From Lophium mytilinum (taxonomy: Eukaryota; Ascomycota; Dothideomycetes; Mytilinidiales; Mytilinidiaceae), in contig MU004191.1 of assembly GCA_010093605.1 (NCBI GenBank), positions 365,832 through 429,831 of the forward strand: a stretch of DNA of 64,000 nt, in the 5' to 3' direction. Made by a program: the position numbers and the translations under genes. The notes under the pieces were generated by a model. The model was given only the letters and a program-made list of their open reading frames with translations. It was not told the origin of the DNA and made no database searches. Shown here in pieces: positions 1-64,000 of the stretch (its first letter is position 1; every line of letters starts with the position of its first letter).

Positions 1-3000
1 TCTATAACCTAGGTAGATTAGGCAGTTTTAGAAGGTTAGATAGAGAAGGTAGATAGCTATATTTATAAGAACTATAAAGTAGTTATTAACTATAATAATT
101 ACCTATAATACTAGATTATCTATAATTAAGAATTATCTACGCAGCCTACGCGTAAATTTTATATAAGAAGTAGGTAAACTTTTATAAAGTAGTGTAAAGC
201 CTATAGAGTAGTAAAATGCGTAGTCTTCTAGAAGATTATGTAAGTAACTAGTATTCTCCGCGCGTTTCTTAATTTAGAAATTTCTAATAATAAGTATTTA
301 TATAATACCTAGTAATTACTAGAGAAAGATACTATCTATATATAGCCTAAGTACTTTAAACTAGTACTTATAGATAAAAAAGTAGAAGCTCTAGTATATA
401 CTAAAGAATAACTATATAAACCTAGTAATATTATTATAGGCCTAGCTAACTTTACTAATAATTTAGTAGCTATTAGTCTCTACACTATATTAAAAGATAA
501 TTAATAGAAATTCTTTAAAAAGATAGACTGCACTTCTATAACTTATAAAGAACTTAAGGCGCTTATATCTTAGAAATATTAGGGCTTTCTTAATATATAG
601 AATCTAAAGAAAGCTAATAAACTACTACTATATTATAAGGCTAAAGATAGTATAGATATTAATTACTATATTAATATTAAACCTAGTACTAAAGCTCTAG
701 CTTAAAAGGTATATAGCCTCTTATATAATAAAATATTAGTAGTTAAAACCTTTATTAATAAAATATATAGGAAAAGCTATATTAGAAAAAGTAATAGCTA
801 ATATACTGCCCCCGTTATTATTATTTATAAGCTAGAAGAAGGCCTTTATATTTATATAGACTATTAAGGTCTTAATACTATTATAATTAAGGCCTATAAC
901 ATTTCTCTAGCTATAAAGGATACTTTAGCCTTACTTAAGTATACCTAATACTATACTAAGTTTAATATTATTACTACCTTTAATGCTATTTAAATATAAG
1001 AGGGCGATAAAAAGTACACCGCGTTCCTTATAAGATATAGCTTATTTAAATTTACTATTCTACTCTTTAGCTTATATAATACCCTAGCAATATTTTAAGC
1101 CTTTATTAATAATATTCTCTTAAAATACTTAAATAATTTCTATATAGCTTATTTTAATAATATTCTTATTTTTAGTAAGATATTAGAGAAATATATAGGC
1201 TATATTAAGAAAGTCCTCTAGTAACTCTATAAGGCTAGTCTCTTTCTTAATATTACTAAGTATAAATTCTATAAGTAGAAAGTTAAGTATCTAGGCGTTA
1301 TTATTAGTATTAATAGCCTTAAGATGGACCTAGCTAAAGTTAAAACTATAGTTAACTAGCTATAACTATAAAACCTCTATAATATATAGGCTTTTCTAGG
1401 CTTTTATAACTTCTACTAGTAATTTATTATTACCTATTCTAATATTATAGAACCCCTTATAAGACTTACTAGAGCTAAGGTCTATAAGTAGTTTACCTTT
1501 CTATAGTAGAAAGGGAGCTTAGAAGACTTTTTATTTAAATAAATAAAATAAGCGTTTATTAATACTTCTTAGATAGCTTATTTTAATCTAAATCTAGAGA
1601 TATAGGTAGAATATAATATATCTAATACTATTATAGCTACTATACTATCTTAAATATAGACTAATAGTATTCTCCGCCCTATTACATTTATATTCTATTA
1701 AATAAGCATAGCCTAACTTAACTATTAGATTTATAATAAAGAACTTCTAGTAATTATCCGCGCCTTTAAGAAATAGTATATAGAACTTACTAGCTATAAA
1801 TATAGTAATCTAATTAAAGTTTTTTTAGATTACTATACTCTATAATACTTTATAGAAACTAAGCAGCTTAACTAATAATAGGCTAGATAGGCTAAGTTTC
1901 TTTCTAAATTTAACTTCTAAATTACTTACTAACTAGGCAAGAATAATAGTAAGGCTAATCTACTAACTAAATGCCTAGGTAATATACTAGATTAAGATAA
2001 TAAACGCTATAAAATCTAATAATAAATAATCTTAAAGAACTATAACCTAGAACTAGAAATATATTACGCTATTAAACTAGCCTATATTATAACTAATAGC
2101 GTTACCTATAATATAGTTTCCCTCTTAGTAATATTATATAACTTTAGTAAAGTAGAACTTAATTAGGGGGAGTTTTAAAGTAACCTTAATAAAGAACTAT
2201 AAAAGTTACTAAGGTAGGGAAAGTTATAGAGTAACCCTGCTAATAGTACTATAGAGTAAGATATAGTAGATTATATATAAGAAGCCCTCTATAATAATAC
2301 TATTAGTAACGCTATTAAAGATACTATTAGAGCTAAGCTACGCCGCCTGCCTACTAATATAGTTAAAAATTATAGTATTAAGCTTAAGCTTTATAACTAT
2401 ATAATTTATAATAGCCTTATCTTTATTTAGAAGAACTACTTATATATTTCTACTAAAGAAGAACTTTAATTAGCTATTATTAAAAGTCTATATAAACCTC
2501 CCCTAGTTAGCTATAGTAGAACTATATCTATATATAACCGGGTTTTAATATATTACTTTTAGCTATAGATAACTAATAATATTAACTAGTATATTAAGGC
2601 CTGCTAGCTATATAATTATATTAAATATGTATATAATATAAAGTAAGGCTTTCTTAAACTACTACTAATTTCTAAAAGATATTAAACTAATCTTATAGTT
2701 AACTTTATTAGCCTACTATCTAAATATATATAATTTAGAAGAGACTATTAATATATTATAGTAGTTATAGATAGACTTTCTAAAATATATAAATTTATTT
2801 CTATAGTTACTATAGACGCTAAGAAAGTAGCCTAAGTCTTTCTTAAATAGGTATAGCGCACTAAAGAATATCTATAGTCTATTATTTCTAACTAAGAAAT
2901 GTAATTTATATTAACCTTCTAGTCTTACCTATATAAGTATATTAGTATAAAGCTAAAGCTCTCTACCTTCTTTTATCTAAAAATAGATAGATAAATAGAA

Positions 3001-4600
3001 ATTACTAATATAGGCCTAAAGTAATACCTTAGAGCGTATATTAACTACTAGTAGAATAACTAGTATAATTTTCTTACTATTACTAAATTTAAAGCTAACT
3101 TATTAAGAAACGCCTTTACTAGAGTAGCTCCTTTTATAGCTACTAAGAGCTATATTTCTAGCGCGGGCACTAAACTAGCTATATAATTACCTAAGAATAT
3201 AAATATACTAACTATCTATCTTACTAAGCTAGTAGATAAGCTTATTAATAAACTAGATAAGCTATATATATTTCTCCGCACGGAAATTAAATAGGCCTAG
3301 GCTAAGTAAAAGAAATATACTAACGCTAGATAATAACCCGCCTATATATATTATCTAGGCGATTAAGTTATACTTAATAGACGGTTTATTAAAATAAACC
3401 GCCTAAATAAGAAACTTAACTTTAAAAAGCTAGGCCCCTTTAAGATTCTAGAAAGCTATAAAAACAGTAGCGTATATAAGCTTAAGCTACCTAAGAATAT
3501 AGAGAATCTATACTCTATCTTCTATTCTTAGCTACTTTACCTAGCTAATATAGTCCCTATAAAAAAATAGTATAATTCTAAGCCTCTACCTATATAAATA
3601 ATACTAATATATTAGAAAGATAATACTAAAAAGGTTATAGATAGCTACCTAGATAGAAGACGCCTTAATTCTACTACTAGTAAAAGAGGCATACTATAAT
3701 ATAAAATTAAATTTATTAGATAGAATAATAAGCCCTAATAGAATAACTATAACTATACTAATAGCTATCTATACCTAGTTATAAATTTCTACTACTATTA
3801 CCTAAGAAAACCTGGCCCTTATTTATTATTCTAACTACTATTAGACTAGAAGCTAACCTTAGCTACTATTCTTACTACTATAGACCTCTATATAACTAAT
3901 ATTATAGAAGCTATATAACTTAATTACTAGACTAGTAGTTAAATTAATTTATTAAGAAGGCCTAACTATAGATATATATAATAATTAATATAATATACTA
4001 ATATAGATTATTATAAGTATCTAGTAGTAGGTTAGTAGCTATAAAGGCTATATAGCTTCTTATAGCCCCGTTATAGCTAGCTCTAGTCTAGATAAATAAG
4101 GCTACTTATAGTAATACTACGTATAGTAATACTATATATAGTAATACTACAGGTAATAATACTATAAAGCTTATAAAAGAAAGACTATACTAAAAAATAG
4201 TAAGGCTATAGAAGACTATATAAAAATAAAAAAAATAAGTAATTCTCTATAAATTAATTTATTTCCTTTATTTACTTATAGCTAAAATATAATTAGGTAC
4301 TTTCTTTAATAGATATTTAAGCGGTTATAGATACTCTAGTATAGAAAGAACTCTCTCTTATAAAAGCTTTAATTAGGGGGCTTCTTTAGAGGGGGGAGAT
4401 ATATTATAGCTATATAATTATATATAATATATAACTAGAGATTATATAATAGAGGCTCTATAAAACGGGCGAATATTACTCCGCCCTTTAGGTTATTATA
4501 ACGTCTATTCTAGAAACCTCTTTCTCTCTTATATTTATCTTTTATTAATATTAATACTATTTAATTTAATAATTCTAACGTTTTAACCTTAAGCTCTAAT
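1..4600 (+). mobile_element. RIP-degenerated Ty3/Gypsy LTR retrotransposon (5' end outside window)
   Basis: Although riddled with stops, the + strand still reads as a Gypsy polyprotein in the usual order. Reverse transcriptase lies at about 810-1250 (relics of the PV..KK, DYRGLN, aFNqIRI and active-site YLDDIL blocks), RNase H at about 1590-1990 (relics of the YDKELLAI and LEYF blocks), integrase at about 2640-3200, then a small-barrel and chromodomain-like tail to about 3760. A polypurine tract at about 4390-4398 is followed by what should be the 3' LTR. Most stops sit where Gln or Trp codons are expected, and CA/TG dinucleotides are almost absent, which is the mark of RIP. The element cannot be functional. 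The right LTR boundary is approximate and the gag end is cut by the window edge. Confidence 0.85.
4390..4398 (+). other. polypurine tract of the Gypsy element
   Basis: An A followed by a G run and GA sits just 5' of a stretch beginning TATTATAGC at 4402. In intact fungal Gypsy elements a G-rich tract like this primes plus-strand synthesis and abuts an LTR beginning TG; here TG appears as TA, as RIP would produce. Confidence 0.5.
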
Positions 4601-6400
4601 ATATACCTAGTAAATTAGCGTATAGATTTTCTTATAGAAAGTAGAAGGCTTTACTATTTACCCGGCCTATATATAATAAATAGCTACTAGTACTCTTCTT
4701 AGTATACTACTTTAATATTAGCCTAAAATATATAGATTTTAACAGTTTTTAATACTAATTTTAATATACTAGCAGCCTTATCTATCTATATAATATATAA
4801 CTAGTTAGCTATTATTTAATAAGTGTGCGCCTAAATAAAGGTAAGGTAATCTTAGTAGTATTTTATATTAAGATAGGGCTTAAATATAGCTATATAGTAA
4901 GTATAGCCCTTCTAATTAAGTATTTATTTAATAGTTTTTACGCTAGTAGTAATTCTAGTATAGAAGCTAAGCTTTATATAGGTAATAGATTAAGCCTATA
5001 AATAGCTAGTAAGAAAGTCTACTAGATACTTTCTAGCTAGAGTTCTATAAATCTTTCTATTTTAATAGTAGCTAAATTAACTAAATATCTATAGCTTCTA
5101 GTAGATATAATATATAGTAGATAGTATAGTACTAAGTATAGTAGAAATTTACTAGTAGAAAAGTACTATATAGTTATAGAGAGTCTTTATAAAATACTAG
5201 AGCTTATATAGAATAGCTATAGGCTAAGAATTATACTACTAGTAGAATAAATTAAGGTTTTTATAAGTCTATTACTATTTCTCTATATTATAGATTATAT
5301 ATTATATAGCTCTATATATATTAGTAGTCTTATACTACTACTACTAGTAAATATAGTATAGAAATACTACTAAGCTATCTTAACTATAGTATACTAGCGG
5401 CGTAAAAGAGCTCTAATTAGATAGAATTAAGATAATTAAGGCTATATATATAGTAAGGCGAAAGCTATACTATATTTAAATAGTTAGTAATAGAGATAGT
5501 AATATAAATAGAAGTATACTACTATAGTATATTAAAGAAGAAGAAATTAATATTTAAGAAGAAATTTAAGTATACTAGAAAGATAAATTATAGCCTAGAG
5601 AAGATATAAAGTACTTAGAGAAGGTATAAAAGAAATTAAAGGCTATAAATATAGATATACTACTACTAGATATATAGCTAGAGCTACTAGAGCTTAATAT
5701 ATAGCTAAAAGCTTCTATTATATTCTCTAAGAAAGAGAGAGTAGATAGCTAGTTCTATAGTATTTAAAAAAGATCTAAAAGAGAGCTAGGCCTAAAGTAG
5801 GTACTATAGTACCCCTATTTATTATAGAAGATAAATAGGTAGTAAGGCCTAAGAGAGAGTATAGTATTAAGTAGTAAAATAAGTAGAAAAAATAGATATA
5901 TTTAAGATTATTAATAATTAATACTAATTATCTATAATTTAGTAGTAAAAGTAGTAATTTTAGATAGATATATATATAGTATAATAGCTATATTATATAT
6001 ATATATATTATTTAATAGCTTAGCTATAAGCTTAGCTATATTTTTAGCTAATTTCTTTCTTTTTTACTATTTTTTATCTTTCTTATAATTCTTCTTTTTC
6101 TCTATAACTACTACTATTATTAAATCTATTAAAATAATACCCGGATATCTATTTCCCAGCCTTCTAGCATATTTTTAGGGTCTACTAATATACTCTACGC
6201 AATAATTAAGGTTAGGCGGGCGCTTAGCCGTAAGGAAACTTAGGTACTAATTTAGTTCTTAGAAAAATACTACTAAAAAGAGGGGGATAGCTAGCCTATA
6301 TACGCCTCTATTATAATTATATAGAACTAGCTAATATTAAGCTTTAATATTGCTAAGAGCCGCGAGGCCCGAATTAGCTACTCCTTAGCTACTCTAGGCG
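4600..6400. repeat. RIP-mutated AT-rich DNA, not assignable
   Basis: The same CA/TG-depleted, TA-rich composition continues without an open frame of note. I see no recognisable protein relic on either strand. The boundary with normal DNA is near 6,390-6,420, where CA and TG dinucleotides reappear abruptly. Confidence 0.7.
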
Positions 6401-6420
6401 CGTTGGAGGAACCTCTATAT

Positions 6421-6884
6421 TCAGCTAGTTCGTGGCTTCACGCCAGCGCTAGGCCACCGGACGCATACAGGTGCTGTACATCATCCCTCGGAGATCTCAG
6501 TATCGGCACAAATGGCAACAAGTATGACTGATCTGCATCAGTTGGTTGAAGAGGAAGACAGCGGGTCTAATTCCACCAGTTTGCTGATGCGTAGGTTGCT
6601 TTAACAGTCTCTTGGAAATGGGTCATGTTTGTTAGGGTACGTATCTTCTTCGAGTGGAGACGGTGCAGGCTGGGATGGCCCAGGGAATTTACAGGCTGTC
6701 CAGAATTATACGTCTATATCTCTTCCCGAACGTCCAAAGTGTGATCAAACATCATTGACAGCAGCGGCGAAAAGCTCTCCATTCTATCTACTCAAGCGCG
6801 GCTCTTCTCCGCGCCGCGCTATGACCACCTAACTTTTCTAAACTTCTTCACTAGTCCAAGGGTACATCGCTGGAAGCGGCCACG
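6421..6884. other. intergenic, nothing recognised
   Basis: This is the first stretch of normal-composition DNA after the RIP block. It has only short frames with no recognisable protein and presumably holds the upstream region of the methyltransferase gene. Confidence 0.5.
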
Positions 6885-8055
6885 ATGGAGGCAAAGGGTG
6901 ATGGGCACGTAGCCGAAATTCTTCACGGTATACCATTGATATTCGCGACCAAGCTTATCCTAATGCTGACTGCCTCTCGCTTGAGTGTTCGATTTCCCAC
7001 AGCTTTACACCAAGCCCACCGCTCAATCGCTCCTGAATACCCTCACTCTCCTCACCTCAGCTCCTCCGTCCTGGGAATGTAGCGACTCGGAAGAAGACTA
7101 TGACATATCCGTGGGACTAAACAAACGAAGAGCTAGCGCTGCAACGAAGCCGAGGCCCGTCCAAATAAATCCAGAGGGACTGACGAGGTACCTCACAAGT
7201 ATCATCGGCAACGACTTGGGGTGGATATACGACGACAACATGAAGGAAGATATTTGGGAGGAAGCCAGCCTGCGGCTGAGTGAGCGCTCCGGGAGATCTG
7301 CCATGCCAGCCATGTCTCGCGAGTTCCGGGTTCCCACGAAGTCAGGGCGTGTGGATATCACCATTCATGAGCCGGCTCTGACGGAGGATAATATTGGCTT
7401 GAAGACATGGGCTGCTTCGTATATGCTTTCCAAGCGCCTCCATACGATCAAGCTGCCGCAAAGCAAAGACAAAGCGCCGCCCCGCATGCTCGAACTTGGA
7501 TCAGGAACCGGCCTAGTTGGGATCGCTGCTGCAGCAGTTTTTGGCTCTTCCGTACTCCTAACTGATCTGGCTGAGATTACACCAAATCTTGCAGGGAACA
7601 TCGAGGACAATCGTGCTGCCATCGAACAATGCGGTGGTTCGATGGACTGTGCTGTTCTCAACTGGGCAGAACCGTTCACTTGTCAGTCCTATCTACGAGG
7701 TCTGGGCCAAATTGAAGATGCGAGAAATGCTACTTACAACGGATCGTCTCCCAAATATCCTGTCATTCTCGCAGCAGACTCGCTCTACTCACCTGAGCAC
7801 CCCAGATTGCTAGTACAGACAATTGATGCATGGCTTTCGCATGAGAGTACTGCCAGAGTGATTGTTGAGTTTCCATTTCGAGACGCTTATGTTCCGGAAT
7901 TAGGCGACTTCAAGACTCGCATGGCTAGCATAGGCCTCTGCGTCCTAGAAGAAGGTGAGGAGAGTGGATATGACGACTGGGCGTCGGAAGGCGGTCGCAG
8001 CGAAGTCAGGTGTTGGTGGTCGATATGGGGTCGTATACCTGAATCTGGCAGGTAG
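6885..8055 (+). CDS. METTL21/EFM2-Rrg1-type SAM-dependent methyltransferase
   Basis: Model: exons 6885-6927 and 6986-8055, 370 residues. The long frame has no ATG near its 5' end and is closed by TGA at 6982. A 58-nt intron (donor GTATAC, branch CTGAC near 6967, acceptor TTGAG) joins it in frame to an ATG at 6885. The unusual GAG acceptor makes the 5' end the least certain part. Residues about 183-195 form methyltransferase motif I (LELGSGTGLVGI), followed by an acidic DLAE motif II. The region DNMKEDIWEEASLRLSER and a conserved AMPAMSR are what I recall from fungal proteins annotated Rrg1, glucose-inducible methyltransferases of the group that modifies lysines in translation factors. The substrate here is unknown. 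It is the first gene after the RIP block. Confidence 0.75.
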
Positions 8056-8439
8056 GCCGAGTGCTCCCGAATGTCATCTGAGGATTTCTGATGTCACGCT
8101 GGTCAGGAAAAATACCTCTCTTTCTTCTTCTTAAATTCCTTCTTTTCCCTCAGCTCGTGAGCGATTTGAAGGATATCCAATAGAGCATAGACACATAGAA
8201 ATAGATACGGCTAAAGCGCCGGTTAAATTCAGACCGAAATGGCGGGAGATCCACCGAAGCTAGTTGATCGCGGTATCCACGCGTTACCACCACGGATTTT
8301 TTATCTCTGGCTCGAGGTCCCGCGGTGGGGCCATCTTTTCTATAATCTTGGGTCCCACCACATTTCCCTTTCCCAGAATTTCCTTCTTTACTTTCTCCAA
8401 CTTCAATTCTAGAATACTTTACCCACTGAAGCATCCAAC
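8056..8439 (+). promoter_or_regulatory. promoter region of xylitol dehydrogenase
   Basis: This is the intergenic stretch between the methyltransferase stop and the dehydrogenase ATG. It contains a GGCTAAA element at 8209-8215 and a GTGGGG (CreA-type SYGGRG) at 8325-8330, then a pyrimidine-rich stretch before the ATG. Confidence 0.45.
8209..8215 (+). promoter_or_regulatory. possible XlnR/AraR binding site
   Basis: The exact heptamer GGCTAAA lies about 225 bp before the xylitol dehydrogenase ATG. XlnR of aspergilli binds GGCTAA-type sites and activates pentose catabolism. The match is short, so chance is possible; the support is position and gene function. Confidence 0.4.
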
Positions 8440-9699
8440 ATGGCACAGAAGGTACGTCCATTACCCCTCCATACCCCACTATCATCGCATTCTTCTTTCG
8501 AGCATATCCGGCCATGACGTCCTAACACACCACAGAACCCATCCTTCATCCTGCACTCCCAGGGTAAAGTCCTCTTCGAAGACCGCCCCATCCCCGAGCT
8601 CAAATCCCCCTACGACGTCCTCGTCGAACCCCAATGGACCGGCATCTGCGGCAGTGATGTACGCCCCCTCCCCACCCTCACCCACTTCTTCATCTTAACC
8701 CTTCCGCCAACAGGTCCACTACTGGGTCCACGGCCGCATCGGCCACTTCATCGTCGACGCGCCCATGGTCCTCGGCCACGAATCCGCCGGCACCGTCTCC
8801 TCCATCGGCGCATCCGTCACGTCCCTCAAAGTCGGCGACCGCGTCGCCATGGAGCCCGGCGTGCCCTGCCGCCGCTGCGTGCGCTGCAAGGACGGCAAGT
8901 ACAACCTGTGCCCGGACATGGCCTTCGCCGCGACGCCCCCCTACGACGGCACTCTCGCGCGCTACTACGCCCTCCCCGAGGACTACTGCTACAAGCTGCC
9001 CGAGGGCATGAGCATGGAGGAGGGCGCGCTGATCGAGCCGACGGCCGTCGCGGTGCACATCTGCAAGCAGGGCGGCGTCAAGCCGGGGGATAGCTTGGTG
9101 GTGTTTGGGGCCGGGCCCGTGGGGTTGCTGTGCGCGGCCGTGGGAAGGGCGTTTGGCGCGAAGAAGGTGGTGAGTGTGGATGTGAATGAGGAGAGGTTGA
9201 AGTTTGCGAAGGGGTATGCGGCGACGGATGTGTGGCGGAGTAAGGCGGGGGAGACGGTGGAGGAGGGCGCGAAGAGGTTGGTCGAGGAGTGTGGGTTGGG
9301 GAGTGGCGCGGATGTGATTATTGATGCGAGTGGTGCCGAGCCGTGTATTCAGATGAGTGTGCATGCGTGCAGGATTGGGGGGACGTATGTGCAGGTGAGT
9401 GACGAGGGGATTTTTGGAGATTGACGGAGGCGGGGCTAATTTGAGTGTTGTAGGGTGGCATGGGCAAGCCGGATATTCAGTGGCCGATCATGGCGATGTG
9501 CACGAAGGAGCTCAATGTCAAGGGTAGCTTTAGGTACGGCAGTGGCGACTACCAGCTCGCGGTCGACTTGGTGGCGTCGGGGAAGTTGAGCGTGAAGGAG
9601 TTGATCACGGGCAAGGTCAAGTTCGAGGATGCAGAGGAGGCCTTCAAGGACGTGAAGGCTGGGAAGGGAATCAAGATCCTTATTGAGGGGCCGAAGTAG
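8440..9699 (+). CDS. xdhA: NAD-dependent xylitol dehydrogenase (zinc MDR family)
   Basis: Exons 8440-8451, 8536-8658, 8714-9394 and 9454-9699 give 353 residues, the family's usual length. The 12-nt first exon ends at a GTACGT donor, the next intron has a CTAAC branch site, and all junctions are phase 0. It oxidises xylitol to D-xylulose in fungal D-xylose and L-arabinose catabolism. Visible features are the catalytic-zinc Cys42 (in GICGSD) with His67-Glu68, the structural-zinc cysteines 97, 100, 103 and 111, the Rossmann GAGPVG near 177-182, and Asp201, which favours NAD over NADP. The C-terminal GSFRYGSGDY block and IKILIEGP end are typical of Xdh. Sorbitol or arabinitol dehydrogenase are close relatives, but whole-length resemblance is best to XDH. 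Confidence 0.92.
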
Positions 9700-10648
9700 T
9701 GAAGAGGTGAGAGAGGCTTCAAGGCCCAAGAATGCGACACTCGCATCAGTGTCTAATAACACTCCAAGAATTCAAAAAGCCAGCACGGTGATGAGAGATC
9801 TCTCGGGGACCGGTGAGGTGAAACAAGAGCCGAGCCGGTGAGCGCGTTTGTTATTCGGGATGCCGAGTTTCAGGGTCCAATCTCACGAACCATACCTTAT
9901 ATACTTTTTATTTTCCAAACCGTCCGTGAACTAACATACAGAGAGAGAAGTACCCCGCTCAGCTACCTAACGGTCCCGTATAATTGGAAGGGAAAAGCTG
10001 GGCGCCCAGGCGAACTCTTTTTGCTGCTCGAGGGTTAGGGGTTCGAGCGCCATGGCGGGTGCCTTTTTCCTTTTTTTGGAGTTTTATTTCTTTTTCGGTA
10101 CGAGATGCGTAAAAGCTAGATCCTTGGTAGAGGATGCGTCATTGACGACGAAAGGATGCGATGTAAATCCAGGAAGTGCCAGAGGAGAGACGTGGTGGGA
10201 AGTGAGCGATGTCTCGGGAAGCATCCAGCTAACTGTGACGGAAAGTGAGGCTGGCTCGACCAATGCGTCGAGACATTCTAGAAGACCATCATTTAAGGAT
10301 TCGTGAGACTGTCTGAGAGGTTAAACTTACTTCGAAGTATGTCCAACGTTGTGCTGTCGTACTAGATGAAGATACACATACTGCTTATGTTGCCGGTGCC
10401 TCCCGCCGCGGTTGTATGATTCACCGTTGGTTCGGGCAGCGACTCTTATGGACCAAACCACACAACATCACTCGGCATGAGGCCCACACAGATGGTCGAG
10501 ACTGATTAGATTTGAATGCCTGACTGCTACTGATGTAGGTGGTACAATGACCATAAATATATGCAAAACGCCACGCTATGCCCCCAGCCTTAAATCATAA
10601 TGCTCATCACACGCTAGGGAATCAAGAACAAGGAAAAGGTTGCGCGAT
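9700..10648. other. intergenic, nothing recognised
   Basis: This lies between the 3' ends of the xylitol dehydrogenase (+) and noxD (-) genes. The short frames here have low-complexity or arbitrary composition and no recognisable protein. Confidence 0.6.
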
Positions 10649-11232
10649 TTACACACCCATCCTCGCCCTCGCTCCCCGCTTCGGTAATGTCCACGGTTCC
10701 GCGCACACAATCTGTCTCAATCAGCAACTGGCTTCCTCATATTGGATAGTTGTAGCTTACCTCGCCTTCACTATACGCCCAGAAATATACACCCATCCCT
10801 ATCATATAGTACAGCGCAGCATTGGTGGCCTGGTACTGGAGGACGGCAGCTAAGGCGCTCAGCGGGAAGATGATCAGGCGAGCTTCGATGGAGCGGTGCA
10901 CGGCGGAGCCGGCGATGAACTTTAGTGGCCATTCGTAGGCGAGCCCCATGAGGCCGAGGATGAGGTTTATGATTTGGAGAGCGGGGACGGGCTTGACGGC
11001 GCCGTCGAGGTTCTTGGTGAGGAAGTCCCAGAAGATCTTAGGCCAGAAGAAGCCTTCGATTGCGGCGGCGACTTGGTCTGGGTTGATATCAGTATGGGGG
11101 TCAAGAAGTTGAAGACGGAGGTTTGAAAGCTTCAAGATGCAAGCTCAAGAGCGATTCGAAAGAGAAGGACGTACAGATGGCAGCGGTGAGGATGATGAGG
11201 CGCGCCCAGTGGTTCTTGATCAGCTTGCCCAT
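10649..11232 (-). CDS. noxD: NoxD/PRO41, p22phox-like adaptor of NADPH oxidase
   Basis: Exons on the minus strand are 11232-11175, 11077-10761 and 10711-10649 (145 residues); both introns have CTGAT-like branch sites. The last exon supplies the conserved EIVCAEPW tail that readthrough of intron 2 would miss. It matches the four-helix ER membrane protein PRO41 of Sordaria macrospora, whose orthologues NoxD in Podospora and Botrytis were described as the fungal counterpart of p22phox, needed with NoxA for fruiting-body formation and hyphal fusion. The start MGKLIKNHWARLI, the EGFFWPKIFWDF block and the MGVYFWAYSEGE block are diagnostic. It is transcribed away from noxA, with 3.06 kb between the two start codons. 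Confidence 0.9.
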
Positions 11233-14200
11233 GGTGGAGTATGTGGAGTGAGGTTGGCGGGGTAGAGCGAGAGGACGATTGACCGATCCGGCGGCGAATC
11301 TCTTGCTTGGATTAACGATTGTTGCTTTCGCGCGAGCTACCAGAACTATCGAGCTCGCATGCTGGTCGGGGTCTGGAGGGGATTTTGATGTTCAATGGCG
11401 CTCTCGGGCAGGCAGTGAAGATTTGGAAGAGGCGGGAGGGCGGTTTGAGGGTTGAGGCTGGCTGGTGTCAGGTCGCAGACGTCGAACTCGTACAGTCTCA
11501 AGGATTGCGGCATGATGGGCTTTTGGTTCATGCGAGCACTCTCGGACGCCCACCGCACCGGGCGCAGGCGCCGGATGAGGAAGAGAGGGACTCTGTGGGC
11601 CGTGGTGCATGAATTAACCGCCCTGCCCATCGCGGGACGAATCACGGCTGCGATCTGCTCCCGTCGCACAGGCCGAGACGCACTGTCACACCAGACGCCA
11701 TGGGGTAACGGGCCCTGATTGGGGGGGCCCCTCTCCCTCCCCTGGAGTAGCAGCTTTGAGGCGTCCACTGTATGAGCGCCGCCACCTGGCAGCGTCGAGT
11801 GTCTCTCCACCAGCACAGTCTCGGCGCAGGAAATCGTGGTCGCGAGAAAGCCACACGACGATAGTCTGCTCAAGAAGAGAACGGCCGATAGAAACTACTG
11901 ATAGCGAGCTCTATCACCGTGCAGATGCTAGGTTGGAACGCCTCTTTTCACAGCACACGCAGTAGTCCAGCTGTCGTCGAGAGCTCGTGGCACCCGTCCC
12001 GCTGCCGTTGACGTGGGAATGGGTGCAGAATCGCCGTGGCCCAGCAGGCCCAGCCTCCTCGTCGTCCTCGTCTAGCTATCGATATCCTCCTCTATCGATA
12101 CACGAGTCAGACCAAGACCACGAGACCCGGCCCATCGCGACCTCAACTCTGCAGGGCCTGGTGCCAATCGCGTCGGCTCGCACAGTTCACCATCGGCACA
12201 TCTTCTCGCCCTGGGCCTCGATGTGATGCACCTCGCAGCCGGGCCTGCAGCACGCCAGTTCTACCCCACACGCTGACCATTCCCCAGGAGATATCTGCAA
12301 GTACAGTCTGTACAGAGGAAAGCATCTCTCTCGTCGCCCGCACATTGACCAGGAGGGTCTGGAAGGCTGCCAGACTGGCCCGTATGCGATTGGACAGCAA
12401 AGTATATCAAATAAGGCCCTGTCTTCCGTCTCAACATGCTCTTCAGTAGGCGCCATCTAAATGTACTCATAGCCGTCTCGAATTAGAACAGTTGAATCGA
12501 GGTACAGAAGCCCCTCGACAGACTATTCGATACGACTGTTTGTCTGAGCGGTGAAGGATTTGGATTTGCTGGTCACGAGCAATTCAACCCCTAATAGCCG
12601 CAATGCTGAGCAGTCCCTTCTCAACACCCATTCGCAGACGGAAATGGACTAGACGGACGGGCCGACAGACGGCTTCACGATGGCAGAGAGAGGGCAGCAG
12701 GGCACATGGCGGGCGTGGCCGCTCCTTTGACGGGCAAGACATTAACGAGTCCAAATATAGCTCCGCTGACGCCAGTGCGGGCTGGTCGCGGGCTGGTCGA
12801 CGGCGGCACCACTCGGCTCGTCCCCCAGCGCTTCGACATCGGCAAGGATTGGCTCGCCTGCTTTTTGAGGCTGCACAGGGGAGACCAAGAGAGCAGACTC
12901 GCTGTTGTTGCTGCCCTCCACGCACCACTGGCCTCGAATCTCCAGGGCTTGCACCACGCCAGCGGCGGCCTGCCAGCCCTAATTGAGCCCAGCAGCGTGA
13001 TTAAGTTCCGTGCCGTACAGATGCGACGGCAATCATCCGGGGTCTTTTGAACCCTCGCTTGCCCGTGGAAGAGCCACCTCTCCACCACATCGTTGAACGT
13101 TGCTGCAGGCGTTACCAAGCTTCCCCACGCCCGTCACTCCTCAACACCCTCAACACGCCTGGGCACTCGATCCACGACCTCCTCCCCGTCTCTCGCAATT
13201 GCACCCGTTGACCGTACACCTCACCTGCCTTCCCCTGCCTCCGTGCTGTGCTGTCGCGACTCCGTTGGCCCAAACGTCCTGTGTTTGGGAGCCCCCTGCG
13301 TATCAGATTCCGGCGTCTCCAGTCCCAATTCGACACCCACCTCCTGCAACCGCCGCAAAATCGCATCATCGACTCTGCTCTGTCGAAGAGTTTGCACTGC
13401 CTCCCTACTGTCACCGGATTGAATTCAGCGGTTCTGTGTCAGCAGAATCAACGTAAAGCTGCTCCATACGTCCTCAACTCCCAGCGCCACAATCCGCGCC
13501 GCAGCCTCACCACTCCCACGCGCCGCATTACGAAGTGCTCTCGCTTCTCAAAGTCTCATCGCTGTTTAAGACCCGCCTACGCAGGAACCGTCCCCAGATC
13601 GCCGTCCAAGCGCACCTAAAAGTAGCCCTACGCCCCGGTATCAGATTCAAAGATGCTCAACCCGCGCACGTTACACACCTGAGACGCCTGTCCGACACCG
13701 CTCACCGAACGCATTTGTCTCCCTCCCTTCTCCCATATTACCCTCCGAAGAAGGACTACTGCCTCAGGACTGCTTGATTGCCCACCCGTCCCCATCTTTT
13801 CGGCAGGCAAAAACCGTCATCGGCCTTGGCACCTCGCTCAATACGAGAGCATCTCAGGCTACCAGTTTGAGCCACTCTACCTACAGCCTGTCCACGGCCT
13901 ACCTCAGTTTCAGCAACCTACTGCCGGCCCGCCCTAATCAAGCTCTGGTCGTGCGAGTTCCACCAGACGCCAGGAAACTCGAATCGATCTAGTCAAAGCT
14001 TGTCCTCATTAACTCATCACCCCTCCTGTTGTACGATCGATTCACCGCAATCCTTCCCGTCTCTTCGACACTTCCACTCCTTCCTTTCGTTCTCTGGCTG
14101 GCCGGGTTGAACCGCGACTTCACTTTCTTTCCGGTGCAGGGCGCTCTTCTTACGACCTACTCGCTTTAATCTTCTAATCGCACCCTTCCGTTGACCGGTG

Positions 14201-14295
14201 GTCGTTCCTTTGTGTTTTGCTCTCACAGCAGGGTCTTATCCATCTCCTATCTCGACTTCTTGTTCATCGTCACTTGCTCAAGCAAGACCGCAACT
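11233..14295. promoter_or_regulatory. long divergent upstream region between noxD and noxA
   Basis: There are 3.06 kb between the two ATGs. Many overlapping frames exist here (for example 13100-13456, rich in Pro/Ser/Thr), but they track pyrimidine-rich DNA and look non-coding. Roughly 13,100-14,290 is strongly C/T-biased on the + strand, as in long fungal 5' leaders. I see no convincing third gene, so this probably holds the regulatory region and a long noxA leader. Confidence 0.45.
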
Positions 14296-16097
14296 ATGAT
14301 CACAGCCGCGTCACTGAAGAGGTGGTTCACCATCAAGAAGAGTCTGTTCTATATCTTGTTTTGGGGTTTTCACTGGAGCATGTTCGCATATGGATGGTAT
14401 GTTTGCCCTTCTCTGTTCACTCTGGTCCCATTGCTAACCTTCAAAGGTGGAAACAAGCCGGTGATGAGCGACTAGCGGCACTAAATGGACTCAAATTCTC
14501 CGTGTGGATTTCTCGAGGAGCAGGATTGGTGTTGTCGATAGATGTGTTGTTGATTCTTCTGCCCATGTGCAGGAATATCCTCAGGTGGATTCGACCAAAG
14601 GCTAGGTGGTTGCCATTGGACGAGTCTCAATGGTTCCATCGACAAGTCGCCTACGCTTTGCTTTTCTTCACAATTGTTCATACCGCTGCTCATTACGTCA
14701 AGTAAGTTCTCATCCCTTGTTCTTCAGGTTCTGGGCTGACTCTAGTAGCTTCTTCAATGTTGAGAAGACACAAGTCCGCCCAGAGACGGCAGTGCAGATT
14801 CATTACACCCAAGCGGGTGGTATTACAGGTCATATCATGCTTCTCTGCATGATGCTAATGTACACCACCGCTCACCATAGGATACGCCAGCAATCTTTCG
14901 AGACTTTCTGGTATACTCATCATCTTTTCATCCCATTCCTGTTGGGCATGTACACTCACGCCACTGGCTGCTTCGTGCGTGATAGCGTTGAGCCGTTCTC
15001 ACCCTTCGCCGGTGCCGGTTTCTGGAACCATTGCATTGGCTACGAGGGATGACGATGGGAGCTTGTTGGCGGCGGATTGTACCTCATCGAACGTCTCTAC
15101 CGCGAGATTCGTGCTAGGAGAGAGACTCAGATCGTCAAGGTCGTCCGTCATCCTTATGGTAAGTACATGATATCACATACTATTGCCATAGCTAACTCTC
15201 CCAGACGCTGTGGAAATCCAGTTTACCAAACCATCAATGAAGTACAAGCCAGGACAATGGCTATTCCTGAATTGTCCCGACGTGTCACACAACCAGTGGC
15301 ATCCGTTCACCATCACCTCATGTCCCTTCGACCCGTACGTCAGTGTGCACGTACGACAGGTCGGGGACTTCACCCGAGCACTCGCTGATTCACTTGGAGC
15401 CGGCCAATCGCAATCGAAGCTCTATGACGAGCTAGATCCCATGGGAATGTACGAAGTTGCGCTGCAGCATGGCCAGAAGATGCCAAGACTACGCATCGAC
15501 GGCCCCTACGGTGCTCCCGCCGAGGATGTCTTCGAGAACGAAATTGCCGTGCTAATAGGAACTGGTATCGGCGTCACGCCCTGGGCCGCCATCTTGAAGA
15601 ACATCTGGCATCTCCGCCTCTCTCCCAACCCGCCTAAGCGTCTCCGCCGTGTCGAGTTCATCTGGGTCTGCAAGGACACCAGCTCGTTCGAATGGTTCCA
15701 AGCGCTGCTCTCTTCCCTCGAAGCACAGTCGATGGGCTCGCCCAATGGCGGTGCCGAGGGTGCTGACTTCCTCCGTATCCACACCTATCTCACCCAACGC
15801 ATGGACGTCAACACTGCTAACAACATCGTGCTCAACTCCGTCGGTACCGATAAGGATCCGCTAACAGAGCTGAGCAGCCGGACCAACTTCGGCCGGCCGA
15901 ACTTCTCGCGTCTGCTCACTGGCATGCGCGACGGCATCATGGACCGCAGCTACATGAACGGGCTCGAGAGCTCGCTGCGGACAGACGTCGGAGTCTACTT
16001 CTGCGGGCCCAGCGTTGCGGCGCGGGATATCAAGAAGGCGTGTAAAACGGCGACGTGTCAGGAGGTCAACTTCAAGTTCTGGAAGGAGCATTTCTAA
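14296..16097 (+). pseudogene. noxA: NADPH oxidase NoxA/NOX1, interrupted by one in-frame TGA
   Basis: Exons 14296-14396, 14447-14701, 14749-15158 and 15205-16097 give 553 codons, normal NoxA length. The enzyme moves electrons from cytosolic NADPH across the membrane to make superoxide. Haem ligands are intact: His98/His112 (spacing 14) and His176/His189 (spacing 13). So are the FAD motif HPFTITS, the NADPH motif GTGIGVTP, a YFCGPS motif and the C-terminal KEHF. Codon 220 (15050-15052) is TGA, directly after IGYEG and before RW, where NoxA proteins have Trp (GYESWR). Frame and similarity continue perfectly on both sides, no GT donor is available to splice it out, and no other lesion is visible. 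It is therefore a one-base pseudogene, a recoded or edited gene, or a sequence error. As written, the product would be 219 residues without FAD/NADPH domains. Confidence 0.9.
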
Positions 16098-17238
16098 GCT
16101 CCCAACCCTACTTAGGTTGTACTTTTCCCTTGTGTCGCTCAGTGTACGAATGGGGTTCTCTAGCAAGAAAGGATGAGGTGATGCTAACAACGGCAGTCAA
16201 TACCAGGGCAAGGCAAGGCAAGGCAAAGGCGTTTGATCTCGTTTTCTCCAGCTACATAGATTCTTGTAGGCTGCTGTATGCTACGTTATGTGTATTTCTC
16301 GAGAGTCTTTCAGCGAAGAGCAGCGTTTTAGCGTGAGTCTCTATGAGTAGGATGCATCACGGAGGGGGAATTGTATCGATGGGGAAACTCTATTGAATAT
16401 GAATATCTTTCTGCAACAATTCTTTTTGGTTGATAAGGTGGTTGTCCGCATTGAGGCATGCTCTTGGAGCTTCGTTCGAGAATGAGGCTGACAGGCGGTT
16501 GCTGGCGCAGAGGATGTGTCGGGTTTGATTGGATTGGTAATTGGTATCACCATTTTTATCTGTCACCTTTCGCAATCCTCGGCTCGAAATTGGTTGCATA
16601 ATGCCTCAATGTGCGCCTGAGAGATCTCTTCTCTCGTTCACGAAATTGGGCTGCTCTCCAGCCTGAGCAGTAGCTGTGCTGGGGTGAGCACATCCTAAGC
16701 TGATACTAAGGTGGAATTGTAACCCCAGCCCTGGGCGCTACATAAGAAGTCACCCTGCATCGGACGGCCTACAGGCCTGCAGCTTTGTCAATTCTAGTTT
16801 CCGGGCCCTGGGTCTTAAGTAAACTTGCTCTCAGATATGTTACGGGCAGTTCTACAAACAGCCAAGGATCTTTACTCTGTAAACGTCAGTAAAAAAAGGA
16901 AGGTTGTCTCCTTAGATCACGTAATGTGACTTTTGGGGTGTAGCTTCACGAACACTAGATGTTCTATAGAAGACCGCTACAAACGGGCATGATTTTCCAT
17001 TTGTCTGCCTTGCGAAAAGAACAAATATGGATTGGGAAAAAGCGGTATCAGCGCACTCCGCCTGCATTAGGGCTAAGTCTCAGCCTTGCGTCCTACCTCC
17101 ATCCTCACTCTTTCCTACCTCTCCCCTTTCCATTATACAACAACTCTCTACTAGCCATTCCATTTTCCGCTTCTTATGAGCAGTTTCCACAGCTCCCTTT
17201 GCATCGCTACATGCGTCGCCCCCCATCTCGGCTAGGCT
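16098..17238. other. intergenic, nothing recognised
   Basis: Apart from a short GGCAA-type iteration near 16205-16227 I see nothing. The last 150 bases before the next ATG are pyrimidine-rich, like a fungal promoter. Confidence 0.55.
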
Positions 17239-18875
17239 ATGGAAGTTGCTGGCCTCGCGCTCGGTGTGGCCGGCCTTGCTAGGCTCTTCTCCGCCTGTGC
17301 TAACGGTTTCGCTCTCATCCGCCGAGGCCGAGCGTTAGGTCACGATGTCCGGATCCTCGAAGCCAAGTTCAGTAATCAAGAGCTGAGACTCAGAGCTTGG
17401 GGACGGGCGTGTGGGTTTGCTGAAGACGGCGAGGCTGGGAGGCGTGGAGTCGAAGGCGCTGAAACGAACAAGAACTATGATGAGCGACTCGATGTGCCGG
17501 AGTTGAGAGCGAATGTTGCGGAGACGCTGGAGTGTATTACGACGTTGCTTTACGATGGGGCTGGGTTGCGGGGCCGGTACGGGTTGAAACCTTTCCCAGT
17601 TGATGAGAATAACGACGCGTCGTCGCCGACTGCTGATAGTGCGGATGGGGTAGAGAAACGGAAGAATTTCAATCGACTTAGTTTTCTGCATAGTAGCAGG
17701 GCCAACAAGGAAAAGAGCAGCTCGTTTCGTTCGTCAGCGGCGTGGGCGATCGAGGACAGGTCCAAGTTTGCCGAGCTGGTTTCTCTTCTCAAGGACTTGG
17801 TTGATGATTTGGAGGATATTACTCGAGCCACAGACATCCCGAGACGGCAGCTGGTGTTCATCGGGTACGAAATAGAGGCAATAACGGATGTGGAAACTCT
17901 AGAGGAGATGGAAATGACTGGAGAAGGAGAACATGACACGGTTTCGGACGCTGCGAGCTTGAGGCTTGAGGTTATCTCAGGAGCTGCTTCTAGTGTGCGA
18001 GCATCGATCGGATCCAGGAGTCTACGGTCGTTCAGAACGCTGCAGTCGTATGAGACTGCGAGAAGTCGGTTCTCTGATCCAAGCAGTCGGTCCTCCGTTG
18101 CCAGCACTGCGGACAGAAATACAAGAGTGGATCTCAAATGTGCTAAGTAAGACTGGTAGACTCGAAATCAACATTGGAGAATGCTTGCTGATTTAGTCCA
18201 GAGTACTCGTCACAGGACCACTAGAGTCATACAAAACGCACTTACTCCAGAATTTCATTTCTACCTCTATCCTCAGACATTATAAAAGAGCTGTCTTTGA
18301 GAGGTATCAGGCGGCATCGCCAGCATTCCTGTAAGTGTATACCGTCGACTCCGGGTCTATAGAATACACTTACGGCTTGGACATGATCACATAATCTGAC
18401 CGTGGTGAAATGTAGTCTTAATGGTCACATCGTGGTACCGTTCAGATATGACGATCATGAGATAATGTTTTCTCTTTGGGACACAGTTGGAGAGGAAAAT
18501 TATGATAGACGACAGCTTTACTCAAATGCTGACGTCGTCTTAATATGTAATTCCGCGTCCGTAACCGGAAGAAATGAAATGCGACAAACATGGGCACCTG
18601 AGGCGAAATCCAGCAACACCCCTTACATGCTTGTAAACATAAAGCCGGGTGATGGTGATAATGGCGTGTTTACGAATGTGGCAGAAGAAACAGAAGAAGG
18701 TGCTCATGTGTCCACGTCGGAGATACTCGGGTTAAATCTTGGTGATGAATTTGGGGCGCTTTCTTACCTTCAATGCAGCTTGTCCGATGAGAACTCCGTG
18801 ACCCAAGTTTTTGAACGGGTCAGCACTCCGATAACCTTCCATTTGAGAAGACATTTAACTAAATCCGCTCTCTGA
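17239..18875 (+). CDS. HeLo domain fused to a degenerate Rho-type GTPase domain
   Basis: Exons 17239-18146, 18202-18330 and 18416-18875 give 498 residues. Intron 1 (55 nt) has a CTGAT branch and intron 2 (85 nt) a CTGAC branch; both junctions keep frame. Residues 1 to about 215 are a HeLo (prion-inhibition and propagation) domain opening MEVAGLALGVAGLARLFSAC, related to the HET-s and NLR cell-death effector domain. Residues about 215-302 are a Ser-rich linker. From Lys303 a small-GTPase fold follows: P-loop position 308-315 reads GPLESYKT (last Gly replaced by Tyr), switch II reads WDTVGEENYDRR from 367 (catalytic Gln replaced by Glu), the Rho-like WAPE block is kept, the NKxD motif is lost (NIKPGD), and CSL stands for the SA/SK box. 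There is no CAAX box. Probably a pseudoGTPase acting as sensor or switch for HeLo; that role is inference. Confidence 0.75.
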
Positions 18876-19779
18876 CACAGATCTTCCAGTACTTTATACC
18901 AAATTCAGCTAAGGCAACACAGACACAATTGAGTAGAACTTTCAATGTACCGGCAGACTTGATGATATGCAGGTGGCCGAATGAGGTTCCTTCGATGACT
19001 GCTAGGAGACTGTGGCCAAATAAATTTCCCTAGCTTTGACCTTTGCATTGTGTATGGAGTTTTGAAAGCGTACGGGGGTACCCTAAGCAGTGGCAAGGAG
19101 TGACTAAACCTATGCCTTGGTACTGTAACGTGATTCATATACCGAGAACGGTGCGAGCGAAAACGTCCGCCTGATATGGTGTCGTCGTGCTTGACGTGCC
19201 GATATGAAGGATTCATTCCGCGATGTTGCTTCATAGGTGACACTGTCAGAGATGCCTCAAGTGGCTACCCAAGCAACTAGCACAATGTCAAGAGCTTAAG
19301 GTCCCAAGTGAAGAGGCTCCAGCAGCCGCGTTGACGTACAAACTACAGAACCGACGACCTCCGTAGGTATATGATTCTGCACAACTGCAAATAGTCTTAC
19401 CTACCCCTACAAAACGCCATCTCTAGAAAACGTTCAACCTCATCTAAGTTAATCTTTGCCTACAGTTCTACGGGAGCGCTTCTGGTAGAATCGATATGAG
19501 TCACGCGGTTACTCCACAAAAATGCTGGGTAAGGTATCGAGAAAGAGCTTTGCATTGCGAGCCCAATCTTAAGGAGCGTGAATGCTGCTACTTAGAGCAA
19601 ACTTCCCAAACTTTTTCTTCACCATGAACCTAAAAGAGCGTGGTAAGACTTTAAACACCATAGCCTCCGCCTCTCCGCCTTCCTCCCCCACCACCCTAGA
19701 TTCCTGCAATCTCCCTCACACCTTTCAAGAAACTCACGCCATTCACGGCATGGACAAGTCTGTTGCGTCCGCCCTACAC
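18876..19779. other. intergenic containing repeat copy A
   Basis: No gene is recognised. It contains the first copy of a diverged 168-bp repeat (19181-19348) whose partner lies about 3.2 kb away at 22335-22502. Confidence 0.5.
19181..19348 (+). repeat. diverged 168-bp dispersed repeat, copy A
   Basis: It aligns end to end without length difference to 22335-22502. Both copies begin GTCGTCGTGCTT, share CAATGTCAAGAG, AAGAGGCT and CAGCAGCCG blocks, and end with TTGACGTACAA. I recognise no coding content; it may be a relic of a small mobile element. Confidence 0.65.
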
Positions 19780-20137
19780 TTAAAGCTTGACGCAGTTGAG
19801 TGCGTTGATAGAAATAATGGCGCCCTATCATTGGTACAAGATCAGCTCTGGGTGGCAGTAGCGCGCTAAGGGAAGAGCAGAAAGAAGCTTAAATTGGAAT
19901 CGGGAGGGATTGAATCAGAGGACTAAATAGAAGAGGGTTGCTTACAGTTGTGGCGTCAGTAGAGCAGCAGTACGTCGAGGCGTCACAGTTGCTGCCGAGC
20001 ACTTGGACCACGCAGTTGAGTACTCCGGTGCAGCACACCTGCTTGTTGTTCCCGCCGTTGCAGCTCCCCCCATCATTAGGGGCAGCAGAGGTGGCGAGAG
20101 CCAAGGAAAGGATGGAGAAGACGGTAGATGGCTTCAT
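19780..20137 (-). CDS. small secreted hydrophobin
   Basis: Exons 20137-19946 and 19824-19780 on the minus strand give 78 residues, with a 121-nt phase-0 intron. A signal peptide (about residues 1-18, MKPSTVFSILSLALATSA) precedes eight cysteines in the order C-CC-C-C-CC-C. The last cysteine lies in exon 2, in the typical hydrophobic ending (GAIISINALNCVKL), so reading through the intron would lose it. Hydrophobins self-assemble at air-water interfaces and coat spores and hyphae. Spacing is compact: eight residues from C1 to CC, only five from CC to C4, and eight from C4 to C5. It does not fit the classical class I or II consensus and resembles short intermediate hydrophobins of aspergilli as I remember them. 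The upstream ATG at 20287 is less likely because it would bury the signal peptide. Confidence 0.88.
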
Positions 20138-20266
20138 TTTGGGATGATATGGAGAAGAGTTTTGAAGTTGGAATGGATGATATGATGAAGTGAAGGTATG
20201 GTGCTTGTTGCTTCTGGCTGTTTGCGTTGTGCTGATGATTGCAGATCGGAATGAAGGGCCATGGCT

Positions 20267-20275
20267 CTTATATAG
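20267..20275 (-). promoter_or_regulatory. TATA box of the hydrophobin gene
   Basis: CTATATAAG on the minus strand lies about 130 bp before the hydrophobin ATG, a sensible distance for a highly expressed fungal gene with a leader of about 100 nt. Confidence 0.5.
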
Positions 20276-21994
20276 ACGCCCGAGCACGTTCAGGTAGAGC
20301 CTTAGCTAGAAGTCACGTCCCTTCTCAGCTCAGCTTTCCTCCTCCTTTTCCAGCTGTACAGGGTCTACCTAGTTTCATTAAATCCCTCTTGATGCAGAAA
20401 TTTCTATTGGAACGTAATGAAGTCGGCATGTTGACGATTAACAGGAGTGCATTAAGGTTTCAACTGCAAGCCTCAAAGACGCCTCTTTATCCATCACACC
20501 GCTCGTGATGCAAGAGTTTCCACAAAATGTAGAGAAAACTTTCAAGGGAGCGCATCTACGATCCTTATTCATCCCTTACAAAATAACAAAGCCATAGCAA
20601 AGCAAAGAGCACTCTAATTCTCCCAGAGACCGGAATAGCTAGCAAAATTACGCAAGGGAAACAGATCAAGGCGGATATGCCAACGATTTGTGCGTGAGAC
20701 TCTAGGAGATATACTGGAAGAAGTCTACATTAGCAATTGTTTAGCCGTCAGGGGTTTCCATTTATTACAGTCTACTGCGCTTCTGCGGAGCTATTCATAC
20801 TCAATTATTTCCCAAGTAGTGGTAGTTAGCATATCCCCAAGGCAGAGATATCAAGCTATACAAAACACCTAGCTGACCAACCGACCACAAACCTTTCAAC
20901 CAAACTTTCTAATACAACACGCTGCGGTGTAAAAAGACTCTGAGACATAATCCAAATGCGGTTGCGGGGGATCGTCGAGCTGCATCTATGACGCCTAATT
21001 GGGGCCTGTGGGTTCCGCGGGCCGGACCTTAGACTTTCCGCAATTCTGAGCTGATTCGGTGGACGCTTGGAAAGCTTAACCCCAGATACCAGTAGCTTCA
21101 GATGGAGACTCTGCCCGAGAGGGCTCAGGCCGGCTTCTTCCCCTATTGGCAGAGCAGCGCTCCGGAGTCCACTGATGACTCCCCGTGCCGCGATCCGATG
21201 CGCGTGCTAAAGAATCTGCATTAGCTCTTGTGTTACGCATAGGTACCATACTGGCGGCTACGCGTAGTCTACTACTGGGAGCATCAAGTTCTTGGCAAGT
21301 TGGTTGACGGTCTTGTGTTGTAGACTCTTCAGTCTGCGACTACTTAGCTTTCACGTCATGTGTGGCAGGCTAGGATCGGCTCCCTCAGGCCTCTACTGTC
21401 GACTTTGAAAATAGCTTTCACAGCTCAATGAAGCGGTCAGTGAAAGCCAGTTGACGCACAAGCCGTCAAGTGAGCGAACCAGATATACAGCGTTGCATCG
21501 AAAGCTTGCAACCACATGCACGAACTGGAACTGGCGAGCAGTCAGCTGCCTGGTTTGAGCGAAATGTCGGTGGATGCTTCTCACGAACCAACTACTTTTC
21601 ACCGGTCTCTTTCCGGCATGCAGCATTGTCTATACTCCTCATATAGCCCACACACACGGGACACACCGGTTGTTTGATGGTCGTAGTGGGCGGGAGGTTC
21701 CGCAAGACACCGAAAGTAAGGCTACTGCCGTCGATGGTGAATCAAGTTAGCCTGCCGTTCCAAGTATCTGGTTCTGGCAACTGGTCGAATGTTTTCCATA
21801 GCGTTATGCCAGTACATTGAACAGGAGGGTTTCCGGACTTTGAGACTCGTTTGACTGATCGTAGATGTGACCAGCCCCGTGGCATCGAATTCTCGAATCG
21901 AGAGTTGGGCTTGGAAATACTCCCTGCGTTTCTGCGATTGGAACCGCCCCCTCAAGCACCGCCATATTCTTCCAGATCTGCCAGGCTGCTGTAA

Positions 21995-22069
21995 GTGCGT
22001 CCGCGGAAGCAATCAGGATGTGTGTCCGCGGAAGAAATCAGGATGTGCGTCCGCGGAAGCAATCAGGAA
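21995..22069 (+). repeat. 25-bp tandem repeat, three units
   Basis: Three units start at 21995, 22020 and 22045, each beginning GTGYGTCCGCGGAAG and containing the SacII-like palindrome CCGCGG. Unit 2 differs from unit 1 at two positions and unit 3 differs only at its last base. Confidence 0.9.
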
Positions 22070-22334
22070 AGGTCGGTCGAGGAAGCCTTTGGCCTCTAAG
22101 TGGTGATTGCGTTGTAACCAGCGTCCTGTTCTCTACTTGCTCGCGGTGTCTAACTCTTTTTTTACTTCAGATTGCGGATTCGACCTTTTGGTTTATACGA
22201 TCCTCAAGAGGAGTCTGGCCCATCCATCATGTGTGGCTCTGTGACAAGAACTGGTAGTGAACAGTGAACAGCTGGTACTCTACCGTTTCGAACACTAGAA
22301 TTAGCCCCTTTTGGTGGCGTAATCGTAGGAAGGC

Positions 22335-22502
22335 GTCGTCGTGCTTAACGACCGATGTAGACGGTTCGTTCGACAATCTTGCTTTAAGGGCAGCATTGTT
22401 AGGGAAACCTCAAGAAGCTGTCCAAGTCAGAGGTACAATGTCAAGAGTTCAGAGAGTCCAAATGAAGAGGCTTCAGCAGCCGAGTTGACGTACAACACAC
22501 AG
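22335..22502 (+). repeat. diverged 168-bp dispersed repeat, copy B
   Basis: Partner of 19181-19348, in the same orientation and of the same length, with substitutions spread along it. The two copies bracket the hydrophobin gene and its promoter. Confidence 0.65.
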
Positions 22503-22582
22503 GCCCACTGGACCCTCGCCCGTATCCGCACAACCCTAAGTCATCCCACAAATTCCCCAACACACGGTGGCGCCCCTAACAT

Positions 22583-24430
22583 CTACCTATCCTTCCCATT
22601 CCTAGCAATAGCAACCACATTCCTCAACGTCCCAAACGGCAACACATCCGCAATCCTCTTCTTCCCCCCAAACAGCATCACCAGCCTATCCACTCCACAA
22701 CCCCACCCCCCCGTCGGCGGCATCCCCCACTCCAGCGCCTCGATATAGCTCTCATCCACACAGACCCCGGCGTCCGCTTTCGCGGGTTGGAAGCCCAGCT
22801 GCTGCTCGAACTTGCGGCGCTGCTCGAATGGCGAGTTCTCCTCTTCGTACGCGTTGACGTACTCGCGGCCTTTGATGAAGAGCTCGACGCGCGCGGCGAC
22901 GCGCTGGTTGGTGATGGGGTCGAGGAAGGATTTGGATAGCGGGGAGAGAGCTTCCGGGTGGTGTGTTATGAAAGTGGGCGTGGTGCAGAGGGGCTCGATG
23001 TAGTGTTCTGCGAGGTCGTCGAGGAGGCGGGGAAGAGTGGGGTTTGTGGGAACGGTGAGGGAGAGAGTCTCATAGAGGGAGAGGATGGTGGAGGTGGCGT
23101 CGGGGGCGGAGAGATCGGGGAGGGGTTGGCCGATAGCGGATTCAATTGTGGGAATGAAGGCGAGGCGCTGGAACGGATTGGAGAAGTCGACGGTTGGGGC
23201 TGGGATGGATGGGAATTCGGTGGCATGACAGCCTTGGATCATTGAGGAGATTTCGCGGAAGAGGGTTTCTGTTCGAAGGATGAGGTCCTCGAGGGTTGCG
23301 CCGACTTCGTAGAATTCGCAGATCGTAAATTCGGGGTTGTGAGTGGTGTCGACGCCTGATGTAAATGAGTAAAATGTAGGAGAAAAGCTTCTAGGAATTA
23401 TACCTTCATTGCGGAACACTCGTCCCATCTCAAAGACCTTCTCATTCCCAGCAATGACTAATCTCTTGAGAGACAACTCCGGGGCTATTCGCAGCCGTAA
23501 TGTGGCATCCATCATCTCTGTCGCCACGGTCTCAAAGGGTCTCGCAATTGCACCACCAGCTCCAACATCAAACATGGGTGTTTCCACTTCCATGAAATCA
23601 CGATCGGTAAGGAACGTCCGAAGTAGCTGATATATCCGACTGCGTAACCTCAGAATATCCCCTGATTGTCGATTGACTAACTGACGAACGTGTGGATGTC
23701 TGGAGAGAGTCTCGAGATCTTCAATGGTCTCGGGAATTGAGTGCAACGACGGCGCCAGTGATTTAGGAAGCTCTGTTGCAACTAGAGAAAGTTCTCCGCT
23801 CGAAGTCCTTTTCGGGTATCCGGTGATGGCTACCTCGTGTTAGAATGATTGACGACAGAAGAAATGAGAAGCAGATCTTACAGAACCAGTCCCCCTTCCT
23901 CACGACCTTCTTGAACTGCTTAAAATCCTCAAGGCTCACACCATGCTCGGCCAAAACACCAAAATCGCACATGCCCTGAAATTTCCCAGTTTGGCGCTCA
24001 ATGTCGAGGAACACGAGCTTATTCCCTGCCGTGCGGCGCGACCGTATCCTTCCTAGAGCCGTCAGCTCGTAGTTCTGAACGTCCAACAGCATAGTGATGT
24101 ACCGAACATCTCCACGGATTCATTTAGTAGCTTGTCCCCAGCCTCGATGCCCTCATATTTGGCAAGAAAAGAGGCTACAGAGTGCCGCTGTGCCGCAGAA
24201 TTGTCCGTCAAACGTGGATGGTATGCATTCAAATCGCCCGCCCTCTTGAGCTCAGCCAACCGCTTCTCCGCATCATGATTAGACGAAAGCGTCGAGTATA
24301 TATCCTCCGATACGTTGTGTGAAAATCGTCGTTGGATGGCGCAATATATCCTCGCGTGGTCAGGGTTCGAAATCGGCTTGACGTTCCTCGAGAGGTACGG
24401 CCGGAGGAACCGACAAGCGTTCCTGCTCAT
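22583..24430 (-). CDS. MSK1: mitochondrial lysyl-tRNA synthetase (class II)
   Basis: Minus-strand exons 24430-24103, 24052-23882, 23829-23404 and 23355-22583 give 565 residues, close to yeast Msk1. Introns are 50, 52, 48 and are all supported by restored family sequence (MF-GRIRSRR, GDWF-SITGYP, FRNEG-VDTTHNPEF). The 48-nt third intron is frame-neutral and stop-free, so an intronless gene call would wrongly insert 16 residues into the catalytic core. The enzyme charges mitochondrial tRNA-Lys. The N-terminus is rich in Arg/Ser (MSRNACRFLRPYLSRNVK), a likely mitochondrial targeting peptide. It is followed by the OB-fold anticodon-binding domain, then class II motifs 1 (FMEVETPMF), 2 (FRNEG..HNPEFT) and 3 (GWGCGVDRLVML). 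It shares an upstream region with TIM10. Confidence 0.93.
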
Positions 24431-24885
24431 ACTTTCAACGGTCAGCTTCGTTGTTCTCGAGTATATAGCAGAATCTAGAAACAAAGACAATAGAGGCAAT
24501 CAGCGGTACAGTAGTTATGATCAAGCGAGTGAAAAAATCCACACGTCATTCGCAACGGTTCTAATGTTATGGTGTAAATTCATCATTAAGGCCCCATCAA
24601 CAGAACAAAGAGAGGTTCATACCATACCTGTTCCCGATCAGTTGCGCGCGCTGCTCATGGCATTGACGTTGTAACCTAGAAGTCAGAGAACTTCGAGGAT
24701 GGGTGGTGTCCGACACACCGCCGAAATTCTCTACACGTGACTATCATATGGCCCAAGCTCCGAATTTCTCCCAACTATCACCGACGTGCCTTTTGGGATC
24801 GAGCAGGCATCAACCCAACCCCATTGTGCCATCTCTCACAGATCCCCACCACACCAAACCAATCCCCCTTCATCCTCCTCTCAAA
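24431..24885. promoter_or_regulatory. shared upstream region of MSK1 and TIM10
   Basis: The 455 bp between the two divergent ATGs contain no other credible gene and must hold both promoters. The TIM10-proximal part is C/T-rich. Confidence 0.55.
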
Positions 24886-25271
24886 ATGTCCTTCCTCTTC
24901 GGCGGCCGCCCCCAAATCTCCTCGGAGCAGAAGATCGCAAACGCAGAGGCGGAGATCGATATGGTATCCGACATGTTCTCGCGGTACGCAACCCACTCCC
25001 CTCTCCAATCCCTACACTACCTCCCCCATTTCCCCCTTCTACCCCCACCCGGATGTACCCAAAACTGACGTCTGAGGCACACAGCCTCGTCAACTCATGC
25101 TCTAAAAAATGCCTGGACAAAGACTACCGCGAACCGGACCTCAACAAGGGCGAGTCCGTGTGCCTCGACCGCTGCGTGTCCAAGTTCTTCGAGGTCAACG
25201 TCAAAGTGTCGGAGAAGATGCAGGGGGAGGCGAGCGCGAATGCGGGGGGCGGGTCGCCATTTGGGATGTAG
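24886..25271 (+). CDS. TIM10: mitochondrial intermembrane-space chaperone Tim10
   Basis: Exons 24886-24983 and 25085-25271 give 94 residues, with the junction inside an Arg codon. The small Tim signature is complete: CSKKC, 16 residues, then CLDRC (twin CX3C), which forms two disulfides in the intermembrane space. The start MSFLFGG, the EAEIDMVSDMFSR helix and the VSKFFEVNVKVSEKMQ tail point to Tim10 rather than Tim9, Tim8 or Tim13. It works with Tim9 as a hexameric chaperone that carries hydrophobic carrier precursors to TIM22 and beta-barrel precursors to the SAM complex. It is divergent from MSK1. Confidence 0.95.
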
Positions 25272-26117
25272 ATGGGGGGGTTGACGGACTGTATGCATAC
25301 AAGGAATGAGAGGGTCGAAAGGACGTGAGGGCTAAGGGACGCAACCGCTGGCGAAACATATGCGAGCGAGGGGTGGAAGGGTGGCGGAGAAGTGGGATGC
25401 GCTGCGTGCGGATATTAGGAGGGATTAGGAGGGGAACTCTGCTCTGCTTGTATTGGGAGTTTTGGGATGTGCAAAATTATAGGATATGAGGGATGCTGTG
25501 CCTAACGGGGTACGACGACCAGTGTAGGATGGGGGATGGATCAGGTTATGCCTGAAATGTATAGTACTAGGGAGCGCGGATGAGCTTGCGCAATCAATTG
25601 GAGACAGTTCTCTGCGTCACTTTCTTGCATCTGCGATTAAGCACCATTCGCTTTCCGTATTCAACTTTCTTCCTTGCAGCTTCTTCCAGCTTTTCTCGTA
25701 TACTTTCACATCACGTGGAAAGATTGCTCCATTCGGTGGAAAACATATAATTTTAGTTTACTGGAGTATCAACTAATAGCGCGCTATGTACCAATCGCTC
25801 TTGATCAACCAGGAGCTGTCGTCGCTATGTGCCCAGGGTATCTTATACAAACTCGAACAAATATCAAACCCGCAGCCGACCCTATATCAATTTGAGAAAG
25901 AGGCCATCTCGCAAGTTCCGCGGTATAGCAAATTCTGCACCTTCCTGCCCAACCAGACCCAACCATCCCAGAAGCCGTTACCCGTTCATGTACAAAACGA
26001 GGCCGTCGTACAGATGAAACAATCTTTTGTGACATAAAAACTATTATCTTGGTGAAATGAAGCTCTCCTGTGTAACCAGTACAGGAGAGTATGGGAAAAA
26101 AGAAAGCGGTGCTCTAT
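25272..26117. other. intergenic, nothing recognised
   Basis: This is the convergent space between TIM10 (+) and the arrestin-like gene (-). It probably holds both 3' ends; no gene is seen. Confidence 0.55.
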
Positions 26118-27805
26118 TTAGCCTTGCATCGCCAGCGCTCTGCCTTGGCTGCTCGGATGCATCGATGCAAATGCTGAGTAGTCGGGAAGTCCATCAGGGC
26201 CCCCCATCGGAGACGCTTGTACAGGGGCAACATTGCGAGGCGTCCACATCTCATTTGCGTCTTGGATGGCCAGGCTTTCAGCGCGCGTTTCCCGTATCCG
26301 CGCAGCGCCGCTCTCGGAGGTGTCGGCCGCGATTTGAATGGGGAGCTTGACGGTCATGCTGGGGTCGGCGATACCAGGGGCGTGGACTGAGAGGCTCAGA
26401 TTCAGGGCGTAAACACGCGAGATGAGACAAGAGTGAAACGTCGGGACGAAGTTCTTGTTCTCGGGGAGGGTGATGGGGACTAGAAGCGTAGCGGTGTAGA
26501 AGGACTTCCCCTTGTAGTTCTTGGTGGCATTTGCGGTGGAGTAGGTAGATGTGTTAGTGTGCGGTAAGCTGCTCGAGCTGTTACGTCCCTGCTCGGAGCA
26601 ATCTGATACACCAGAGTCACGGCGCGACAAGGCGAGCGAAGCTTCCGATTCATGACGATGCCATTGTGCGGAAGCAACACACATCTTGGACAAATCGACC
26701 ATTTCCGAGTAGAAGCCGCACATGAGGTCGTAATCATTTGTAGATCGGTTGGGGAAGTTAATGCGGGGGTTGCTTGCGAAGAAGGTCGTGACCTTGATCT
26801 TGGAGTTGAGGGAGCCGAAGCGTGGCGGTTGCGCAGACTCGTCGGCGGGATCGAATCGAAGCAGTATCTTGGTCATTGTTGAGAGAGTGGAAGGCGGCGA
26901 TCGAGCCCCTGGGATCATCAGAGCCTTGGGTTGCGAGCTCTCCATTACCAGTGTTCCAAGCTTGCCCTTGAACAAGCCCTTACGGATGACCTTCTCTTGT
27001 CGGAGACGGTACTCCTTATCCCTGGAGTCGACGTTGATTGGTGGCTGCACCTCATAAGCGGGCTTGACCCGGATCTTCCTCATCTTTTCGCCGAGGGTGT
27101 ATATGGTAGAGTCGGCATCCCGATACTGCGTGACCTTCACCTTGATACCATATGTGATGCGGGACATGTCCGGTGCAAAGTCGTCAAGTAACATGCCATT
27201 GAAGCCCGCCAACTCTGGGTCGCCTAGACTCGGCGGTAGCTCAAGATGCCTCTGGTGCACATGGTCGCTAGCGACTTTGTGGGTGCAGGCTCGTGGTAGT
27301 AGCTGCTCTGGGACGACGAAAGTGAAAGGAAAGTTCTGTGTCTGTCCAGCATACAGGATTCTCGGCTGCGGCATGAGTGAATGATCAAGCGGCATCACTA
27401 GCTTGAGAAACCGATGGGTTGCCTCTGACCGGCCCGAGATGGTGGGCGTACTGGTTAGCCGGTCAACGTGAGTCTTTGCGAGGCCTATAAGAATTCATCA
27501 GTGACGGAGCTTGGTGGGAAGACATGGAGCTATAACCACTCACCAATAAAAGCGATTTCGATTTCATCAAATCGCGTGTCGCTACCGGCAGTGATTGCGA
27601 CAGTGCCTTGGATACGGTCCATAGTCGAATAGCTCGTGACGTATGAAGCCCGAACAGCGCCACTCGTTTCGGCATCATCGAGCTGGATGTCGATGGTGGG
27701 CCGGCCAAGTTGCGCAATGTTGCGCACTTTGGAGGTAATTTGACTCCCGATCGAGGTCATTGTGTATGAGGTCGATGCCGCCATGGTGGACGCAGTATAG
27801 GACAT
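26118..27805 (-). CDS. arrestin/Bul-like trafficking adaptor
   Basis: Minus-strand exons 27805-27544 and 27484-26118 give 542 residues; the junction sits inside a Gly codon (AFIG-LAKTH). The N-terminal half is beta-rich and arrestin-like: IDIQLDDAETSGAVRASYVTSY resembles arrestin strands, followed by a DRIQGTVAIT segment and by QNFPFTFVVPEQLLPRACTH, the usual FPF.F.vP turn in fungal alpha-arrestin and Bul families. The middle carries a Ser-rich insertion, and the C-terminal domain holds SFYTATLLVPITLPENKNFVPTFHSCLISRVYAL. Such proteins recruit Rsp5-type ubiquitin ligases to plasma-membrane transporters. I see no clear PPxY motif, so the mode of ligase binding is open. The family is fairly sure; the specific role is unknown. 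Confidence 0.75.
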
Positions 27806-30012
27806 GATGGGAAGAGATATAGAGAGAAAAGCGAGGACAAAGAAAGCGGAGATGCGACGCGAGATAAGGTGCGGCCCAATGCGGTGAAAATCCGGGGATC
27901 ACTGGAACCTCATCCGCAGACACAGAACGGACACTAACGGGAGAGTGTTTGCGCGTTGTTGTCGACGTGGCCGTGGTGTTTTGGGAGAAATATGGGCATC
28001 ATGAGGGGGGGGCCAGGGGCTTATTATATCCCCGGGTTCTACGAGCATGGTATGGCAGCGCCTTGGGGCCTGGATTTGAGTCATCTCTTGTTCGTCTTGG
28101 CCGTGACTGGGCTTGCTGGAGATCGACGAAGGATGTGTGAGGATGCTTTGGAACATTGGGGGCGCGTAGACTGTCAGGCACACTGTCATGCGTCAGGCTC
28201 GGGTAGAGGCACGCAGAATAGACGGCATACTGAATCTGGTACTGTCGTACGCAAAAATAACAAGCATCCAGTAAAGTGTAAGCCTGCAATATGCACTATC
28301 ACACGCTACGGGATGTCAGGATATGGACAGAATACGAGCTCCCAGCGCTCACCAATCCGCTTGCGCCATCTAACTGCATGCAGCGGACATGTCAAGTTGA
28401 AAGGCGTGCCGCGTTCGGCATCACGCAGGCTCCCCGTTTCTTGCGCATATGCGCTGCTTGGATCTCAGACGCCTCATACAGGCACGTTGCGGCGCTTCGC
28501 AGCTCAAGGCTTTGCACTGAGCCCCACCTAATCACCTCACTGATCCCTAAGAGCAGTTTCAGCCATAGTTGTTTGTCACGCCCCGTGGCGGTGGCCGTGT
28601 ACGTTAAGTATACACGCCCACAGCTCCACCATGCCACCGCGAAGTGGATTCCAATAGTTTCACGTCGCGTCGCCGCGACTTTAACGGCATCGCGCAACTT
28701 GGCTGGTTGCCCCGTACCGTGCTGGCTCTGCGTCGAGGGAAAATTTGCGCATCAAGCTGCAAGACTCACACTTCGATGCCGCATGCTTCGCCGAAGAATT
28801 TTCCTAGGGAAGCATCGCGGAACCAAGGCAAGCCACACGAGCTCGCGGCGGCAGGGCTAAGGGGAGATGCTTTCAAACTAGGGGATAAGAAACAGGCGTG
28901 CGTGTTGGAATAGTCGTACCCCCTACCCGGTTTTGCTTAGGGGCGGGCTCTGTATCTCCGGTATTGTCAGACGTCGAGTACAAACCCCAGCTCGACCATG
29001 GTTCTGGCCTGCCCAGCTGCCTGTCTCGTCGAACTGATGGTTGACGTCTAGCAGAACTGTGGTCCCCCAGCCCTCCGCATAACTCTGTTTAGTGGGCCCG
29101 ATACCGGCGTTGGGCCCAGAAGTTCTACTCCGACCGATGCCTGCATTCCGACAACCAGTCCGACGATAGAGGCTTTGTCCGACGGCGAGGAAATTCAACC
29201 CCGAACCTGAAATAGCCGGCCGGCGCTGCTGTGTGACTCTTCGAAACCGGTTTCTAGAAGTTCGAGAAGACGCGTCTGACCGCCGCTGCAGGGTTTCGGG
29301 TATTACTAAAGCTGCGCATGTGTTGTTGTGTCGCGGTGAGCGTTTGTCATCCAGCAGCATGAGGGTGAAGTGCCAAGCTGGTAGTTCAGCCACAGCGCCC
29401 TTCTCGCATTCAATCCGACGACCTGCATGTCGCTATAGGGCGTGCTATCTATGGCCTCTTGTACTGCACTAATGGTTTGCAACGACTTATCACTTTAAAG
29501 CGCGCAGATCTCTTAATCTGATTGGAAATCCAGAGATAAAGAGGTGACTCCAAATGCGGATAGTATACTTGAAAGTGGCATCATATTCCGATTGTATGAA
29601 CTCATAGTACTTCATCTAACTCAAGACGATAATAGGTAAATCAAACCCTTCTCAGGCATTGTCGTACAGACAGCTCGCTATAATTCAACTGCTCTTCTTC
29701 CTCTTTGACAGTCTTGCCTTGATTACATGCCCAATTCCTCCCTCTACAATCCGAGCGGAATAATCTTCATCATCTACTCTACACGTCTTGAAAACACATT
29801 GTGCACCCCGAAGAGTCGCAAGCAAGGGTTTTCATTTTAGCCAGTTAGCAAGAGAGCTACTCTACAAATTTCAGGCCGCCGCCGTGAACGCCCCCAGAGC
29901 CAACCTTGGTACGCAAGAAACCCACTTATCAGGCTTCCATGCCTCCTGTCGATATCTCAAATTGTGTGCCTGGCGCCTTCCCGTATTGCAGCATCTCACG
30001 GGAGCGAATTGA
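27806..30012. other. 2.2-kb intergenic region, nothing recognised
   Basis: It lies between the arrestin-like gene and the TFIIA stop codon. Two frames longer than 150 codons (28291-28860 on + and 28923-29393 on -) look like random translation: Arg/Ser/Cys-rich, with no family, splice support or conserved pattern. Confidence 0.55.
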
Positions 30013-31683
30013 TTACCACTCAAACTCGCCGTTGGCCTTGTGGAAGAGAAACTCCCTCTTGTTGGTGGTAAGAATGCCGTCCTTGAGCGTGCACTTCCAC
30101 TTGTTCTTGACCCGCTGGACCTTGTCATAGGTGCAGAGCATGTAGTCCATATTCTCGTCATTGCTGTCGTCGCCGCCGTCATTCTCATCTTCCGGATCAT
30201 CGAGATCAGAATTGATAGCATCCTCGTCCCGCTCTTCTTTTTTGTCCTCGTCATCATCCTCTCCGTCCAGCTGAGCAATGCGAGGAGCCTTCGAAGGGCT
30301 AGCCTCGGACGGGGACGCCTGCTTTCTGACGCGGCGGGTTGCCTTGCGCTTCCTGCCTTTAGCGAGCTCGTCGAGGGGCACCATGAGTCCGCTGTCCTGG
30401 TGCTGTGCCATCGCCTCCACCTGGTCGCGCATCAGACGATCAGCAGCATGTCTGCCGTTCGGACCGTCTTCTGGCTCAGCCTTCAGGCCTGCATACAGTG
30501 TGCTCCACTCTTCCAAAGCATCACCAGAGCCGTCGTTTTGCGCAGAGTACAAACCGCTCTGGCGCTGGGCGATGTGCGGAGGACGTTGGCCCTGCTGGCC
30601 CTGGCCCGGCATCTGTTGACCAGGCATTTGCATGCGCTGTTGCTGGTGCTGCTGCGGGTGTTGTTGTTGATGCTGTTGCTGACCGGGCTGGGGCATGTTG
30701 CCGCCGGGTTGGCCTTGCTGGCCCATTGACAGGTTGCTGCTCTGGACTCCATATCTCTGCTCTAGGATGTGGTCCCTCCGTTGATGGGCAGTGAGCTGAG
30801 GGTTCGGATAGCCCCCGGATCCCGCGAAGCCATTCGGCTGCTGCTGGAAGGTCGCGGACACCGGGCTATCGTATCCTGACTCGGTCTTGATGCGTGTGCC
30901 GCCGTAGCCAGTCTGAACTGGCTGAGTAGGCATGGACGGGATCTGCGGCGAGTCCAACGGCTCCTGCTTGGGTGCATTGGAGGGCACAGTTGGCGTATTG
31001 CGGTCCTGCACGACGGTGGCGGGGCTCCACGGGAACTGTGCGATGCCGAGATTGGTGAGCTTAGTCTGCCAGACCTATAAATATCATTAGCATCTATTGC
31101 CGTGTCTGCATGAGTAAATAAACGAAGAAGCTGAGACGAGAACAGGGCATAAAGTCATGTGATGGCTAGGCCGAAGGGAGGAAGGCGGGAAAAGCGCGGC
31201 GGGGGCCTGGTGAGCAGGGCTATAAAAAGGCTCCCCATATACGACGGCTGCCCCGAGACCGACGCTCGCAGCTGCGACCGGCAAACTCAGCCCGCCCCGC
31301 TTTTGCCGCCGCACCACCCAGGCTGCCATGAGAGCACTGCGACGACGAACGACGCCTTATAAGCCCCGGAAGCGATGCGAAAATGAAGAGGAGCCCAGGA
31401 AATCGATGCAGGACGCCGCGCCGGGCCAGTGAATGAAGGAACAAAGGGTGCAAAGCGACGCGCAAGGGACGGCTTGTTACGCACCTCTCTCATCTCGGTC
31501 AGCGTCGCCTGGTCGACGCCAAACTCCTCGAAGTCATTCTGCGACGCCTGGATGACCTTCTCGATGATCTGCTGGTAGATGGTGCCCTGTCGCGCGCTGT
31601 CAGTCAGGTTGCGCTTTCAATGGCCGCTGCTGCCGGACAAGCAGCCGGGAGGACAGGGCACTAACCACGACAACGTTAGACAT
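30013..31683 (-). CDS. TOA1: TFIIA large subunit (alpha/beta)
   Basis: Minus-strand exons 31683-31666, 31586-31485 and 31074-30013 give 393 residues. The first exon has only six codons. Intron 1 (79 nt) has a CTGAC branch; intron 2 is 410 nt, the longest in this window. The N-terminal helices (SNVVVGTIYQQIIEKVIQ...EFGVDQATL) form the four-helix bundle with the small subunit. A long Gln/Gly/Pro-rich spacer follows (residues about 100-200), then an acidic stretch. The C-terminal beta-barrel segment (MLCTYDKVQRVKNKWKCTLK...FLFHKANGEFEW) binds TBP and DNA. TFIIA stabilises TBP on the TATA box in the nucleus. The end at W is the normal family terminus. Confidence 0.94.
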
Positions 31684-32791
31684 GGCGCCGGTTCACGAAT
31701 AGAGATATCGGACGGGAAGGGAGCGGGAGGAGCGTGGCTGCAAGCATGCAGTTGTCTGCGGCTCGGTGTCGTTGGCTTTCACTCTCGGAGCTGGGTTGGC
31801 AATTGGGAGACGACGTCAGCGCGAGAGGCAGCCGCGCGACGATAGCCCTGCGTGGGGCACTCTAGCTGTCCAGCGTCACGGACTATTTGGCCTGCGGAAG
31901 CGTTGTCTTGTATTTGGAGGACGGTCCGAAGCGCTGGCTTGGGGGTTGTCTTGGTCCAGCAGGTGGTTGCAGCAGTGAGGAAGCAGGGCCGCCGCCGGAG
32001 TCTGAAGACATGCCTCTCGCTTAGTCTAGCTACCGCGCTAGCGCCTAGCGTGCCTTGTCGCAGTGAACCTTGGACTTGCCAAACTGCTCTAGATGTGAGC
32101 TGCGCAGAAGTGTCCTTCATGTCTTAACGGATACATGCATGTTTGTAGATGTTGGTGAAGCAGGGTGGTATGGCATGGTTGTGGCGCCACAGTGTCACAG
32201 TCCCGAGCGATCCACTGTCAACCGTGGAACTTTGGTTCTAGGGAGGACTGTGTAATTTCACGACACCTCATCATTCTATTGCACATACTGTTTCAGGCGT
32301 ATTGAACTTTGCTCGAATTCCTTGAACGTGTTCCCAGGAACTTGAATGATATAGGAGCCTTTTTTGCACAACTTGATGCTTGGCCGGGTAATTTGAGACA
32401 ACGGCCGATTGACGGTAGGTTTAACTTATCGCTCTTCACTTTGCATTCTCACAAGCACCAAAAGGGGTCAGCAGACTTTCGTAGCCGTACTTTAGATAGG
32501 ATCGATACTGTTTGTCATTTTCAGAACCATCGCCATCGGAAGCGGCCTTCATTAACGCGAAGAAGTATCACGCTGGCTCCCTTGCAGAAACCCGAGGCAC
32601 TGATTTCACCCAAAACTATCCCACCAGAAAGGCACCAAACACCACGCAGATCCGAGGTTGAGACGAGTGTACCATCCCACCAAGTAATGACTGATGTAAC
32701 TCCGAAGACCATTGGTCGCAAAACAAGCCGCTAACACCACGCTGAAACCCGTGAGTCCATTATTTTTCGCACCACGCAAGACCTTTGGAAT
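31684..32791. other. intergenic, nothing recognised
   Basis: Upstream of TFIIA and downstream of the bZIP gene. The 141-codon frame at 32309-32734 has no family resemblance and I do not accept it as a gene. Confidence 0.5.
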
Positions 32792-35006
32792 CTAGAAAGC
32801 CTGAATAAGCGCTGACTTGAAGGCCATGTCGACATCTTTGCGACGGTAACCGGGCGTACGGCCAAGACACACGGCCCTCTTAACGACCTCTGTTCGGATA
32901 GTTAGCAACAGGCCTGAGAAGGAAGAGCAAAGGGCCAGCATACCCTCAATGAGCTTCGAAACATCGACGAGAACTGCCTTCTTCACTTTCCGCTTCACAG
33001 GCTCCACCCCGATCATGTCCAAGCCTAAGCTCATGCTGGTGTTGTCCATGTCGAAGCCGCCACCAAGATCAAGGCCCAACGGCTCGAACATACCACTCGT
33101 GTCCAATCCCGCAATCCTGCCAAAGTTGGAGAAGTCTCCAACCCCCATATCGAGTCCATACGGGGTGTCGGTCTGAGCAAGTAATTGGTCCAAGGTCGAC
33201 ATCCCAGGCGTCCGCGGTGGAGAGTGGTCGGTAGCACTGTCTCCGCTCGAGCTACTGTGCGACTGGCTCTCAGCATCAAATGGCCTGAAATTGTCCCCTA
33301 CAGGATCCATGCTGAGCGGAATATCCGTGCCGTAGATCATAGCGGGCATATCGGGGTGAAGCCCCTCCTCAACATCAACGTACGCTTCGGCGAACGACGC
33401 TTGCGGGTCGATACGCACGCCCAGCTCTTCGAGATAGCCCTCTACGTCGTGTGCATCAAACCACTCGCCTTCGAAGCCACGAAGATCGACGTCGATGACT
33501 TGGTTGAGAGTGCTGTCCACGGAATTCTCTAGGACGAGCTTTTTCATAGGGCCAATGCTCCGTACATTCCACGAGTTTGGCGGGGGTGAAGTACTGCCAT
33601 TTGCGTCTCTACGGGGATAGTGAGTCCCAGCTCCGCCCAGGTGGATGAAAGGTGTTTGCCAGCAATCTAGAGTATCGGAGTTGGATTTGGTGAGAATGGC
33701 GCGGAACCGGGCAAGCATTTGATCGCGCGTTATGTATGGTAGCGATAGCTTGAATACATGATTGACTGCTGCGGGGTGCAGGGATGATGTGCTCAAGAGA
33801 TGGAAGCCCCGTTCTACTGTAGCCCGTGTCAACCGCCGGGCGAAGGTTGTTTCTTGGAAACTATATGTGTACGGCGCTCGCAGGCTCAGTGTCTTGGTGA
33901 GATTTGGTCCATCTGGGGAGTCGAACCGCGCGGGTAATGGCAGCTTGTCTGAGATGGGTGGTAAGATATTAGGGGGGGTAGGTACCCTGGCGAGAAATGT
34001 TTGTGGTTGAATGGAATTTGGAGAGACGTTTTGCATGAGTGTGTCGATCAGTGAGAACGAATTATTATTCGAGCTTCCATTAAGGATGGGGGTCGAGTAG
34101 TTGCCGGTTCTCGAAGTTACGAAAGGGCTGTTCTCTTTGCTCAACTCATAGGGAGAATTGATCATGGCTGGGAAGAAGGTGCGCGCAGAAAGGTTATTGT
34201 TATGATCTGGCTCTGGCGATGAGGAATCTGAGACCGGCTGGGCAACATATCCCCAGCCGACTTCTGTATGCTCTGGAACAGGAGGCGCAGTAGGCCTTTG
34301 TGTCGAGGAGCTCGCACGGGCAGCTCTCGCGATTTCAGTCGCTTTGTGTAGCTCTGCGGCCGGATCAAACTCGAGCTCTCCAGTTTCCTCATCGTAATTG
34401 CCTCCATCAGCAGCAGCAGCCCGCGCAATCTTGATAAAGGTTTCCATAGTCGACTTCAGGTCCCTTCCCAGTTCTGGGCGGAGGCTGAGAACGCCGGAAC
34501 TGATAGCAGAATCGTTGAATTGGACAAACGATCGGTTCATTTCCTCGACCGCATTTTGGAGTTCAGTGACCTGTCTCTTTAAAGATGAGATGGTCGTCTC
34601 TTTTCTTTGGCGGTATGCTCGCTGTGCTAGTCGGATTTGTGTACGACGACGCTGGGGGCAGTCAGCTTCTGGTCAGTAAAATATTGAAGTGTTTCAGATG
34701 AGGTCATGCAACCAGCGGTAAATGACTACGAGTAGGGAATCCTTCGCTGCGAGTCTTAGATTTTAACGTTTGGCACTTCAGATAAACCCCGTGGTGAACC
34801 TTGCTACGGAGGGTTTCTAGTGGATCCTAAAGAGGCATTTGGATAGACTGTAATATGTTGTTACTCACGTCTGCAGCGGTTTCGTCTTGAGTGTCCACTC
34901 GCGGCCGACCGCGAGATTTCTTCGCAGCCGCATCTTCACTGCCAGGGCTCGTCCGCGAACGCTTTCTTGTTGTCGCAGACCGCTCTTCGCTTTCAGAGGA
35001 AGTCAT
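32792..35006 (-). CDS. bZIP transcription factor of a Yap-like fungal family
   Basis: Minus-strand exons 35006-34869, 34651-32944 and 32889-32792 give 647 residues. The first exon ends exactly at ETAAD before the basic region. The last intron (54 nt, CTAAC branch) is frame-neutral and would read through in a naive call. Residues about 47-62 are the basic region RRRTQIRLAQRAYRQRK, followed by a coiled coil (ETTISSLKRQVTELQNAVEEMN). The invariant bZIP Asn is Ile here, although the AQ..YR half is Yap/Pap1-like. The rest is largely disordered, with acidic and Ser/Pro-rich segments. No Yap1-type cysteine-rich redox domain is visible. I remember the same basic region in uncharacterised bZIP proteins of many Pezizomycotina, so it is a conserved family without a role I can state. 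Confidence 0.85.
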
Positions 35007-36074
35007 CGCTCTTTGACGTATCCCGTGACCGAATATGAAGTTGAGTAATGGGGAAAACCAGCGAGATCTCAGCGGTACGCAGAAGAATATCAAAGAACGG
35101 TAATCTCAAGAGGCAACGGATATGTGGGGGGGATGCGAGCGTCTTGATGCGTAGGGCGTGCGGAGCGGTCTGGTCTGGTGGCTCGCGGGCTGTCAAATGT
35201 AAGAATGCGATGCCTCCCCGCGTCGCCCGACAAATTGGAATTGATCCCTGAATATCCAGGCTTGGTAAGCTGGCGGCACACGCAGGGCTGAGTCACTAGG
35301 CCAAGCTTGTGTATGAATGCCTAAAGCAGGTCGTAGTCGTTGGCCTCAAGATGCCTCTCTGCACCTAACATCACTGTTAGAGCCACCGGAAGCTTGAAAC
35401 GTGGACAGTGCGGGTCAAAATGTACTTGTAGATGGTCGTAGACGCTCAGTCACGCATGGAGCAGAAGCCGGAGATTGTGCTATCGGCCATCTCTCAGCGG
35501 GCGAGGAGGAGGTCGTGAGTTTTGATGATTACTGAACCCTCGGTTCATGCGTTTACGGGCGCTTTGTACCAGCCCCGCTTGGCATCAGGCAGACTGGTTG
35601 GCTGTGCGGCCATCTACATTAGGTATGGCGCTGTGCCACTTGCCGCTGTTGCATGGCCGTGAATAGTGACGTTCGGTGAGCTGACCTATACCTGGGTATT
35701 TTTGTAGGGAAAGCGACTGCTGACGCGCCGTATGTTGGGCATACGGACGTAAGATAGGCATTTATATGGCAACGCTTGCGGCAACTTGTCCCTGCACCCT
35801 GTTCTCTGCATTAACGATGCCGCAATACGGCAACGGGCATTCAGCGGAGCCCTTCGCACCAGCCTTTGAAGAGAGACAATGGTATGTGGCGCACGCGGAC
35901 TGAGAGCTGATAGGCCCCTGAACGAAGGCGCAAACATCTACTCGAGCCCCTTCAATGCTGATAGTTTTGTCATGACGCTAGACGGGCGTACGACAAGCCC
36001 TGTACAGCTTGGAAGCTAGACAATACAGCTAGATTATCTATTATCGTATCTGATCAATCATGTATACAACTATT
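35007..36074. other. intergenic, nothing recognised
   Basis: Between the bZIP start (minus) and the GWT1 stop (minus). No supported gene. Confidence 0.5.
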
Positions 36075-37598
36075 CTACAGCTTGATTGAGATTCCTCGAT
36101 GATCTAACACTAGAGCCAGTCCGCAGACACCAGATATGTAGGCCACCAGTATGCCCATTGACGCCAGAGGCTTCACGTGAAGAGTCGGAACAGTCATGTT
36201 GACTAGCCCAGTCAGTAGATTGGCCAACAAGAACAGAGCGAGTCCGTTCCGATTGAACGCAGAGAGGATTCGACTCGTAGCCTCTTTGCCTTTTTGGCTT
36301 TCCAGTGGATCGTCCGCCTTTTGCAAGTTGGGGAAGCAAAGCGTCTCAACTGCGCAGAAGAGGGCGAGCTGGCCGCAATTGAAGGCCGTAACCCAGAGAA
36401 AATACGGGAGGTTCGCCAACCGGCGCGAAACGGCGAGGCCCATGCCGTAGAAGTTGGTCGAGAAGACGAATAGACATGTCCAAAGAAGTGTCCAGGCCAC
36501 AAGACGAGCCAATGTGGACTTCTTCAGAATATCTCGCGTCGAGGCTCCCTTTTCAACGGGTTGCTGGCGGGGAAGAACATACATTCCAGCAGCCTGTCCG
36601 GCTAGAAAGATTGCAAGGTATCCAAAGAAGGAGAATATTCCCTCTCTGTTTTTGGAGAGCAGATCAGTGCGCGGAGCTGTCAAAACGAAAGCTTTCAACG
36701 TAGTGAGATCGAGAGCCGCCTCGTAAGCAAAACCTAATATGCACGAGAGTAGTGCGTACGATGGAATGAGTCTAAACAGCGAGTGGAAGATAGCGACGAA
36801 AGGAGGAAGGAACCCGAGAGTAAAGAAGAAGTTCCAGTGCACCCCGTACTCCGTAACATGTTCGGCATAGTCCAGGCCCTTGACGCTGTAGAGGCGAATG
36901 AATCCTAGCACTAGGAGTGGTAACGAATGCCTGAGAGAGGCTACCAGTCTTTTTAGCAGCGGTGTTGACCTTTGGTTCATCTGATCTCTCAGGATCGACC
37001 GAGCTGACACGACTCCCGAAGAAAACACAAAGGAGCCAACTCCCATATCCATGAGCGATGTACCCCAGTTTTCGACTTTTGCAAAGCGCCGCGGGAATAT
37101 GTGAAAGTCCACCGCAAGTATAGCAATGCAAGTGACGACCAGCATACTGCCTCGGTAATTCGTAACGAAAGGCTTTATAGGAAAGGGTTCTGGGGCTTGT
37201 TCCGAATGTTCAAGCCGCCTCGATGGTCGCGGTTTAGCCTGCTTAGCTGTAGGTCGATATATGAGATATAACGAGGCAGCAGGAAGAATGATGAGGAGGT
37301 TCAGTAGCAAGGGCGCCGAAGAATATATGGTGGTTGCACAGAGGATAGCTGCACAGTTCAGGAGGAAGTCGATCAGGATTGCCGGTGTATTGTAAGGAGT
37401 GAATAGGCGTAACCGCGACTGGAGAACTGACCACAGCAAGACGGTAGACTAATGAGAACATGGTCAGCTAGGTCTACCAGCATTCTGGGAGACAAGCTTT
37501 ACTGGAGCAACGAGAGTAACATAGTTGATTTCCCCGACGGTGCCTCCGGTCAGGCCGGAGACGAAGGCCTCCTTCATCGCCTTGTAACTGTTCGCCAT
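36075..37598 (-). CDS. GWT1: GPI-anchor inositol acyltransferase Gwt1
   Basis: Minus-strand exons 37598-37503 and 37448-36075 give 489 residues, the normal length. The 54-nt intron follows the 32-codon first exon (NYVTLVAP-STVLLWSVLQ). Gwt1 transfers palmitate from acyl-CoA to the inositol of glucosaminyl-phosphatidylinositol in the ER, an early step of GPI-anchor synthesis, so cell-wall mannoproteins depend on it. The start MANSYKAMKEAFVSGLTGGT, the FVTNYRGSMLVVTCIAILAVDF and ENWGTSLMDMGVGSFVF blocks, and about a dozen hydrophobic segments are characteristic. It is the known target of isoxazolyl and aminopyridine antifungals of the gepinacin/manogepix type. It shares a 254-bp upstream region with a J-domain membrane protein. 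Confidence 0.95.
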
Positions 37599-37852
37599 CG
37601 CGCTCAAGACTCTAAGCGAGTGCAGCTCTTACTCCAGCACTGTTTGAAGACCGACATACGTTGAGCAGTGCGCAGGTGGTGACGGAGACGAATAAAAACG
37701 TGAGGGCGGCGCGGAAAATCTACAGCTAAATATAAACGCGCAGGCACGGGCATGCGCGATCCAGACACGTCAACTACAACATAACTTGACAGGGCACAAA
37801 GAGATCATTCACAGCAAATGTCTCCTCTTCCTCCGGGACATCCGAATACAAG
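37599..37852. promoter_or_regulatory. short shared upstream region of GWT1 and the J-protein gene
   Basis: Only 254 bp separate the two divergent ATGs, so the promoters must overlap. I see no single obvious element. Confidence 0.55.
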
Positions 37853-39099
37853 ATGGCTTTTGACGGCATCCTCTCCCTGCTAATATGGCAATTCTTCATT
37901 CCCCGCGTATGTGAGCCGCTCTCAACTACTCTGCCCCCGCTGACGGTTGTCTGTAGTTCGTCGTGGGGTTTGTACAGAGCACACTGTACTCCATCTTCAT
38001 CCGCGCAGGAGACCCAAAACCTGCCGTTGGCTCCGCTAAGTTCGTCAAGCATCGAAAACAGATCCTCATGACCCTATATACGGCCTACTTCTTGTTCAGC
38101 CTCTACGAGATCACCCATGATATTGAGTCGGCTGGCAACCTCTACAAGGACCTTGGGGTACCTCTGGATGTCGACGACCGCAAGCTGCAGTCTCGGTTCA
38201 GAAGACTGTATGGCTAGTCCCTATCATTAGCATAACACAGGTGCTGACTGCCTTACAGGACTATTCAGTACCATCCGGACAAGATCAATTCCTCCGCGGA
38301 TCGTGACGCTGCGAATTCATACTACGTGCATCTTCTAGAAGCGCGCGATACCATCGTTGATAGTGTAAAGCGCTTCGCGTATGACCGTTTTGGACCGGGT
38401 GTTTTGCAATGCGGCAAGAAATGCCTTACTACTCGCGACTATGTAGAACACTCGCTCCAAGGCACATTGCTTCAGTACGTAGCAATCATAGTCGGCTTGG
38501 CTGGAGCTAATGCCCTGGGGTACTTCAATGAAGGGGCATATGTAAGTTGTTATTCCGTCAAGCTTGAGCAGGTCGACTAACTACCTGGAAAATAGTGGCG
38601 ATATCTTGCCGTATTAGCACTCATGACCATGGAAACCCGCATAGCACTTCGTCCAGATCATCCCCCAGCACTGGTCAAGATCTTCAACCCTCTCCTTACG
38701 ACTTTCAGCCAGCATGCTCCGTACCTCCCCTTTCAGATCGTCACGCTGTTACGGAGAGGTACCTATACACTGGCAATATACCTTCAACTGCTGATTCCTC
38801 TGTACCGGATACAACCTCAACAAACAAACGCTGAAGGGGAGGAAGAGGCTATACACAAGCAGCTGGATAGACTTACCCAGCTAGCGAAGGATGCGCAGGT
38901 GGACGCATCAAGACTACTAGAGCTGGAAGTCATCCCATTTAAGGCTGACGATCGGCTCAGAGGCGATGTAAAGAACGCTCTCAAGGGATACCTAGTGAAC
39001 AACATGATCCATGGCAAACCGGAAGTGCGTAACGCTATGGGGATGTCATTGGCGAAACGGCGTGCTGGGGCTCCTGCTGGGGCAAGGGGAACTAAATGA
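37853..39099 (+). CDS. multi-pass membrane J-domain protein
   Basis: Exons 37853-37906, 37957-38207, 38259-38541 and 38596-39099 give 363 residues. The third exon completes the J domain: the diagnostic HPD falls at residues 107-109 (RRLTIQYHPDK), with helix III and IV continuing to FAYDRFGPG. Hydrophobic segments lie at the N-terminus, at about 51-66 before the J domain, at about 171-190 after it, and further C-terminally. The C-terminal 90 residues are charged (GEEEAIHKQLDRLTQLAKDAQVDASRL). The J domain stimulates an Hsp70; a membrane-embedded example most likely serves the ER. I recall Pezizomycotina orthologues annotated only as DnaJ-domain membrane proteins. It is divergent from GWT1 and in tandem with the coilin-like gene 250 bp downstream. 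Confidence 0.85.
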
Positions 39100-39349
39100 T
39101 TGCGAGATACCCAGACCACTTTAGAAGCAACATTCATTTAGACAGTCCTCAATACTTGCAACAGTAATAACATTCCATTTGATTTGTGAAATGTAAAGTG
39201 AAATTTAAGGTGAATAGCAGCTGCAGACTTCCCATTGGCTGGCATTCATGAGGCCCGTGCGAAGAATCGCGAACTTCTGAGATGATCGCTAAAGTCGACG
39301 CATCTCCCTCCATGCTACACCAAGCTCACCCAGAACTACTTGCTGCACG

Positions 39350-42020
39350 ATGAGGCTCCGTCTCTCGGTACAGCGGAATGCGCTGCCTCCGACGGATATC
39401 CTTTGGACAGTCTCGGACGACCAGGTCTCCCAGAAGGCCTTCACTATTGCGCGACTGCTCGACGACATCAATCGGATCGTCCCACTAGAGTCAGAGACCT
39501 GGGGCTTAGAGGATTATGTGGTGACAGTCGGCGGATATGAGTGTCTTCACTTTGCGCAAGTGGGCCACGTATTGAAGGACGAGGACAGGATCTGGTCCGT
39601 TCAGCTAATTCTATACCATAGTATGTTCCTCATTGCTAACAGCTACTAGCATTCGATCACTACAGACACCCGAAGTCAGGGCTCGCACATTGACCGGCCG
39701 GTATCAGATCTCAGAAGGTGGCCAGCATCTCGTAGACGGCATTCCTTTTGGCCGGCCCCATTTGAGGGATCCGAATCGTCCACCAGTCCGCATACCACCT
39801 CGTAAACGGCGCAAGATTACGGAAGAAGAGGAGGTCGCTGTGGATGGATACTTGGTCGATGATGAGGAAGCACAACCAAACGGACTGATACCTCAACACT
39901 GGAAGCTTGCGCTGGACGCCCGGGAGGACGACGAGGACGAAGAAGACGGGGATTATGCTTCCGACCCAGCTGCTGCAAAGTTGAAGAGCACGATACCCGC
40001 CAAACGACAGAAGAGTGTGCGCTTTGATTCTCTGCCTATATCACAGGAGTTGGTTGCGCTTCCCTCTGAGGATGAAGACGATTCAGAAGAGGAGGACTAC
40101 AACCCGGACCAAGACATGGATACATCGGAGGCGTCAGAGGAGGACTCGGAAATCAGTGACTCAAGTGCGGGCGAAAGCGACTCCGATGATTCATCTTCTG
40201 CATCATCGTCCTCGTCATCGTCTGACTCGGAGTCTTCGTCTTCTGATGATGAGGAAAGCGATAATTCTCTCCCCGAAGAATTGCCCTCCAAATTACCGCC
40301 GAAGAAGCCTTTCAAGGATGACATTACGAGCACAGGACATGTCGCTATCGAGACCCAACAGAACAAACCATTCGGCACAGGGAAAGCTTCGACACGGGAA
40401 AGAAATAAGAGGAAACGCGATAGCAAAAGGGCTAATCTCCTAAAGCACTATGGCATCCTGGCTAAGGATGCGACAAGGGATGATTTGAAAAAACTCAAGG
40501 AGACAATGACGGAGGAAGAGTTAAAAGAGAAAGCCATCTCTGCAAAGCTTGCTAATCCTAATTTGGCTGGGATGCCTGTTCAAACTTCAACTCACAACAA
40601 AGATAGAAAGCGCCAAGCTCAGTCACACCTCAATCCCGCGAAACCCAACGCCAACGAAAAGGAGAGTATCAAGCTACGTGCCAAGAAGTTGCTTAAAGCG
40701 ATCGAAGATGGCGGCATAGATGTCACGCTCGAACGGCCGACGTATCATCGCAACTCAAAGAAGGACACACAGCCCGAGCCAGCTGTAGACGCTAAGGGAG
40801 ACATCCAAGCAATATCTGGTCACGACGATGTCTATACTAGTAGTGGAGACAGTGCTTCTAAGGAGACGAGAAATGGTGAAAACAATTCCACGGAAATCGA
40901 AACCCCAGAGCAACCAGCCGCTAAACGTGCACGATTGGATCTCGCCGGATCTCGTCGCTTGCTTTTCGGGTCTCTTGGCGTTCGAACTCCTAAGTCGAAG
41001 GAAGACGAAGAGAAGCTGCGGATTCGACTGGCGGCCAAAGCGGAATCTTCTGGAAAAGCCAAACTGAATGTCGAACCCGAGGAAAATGAAGATCCAAGCG
41101 ACCCAGAGGATGTCGACGCCTGGAAGGAGAGAATTAATTTGACGGCTTTTGAGTGCTGGTACGAAAACGTTGCATTGAGTACTCCACCTTTTCCATTTGT
41201 TCAACGATGGGACCCGCAGCAGAAGATCAAGAATGGTCGCAATGCTTCAAAGGGAAAGAAGCGGAAGAGAGCAAATGCTCAATATTATGACGTTGGGGAG
41301 AAAATGTACGGGGAATTCCGTCATGGTGGAGACCAGGGCGAGGAATCAAGCACCGTGCAGCTGAACTACGATCACGAAGAAGACCAAGGATATGAGGAGG
41401 ACAAAGCCCTCGAGACTCAGCTGCAGCAGGATATGGAAGGCGCTGCCAGCCGTGATGACTTACCGATCCCTCCTGCCGACTTATCTACATTACCCGACCT
41501 ATTTTATGAAGACATCAAAAAGGACGCCATCATTGTCTTCAAGGAACTTGTCGTTAGTCATGAAACTGGATGGAAACCCACCATACTTCCTCATCGCACT
41601 GCAATCGTCGTCGATATCGAACCTGATCAACGAAGAATCTTCTTGAAGCTAGCGCAGCGAGATCAGTCTCAGCGGACGATCAACTATGATGCTAACGGCA
41701 ACCGCATATACGAGCAGTTCGAGATGGCGCAATCGGATAGTGAAGGCGACAGCGAGGACGCAGATTGGCTCTCCCTTACGTTTGAGGAGCTTTTGGAGGC
41801 GAAGCTCTTGCAACAGCCTTCCGAGGAGATCAATGCTTCGGAAACCGGATTTGAAGGAGAGAAGGCCAATGACGAGGTGCATATGGAGGGCGCGAATACA
41901 ATTCCCCCAACCTCTTCCCCGGAACCCCACTTGTCACCTGGACAGCATTTACACATGCTGCTAGAGAGCAGTGGCAGCAGTGCCGTTACCGTGGGCAAGG
42001 ATCAGGACGGATCGACATAG
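39350..42020 (+). CDS. large nuclear protein with coilin-like N- and C-terminal domains
   Basis: Exons 39350-39594 and 39650-42020 give 871 residues. The 55-nt intron uses an unusual GTCCGT donor with a clear GCTAAC branch; it is the only placement that restores EDRICIRSLQTPEVR. Residues 1 to about 95 (MRLRLSVQRNALP..ILW..., then a WGLEDYVVTVGGYE hairpin and LKDEDRI) resemble the ubiquitin-like self-association domain of coilin. A long acidic Ser/Asp/Glu-rich stretch (about 150-240) and basic KRKR patches follow. The C-terminal domain (about 690-800; LPDLFYEDIKKDAIIVFKEL to LSLTFEELLEAKLL) resembles coilin's Tudor-like domain by eye. Coilin scaffolds Cajal bodies. The family is conserved in Pezizomycotina as an uncharacterised nuclear protein; the coilin link is my inference. 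Confidence 0.7.
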
Positions 42021-42762
42021 GGCGAATCATTCCAGGTTACCCTAGTCCATGCATGCATCAATACGTCTGTCTATACTTTCTTCTTGCCGGTAAGGATGCC
42101 TCACAGCGTTTCCGAGGCTAAGCACAAAATGAAGGTTCCGAACATTTGTAAATAGCAAAATCTCTTCAGTCTGAACTTTCTACCACTCATGTAGAAAGAT
42201 AATACAGCCTCCTGAAAATACATTCAAGCGTCTCGAAGAGTGACAGAAAGATCAGTCAAACGCGGACAAAGCCCAGTGTTACAATATAGTCCGGTGTGCT
42301 ATGGCAGTCTTGGTCGGCAATTACTCTCGTAAAATCATAACAGGAAATGTCGCACCTGTATAAAGTTTTCCGGATGACTGTTGCCGTTGGGCCTCTCTTT
42401 CCAGGGACTAAACAGGCAATAGACCTGTCAGCAGGATTAACTGTGAGTGGCCACACCGGGCTAACGACGGCAATTGAAGCAGCGCAACAACTGCCGAGAG
42501 GTGGAGGGGTCTCGACGACGTCCCACAAAGGCGCCGGTCCTACGACTCTCATGATGTGCCGTACAACAAATTCTGCTCGTGGCATTCAGCCCCCAACTGG
42601 GGAGGGGCGTCTGTATAAGACGCAATGCTCTCCCGAGAAATTCTGGGCGTGTTCGCCAGGCCACATCCAACCACATCAACCTCAACTTTACTTCGCACGT
42701 GATATCGAAACACCAACACCTCTCTCCACGTCGTTGATATTTGCACAGCAGGCTCGGACGAC
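42021..42762. other. intergenic, nothing recognised
   Basis: Upstream region of the MetE-like gene. A frame at 42347-42802 overlaps the true start out of frame and is not credible. Confidence 0.5.
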
Positions 42763-43890
42763 ATGGTTCTCCCCACCGGTGTATACCGAGCCGACCATGT
42801 AGGATCCTTCCTGCGGCCATCCGCGCTCCTCTCTGTGCGCGAGAAGGTCGCGACCAAGCAACTCCCCCCCTCAGACCTCCACGCCCTCGAAGACCGCTGC
42901 ATCGCAGACGTAGTAAAGAAGCAGCTCGCAGCCGGCCTCCGCTCCATCACCGACGGCGAGTTCCGCCGCGCCTACTTCCACCTCGACTTCCTCCAGCACT
43001 TCTCCGGCATCTCCATCCAAGGGCAAACCGGCACGATCCGCCCCCACGGCTTCTCCCCCCCCGTGCTCGCCGTCACCGGCAAGCTCGGCCACCCTTCCAC
43101 CCCGATCCAAGTCGCCGACTTCAAGTTCCTCGAAAAGCACATCGGCGCCGCCGCCGCCTCGTCCAAAGTCTGCATCCCCTCGCCCACAATGGTGCACTTC
43201 CGCGGCGGGCGCGCCAGCATCGACATCAAGGCCTACCCGGACCTGGACCCGTTCTTCGCGGACCTCGCGAAGGTGTACCAGGACGAGCTGGCGGCGCTGT
43301 ATGCCGCCGGCTGCCGCTTCGTGCAGCTCGACGACACGAACCTCGCGTACCTGTGCGACCCGGAGATGCGGAAGGCGGCCGCGGAGCGTAACGAGGATTT
43401 GGAGGCGCTGCCGCGGCGGTACGCGGAGCTGATTAATGCGGCGATTGGCGCGCGGCCAAGGGATATGAAGGTCGGGATCCATTTGTGCCGCGGGAATTAT
43501 CGCTCGAAGTGGTTTGCGTCCGGGGGGTATGAGCCCGTGGCCGAGGTGCTGTTTAAGGAGCTGGATGTGGATGCGTATTTTCTCGAGTATGACGATGCGA
43601 GGAGTGGGGATTTTGAGCCGCTGAGGCATTTGCCCGAGCATAAGGTGGTCGTGTTGGGGTTGATGAGTAGTAAGAAGAATACGCTGGATGATAAGGCGGA
43701 GATTATCGAGCGGTTGGGACAGGCGGCGGCGAAGTGTAAGGGGGGCTTGGATCAGCTTTGTTTGAGTCACCAGTGTGGGTTTAGCTCGACGGCGGAGGGG
43801 AATGAGTTGACGGAGGAGGAGCAGTGGGCGAAGGTGAGGCTGGAGGTGGAGATTGCGAAGGAGGTGTGGGGAGACGATATTTCGAAGTGA
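42763..43890 (+). CDS. MetE C-terminal-domain-like methyltransferase (UROD/MetE superfamily)
   Basis: An intronless gene of 375 residues. It is a single (beta/alpha)8 barrel of the cobalamin-independent methionine synthase catalytic type, half the length of the full enzyme and like bacterial YxjG/YxjH-type proteins. The zinc-ligand pattern is complete: His and Cys in IHLCRGN, Glu in LEYDDARSGD, and Cys in LSHQCGFSS. The start GVYRADHVGSFLRP and VQLDDTN are typical. Full-length MetE needs an N-terminal domain to hold methyltetrahydropteroyl-triglutamate, so this protein may use another methyl donor. It is annotated in fungi as a MetE-like or UROD/MetE protein with unknown substrate. Codon use is strongly G/C-ending in the first two-thirds. 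Confidence 0.88.
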   Translation: MVLPTGVYRADHVGSFLRPSALLSVREKVATKQLPPSDLHALEDRCIADVVKKQLAAGLRSITDGEFRRAYFHLDFLQHFSGISIQGQTGTIRPHGFSPPVLAVTGKLGHPSTPIQVADFKFLEKHIGAAAASSKVCIPSPTMVHFRGGRASIDIKAYPDLDPFFADLAKVYQDELAALYAAGCRFVQLDDTNLAYLCDPEMRKAAAERNEDLEALPRRYAELINAAIGARPRDMKVGIHLCRGNYRSKWFASGGYEPVAEVLFKELDVDAYFLEYDDARSGDFEPLRHLPEHKVVVLGLMSSKKNTLDDKAEIIERLGQAAAKCKGGLDQLCLSHQCGFSSTAEGNELTEEEQWAKVRLEVEIAKEVWGDDISK

Positions 43891-44055
43891 AGAAAGCTTG
43901 AGCGTTCAGAGCGTGGCATTTCTGGCATAAAATGAAGCACCTGCAAGCGATAGCATAGACACGTATTACGATAGTTTACGAATCTGGAACGTGGTCAATC
44001 GGAAGATACAGTAATGAGACGTCAGAGTCTCAACCGTGCCGCGTCCCCTATCTCG

Positions 44056-45949
44056 CTATAACGGCAGACCATTGGTGATTTCGCCGTAAGGAACTGGTTC
44101 ATAATCTCCAAAGCAAGCGTATGTGAAATTCACTAGCTTGATCTGCTTCCTCTGCACCTTCAAGAACGTCTCCATCTCGCACCAGCCATCGTCACGCTTT
44201 CCACACTCTTGCATACTCAAACCTAGCGGGACTGTTCGCTGGTTGAGAACGAAGTGGACATAATTCGTGGGCGGGCCTGGAAGATATACTGCCTTAGCTG
44301 AACGATTAGCGTCGACAGGCTGCGGCGTCCTGATAATCTCGATGTCTAATCTCGCAGCGAACGGGGTGACGTGGCTCACAATTAGCTCCCGCTCGACTAT
44401 ATGGGTCGGCGGTAACGTCTTGTTGAATTGGGTCAAGCCGAACGCGGTCATGATACCTAGAATGTTTGTGTCGTGAGAGAAATCAAAATTCAATGTCTGG
44501 TATATCGGGAAGGTGAGAGTGTTGTTGTCCAGAGTGACGTTCACGTTGTCCGTTGGGGAGTTTATTGTATGGTGCGTCATACGGGCTAAAACTTCTTGGA
44601 CGTATCCTGGAGTGGAAATTCAGTGAGTCGTAATGCTGGGAGAGTACATGAAGATGGGACAAGCAGCGTACCTATTTCGTTGGCCCTGCCAGTAGGCGAC
44701 TGGAAGCCAAACCAGCCCGCGAACTTGATGTCAACGCTGTATTCAAAGCCTTGCCATTCCTCGAAGGTGAATAGTCCGCACCACCGAGAGTAGCCCAAAG
44801 CGACGGTCTCGTATGGGCAAAGCTGCTGCGCGGCGTCTGGGTTCATGTGAGATCATGAAGAGAATAGGTCGAGGTAGTCTATGTGCTTACATGTATCATG
44901 TACTGACCAGGACAGGCCTCCGCTTAGCATCTCCTGGAAACGCTTCGTAGCATCTTCGAGGTACGTAGCTATCCACACTTGCGGTGCTATGGAGAGTCAG
45001 CACATGTAGAACACCAGACTTATCAATGGCTTAATTCGCACCGTTGTAACCACCCTTTGGAACCCCTAAGTTTGCGTTCGGACAGTCATAGTCGCCAATC
45101 AGGGTATTGTTGTAGCCAGGTTCCTCGATGATGACTTCCAATCTTGCTTTACTTGGCCAATCTAGCCCAAAGAAGCCGGCCATGAAGTACTCTGCGGACT
45201 CGAGCATGCGGTTCTCAGTCGTAGTGCGGGCTACTATCTTGCTTCCATTGTTCGGATATAGATGTCCGTACTGGTAGTAGTGAAGTGTCCCGGAGTTGAA
45301 TAGTTCTTGCTTTCCAATTGGAACAAGTGTTTCCTCCCCCAGGCCATACTTCCACGAGTTCAAAAACGAGAGGGGACCGGTCGCTTTGAACTTCCCAGTA
45401 GCGTCGTGAATCTTTTGCCCCAATCTTTCTGCGTCACTGCCAGCTGTCGGATAGCGACTCCCGTGTCGGGAAACCATATTGACCCAAGAGATGCTACTGC
45501 CAGGCGGGAGAGAGTACTCATTGACGCCAAATCCTCGCGGGTTTGGAAAGTACGGGCTCAGGCTCCCTAGGAGCTCGAAGATGTTCTTGCCGTGTTTGTT
45601 GCCCCGAATTGGGATCTGAGTCTCAAGAGGGCCATTTGGTACGTACGAGACACCGGGGAATGGTGCCGCATTCGTCTGTGCAAGCCGAGGGGAATCACCG
45701 GTTGCCGTAGGGCCTATGCAGTTAGTAAAGGTATTCTCGAGCCATGTCACTGCGGTTCCGCTTACCAGCAAACCATCCAAGGGTAGTGTCGAAGTAATCG
45801 GGGACCTTGGAGGATTCACTAATTGCTAGTGAAGCTTCGCGGACGTCAATGACGGCAGTCGTTGAGGAAGACGTCAAAATGACCACGAGAGCGATTTTGA
45901 GCAGCATGGAGAACGACGTCATGAAGTTTAAGATGCTAAGAATCGCCAT
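44056..45949 (-). CDS. secreted histidine acid phosphatase, phytase type
   Basis: Minus-strand exons 45949-45766, 45713-45042, 44986-44891, 44836-44672 and 44606-44056 give 555 residues; all four junctions fall after the first base of a codon. A hydrophobic N-terminal segment (about residues 9-33) is a signal peptide or anchor. The catalytic RHGSRYP is at 144-150 (His145 becomes phosphorylated) and the proton donor HD at 417-418 (NFDFSHDTN). Several NxS/T sites and paired cysteines fit a secreted enzyme. It releases phosphate from phytate or other phosphomonoesters outside the cell. I would not choose between 3-phytase and a broader acid phosphatase from sequence alone. Expression of such genes is usually induced by phosphate starvation, but I found no convincing Pho4-type CACGTG in the immediate promoter. 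Confidence 0.9.
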
Positions 45950-47153
45950 GTATTCTTTGAGGCTCGTTTGAGCCTGATGTCAATACATAAGGTCAAAGAT
46001 TCAAGAGGGGTGAGAGATAGAAACAAACACGGAAGTCAAGCCCGCAGCGTGCCTTCTACATCGCGGTTGCTAAAGATGGTGTAGCACCGCAGACCTCTAG
46101 ATAACGAGTAGCGCTGAAGTACAATACTAGTCCATAAGTCTGGGCACACGGACTTATCACCCGCTGTTCGCCTCCAATCTTGCTCACTTGACACCACTGA
46201 GAAGAGCAGCATAGCCACTTAGTAGGTAGTGAGTGAAGTAGCAGTCTAATTTTGCACTACCTAAAACTCGGCATTGCGCCCAGATACTTGAAACCTTATA
46301 GGAGTACCCCAAGCAGTAGTAAACGGATGTGCACACACTTCTAGCTCGGCATTGTAGCATTGCCCAATTATGATAGATGGCCATATGGATAATGAGCCAA
46401 AGACTAATATTGGAGTGATATAGCCTTTACATCACGTGATGGCCTCCGTGTTCGAGCGGTGTTGTGAATGTGGTCGCCTCCTGCAAAGTAGGGTATATAT
46501 ATGCTTTTACTTTGTCATCGTCGAAGTGAACCACTCAACACCCTGCACATTGTCAGTACTGGCGCGATGCGAGGAGGGGAATGAGTAAGTGACGGCCTCG
46601 CCAGAACTAAGTCTACCTCGCCCGTTCGAGGTTTCATTTTTGTACATTAAGATCTTGAGTTTGAATCACAGGGTCCTTATTCTTTTTCGCACTTTTATAG
46701 CAGGCTCTCTTCCTGACATTCACCTGTCTGCCGCATATGAAACTCTACCGCATAGGCTATTGGTTGAGAGAAACACTGACGTCGCCGAGAGAGCCCCTGT
46801 TGTGGTGGATTAAAGGGTTGACCGCGTCAGTAGCATCCTAGAAGGAAGCTTCAAGCTCGAGGAAATACGAAGGCCGCGTCGACCTCACAGACCGTTCAGG
46901 TGGGAGCAAAGCAGCGTTAGGTTTCCCTGTATTTTGATGCTGGTCCCGTGCAAAGCGTAGCGTACATTCTTTCGTTCATATTAGACGGATTTCAGAGACG
47001 AATTGCACGGCCGTAGGAGGGAATTCGCCACGCAAATCGGTGTGATGAGGCTTGAGCTACTGCAGGCCCCTGGCTAGGCCCTCATTCACAAATATTCATA
47101 AATTTCCAGCTAGTAGGGGGGCCCCTAGCTAGCGGAATACCTCTGCACGCCCG

Positions 47154-47173
47154 GAGACCTTATCTAAGGTCTC
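47154..47173. repeat. perfect inverted repeat
   Basis: GAGACCTTA and TAAGGTCTC are exact reverse complements separated by TC. It would form a nine-pair hairpin. Confidence 0.85.
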
Positions 47174-47417
47174 TGCTCAAGGCAGCTTGTGCAGGCCGGA
47201 TACGGTAACGCGCCGATAAGATGGGGCTACGGGCTCTATCACGGTAGATCTCCCGAACTTCCTCACGTTAGGGTAGCTTGTCTCGTGACTATCTAGGCAA
47301 CGCGTAGCTCTAAGAGGGCCTAAAAAGGGACCAGGGCTATAGAGGCAGCTTAGTAGAAGTATTTTACAACTCTATCTATCTACTTAGGGCACTTGGTATA
47401 GTATTAAAGATAAATAA

Positions 47418-47475
47418 GCTGAAGGTCACAGGCTTTTGCTGAAGGTCACGCGCTTTTGCTGAAGGTCACGGGCTG
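47418..47475 (+). repeat. 20-bp tandem repeat, three units (last incomplete)
   Basis: Units start at 47418, 47438 and 47458, each GCTGAAGGTCAC followed by a variable dinucleotide and GCTTTT; the third ends GGGCTG. Confidence 0.9.
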
Positions 47476-48011
47476 CTGACGTAGAGCCTCTGGCAGGTAT
47501 CCAATTTTTGTGACCTGGTGGCGCCAGGGTAGCCCCCTGTGCCAATTTGTTAGTGTCACCACCAAAATCGGCATGCTTCCTACCCCTCTGAGCCTAGCTA
47601 AACGCCATGCAGATACTAGCGTAATTCCATTGAAATCCGTCTATTGGAGCAGCCAGTGGTGCGGGTTCATGTATGACGTGGGGCAGTAAGAGTCGTTGGT
47701 CAGCCACCTGGCTCTCTGTCAGCGGCTGCGTCTCCGAAACGCTGCAGCAATTGGCTCACACGTCGTCCATTTCCAGGTTCAAGCCACTCGTCATGGCTGC
47801 TAGTTGCGCCCCATGGTGGCCAGCGGTGGGGCCTGGACCTGCTGTGGGACAGGGTGAATGTCAAATGTCCAAATGGAGGGGTAGCGCAGTTGGCTGGCTT
47901 CCTTCAAGCTTTCGGCCGCAACCCTCCTGCCATCTACAACACTTCTTACGCTGTATCAAGCTGTGTCTCTTGCCGTCCATGTTTGTTAAAGGGTCGTAGC
48001 GTCTGGAAAAC

Positions 48012-51000
48012 ATGTCCTCCTCCAACGATCCCCCAGCATACCAGGATGCGCCTCCAAGTAACGCCCTACCTCCAGGCCTAGTAGAACAGGCCGCCCTCGC
48101 CATGGACACAGCAAATGCAGACCGAGGGAATCGCGAGACAGATCAACGCCAGGGAGAGGCTTCAGATCAGCCAAAGGCCGAGTACTCGGCCTACACGGGC
48201 TCATATCGTCCAGGAGCAGATGGCCCAGCAGACGCCACCATAGCTGTGTATGGACATTCACCAAACTACTAATATACTAGTACTAATACGATTACCTCTA
48301 GGCCAACCGCTGTTCCCAATGGCGAAACACACGACCCGAACGACGTCCCTCCGCCTGCGTACAGCGAGACCTATGGACACATAGAGGACGATAATAGTGA
48401 AATTGGAACGAATGCGACAGTAGCTGGTATGCTTTCCCAATCTACTGTCTCGTCATAGGTCTGTGTATACTTGTCTGCCGCTATTCAGAGGAATCCAAGC
48501 AGCGGCAACTCACCTATACACTATCTGTTGGCGAGGCAGTGTGACTGAACGGCAATTTTAACTGACTTTTGCAGCCGATGGTCGTGTCAATATCCGCATC
48601 AATCAGAAGTCTCGAAGACTCTCCCAACTCCTAGTCCCCACCCTCCATAGCCTCGCCCAGGCTGATGCTGGACCTGCTCTACCTCCTGGATACATTCCCG
48701 AATCGCTCGGTGGAGCGCCTGGCCAAGAACCACCTCCACCGTTGAATGTCGTCATACATGTCGTAGGATCTCGAGGAGATGTGCAGCCATTTGTTGCACT
48801 GGGAAAGGTTCTGAAAGAAACCTATAATCACCGAGTGAGGCTGGCCACGCATCCTACGTTCAAGGACTTTGTCACGGAGAATGGCTTAGAGTTTTTCAAT
48901 ATCGGAGGCGATCCAGCAGAACTCATGGCTTTCATGGTCAAGAATCCAGGATTGATGCCGGGCTTTGACACGCTTCGTAGCGGTGACATCGGAAAGCGGA
49001 GAAAGGGTATAGCCGACATCATCAAGGGGTGCTGGAGATCTTGCATTGAGACAGGGGATGGATTTGGTGTAGAATCCGTGAAGCAGACAGTTGAAGAGTG
49101 GATGGGCTGCCCGGATGACGAGTCGGAAGAAGCCCAACATCGACCTTTTGTGGCTGATGCAATAATTGCGAATCCTCCCAGCTTTGCCCATGTGCATTGC
49201 GCCGAGAAACTGGGTGTACCTCTACACATGATGTTTACGTATAGCTCCCTCTCCGCTACTACATTCTCTGACCCAACAAGCTAATTGCTGCAGAATGCCC
49301 TGGTCTCCAACACAAGCGTTTCCGCATCCTCTAGCTAACATACAGTCTTCGAACGCCGATGCTAGTCTCAGTAACTTCATGTCGTATACGTTGGTTGATA
49401 TGATGACTTGGCAAGGCCTGGGAGATCTCATCAACCGATTTAGAAAGGAAAGTCTGGGTCTTGAGCCAGTCAGTCTTATGTGGGCACCTGGCATGCTTGC
49501 ACGGCTCAAGATCCCATACACATATTGCTGGTGAGCATATCTGCATTATTCGCTTTGCTGTCACTCCACAAGCTTGTATTTAATACTAACATAAGTGGCC
49601 AGGTCACCAGCACTGATTCCAAAACCAAGGGACTGGGGAAATCACATCTCGATATCTGGCTTCTTCTTCCTTTCCTTAGCATCAAACTACCATCCAGAGC
49701 CAGAATTAGCTGCCTTCCTTGCAGCCGGACCAGCGCCCGTATACATCGGTTTCGGCTCTATTGTAGTCGATGATCCTAATGCAATGACTAAACTTATCTT
49801 TGATGCCGTCAAGAAGACAGGCCAGCGGGCTCTAGTCTCCAAAGGATGGGGTGGCCTAGGTGCCGATGAGCTTGGTATTCCGGACGGCGTTTTCATGCTA
49901 GGAAACGTCCCCCACGACTGGCTCTTTCAGCACGTATCCTGCGTTGTCCATCATGGTGGAGCTGGTACTACAGCTGCCGGCATAGCTTGTGGAAAACCTA
50001 CTGTGGTGGTTCCTTTCTTTGGTGATCAGCCGTTCTGGGGCGCCATGGTCGCGAAAGCAGGTGCTGGGCCTCTGCCAACGCCTTACAAAGAACTGACTGC
50101 GGACAAACTCGCCGAGTCCATCGAAGAAGCTTTGAAACCGACTTCTCTCGAGAGGGCCAAGGAGCTTTCGCAGAAAATTAGTAAAGAGAAGGGAAGCGAC
50201 ACAGGAGCTCAGTCTTTCCACCAAATGCTGAAGGTTGACGAATTACGATGTACCGTGTGGCCGCAAAAAGCAGCTGTCTGGAGAGTCAAACGGACTTCGG
50301 TACGACTAAGTGCAATGACTGCTACCGTCTTAGCTCAAGAAGGAGAATTGAATTTTGGGGAACTGAAATTGTGAGTAAACCTAATCATATCTCGAAAATC
50401 GCCCCTAATAGATCTAGGTATCGACCCCGTGAGTACGAGACTGATGACGGGCCTTGGGACCCCATTACAGGGGGAGCCACGGCCATCATCGGAACTGCGT
50501 CAACAATGATGATGGGAGTTGCAGATTTCCCTACTGAAACTCTCAAACTACTCAACATTCATCCGGATGCCAGGAAGAAGTCCAAGAATACCGAATCAGA
50601 AGGTGCTTCTAACAATGGCGCTTCCAACAATGGCGCTTCTAGCAGTGGCTCTAGCACTATTCGTACGGGTCGATCGTCTACCTCACGAACGGACTCTATT
50701 GCGTCGCCGTCGAGTAGTACCACAGCGCTCCCAGGATCAGAAACCCCGCTCACCGAAGTCAGCGCACAAGATATTCCACCAACGTCTCCCAACAGGTCCG
50801 GTGCTATGAGCCCAGTTTCTCGCAACCGATTCATGAAGGAGGCCATGCGGACCCAGACTCAGGTATCGCGACCAAGCTCCCCTAGCCGGCCATGGTGCCC
50901 CATCTGCCGGAAGGGGTCTTGCAATCATATCCGTCATCAGCGTTCAACGTCACAGTCAGAGTCAGAATCCACCGCAGCAAAGCCAGTAAGTCTTTGGGAG

Positions 51001-52554
51001 GAGAATAGTTCCAAGTTCATAACTCCAGAGAGTGCCATAAATACGGGCAAGGGAATCACTCGCATACTTGGCGCAGGTTTCAAGTCTCCCATGGATTTCT
51101 CTATGAACGTAGCTAAGGGCTTCCACAATGCTCCTAGACTATACGGCCAGGAGGTGCGAAAGGTTGACAAAGTCACTGATCTCCAAAGCGGTCTAAAGAC
51201 TGCCGCAAAGGTATTTAGGATATGGTTCGTTCGCAGCACACCTGGCTAACTCGAATAGGAATTCGGCATTGGATTCTACGAGGGTATGGCCGGTCTCGTC
51301 AAAGATCCTTACCAAGGTGCGAAGAAAGAGGGTGGAGCTGGCTTCATCAAAGGCGTCGGCAGAGGCATAGCCGGCGTTCCTCTCAAAGTCATGGCTGGTG
51401 TTTGGGCAGTGCCCGGGTACACCTTCAAAGGTATCTATCAAGAGCTACAAAAAGAGAAGGGCGCCACGGTGCAGAACTACATCATTGCCGCTCGAATGGC
51501 TCAAGGATACGATGAAGCCGGTCTGCTTAGTGCCAAAGAGCGCGCGGATATCCTCGCTCGATGGCGGTGCATCAAAATCAACGTCAAACGCAAGAAGAAC
51601 CCCGGCGAGGAGCAACTAGAATCACTCCAAGCAATGCTGAAGGAACAACGAGAGAAGCGACATGCGCGGTGGGAGCACGCCCGTAACGCCCACCTCAACA
51701 AGAAGAAGCGCGGCGGCAACCCATACCCAGCTACTGGCAGCGACGCCAGCTCGTTCTCCGACCTCTCCCTGGTCACATCGCAGGAGAGCAACCCGAGTAT
51801 CTCCCGCGCCTCCACCGAGATGGCTCGCGGCGGCCAGGTGGGCTCTTCCCAGCCGCTCACCCACGCAGCCACCTTCCCGCAGCCCCACACCCTCCACGAC
51901 CCAGAAGACCACGACGCCGCAGACGCTGCCGACCTCGAGGAAGCTATCCGCCTCTCCGTCGCGGAAACCTCGAAAGGCAATCCAGAGGAGGACGCCCTCC
52001 TTGAGCGCGCCATCCGCGCCTCGGCCGCGGAGCTCCAGCGGCCCCCAGTCGACGGCGAAGACGAGGAAGCCGCTCTTCAACGCGCTATGGTCGCTTCGTT
52101 GAAGGAGGCGTCCGCCAGCGGCGCGACTGAGGAGGAGAAACGAGTCCTGGCGAGAGTGCTGCGGCAGAGCCTGTCCGAGACGCGCAGCAAACTGCCGGGC
52201 TCGGACAGCGAGTGGGATTCTGATGTCCTGACTGAAGACGAGGAGGACGTGAGGAGAGCGGTTGACCGGTCGAAGGCGGCGGCCGATGCAGTTGGGGGCG
52301 CAGAAGGAAAGGGGGAAGATCATGTGGATGATGATGAATCGCTCAAGAAGGCGTTGGAGGCGAGCCGGCTGGAAGACGAACAGCAGAAGACTACGCTGGA
52401 GAAGCAGAGGACGGAGGAGGAGATTGTGATGGAGTATGTGAAGAAGCAGAGTCTGGCGGAGGAAGAGCATAGGCTGAAGATGCTCGGGCGAAAGGATGGG
52501 GAGGAGGTTAAGGGAGAGAGCTCGGGTTCGGGGGCTGGAGCTGGCGGTGCGTGA
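48012..52554 (+). CDS. sterol 3-beta-glucosyltransferase (GT1) with C-terminal UIM-like repeats
   Basis: Exons 48012-48247, 48302-48426, 48575-49238, 49294-49530, 49603-50370, 50418-51210 and 51259-52554 give 1,372 residues. All six junctions keep frame and family sequence. The N-terminus is Pro-rich and disordered. Residues about 177-570 are the UDP-glucose:sterol glucosyltransferase fold, beginning VVGSRGDVQPFVALGKVL and carrying the donor-site HHGGAGTT at 537-544 and FGDQPFWG. A conserved fungal segment (YRPREYETDDGPWDPITGGA) follows, then a Gly-rich amphipathic region. From about 1167 there are up to seven UIM-like helices (LEEAIRLSVAET, LERAIRASAAEL, LQRAMVASLKEA and so on). The gene lacks the PH-GRAM module of Atg26. 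It probably glucosylates ergosterol; the tail suggests ubiquitin binding. Confidence 0.88.
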
Positions 52555-52728
52555 GTTCTTGAGCTTTGCGAATTGGGAGCGGCGGTTGTGATGTTTGCAA
52601 CGAATGCACAGCTTGGTACATAGACTGTAAGGTTACGTGCGCTGATACCCAACACAATTTGATCGAAGTCTTTTAGTTCATGAGTGCCGCGTTTGCATCT
52701 CTAGAAGAGGGTTACCAACACGTCTACT

Positions 52729-55084
52729 CTAGTCGCCCCTACCCGACAGTTCCGATCCCTCGTCATCGTCAATCTCCTCTTCGTCCTCCGATGCTTCAAA
52801 CTCCCCACCCTGATCCACCTCCATCTCCTCCTCTCGATCCTCCTTCCGCTTCCTCTCCTCCGCCTTCCGCCCCTCCTCCACCAACTTCGCCCTCTGCTCC
52901 CTCTGCTTCCGCTGGCCGACCACAAACGCACCCAGCGGGCTCTTCTCCCACTCAACCTCCTTTAAGAACCCTTCCACGCCCGCGCGGTTGCTCGGCGCAA
53001 AATCCACCTTCGTCCGCCTCTCCTCCACCCACTTCGAGTTCGCCTCGAGCTTCTGCACAACCAATGCGATAGCAGAGTTCACGCGGCCATTCTTGTTCCC
53101 CTGGTTCTTCTTCGACATATCCTTGATCCACCGCTTCAGCACGACCATGACGGGCAGCGCGAGCTCCGGGAACGCGATGCTTTTCGCCCAGAGCACGAAG
53201 AACTCGGCGAAGAGCTCCGCGACCTGGTCGCCGACGCCGTCTTGGTACGCGCGGCTGCGGAGGTAGGTTTTGGGGGCGCGGATGAGGGTGGAGAAGTCGA
53301 GGGATTTCAGCGTGCTGGGCTTGGGGGGCTTCTTCATTTCGGCGGAGTTGAGGACTTCGAAGAGGGCCGGGGCGAGCGGGATGTAGGTTGCTGTGGCCAT
53401 GGAGACGCGGAGGAGGGCGCGCATGAGCTGGAAGCGCAGGGGGAAATACTGCGCGGTGGGGATGAGGCGCATGGCGCCGGTGGTGACTTGGACGATGGGG
53501 TAGATTAGGGGGCGCAGGGGGGATTCTTTGCCGCTTTCGGCTTCGCGGAGGGTTTCGCAGTGGGCGGAGACGACGCGGGACCAGAAGTCGAGGGAGTGGA
53601 CGTATTGCCAGTTGTAGACGGTTTTGTAGGACTCTTTTTCTTTGTTGGTGATGCTGGATCGGAGGTGGATCGCGAGTTGGCGGATGAAGTTGAAGCCGGT
53701 CGTGTAGCCGATGTTGGCGTCGAGTCCCCAGAGCTCGGCGGCTGTGTTTTTCATCAGATTTATTCCTTGGATGGTGTGGACGGTTGTGTTGCGCGAGCCT
53801 TTGACAAGACCCTGGTATGTAGTCTTTAGGACGGCTTCTTTGATTCCGGGGTCACCGATGACGACCATTCTCCGCAGAATCAAGAAAGCAGCGACTCTGG
53901 TGACCTCGGTGCTCCCTGTGTCTGACCAGACTGCCACCACTGTCTTGACGACATCTCGGATGAGCTTTTTGAAGGATAGAATGTACGGCAGGATCTCGAG
54001 TAATGAATCCAGCGTCAATCGCACAGTCGCGGTATCGGAAAGATTCTCCAGAAGATGATGGACTGATGTCGTATGGGACTTGAGCAGAGGACCTAGAGTG
54101 CGGTATTTCTTGGAGTCTGTAGGAACGCGGCTGTGTCGAATTAGCACCGAGCACAAATAAAGCTTAACTTCGGCTCTTACATTTTGCCAGCTGCTGTCTC
54201 TTTCGTTGGCAAATGATGCTTTATGACTTCTGGAACGTGCTTCAGAGCGATAAGTAGTAGCTCATGGTATACTATTATGGATCAGCAAAAGTAGACACTG
54301 TACTCATTCTAAGCCTACCTTCTGAATTGGAGATGGAGTACTTGTACTCTTTCCCATCCTCCTCGTTTAGATGTGATGCTGCTCGGAAAGCCAACACCAC
54401 TTCCTTCGTCGCTCGCAGAGAGTGTTTTTCCGTCATTGCTGCACCCCATTTCTTCACCATAGCCTTTGTGACCTCGTCGCTGCCCTCAGTATCCTTCTTC
54501 TGCTTTTTCCTCGGGGTTGTTCCATCCTCATCCTCGCTCAACGCATCGATCTCGGCTAGGTCCGCATCCTCATCGAAGTCCAGTAGCTCGGCGTCATTCT
54601 CCTGGAGGTATTTGTAGAACTCGGGATCCTTGCTCTTGAGAGCTTCCAGATCGCCCTTGTGGGCTCCAATGCCGTCTTCTGACCCCAATTCAGACCCAGA
54701 GTCTTCCGCTTGTGCATCTGACAAGTCTTTGTCTTCTGCTGGGGTTGTGCGCTTCCTCTTTCCAGTCGTCGGCGCAACTCCATTGGCCTTCGCTGCCGAC
54801 TTCTTGCCCTTTTTCTTAGGCATTTCTGGGACCTCGAAGCCACCCTGGAAGAAGTCGTCCACGCTCATATCCGCAAACTTGCTTCCATCCTGATTCTTTT
54901 TGGCCTTCTTGGCAGCTTCCTCTTCCTCGACATCGGCGGCGCGTGCATTGTCTTTCGCATTTCGTTCCTGTCGCTTGGCCTTTATCTGCTGCTTCTGCTT
55001 GGTTTTTGCGAAGTCTTTTCTCCGGCCGAGGACATCCTTAAGGTGATTCTTCTCGAACTTCTTGGTCGACTTCTTGATCGGCAT
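52729..55084 (-). CDS. NOC2: ribosome biogenesis protein Noc2
   Basis: Minus-strand exons 55084-54319, 54271-54181 and 54130-52729 give 752 residues. The 91-nt middle exon (VYHELLLIALKHVPEVIKHH..) is needed to join the two halves. The N-terminus is very basic then acidic (MPIKKSTKKFEKNHLKDVLG), typical of nucleolar proteins. The conserved NOC2 core follows (YKTVYNWQYVHSLDFWSRVV, LIYPIVQVTTGAMRLIP, YFPLRFQLMRAL). The C-terminus is a charged helix and acidic tail. Noc2 pairs with Noc1 and then Noc3 to export 60S pre-ribosomes from nucleolus to nucleoplasm. It is convergent with the sterol glucosyltransferase, with only 174 bp between stop codons. Confidence 0.95.
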
Positions 55085-56450
55085 TGTGGGCAGTTTTTGG
55101 GTGTATTGTCGGAGGGGTCCACTTTCTGAAGCTGCGACGAAATTTTGTTACTAGCTCGCTTCAGTGCCAAGGCTGGGAATTGCGGAGATGGACTGCGACG
55201 ACGCCTCGCGTTTAAAGTCCCGCGACTTAGCATCCTATTCATAACACATTCGAATTGCATGATCGTCCAACATTCTCATACAATATCACAGCACTTCCAC
55301 GTAGCGAATATCAGCATACAGACATTCTCAAGAGTGGTCTCCCAAAGCCCATGACGCGGAAAGCTCGATGCTCCTCCGCGCATCAATTCACCTAGGCCCT
55401 ATTATCACTTCATTCGCTCGAATACATATTGGACGCCAACATCATATGGGACTCTTAATCGTTTCGAGATATTCAAGACACTCTGACCTAGTCCGCGATC
55501 ACCCACACTCTGGAAAAAACAAGATCACCATCAAGTCTCAAACATCGACACTCGGAGGCCTCAATATCAACACAAATAGCGGGATGTATCGCCATTCTTT
55601 GGGCGCCACTCAGACAGAAGAAATTTAGTCTGATCTGTTAAAATGGTATTTCAAAGTTCGTCGTACTTCTACTCCTGATCAAGGAAATTTGTTCCCAGCG
55701 GAGCTACGGCGCTACTTCACCCTCTGTAATTCAAATACAGCAATAATCCGAACCCGATACAAGATATTTTCCCTCCGAAACGTGGACCGGCCACGTTCGT
55801 GAATAGAAGGCCCTTTTGTCAACACGTAGGTGGTGTTGATGTTCCTAGTAGAGCCACTCGGACAAGCCCCTGGTTACCGTGGACTCGTCGGCGTTCACCG
55901 ATATGTCTTCTAAAATCTAGCCAAGCTCTTCGGGCATGGCCTTCTGTAACCCAACACAATGGTATATAAAGTAAGATTTACAGTCAGAAAACTCAAGATG
56001 GCCTCGCTTAGGCCAGCTTTGGTTCTCCTCTCGGCCGGCCCTCCGCGCCGCTTTTCTACCTCGTCTGTATACACAATATACCGCGGTGAGAGGTCTTCTT
56101 CATGATCCTTGTATTGCACTATCGCTTTGTAGAGCGCATTCATAGAGCCTTTTAGGACGCAATGTTGACAGAAAGACCCGGTTCATGTTTGGGACCGTAT
56201 AACAAGTCACACGTCGGCAGTTCAGCACCAGATGGTCAGTCACCAGGATAGCAAAATATCCGGTTCCGAAGAGAAGTTCGACGCTGCAGGGTATGGGAAG
56301 CTCGTACAATATAAAGTAGGCCAAACCAGCGAGGAATCACTCCTCCCCATAAGTCTTACATTTTTCCCTTCATCCAGTGTCCGCTTGTTTGGGCATTATC
56401 CATCCTAACCGCTGGCACTTTACCCAACTCTCATAGTCAATATTGCAACA
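55085..56450. other. intergenic, nothing recognised
   Basis: Divergent space between NOC2 and the membrane-protein gene. Short frames only, none recognisable. A pyrimidine-rich stretch precedes the ATG at 56451. Confidence 0.5.
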
Positions 56451-57302
56451 ATGGGCATCCTTAACTTCAGCCGATGGCTGGACGAAAAGACGGTCAACAT
56501 GGCCCGGTCGCCATGGCTCTCTCCGATTGCTATTCAGTACTGTAGCGCCTTCTGCGGTTTCATTTGCTCTCTAATGTTTCTGCTGGGCTTTGTTGCCGCG
56601 GACTTCATTTCTCCCATCAAGCCATGGTGGGATGCTAAGCATACGGCGAACCACTACCAAGAACACACGACCCGAGTCCGTGCCGGTGCTGCCATTCTGA
56701 TCATATCTGGAATGATCTACCTGCCTTTCTCAGCCGCCATTTCAAACCAGATGCGCCGCCTCCCGAACCTGCACTACATGGTACACCAGCTACAATTGGC
56801 GTCTGCGGCTGCAGGCGTCTGGACGTTCATCTTGCCGGGCATCATTTTAGCCGCGACGTCATACCGTCCTGACCGTCCTGTCGAGATCACCCAGGCGATG
56901 AACGACTTTTTCTGGCTATGTGCGCTTATGCCGTTCCCAACCTTCATGGTGCAGAACTTTGCCTTCGCCTATGCCATCATCGTTGACCCGCGCAAGAAAC
57001 CCTTGTTCCCCAAGGAGCTCGCCATTATCAACATCCTCGTGCCTATTCTGTTCACTCCAGCAGTCGGCATGCACTGTACCTACACCGGCCCCGTGGCCTA
57101 CAACGGCGCCATGGGCTTCTGGCTCCCCGGAACTATCTTTTGTCTGCAGCTCGTGGTCGACGCGTGGTATCTGTTTCTCTCAATTCGCGAGGAGTCGAGG
57201 AGCGACCAGGGGGATGTTGCGTATCCAGACAACTATTCAAAGGATTTGGAAAGCGGTAACTCCAACAACGAGCCAGTGGACGCCTCTGTCAACATTGTTT
57301 AG
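56451..57302 (+). CDS. multi-pass membrane protein of unknown function
   Basis: An intronless gene of 283 residues with about six hydrophobic segments (roughly 26-50, 81-102, 115-140, 153-180, 190-215, 222-245) and a charged, Asn/Ser-rich C-terminal tail likely in the cytosol. It begins MGILNFSRWLDEKTVNMARS. Conserved-looking loops include HYQEHTTRVRAGA and DPRKKPLFPKELA. I believe similar proteins occur in other Pezizomycotina, sometimes near secondary-metabolism genes, but I cannot name a family and no biosynthetic genes lie next to it here. The continuous frame and strong hydrophobic periodicity make it a real gene. Confidence 0.75.
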   Translation: MGILNFSRWLDEKTVNMARSPWLSPIAIQYCSAFCGFICSLMFLLGFVAADFISPIKPWWDAKHTANHYQEHTTRVRAGAAILIISGMIYLPFSAAISNQMRRLPNLHYMVHQLQLASAAAGVWTFILPGIILAATSYRPDRPVEITQAMNDFFWLCALMPFPTFMVQNFAFAYAIIVDPRKKPLFPKELAIINILVPILFTPAVGMHCTYTGPVAYNGAMGFWLPGTIFCLQLVVDAWYLFLSIREESRSDQGDVAYPDNYSKDLESGNSNNEPVDASVNIV

Positions 57303-58307
57303 AACTGTGTGTTTTGGGGAGCACTTTCTTTACGCAGCCTCATACCGCAGCATGCTATGTCGTATCCGTAGCGGGTTATGCCGTCTTGAGTGGCGAGAGC
57401 CTTGATAAGGCACCTCGTCTTGTACGTTCCTTTTACACCATATATAAGGGCTCTTGCAGCTGTCTCGTTCTGTGGCGGTATTCGCGTGGGTCTCTCCAGG
57501 TACAATGTAAAATCCTGCACAGCGTACCATTAGCTTCCTTTTAACTGAGTGGCTTTGTGACAATGAAGCCGCCCCTGACAGTGGTATCCAGCCTCTAAAA
57601 TCGGCGCTCCAGCAGTAGCATATATGTGCCCAGACTTATGGCCTAGTGCTGTACGATGTAAAGGTCAACGCTAGGGAAATCACACTACCTTTTGATTGGT
57701 CAGGGGCGTGCCGCCTGGGGCACTCCTTACAGTGGTGTCGAGAGAGCAAGAGCGAAGCTACAGTAGTCGAATACCCGGGTACTTAGACTTATGACCTGGC
57801 ACTGTAGAGGCGCTAAGGGAGAGTCCACGCTTTTGCTCACTCGTTACTGTAAGAGGTGGCGGTCGCTTTTACGCGTAAGAGAAGTTAGGGCGGTAGCGCT
57901 CTGGGGACATAATTATACATTCATGTCATGGTTGAAGACGATTTCGGCCAAACGGGCTAGTAACGTGATCGAAAGTCTACGCTTTCGGGCAATGATTAGG
58001 CTTCTCTTGCAGTAAATGTAAAGCTTAAAGGTAATTTTGCTTGTTTTGGCAACAAATCAGTAACACGGGACTTCTTATTCTTGACGTATGATCGAGCATT
58101 TTGGCCGCGTAGGGAGACGTTTTCGCTTGTTATTGGCACAAAAGTATCTGAGATTCACTAAAGTACAAGACTTTGCAAAAACGAAGATACAGTAGAACAT
58201 CATACGCAAAGGGCAAAATACTGGTACCTTTTGGAAGAAGGCCTGACGAGGCGGTGGCTCAACTTGGCAGTCTTTGTGGCACAGGGCTTGAGAATCAGTC
58301 AAAGCGT
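57303..58307. other. intergenic, nothing recognised
   Basis: No gene supported. Two similar short segments, AGACTTATGGCCTAGTGCTG near 57636 and AGACTTATGACCTGGCACTG near 57785, suggest a small decayed duplication. Confidence 0.45.
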
Positions 58308-59798
58308 TCAGGTCGTTTTCTGTTTCTTATTTGAGGAAGATGGGCCGGGAGCGTCGTCGTTGTTAGGGCGCTTGGAGCCTTCCTTTGCGCTTCCTGGGAG
58401 GTTTTCCTTTGCTCCTTGGGCGGCGTTCGTAGTTGGACCCGGTTTGATTGCGATGTACATGACCTTATAATTAGCTTCGGAGTCCGCTGGCGTACGGTTT
58501 GAATTGGTTATGTCTATAGGAGCGCCACGTGCTATGGTTGCACGGTCCGGATAACCTGGAGCAACACGTACCAGAGGTTGAGTGTCGGCGTGAGCGGTAG
58601 CTACAGAGAACGAGCATGTCTCCGGATAGTCGTCGGTTCTTCCCGCGGTCTCGTTAGGTCTAACTGGCATTAGAGCTGTCCAATGTCCTAATCGCGTCCA
58701 ATTTATCAGATGAATCTGTCCCCGAGGTGGATCGTTGTCTCCGTATATCCGAACTCCCCAATTCATTGATTTACCGGGTATATCATGGGTTGGAACATGT
58801 GCAAAGATTTGCACACCGTAAGCGTCTGCGATGAGTTGTAAGGCATGATCCGTGCCCCACGCTTCCCCAAAGAGTTGCTCCACGATATCACTATCCTCAA
58901 CTAGAGCCTGGTACAATCGCGTTCTCAGATAGTTGACCGAGTTACGTCTCGTGTAGTCCCTGCCGAAATTTTCCACGTGCCGATTCCCACGCCCGAGACG
59001 CCCGTAATTGAAAACGACCGCAGCATCGTACCGGACACGTTGCCATAGTTCTGCATTCCCCCAGTATGCATGCGCAAATGCAAGCCATAGACATTCGCCA
59101 CTGCCTCCTGCGTCATGTTGGCGAAATTCACGGTTTCGAGTGCCCCCTGGCCCCATAAACTCCGTCATTATTCCTTGATAACGAGACCAACCTCTCTCTA
59201 GCGCCCATAGATCGGGTTTCAAATCAGCTCTCCATTCTGTTGTGCGTTCCCAATATCTTCCCGGGTCGTTTGAAATGAGGACATATTTTTTCTCCCAGCC
59301 TTCGCACTCGCCCTGGGCCGTGTCGAAAAGTCCTTCGATGAAACCGTACCAGCTGTCGCAGTCGTTGTTTCTCTTTGCAACATCGAAAGATTCTTGGAGC
59401 GCAGTTAAGTCCCCTTCGTGGAATGTTCCATCTGTTTCGATAAAGCGGCGGATAGCTAATCCATTGTTCACAGGAGGATACCTCGTCGACCTCCTGTTCG
59501 CGTTGAGATAGTCCAGGAGCGGTGTGATGTAGACCTCTCGGGTAGCGTCTAGGTTGTTGTAATGTTCTTCGATGAATCCGACCAGGTGGCGCTTCCGATA
59601 TTTAATTTTCTTGCCGTCTGGTCCTCTTTCCGGTGGTTCGATTCCGCATCTTTTCAGTTCACTTTCGAGCTCGGGGACGGTCAGTTCGTCGAAACTGGCA
59701 ACATCCCATCTGGGCTCATTGGGCAACCGAGGTACGCCTCGACTGACAAGGTTGTCTGGCGATGGCCTTTTGGCCTTTTTAGTCCTTTTAGGAGGCAT
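58308..59798 (-). CDS. SAP-like domain plus OTU-type cysteine protease
   Basis: An intronless gene of 496 residues, starting at MPPKRTKKAKRP (59798), which gives an N-terminal nuclear-localisation cluster; an upstream in-frame ATG at 59897 is less likely. Residues about 36-80 (LTVPELESELKRCGI...KYRKRHLVGFIEEHY) fit a SAP-type DNA-binding helix pair. Residues about 229-376 carry an OTU deubiquitinase layout: Asp229 and Cys236 in DAGGSGECLW, WGTDHALQLIADAYGVQIF, then His372 in LGHWTAL. The tail is disordered and basic (NKKQKTT). OTU enzymes cut ubiquitin or related chains; a nuclear target is inferred from the SAP and NLS features. OTU domains also occur in mobile elements, and this gene lies within 4 kb of the RIP block, so element origin should be considered. 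Confidence 0.7.
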   Translation of the reverse strand: MPPKRTKKAKRPSPDNLVSRGVPRLPNEPRWDVASFDELTVPELESELKRCGIEPPERGPDGKKIKYRKRHLVGFIEEHYNNLDATREVYITPLLDYLNANRRSTRYPPVNNGLAIRRFIETDGTFHEGDLTALQESFDVAKRNNDCDSWYGFIEGLFDTAQGECEGWEKKYVLISNDPGRYWERTTEWRADLKPDLWALERGWSRYQGIMTEFMGPGGTRNREFRQHDAGGSGECLWLAFAHAYWGNAELWQRVRYDAAVVFNYGRLGRGNRHVENFGRDYTRRNSVNYLRTRLYQALVEDSDIVEQLFGEAWGTDHALQLIADAYGVQIFAHVPTHDIPGKSMNWGVRIYGDNDPPRGQIHLINWTRLGHWTALMPVRPNETAGRTDDYPETCSFSVATAHADTQPLVRVAPGYPDRATIARGAPIDITNSNRTPADSEANYKVMYIAIKPGPTTNAAQGAKENLPGSAKEGSKRPNNDDAPGPSSSNKKQKTT

Positions 59799-61147
59799 TC
59801 CGTCGAAGAGATAGAGCCGTGTCTTCGTGTATGGCTGTTTCCGATGTAGGACTCTCTGTCTAGAATGGTTTGAAATCGTGAACAGGCAATGAAGCAAGAA
59901 AAACGTGAGGATTGTTTAGACAAGGAATGACGGCGAAAGGTCGTTATGAGGCATGATCATGTTTGTTATACGTTCTCTCTTGTTCGTGAGTTTATAGCTA
60001 TTTGCGTTGATCTCCATTGTTATTGTGAGGACAATGGCAACAAAGGCTATAAGAGGAGGCTACAATTTCAATTGTGCATCCCAGGTTTAGCGCGAGAGTT
60101 GGTGAAGGCTTGGAGCAAACGGCGGCATGCGGCAGCCTTCACGCGTCAATACACTTCACTCACCTTACCGTCACAGCATTTTCGAGGTCATTCAAGGTGT
60201 TGTTCTCTTATTTCGAGACGGCGGCTTGGAATCGGAAACAATATAATTAGATAAGATGATTTAGGAAATGAATGAACGTCAAATTTGATGGTGACATCAA
60301 ACTTAGACTATATTTGAAGCACCGTAGTCACCTTTGTTCCCTGCAGTCTCAGCTGTTTGCCAGGGCTGATCTTGAACTGGTGATGAAGGAAACGTGGCTT
60401 TCCGTTACTGCAATTGTTCTCGCTATTGTTCTCGACGTTGTATGAGAGAACAAAAGGAAAAAGGAGTAGTGGGCACCTGAATAAGACAAAGAAAATCGGA
60501 CAATGGCATAGTTACTTCTCTTTTTGACCAGAAATCTACCGGTCTTTTGGTCTGAATGTCATCGTTCCTATGGCCACATTTCCTTGTCTGATTGTCGTGG
60601 AACCGGCTCCCGAGGTTTCGCGCGCCAAGCGCAGGCTCACTTACTACCCCTATGAGCGTGCCGAGAGATTCGAAGCATCAATTTATGGTGGTTGTATTTT
60701 TTGGCGATGAAGTTCAGTGAGGCGGGAGATGGCGGCCCTCAAGAGACGTAGAAGACGAGCGGACTCGTACGGGCCAACGAGCTTTCGCATTAACCTCATT
60801 GGGCGCACCATAAAGCTTTCCTCCAATGCCCTTGACGTTTGACTTCCAGTATTCATCTGATGGACGAGTATCTATGAGCATAGTGTCAAAGTCTTGTAAT
60901 TAGTAGTCCAGAAGGAGAGGAACATAGCGGAGTAGGCTTACTGCTCGCAGCTCGAAATGTCATATCACTTGAAGAAATGGTCTGCGGCAGAGCGATCAAA
61001 GCCACAAGTATGTACTTCGTACCATCAAGTAGCCAACTATGAACATGAAGTAGACTTTTACAATGAGAAAATTCGCCTAACGATAGCCAAATCACACACA
61101 GTCCACTCTAACGACTCCATGATCTAATGCCCACAGTCCTCGGCTTC
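59799..61147. other. intergenic, nothing recognised
   Basis: Between the start of the OTU gene and the end of the DUF4360-type gene. No supported gene; composition is normal. Confidence 0.5.
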
Positions 61148-61841
61148 CTAGCAGCTCCGCCACTTGATGTATAGCTGGTGCACGAAGGAGGCCTTAATCT
61201 TTTCAGTGCTGACGATCCCTGACTGGCTGTCACTACTCGAAGTCAGAGCTATCTGCGAGTTGATATTCAGCAGCCCCTGGCTACCACAAGGCGACCATGT
61301 TGCGATGGCTATATCGTCATGCTTATCGTAATACCCCGTAAATGGCCCATTGATTTCGGCCTCGGTAATTACCTAGGCTGTGTGTAAGCAAAGTGAACAG
61401 TTGAAAGCTGCAAGCATTGGACCCTACCTGAGCAGTTTGGCCGGAGAAGTAATAAAGTGCTGTAATGGAAGCCTGGACCCCAGAATCCAGATCGGCGTAG
61501 CCTATGTAGTCGGCGCTATACACCGCGTATTGAAAGCCGGCCGAGAAGTCGATGTCGAGGTTGATTTGGCAGAACTTTCTACTCTCAGTGATGGCAACAT
61601 TGGGTCCGACCGATGCTGAGAAGTCATCCCCGAATACTAGCGGTAGTATCTTTCCATCGTCTGAGATAGATGCATTGAGGGTCCCTTGTGGACATCCAGT
61701 GCCGCCGTAGGTAATGCCGTTGATGGATATACTGCTTGGAGCAGCAGATGCAGATCGATCGAAGACCTCGGGATAGAGATGTGGAGCAGGGATGGCGGTA
61801 GCTAACGCTGGCGCAAGAAGGGTGAGAAGAGCGACGTACAT
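61148..61841 (-). CDS. secreted DUF4360-type protein
   Basis: Minus-strand exons 61841-61428 and 61372-61148 give 212 residues, with a 55-nt phase-0 intron (Q-VITEAEING). Start chosen at MYVALLTLLAPALATA, a clean signal peptide; an in-frame ATG further upstream at 61952 would hide it. The mature protein has the family's marks: YGGTGCPQGT, SVGPNVAITESRKFCQINLD, GFQYAVYSADYIGYADLD, TWSPCGSQGLLNINSQI and a C-terminal Cys as last residue, giving four cysteines likely in two disulfides. Function of the family is unknown; members are common among secreted proteins of plant-associated and saprotrophic fungi. Confidence 0.88.
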
Positions 61842-62221
61842 GTTTGAATCACCTTGGAAAGTATATGAAGTAAATAGGGTTTTGGAGGAGGATGTAAGTT
61901 CGTTGATGGGAGAAGTTCCTTCTTTAAACACTGGAAATCCAATTAGGTTCACCCATTGTTACTTAACCTTAGTATCACTTTGCGACTGGCATCGAGACCG
62001 GCCTAAGGGCTTTGGGAAGGTGATGCTCTTTCCGAAGAATGCAGTATGCTAATTGCTTCGCTGTGATTTATAGCACGGTCTATCGGCCCGTCCATTTCGG
62101 GGAACAGATCGGCAGCATTGAGCTGTTGGGGAAAGTTGGGTAATTTGATTTTGATGATAGTATCGTCCCAGGGACAGTTGCTTCGCTAATGCTGAAATCC
62201 GGGGAGATCGTGTTGAAATTG
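61842..62221. other. intergenic up to the RIP boundary
   Basis: Upstream of the secreted-protein gene. Normal composition ends abruptly near 62,222, just after GGTCACGTGACGTAGG. Confidence 0.6.
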
Positions 62222-64000
62222 GTCACGTGACGTAGGTAGTACATAAGTAATATAATTAATTACATAGTAAGCTATCTATAGGTGGAGCTATAGCTATATA
62301 GCTAGAGCTATAGGGGGCTAGAAAGATTACTATCTAGCTATCTATTTTCTAGCACCTTATACTAAATTTTAATACTCCCTCTTAATTAAGAGTATAAGAA
62401 AATAGTAGCGCCTATATATAGCCTAAATTACAGCCTATTTTAAGCTCTAGCCTTAGTAAAACTCTTTAAAACCTTATTAGAAAAGAAGGGAAAAAGCGCT
62501 AGGTAGTATATAGAAAAGAATACTAGATAGTATAAAGAAAAGAGCGCTAATATAAGAAAGCTATAGACCTTTATAAAAAGATATAAAGAGAAACCTATTT
62601 AGTAAGTTATTTAAAGAGAGATATTAAAGAGAAACCTTAAGAGATATTAAGAGAAACCTTAAGAGATATTAAAAGAAATCTTAAGAGATATTAAAAAGAA
62701 CCTATTTAGTAAGCTAAATAAAACTAAAGAGAGCTAATTCTTTCTAATCTTCTATAGTATATACTCTATTAGATATATTAGCTATAGCTACTAGCTAGTA
62801 GAGAGTATTCTAGATATATTTTTCTTATCTAGAGAAGATCTAGCTACTACTATACTAGATAGTAGCTATTACTCTTTCTTTATTTACTATATTATAAAAG
62901 AAGCGCTAGGCTTTCTTTAGAACTTTTCTCTATCTCTTAATCTACCTATTATCTATATAGATAGGCTCTAGATTATAGTTATAAATAACTATAACCTTAC
63001 TAATATAGTTTATAGTAGTAATTACTACTATTCTCTAGTAGTACTATACTATATTCTTCTATTTACTAGCTCTTATACTAACCTAGAAGTCTATAGAAGT
63101 ACTAAAGTACTTAAGCTAGATCTTCTTTTACTAGTAGTTACTTTTCTAGAAGCTTCTAAAGGTTACCCTTTCTTAGTAGATAGCTCTAGCCTCTCTAGAG
63201 TCTTTACCTAGGGCTATTACTTCTCTAATAGCTTTTTTAACCTAGAAAGTTTTAATAATTCTATTCTTAAAGAAGATAATATTAGAAAAAATAAAAGAAA
63301 AGCTATATTTTACTTTAATATATTATAGAAACTCTATAAATTCTATAGAAGATAGCTAAGAAGTACTAGAAATATCTTTAAGTAGAATAGAGTAGATTTT
63401 ATCTACCTAGATAATATTATTAGAAGAGGCTCTAATAAGAACCTAAGTAAGTAAATTATTAAAGGCTTATCTTTATAGGCTTCTATACCTACTAGCTAGC
63501 TCTAGCCTAGGTAATTTAAACTAAGATTTATATAGTTAAAGAATAATATTTAAAAGTAAATTACTTAGTCTAGTATTAGTAGAATCTTCTATAATACTAG
63601 AATCTAAATCTTTAGAGTCTAGAATTTTAGAAACTATAATTCTTTTAGTACTATAGATAATACTAGTAGAGTTATAGATACTTAAAGAGAGTAAGTTTAT
63701 TAGATTCTAGAAAGTAACTAAGTTTAAGAGTAAATAGCTTAGTTTAATATTAGTAGAATTAAATAAGATTTTATTAGTATATATATTAGAGTTAGTAGTA
63801 TTAATATTAAAAGGAATTTTAGCGCTAGTAATACTAGAGCTAGAGTTATAGGTTATTAAAGGTAGTAATATTTTAGAGTTAGTATACTTTATCTATTTTA
63901 GGTATAGATTTCTTACCTTCTCTTTACTATACTACTTTAAAATTAGGCGGCCTAAATATTTATAATTAGGGCTTTTAGAATTAAGAGAAATTTTAGTTCT
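62222..64000. repeat. RIP-mutated AT-rich block, right edge of window
   Basis: TA-rich, with CA and TG almost missing, like the left block, and continuing past the window end. A short CTCCCTCTTAATTAAGAG near 62371 and iterated AAGAGATATTAAAAGAAA units at about 62625-62700 are visible. I could not identify protein relics; an inverted LTR element is possible. Confidence 0.75.
62625..62700 (+). repeat. short iterated units inside the RIP block
   Basis: Repeated blocks of the form GAAACCTTAAGAGATATTAA with small variations occur four to five times in a row. This is probably a decayed minisatellite or part of an element terminal region. Confidence 0.6.

What the first reader, a model, noticed from the sequence alone, without database searches (positions are those of the whole stretch)
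15050..15052. Single in-frame TGA at a conserved tryptophan in an otherwise intact noxA
Seen: codon 220 is TGA between GYEG and RW; haem, FAD and NADPH motifs and all splice sites are otherwise perfect, and no donor site allows the stop to be spliced out. Known: NoxA proteins have Trp here (GYESWR). Options are a very recent null mutation (one G to A change), a sequencing error, stop readthrough, or A-to-I mRNA editing, which in Fusarium and Neurospora repairs stops to Trp during sexual development, exactly where NoxA acts. Against editing: the edited A is preceded by G, whereas fungal editing prefers U before A. Against readthrough: the following CGA is not the efficient CUA context. If real and uncorrected, the strain should lack NoxA-dependent fusion and fruiting.
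Basis: partly seen in the sequence, partly recalled or inferred. Interest (0 to 1): 0.85.

Follow-up and report, generated by a model that had tools for sequence, protein, structure and literature searches.

The report
Fungal noxA gene cut by stop
The only noxA-type oxidase gene found in this fungal genome, a kind of gene that other fungi need for cell fusion and fruiting, carries one premature stop codon in an otherwise whole reading frame; most likely it is an ordinary recent loss-of-function allele, possibly favoured in culture, or else a base-call error, and signs of RNA editing or programmed readthrough are weak.

Summary
Confirmed: TGA at 15050-15052 lies in frame at codon 221 of a four-exon noxA-like gene (14296-16097), with Nox domains recognised on both sides. 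No second copy was found; the paralogue NoxB is open. Not shown by tools: that this position is a conserved Trp. RIP shaped the flanking AT-rich blocks, not this gene. Known fungal stop editing is disfavoured: G precedes the A, the A is not in a predicted hairpin loop, and three Ame1-family genes show no MV pair near the key site. Best reading: a real, recent nonsense allele, expected null. Precedent: fusion-deficient Neurospora 'cheaters' arise in culture by such lesions, one a W-to-stop in ham-8 (passages of PMC7862218). Main rival: a base-call error, untestable without reads. Ordinary in kind, moderately interesting as a test of the cheater idea.

The parts
15050..15052 (+). in-frame TGA, codon 221, in exon 3 of the noxA-like gene
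   Evidence: spliced translation
14296..14396 (+). exon 1 with start codon
14397..14446 (+). intron 1 (GTATGT...CTAAC...AAAG)
14447..14701 (+). exon 2
14702..14745 (+). intron 2 (GTAAGT...CTGAC...CTAG)
14746..15158 (+). exon 3; holds the stop, which ends 106 nt before the exon end
15159..15204 (+). intron 3 (GTAAGT...CTAAC...CCAG)
15205..16097 (+). exon 4 with the normal stop; the FAD domain match begins in exon 3, the NADPH domain lies in exon 4
14975..15061 (+). shortest frame-keeping cryptic intron over the stop (GTGCGT donor, GGAG acceptor, no CTRAY): judged unlikely
1..6200 (.). AT-rich block with strong RIP signature (composite index 1.60-1.69 in the three 2-kb bins of 1-6000)
62200..64000 (.). 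AT-rich block with RIP signature on the other side of the gene island (composite index 1.55 in bin 62001-64000)

Best explanation
A genuine, recent nonsense allele of the one noxA gene found in this genome. The product would end after 220 residues: it keeps the ferric-reductase-like membrane part with its histidines but loses the FAD and NADPH domains, so it cannot take electrons from NADPH and should be null (inferred). The stop ends 106 nt before an exon junction, so the mRNA may also be degraded by nonsense-mediated decay (recalled rule, inferred). The frame, the splice sites and the recognised domains are otherwise whole, which suggests a young loss (inferred). It may be a natural variant, or a fusion-deficient mutant that rose in frequency during clonal propagation, as shown for other fusion genes in Neurospora.
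For: One stop and no other lesion seen in 554 codons; Nox domains on both sides, with matches to NOX2 in both parts. One DNA-level copy; the other protein matches are NoxB and four weaker family members. NoxB is open over 565 aa. PB1 matches at four places have no stop inside the match; three of the frames look to me like NoxR (L018), Cdc24 (L017) and Bem1 (L019). No RIP signature in the gene. No plausible intron removes the stop. Precedent: in eight independent Neurospora lines the cheaters all had mutations in fusion genes, six in soft, one W277* in ham-8, one intronic in ham-5 (passages of PMC7862218); [quoted passage not shown] NOX-1 is essential for cell fusion and sexual differentiation in N. 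crassa (passages of PMC6702951).
Against: No reads, sister isolate or RNA were available, so a base-call error cannot be excluded. The term nox-1 has zero occurrences in the main text of both cheater papers. The organism and its culture history are unknown. Selection on the gene could not be measured without relatives.
Confidence: 0.6

Rival explanations
1. Consensus base-call error in the assembly: the gene is intact in the organism.
For: A single substitution in an otherwise whole gene is what an isolated error looks like; no read data were available.
Against: The assembly is contiguous (43,183,309 bases in 24 contigs). Of the other 24 stops with similar coding flanks in 264 kb none was shown to interrupt a recognised domain, but 6 were not followed and the control does not measure the error rate. 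Real high-impact variants do occur in fungal populations: 3.4% of affected genes in Phyllosticta ampelicida, which that paper calls few (passage of PMC12506662).
Confidence: 0.28
2. Sexual-stage A-to-I editing of the mRNA removes the stop, as in Fusarium and Neurospora.
For: NoxA acts in perithecium development in Fusarium (passages of PMC8928025); editing of stops to Trp is known; DUF726 (Ame1-family) matches lie at three places.
Against: Known premature-stop editing is of UAG, with U at -1 and a preference for hairpin loops (passages of PMC11156358); here G is at -1, and the A is in a bulge or internal loop in the 63- and 103-nt folds and paired in the 143-nt fold, never in a hairpin loop. 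The Ame1-Tad3 interaction arose in Sordariomycetes and depends on an MV pair (passages of PMC11087585); none of the three DUF726 genes has MV in the 60 residues before GxSxG, though I had no Ame1 sequence to align. The class of this fungus was not determined.
Confidence: 0.04
3. Programmed or leaky readthrough of UGA makes some full-length NoxA.
For: UGA followed by C is among the leakier contexts (recalled); the frame beyond the stop is whole.
Against: The next codon is CGA, not the CUA of the known strong motif (recalled); folds around the stop are no more stable than shuffles (z 0.79, -0.76, 0.17); no tRNA-Sec match, with 53 of 3,810 candidates scored.
Confidence: 0.04
4. A cryptic frame-keeping intron from the donor at 14975 is spliced out and removes the stop; ATGAC at the stop itself could serve as a weak branch point for 14975-15061.
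For: Good GTGCGT donor; 6 of 15 pairs of 40-300 nt keep the frame, among them 14975-15061 (87 nt, GAG) and 14975-15130 (156 nt, CAG).
Against: None of those 6 has CTRAY in its last 45 nt; the two pairs that do, including the one to intron 3's own acceptor, shift the frame. 8 of 8 introns of noxA and NoxB have CTRAY and none has G before AG. The 87-nt one would delete 29 codons, including six columns invariant between this gene and NoxB; the longer ones delete more.
Confidence: 0.02
5. RIP leaking from the neighbouring AT-rich block made the stop.
For: A strong RIP block ends about 8 kb upstream.
Against: noxA has TpA/ApT 0.60 and (CpA+TpG)/(ApC+GpT) 1.22, and the composite index of the full 2-kb bins between the blocks runs from -0.97 to 0.03; the base context at the stop is not the CpA context of RIP (sequence; rule recalled).
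Confidence: 0.01

Closest known systems
Fusion-deficient cheater mutants of Neurospora crassa (soft, ham-5, ham-8; PMC7862218, passages seen)
   Same: Loss-of-function lesion in a gene of the hyphal-fusion pathway; one published lesion is also a Trp-to-stop change (W277* in ham-8).
   Different: No nox gene is named there in the passages seen; here selection and culture history are unknown.
Premature-stop-correction genes of Fusarium graminearum (PUK1, AMD1 and others; PMC11156358, passages seen)
   Same: A stop inside an otherwise open frame, in a gene that acts in sexual development.
   Different: Those stops are UAG edited to UGG; this is UGA with G before the A and no predicted hairpin loop.
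Fungal NoxA / NOX-1 (Neurospora, Fusarium, Botrytis)
   Same: Domain make-up, one copy beside a NoxB, PB1 proteins present.
   Different: Carries an in-frame stop.

Membership tests
NADPH oxidase (Nox) | Ferric-reductase-like membrane domain, FAD domain and NADPH domain in one frame | tested here: inconclusive
   All three recognised in two pieces, but the frame is interrupted between the first and the other two
NADPH oxidase (Nox) | Histidines in the membrane part | tested here: met
   H98, H112, H116, H177, H178 and H190 shared with NoxB; their haem role is recalled
NoxA subfamily | Closer to NoxA than to NoxB; lacks the NoxB N-terminal extension | tested here: inconclusive
   NoxB has a 34-residue extension that this gene lacks; no NoxA of another species could be fetched, so the label rests on recall
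Premature-stop editing gene | UAG with U at -1 | tested here: not met
   TGA, G before the A; the rule is from passages
Premature-stop editing gene | Edited A in a hairpin loop (a preference) | tested here: not met
   Not in a hairpin loop in any of three folds
Premature-stop editing gene | Ame1 with the MV pair | tested here: inconclusive
   Three DUF726 genes, no MV in the 60 residues before GxSxG; no Ame1 sequence was aligned
RIP-inactivated gene | Depleted CpA/TpG, raised TpA | tested here: not met
   Indices 0.60 and 1.22
Programmed readthrough (UGA CUA type) | CUA after UGA | tested here: not met
   CGA follows; the motif is recalled
Fusion-deficient cheater allele | Loss of a fusion gene that rises in frequency in culture | not testable with these tools
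   No culture history, reads or sister isolate

The most novel reading that the evidence does not exclude
The sequenced isolate is a fusion-deficient cheater that arose in culture or in nature by losing noxA: a sign that NADPH oxidase genes, and not only soft and ham genes, are targets of this selection, and that reference genomes of fungi may come from such degenerated strains.
Probability: 0.15. Interest if true: 0.6.

Novelty: new member of a known kind. Interest (0 to 1): 0.33.

Why it matters
If the stop is real, the strain should lack NoxA-dependent fusion and fruiting, which would affect any study that uses it as a reference, and it offers a natural test of whether clonal propagation selects for loss of fusion genes. 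If it is a base-call error, it is a warning for annotation. If RNA showed correction of UGA, it would extend fungal stop editing to a context that the passages I saw do not describe.

Tried and rejected
Rejected: RIP; splicing around the stop; a second intact copy (one search found only the gene itself and a 67% NoxB stretch). Not supported: selenocysteine (53 of 3,810 candidates scored). A changed genetic code is unlikely: of 13 coding-like open frames of 300 codons or more, 3 end at TGA (a small sample, without homology).

Led nowhere: relatives of the C part in genome contigs and viral contigs (none confirmed); 5.8S rRNA for naming the organism (no match, 39 of 1,268 candidates scored); mating-type alpha box (no match, and nothing rang in the controls, so no conclusion); suppressor tRNA (42 tRNA matches, a lower bound; loci not cut, anticodons not read). 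The window itself gave no tRNA and no Rfam match.

Paper searches, all ten: 1 listed, not read; 4 listed; passages of PMC11087585 and PMC11156358 seen; 2; passages of PMC12506662 seen; 0; 5, none read; 5, none read; 28 hold the terms, 15 listed; passages of PMC6702951 and PMC8928025 seen; 14 and 2, none read; organism not identified; 14 hold the terms, 8 listed; passages of PMC7862218 and PMC10580951 seen. I met no published noxA nonsense allele in these, which is a narrow search.

Control: a first cut-off gave 0 hits and missed noxA too; I then set it at noxA's own level, after seeing that. Of the 24 other stops: 6 have a possible GTR-CTRAY intron, one of them read in sequence; 7 lie antisense to a better-scoring frame; 5 were scanned with Pfam as two pieces each without a match, one of these also read and left unresolved; 6 were not followed. 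The splice scan stopped at 160 nt and that at 120 nt; one search went to 300 nt and added frame-keeping pairs with CAG or AAG acceptors, none with CTRAY. An earlier count said the NOX2 alignment starts one residue after the stop; it is two.

Full report
The observation. The window is G000:C11:365832-429831 of an assembly of 43,183,309 bases in 24 contigs. A four-exon gene runs from ATG 14296 to its normal stop at 16095-16097; introns at 14397-14446, 14702-14745 and 15159-15204 give one frame of 554 codons with exactly one internal stop, TGA at 15050-15052, codon 221. Searched as two pieces, the part before the stop matches PF01794 (E 1e-15) and the part after it PF08022 (1.5e-23) and PF08030 (2.9e-20). 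The C part matches NOX2, the cytochrome b-245 heavy chain (best E 1.5e-58), and so does the N part (1.6e-21). The gene is therefore a Nox with a stop between the membrane part and the dehydrogenase part. The label NoxA rests on recall and on the presence of a separate NoxB on C3 with a longer N-terminus.

Is the position a conserved tryptophan? Not shown by tools. Counted back without gaps from the shared LYL, NOX2 and NoxB both have W at that place. But MAFFT puts the stop in a stretch that NoxB lacks, and phmmer's alignment to NOX2 begins two residues after the stop. No other NoxA could be fetched: genome contigs and viral contigs gave no confirmed relative.

Copy number and partners. A DNA search of the genome with the gene finds itself and a 235-base stretch of NoxB at 67%. 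A protein search with exon 4 finds the gene, NoxB in two pieces, and four weaker family members. NoxB splices to an open 565-residue protein. PB1 matches occur at four places, none with a stop inside the match; three of the frames look to me like NoxR, Cdc24 and Bem1. So the surrounding pathway looks present. NoxD/Pro41, the partner of NoxA, was not searched, because I had no sequence or family model for it.

Could the stop be avoided? Splicing: the only donor of good form within 300 nt before the stop is at 14975; 15 pairs of 40-300 nt from it cover the stop, 6 keep the frame, and none of the 6 has CTRAY in its last 45 nt; the two pairs with CTRAY shift the frame. The shortest frame-keeping one, 14975-15061, ends GAG. 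All eight introns of noxA and NoxB have CTRAY and none has G before the final AG. Four pairs with poorer donors, an HAG acceptor and 40-120 nt all shift the frame and lack CTRAY. Editing: in Fusarium and Neurospora it favours U before the A and hairpin loops, and premature-stop correction is of UAG (passages of PMC11156358); here G precedes the A, and the A is in no hairpin loop in folds of 63, 103 and 143 nt. The Ame1-Tad3 interaction depends on an MV pair, an innovation of Sordariomycetes (passages of PMC11087585); six DUF726 matches at three places exist here, and none of the three genes has MV in the 60 residues before GxSxG. I had no Ame1 sequence to align and do not know the class of this fungus. 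Readthrough: the codon after the stop is CGA, not CUA (motif recalled), and the folds are ordinary, z 0.79, -0.76 and 0.17.

What made it? The gene island (about 6.3 to 62.2 kb) lies between AT-rich blocks with an extreme RIP signature (composite index 1.55 to 1.69). noxA itself has none (0.60 minus 1.22), the full 2-kb bins between the blocks run from -0.97 to 0.03, and the base context at the stop is not CpA. An ordinary point mutation, or a base-call error, remains.

How unusual is it? In 264 kb (the window and 200 kb of the same contig), 657 of 20,302 stops in six frames have at least 60 open codons before and 30 after; 25 of these, noxA included, score at noxA's level, meaning upstream at least its score and downstream no more than 0.5 below. 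The cut-off was set after a stricter one gave no hits and missed noxA too. noxA's own scores are low, so the cut-off is loose. Of the other 24, 6 have a possible intron and 7 lie antisense to a better frame; 5 more, given to Pfam as two pieces each, matched nothing; 6 were not followed. So I found no second interrupted domain, but the control is coarse and does not measure the assembly's error rate.

Meaning. A product of 220 residues without FAD and NADPH domains should be inactive; the stop ends 106 nt before the exon end, so decay of the mRNA is also expected (recalled rule). In Neurospora NOX-1 is essential for cell fusion and sexual differentiation (passages of PMC6702951), and in Fusarium NoxA acts in perithecium development (passages of PMC8928025). 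[quoted passage not shown] The allele here would fit that kind of selection, but the term nox-1 does not occur in the main text of either paper and the history of this isolate is unknown; I give it 0.15.

Verdict. A real in-frame stop in the sequence as given; most likely a recent null allele (0.6), otherwise a base-call error (0.28). The exotic readings are not excluded, but each is at or below 0.04. Ordinary in kind, worth one PCR.

Noticed in passing
1-6200 and 62200-64000: AT-rich blocks (GC 0.24-0.28) with strong loss of CpA/TpG, sharply bounded against a normal gene island: strong RIP in this genome.
   Followed up: partly
17236-18150 (+): A HeLo-domain (PF14479, prion-inhibition and propagation) gene lies next to noxA; the family is linked to fungal incompatibility (recalled).
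   Followed up: no
58308-59915 (-): A 535-residue open frame with no Pfam match at E 0.001.
   Followed up: no
L010, L011, L012: DUF726 (Ame1-family) matches at three places; by ungapped count from GxSxG the key site reads AK, AV and SQ, neither MV nor KN. Two of the six matches have a stop inside, perhaps in introns.
   Followed up: partly
L026:5436-6344: A coding-like frame with a TAG, no GTR-CTRAY intron over it and no Pfam match on either side.
   Followed up: partly
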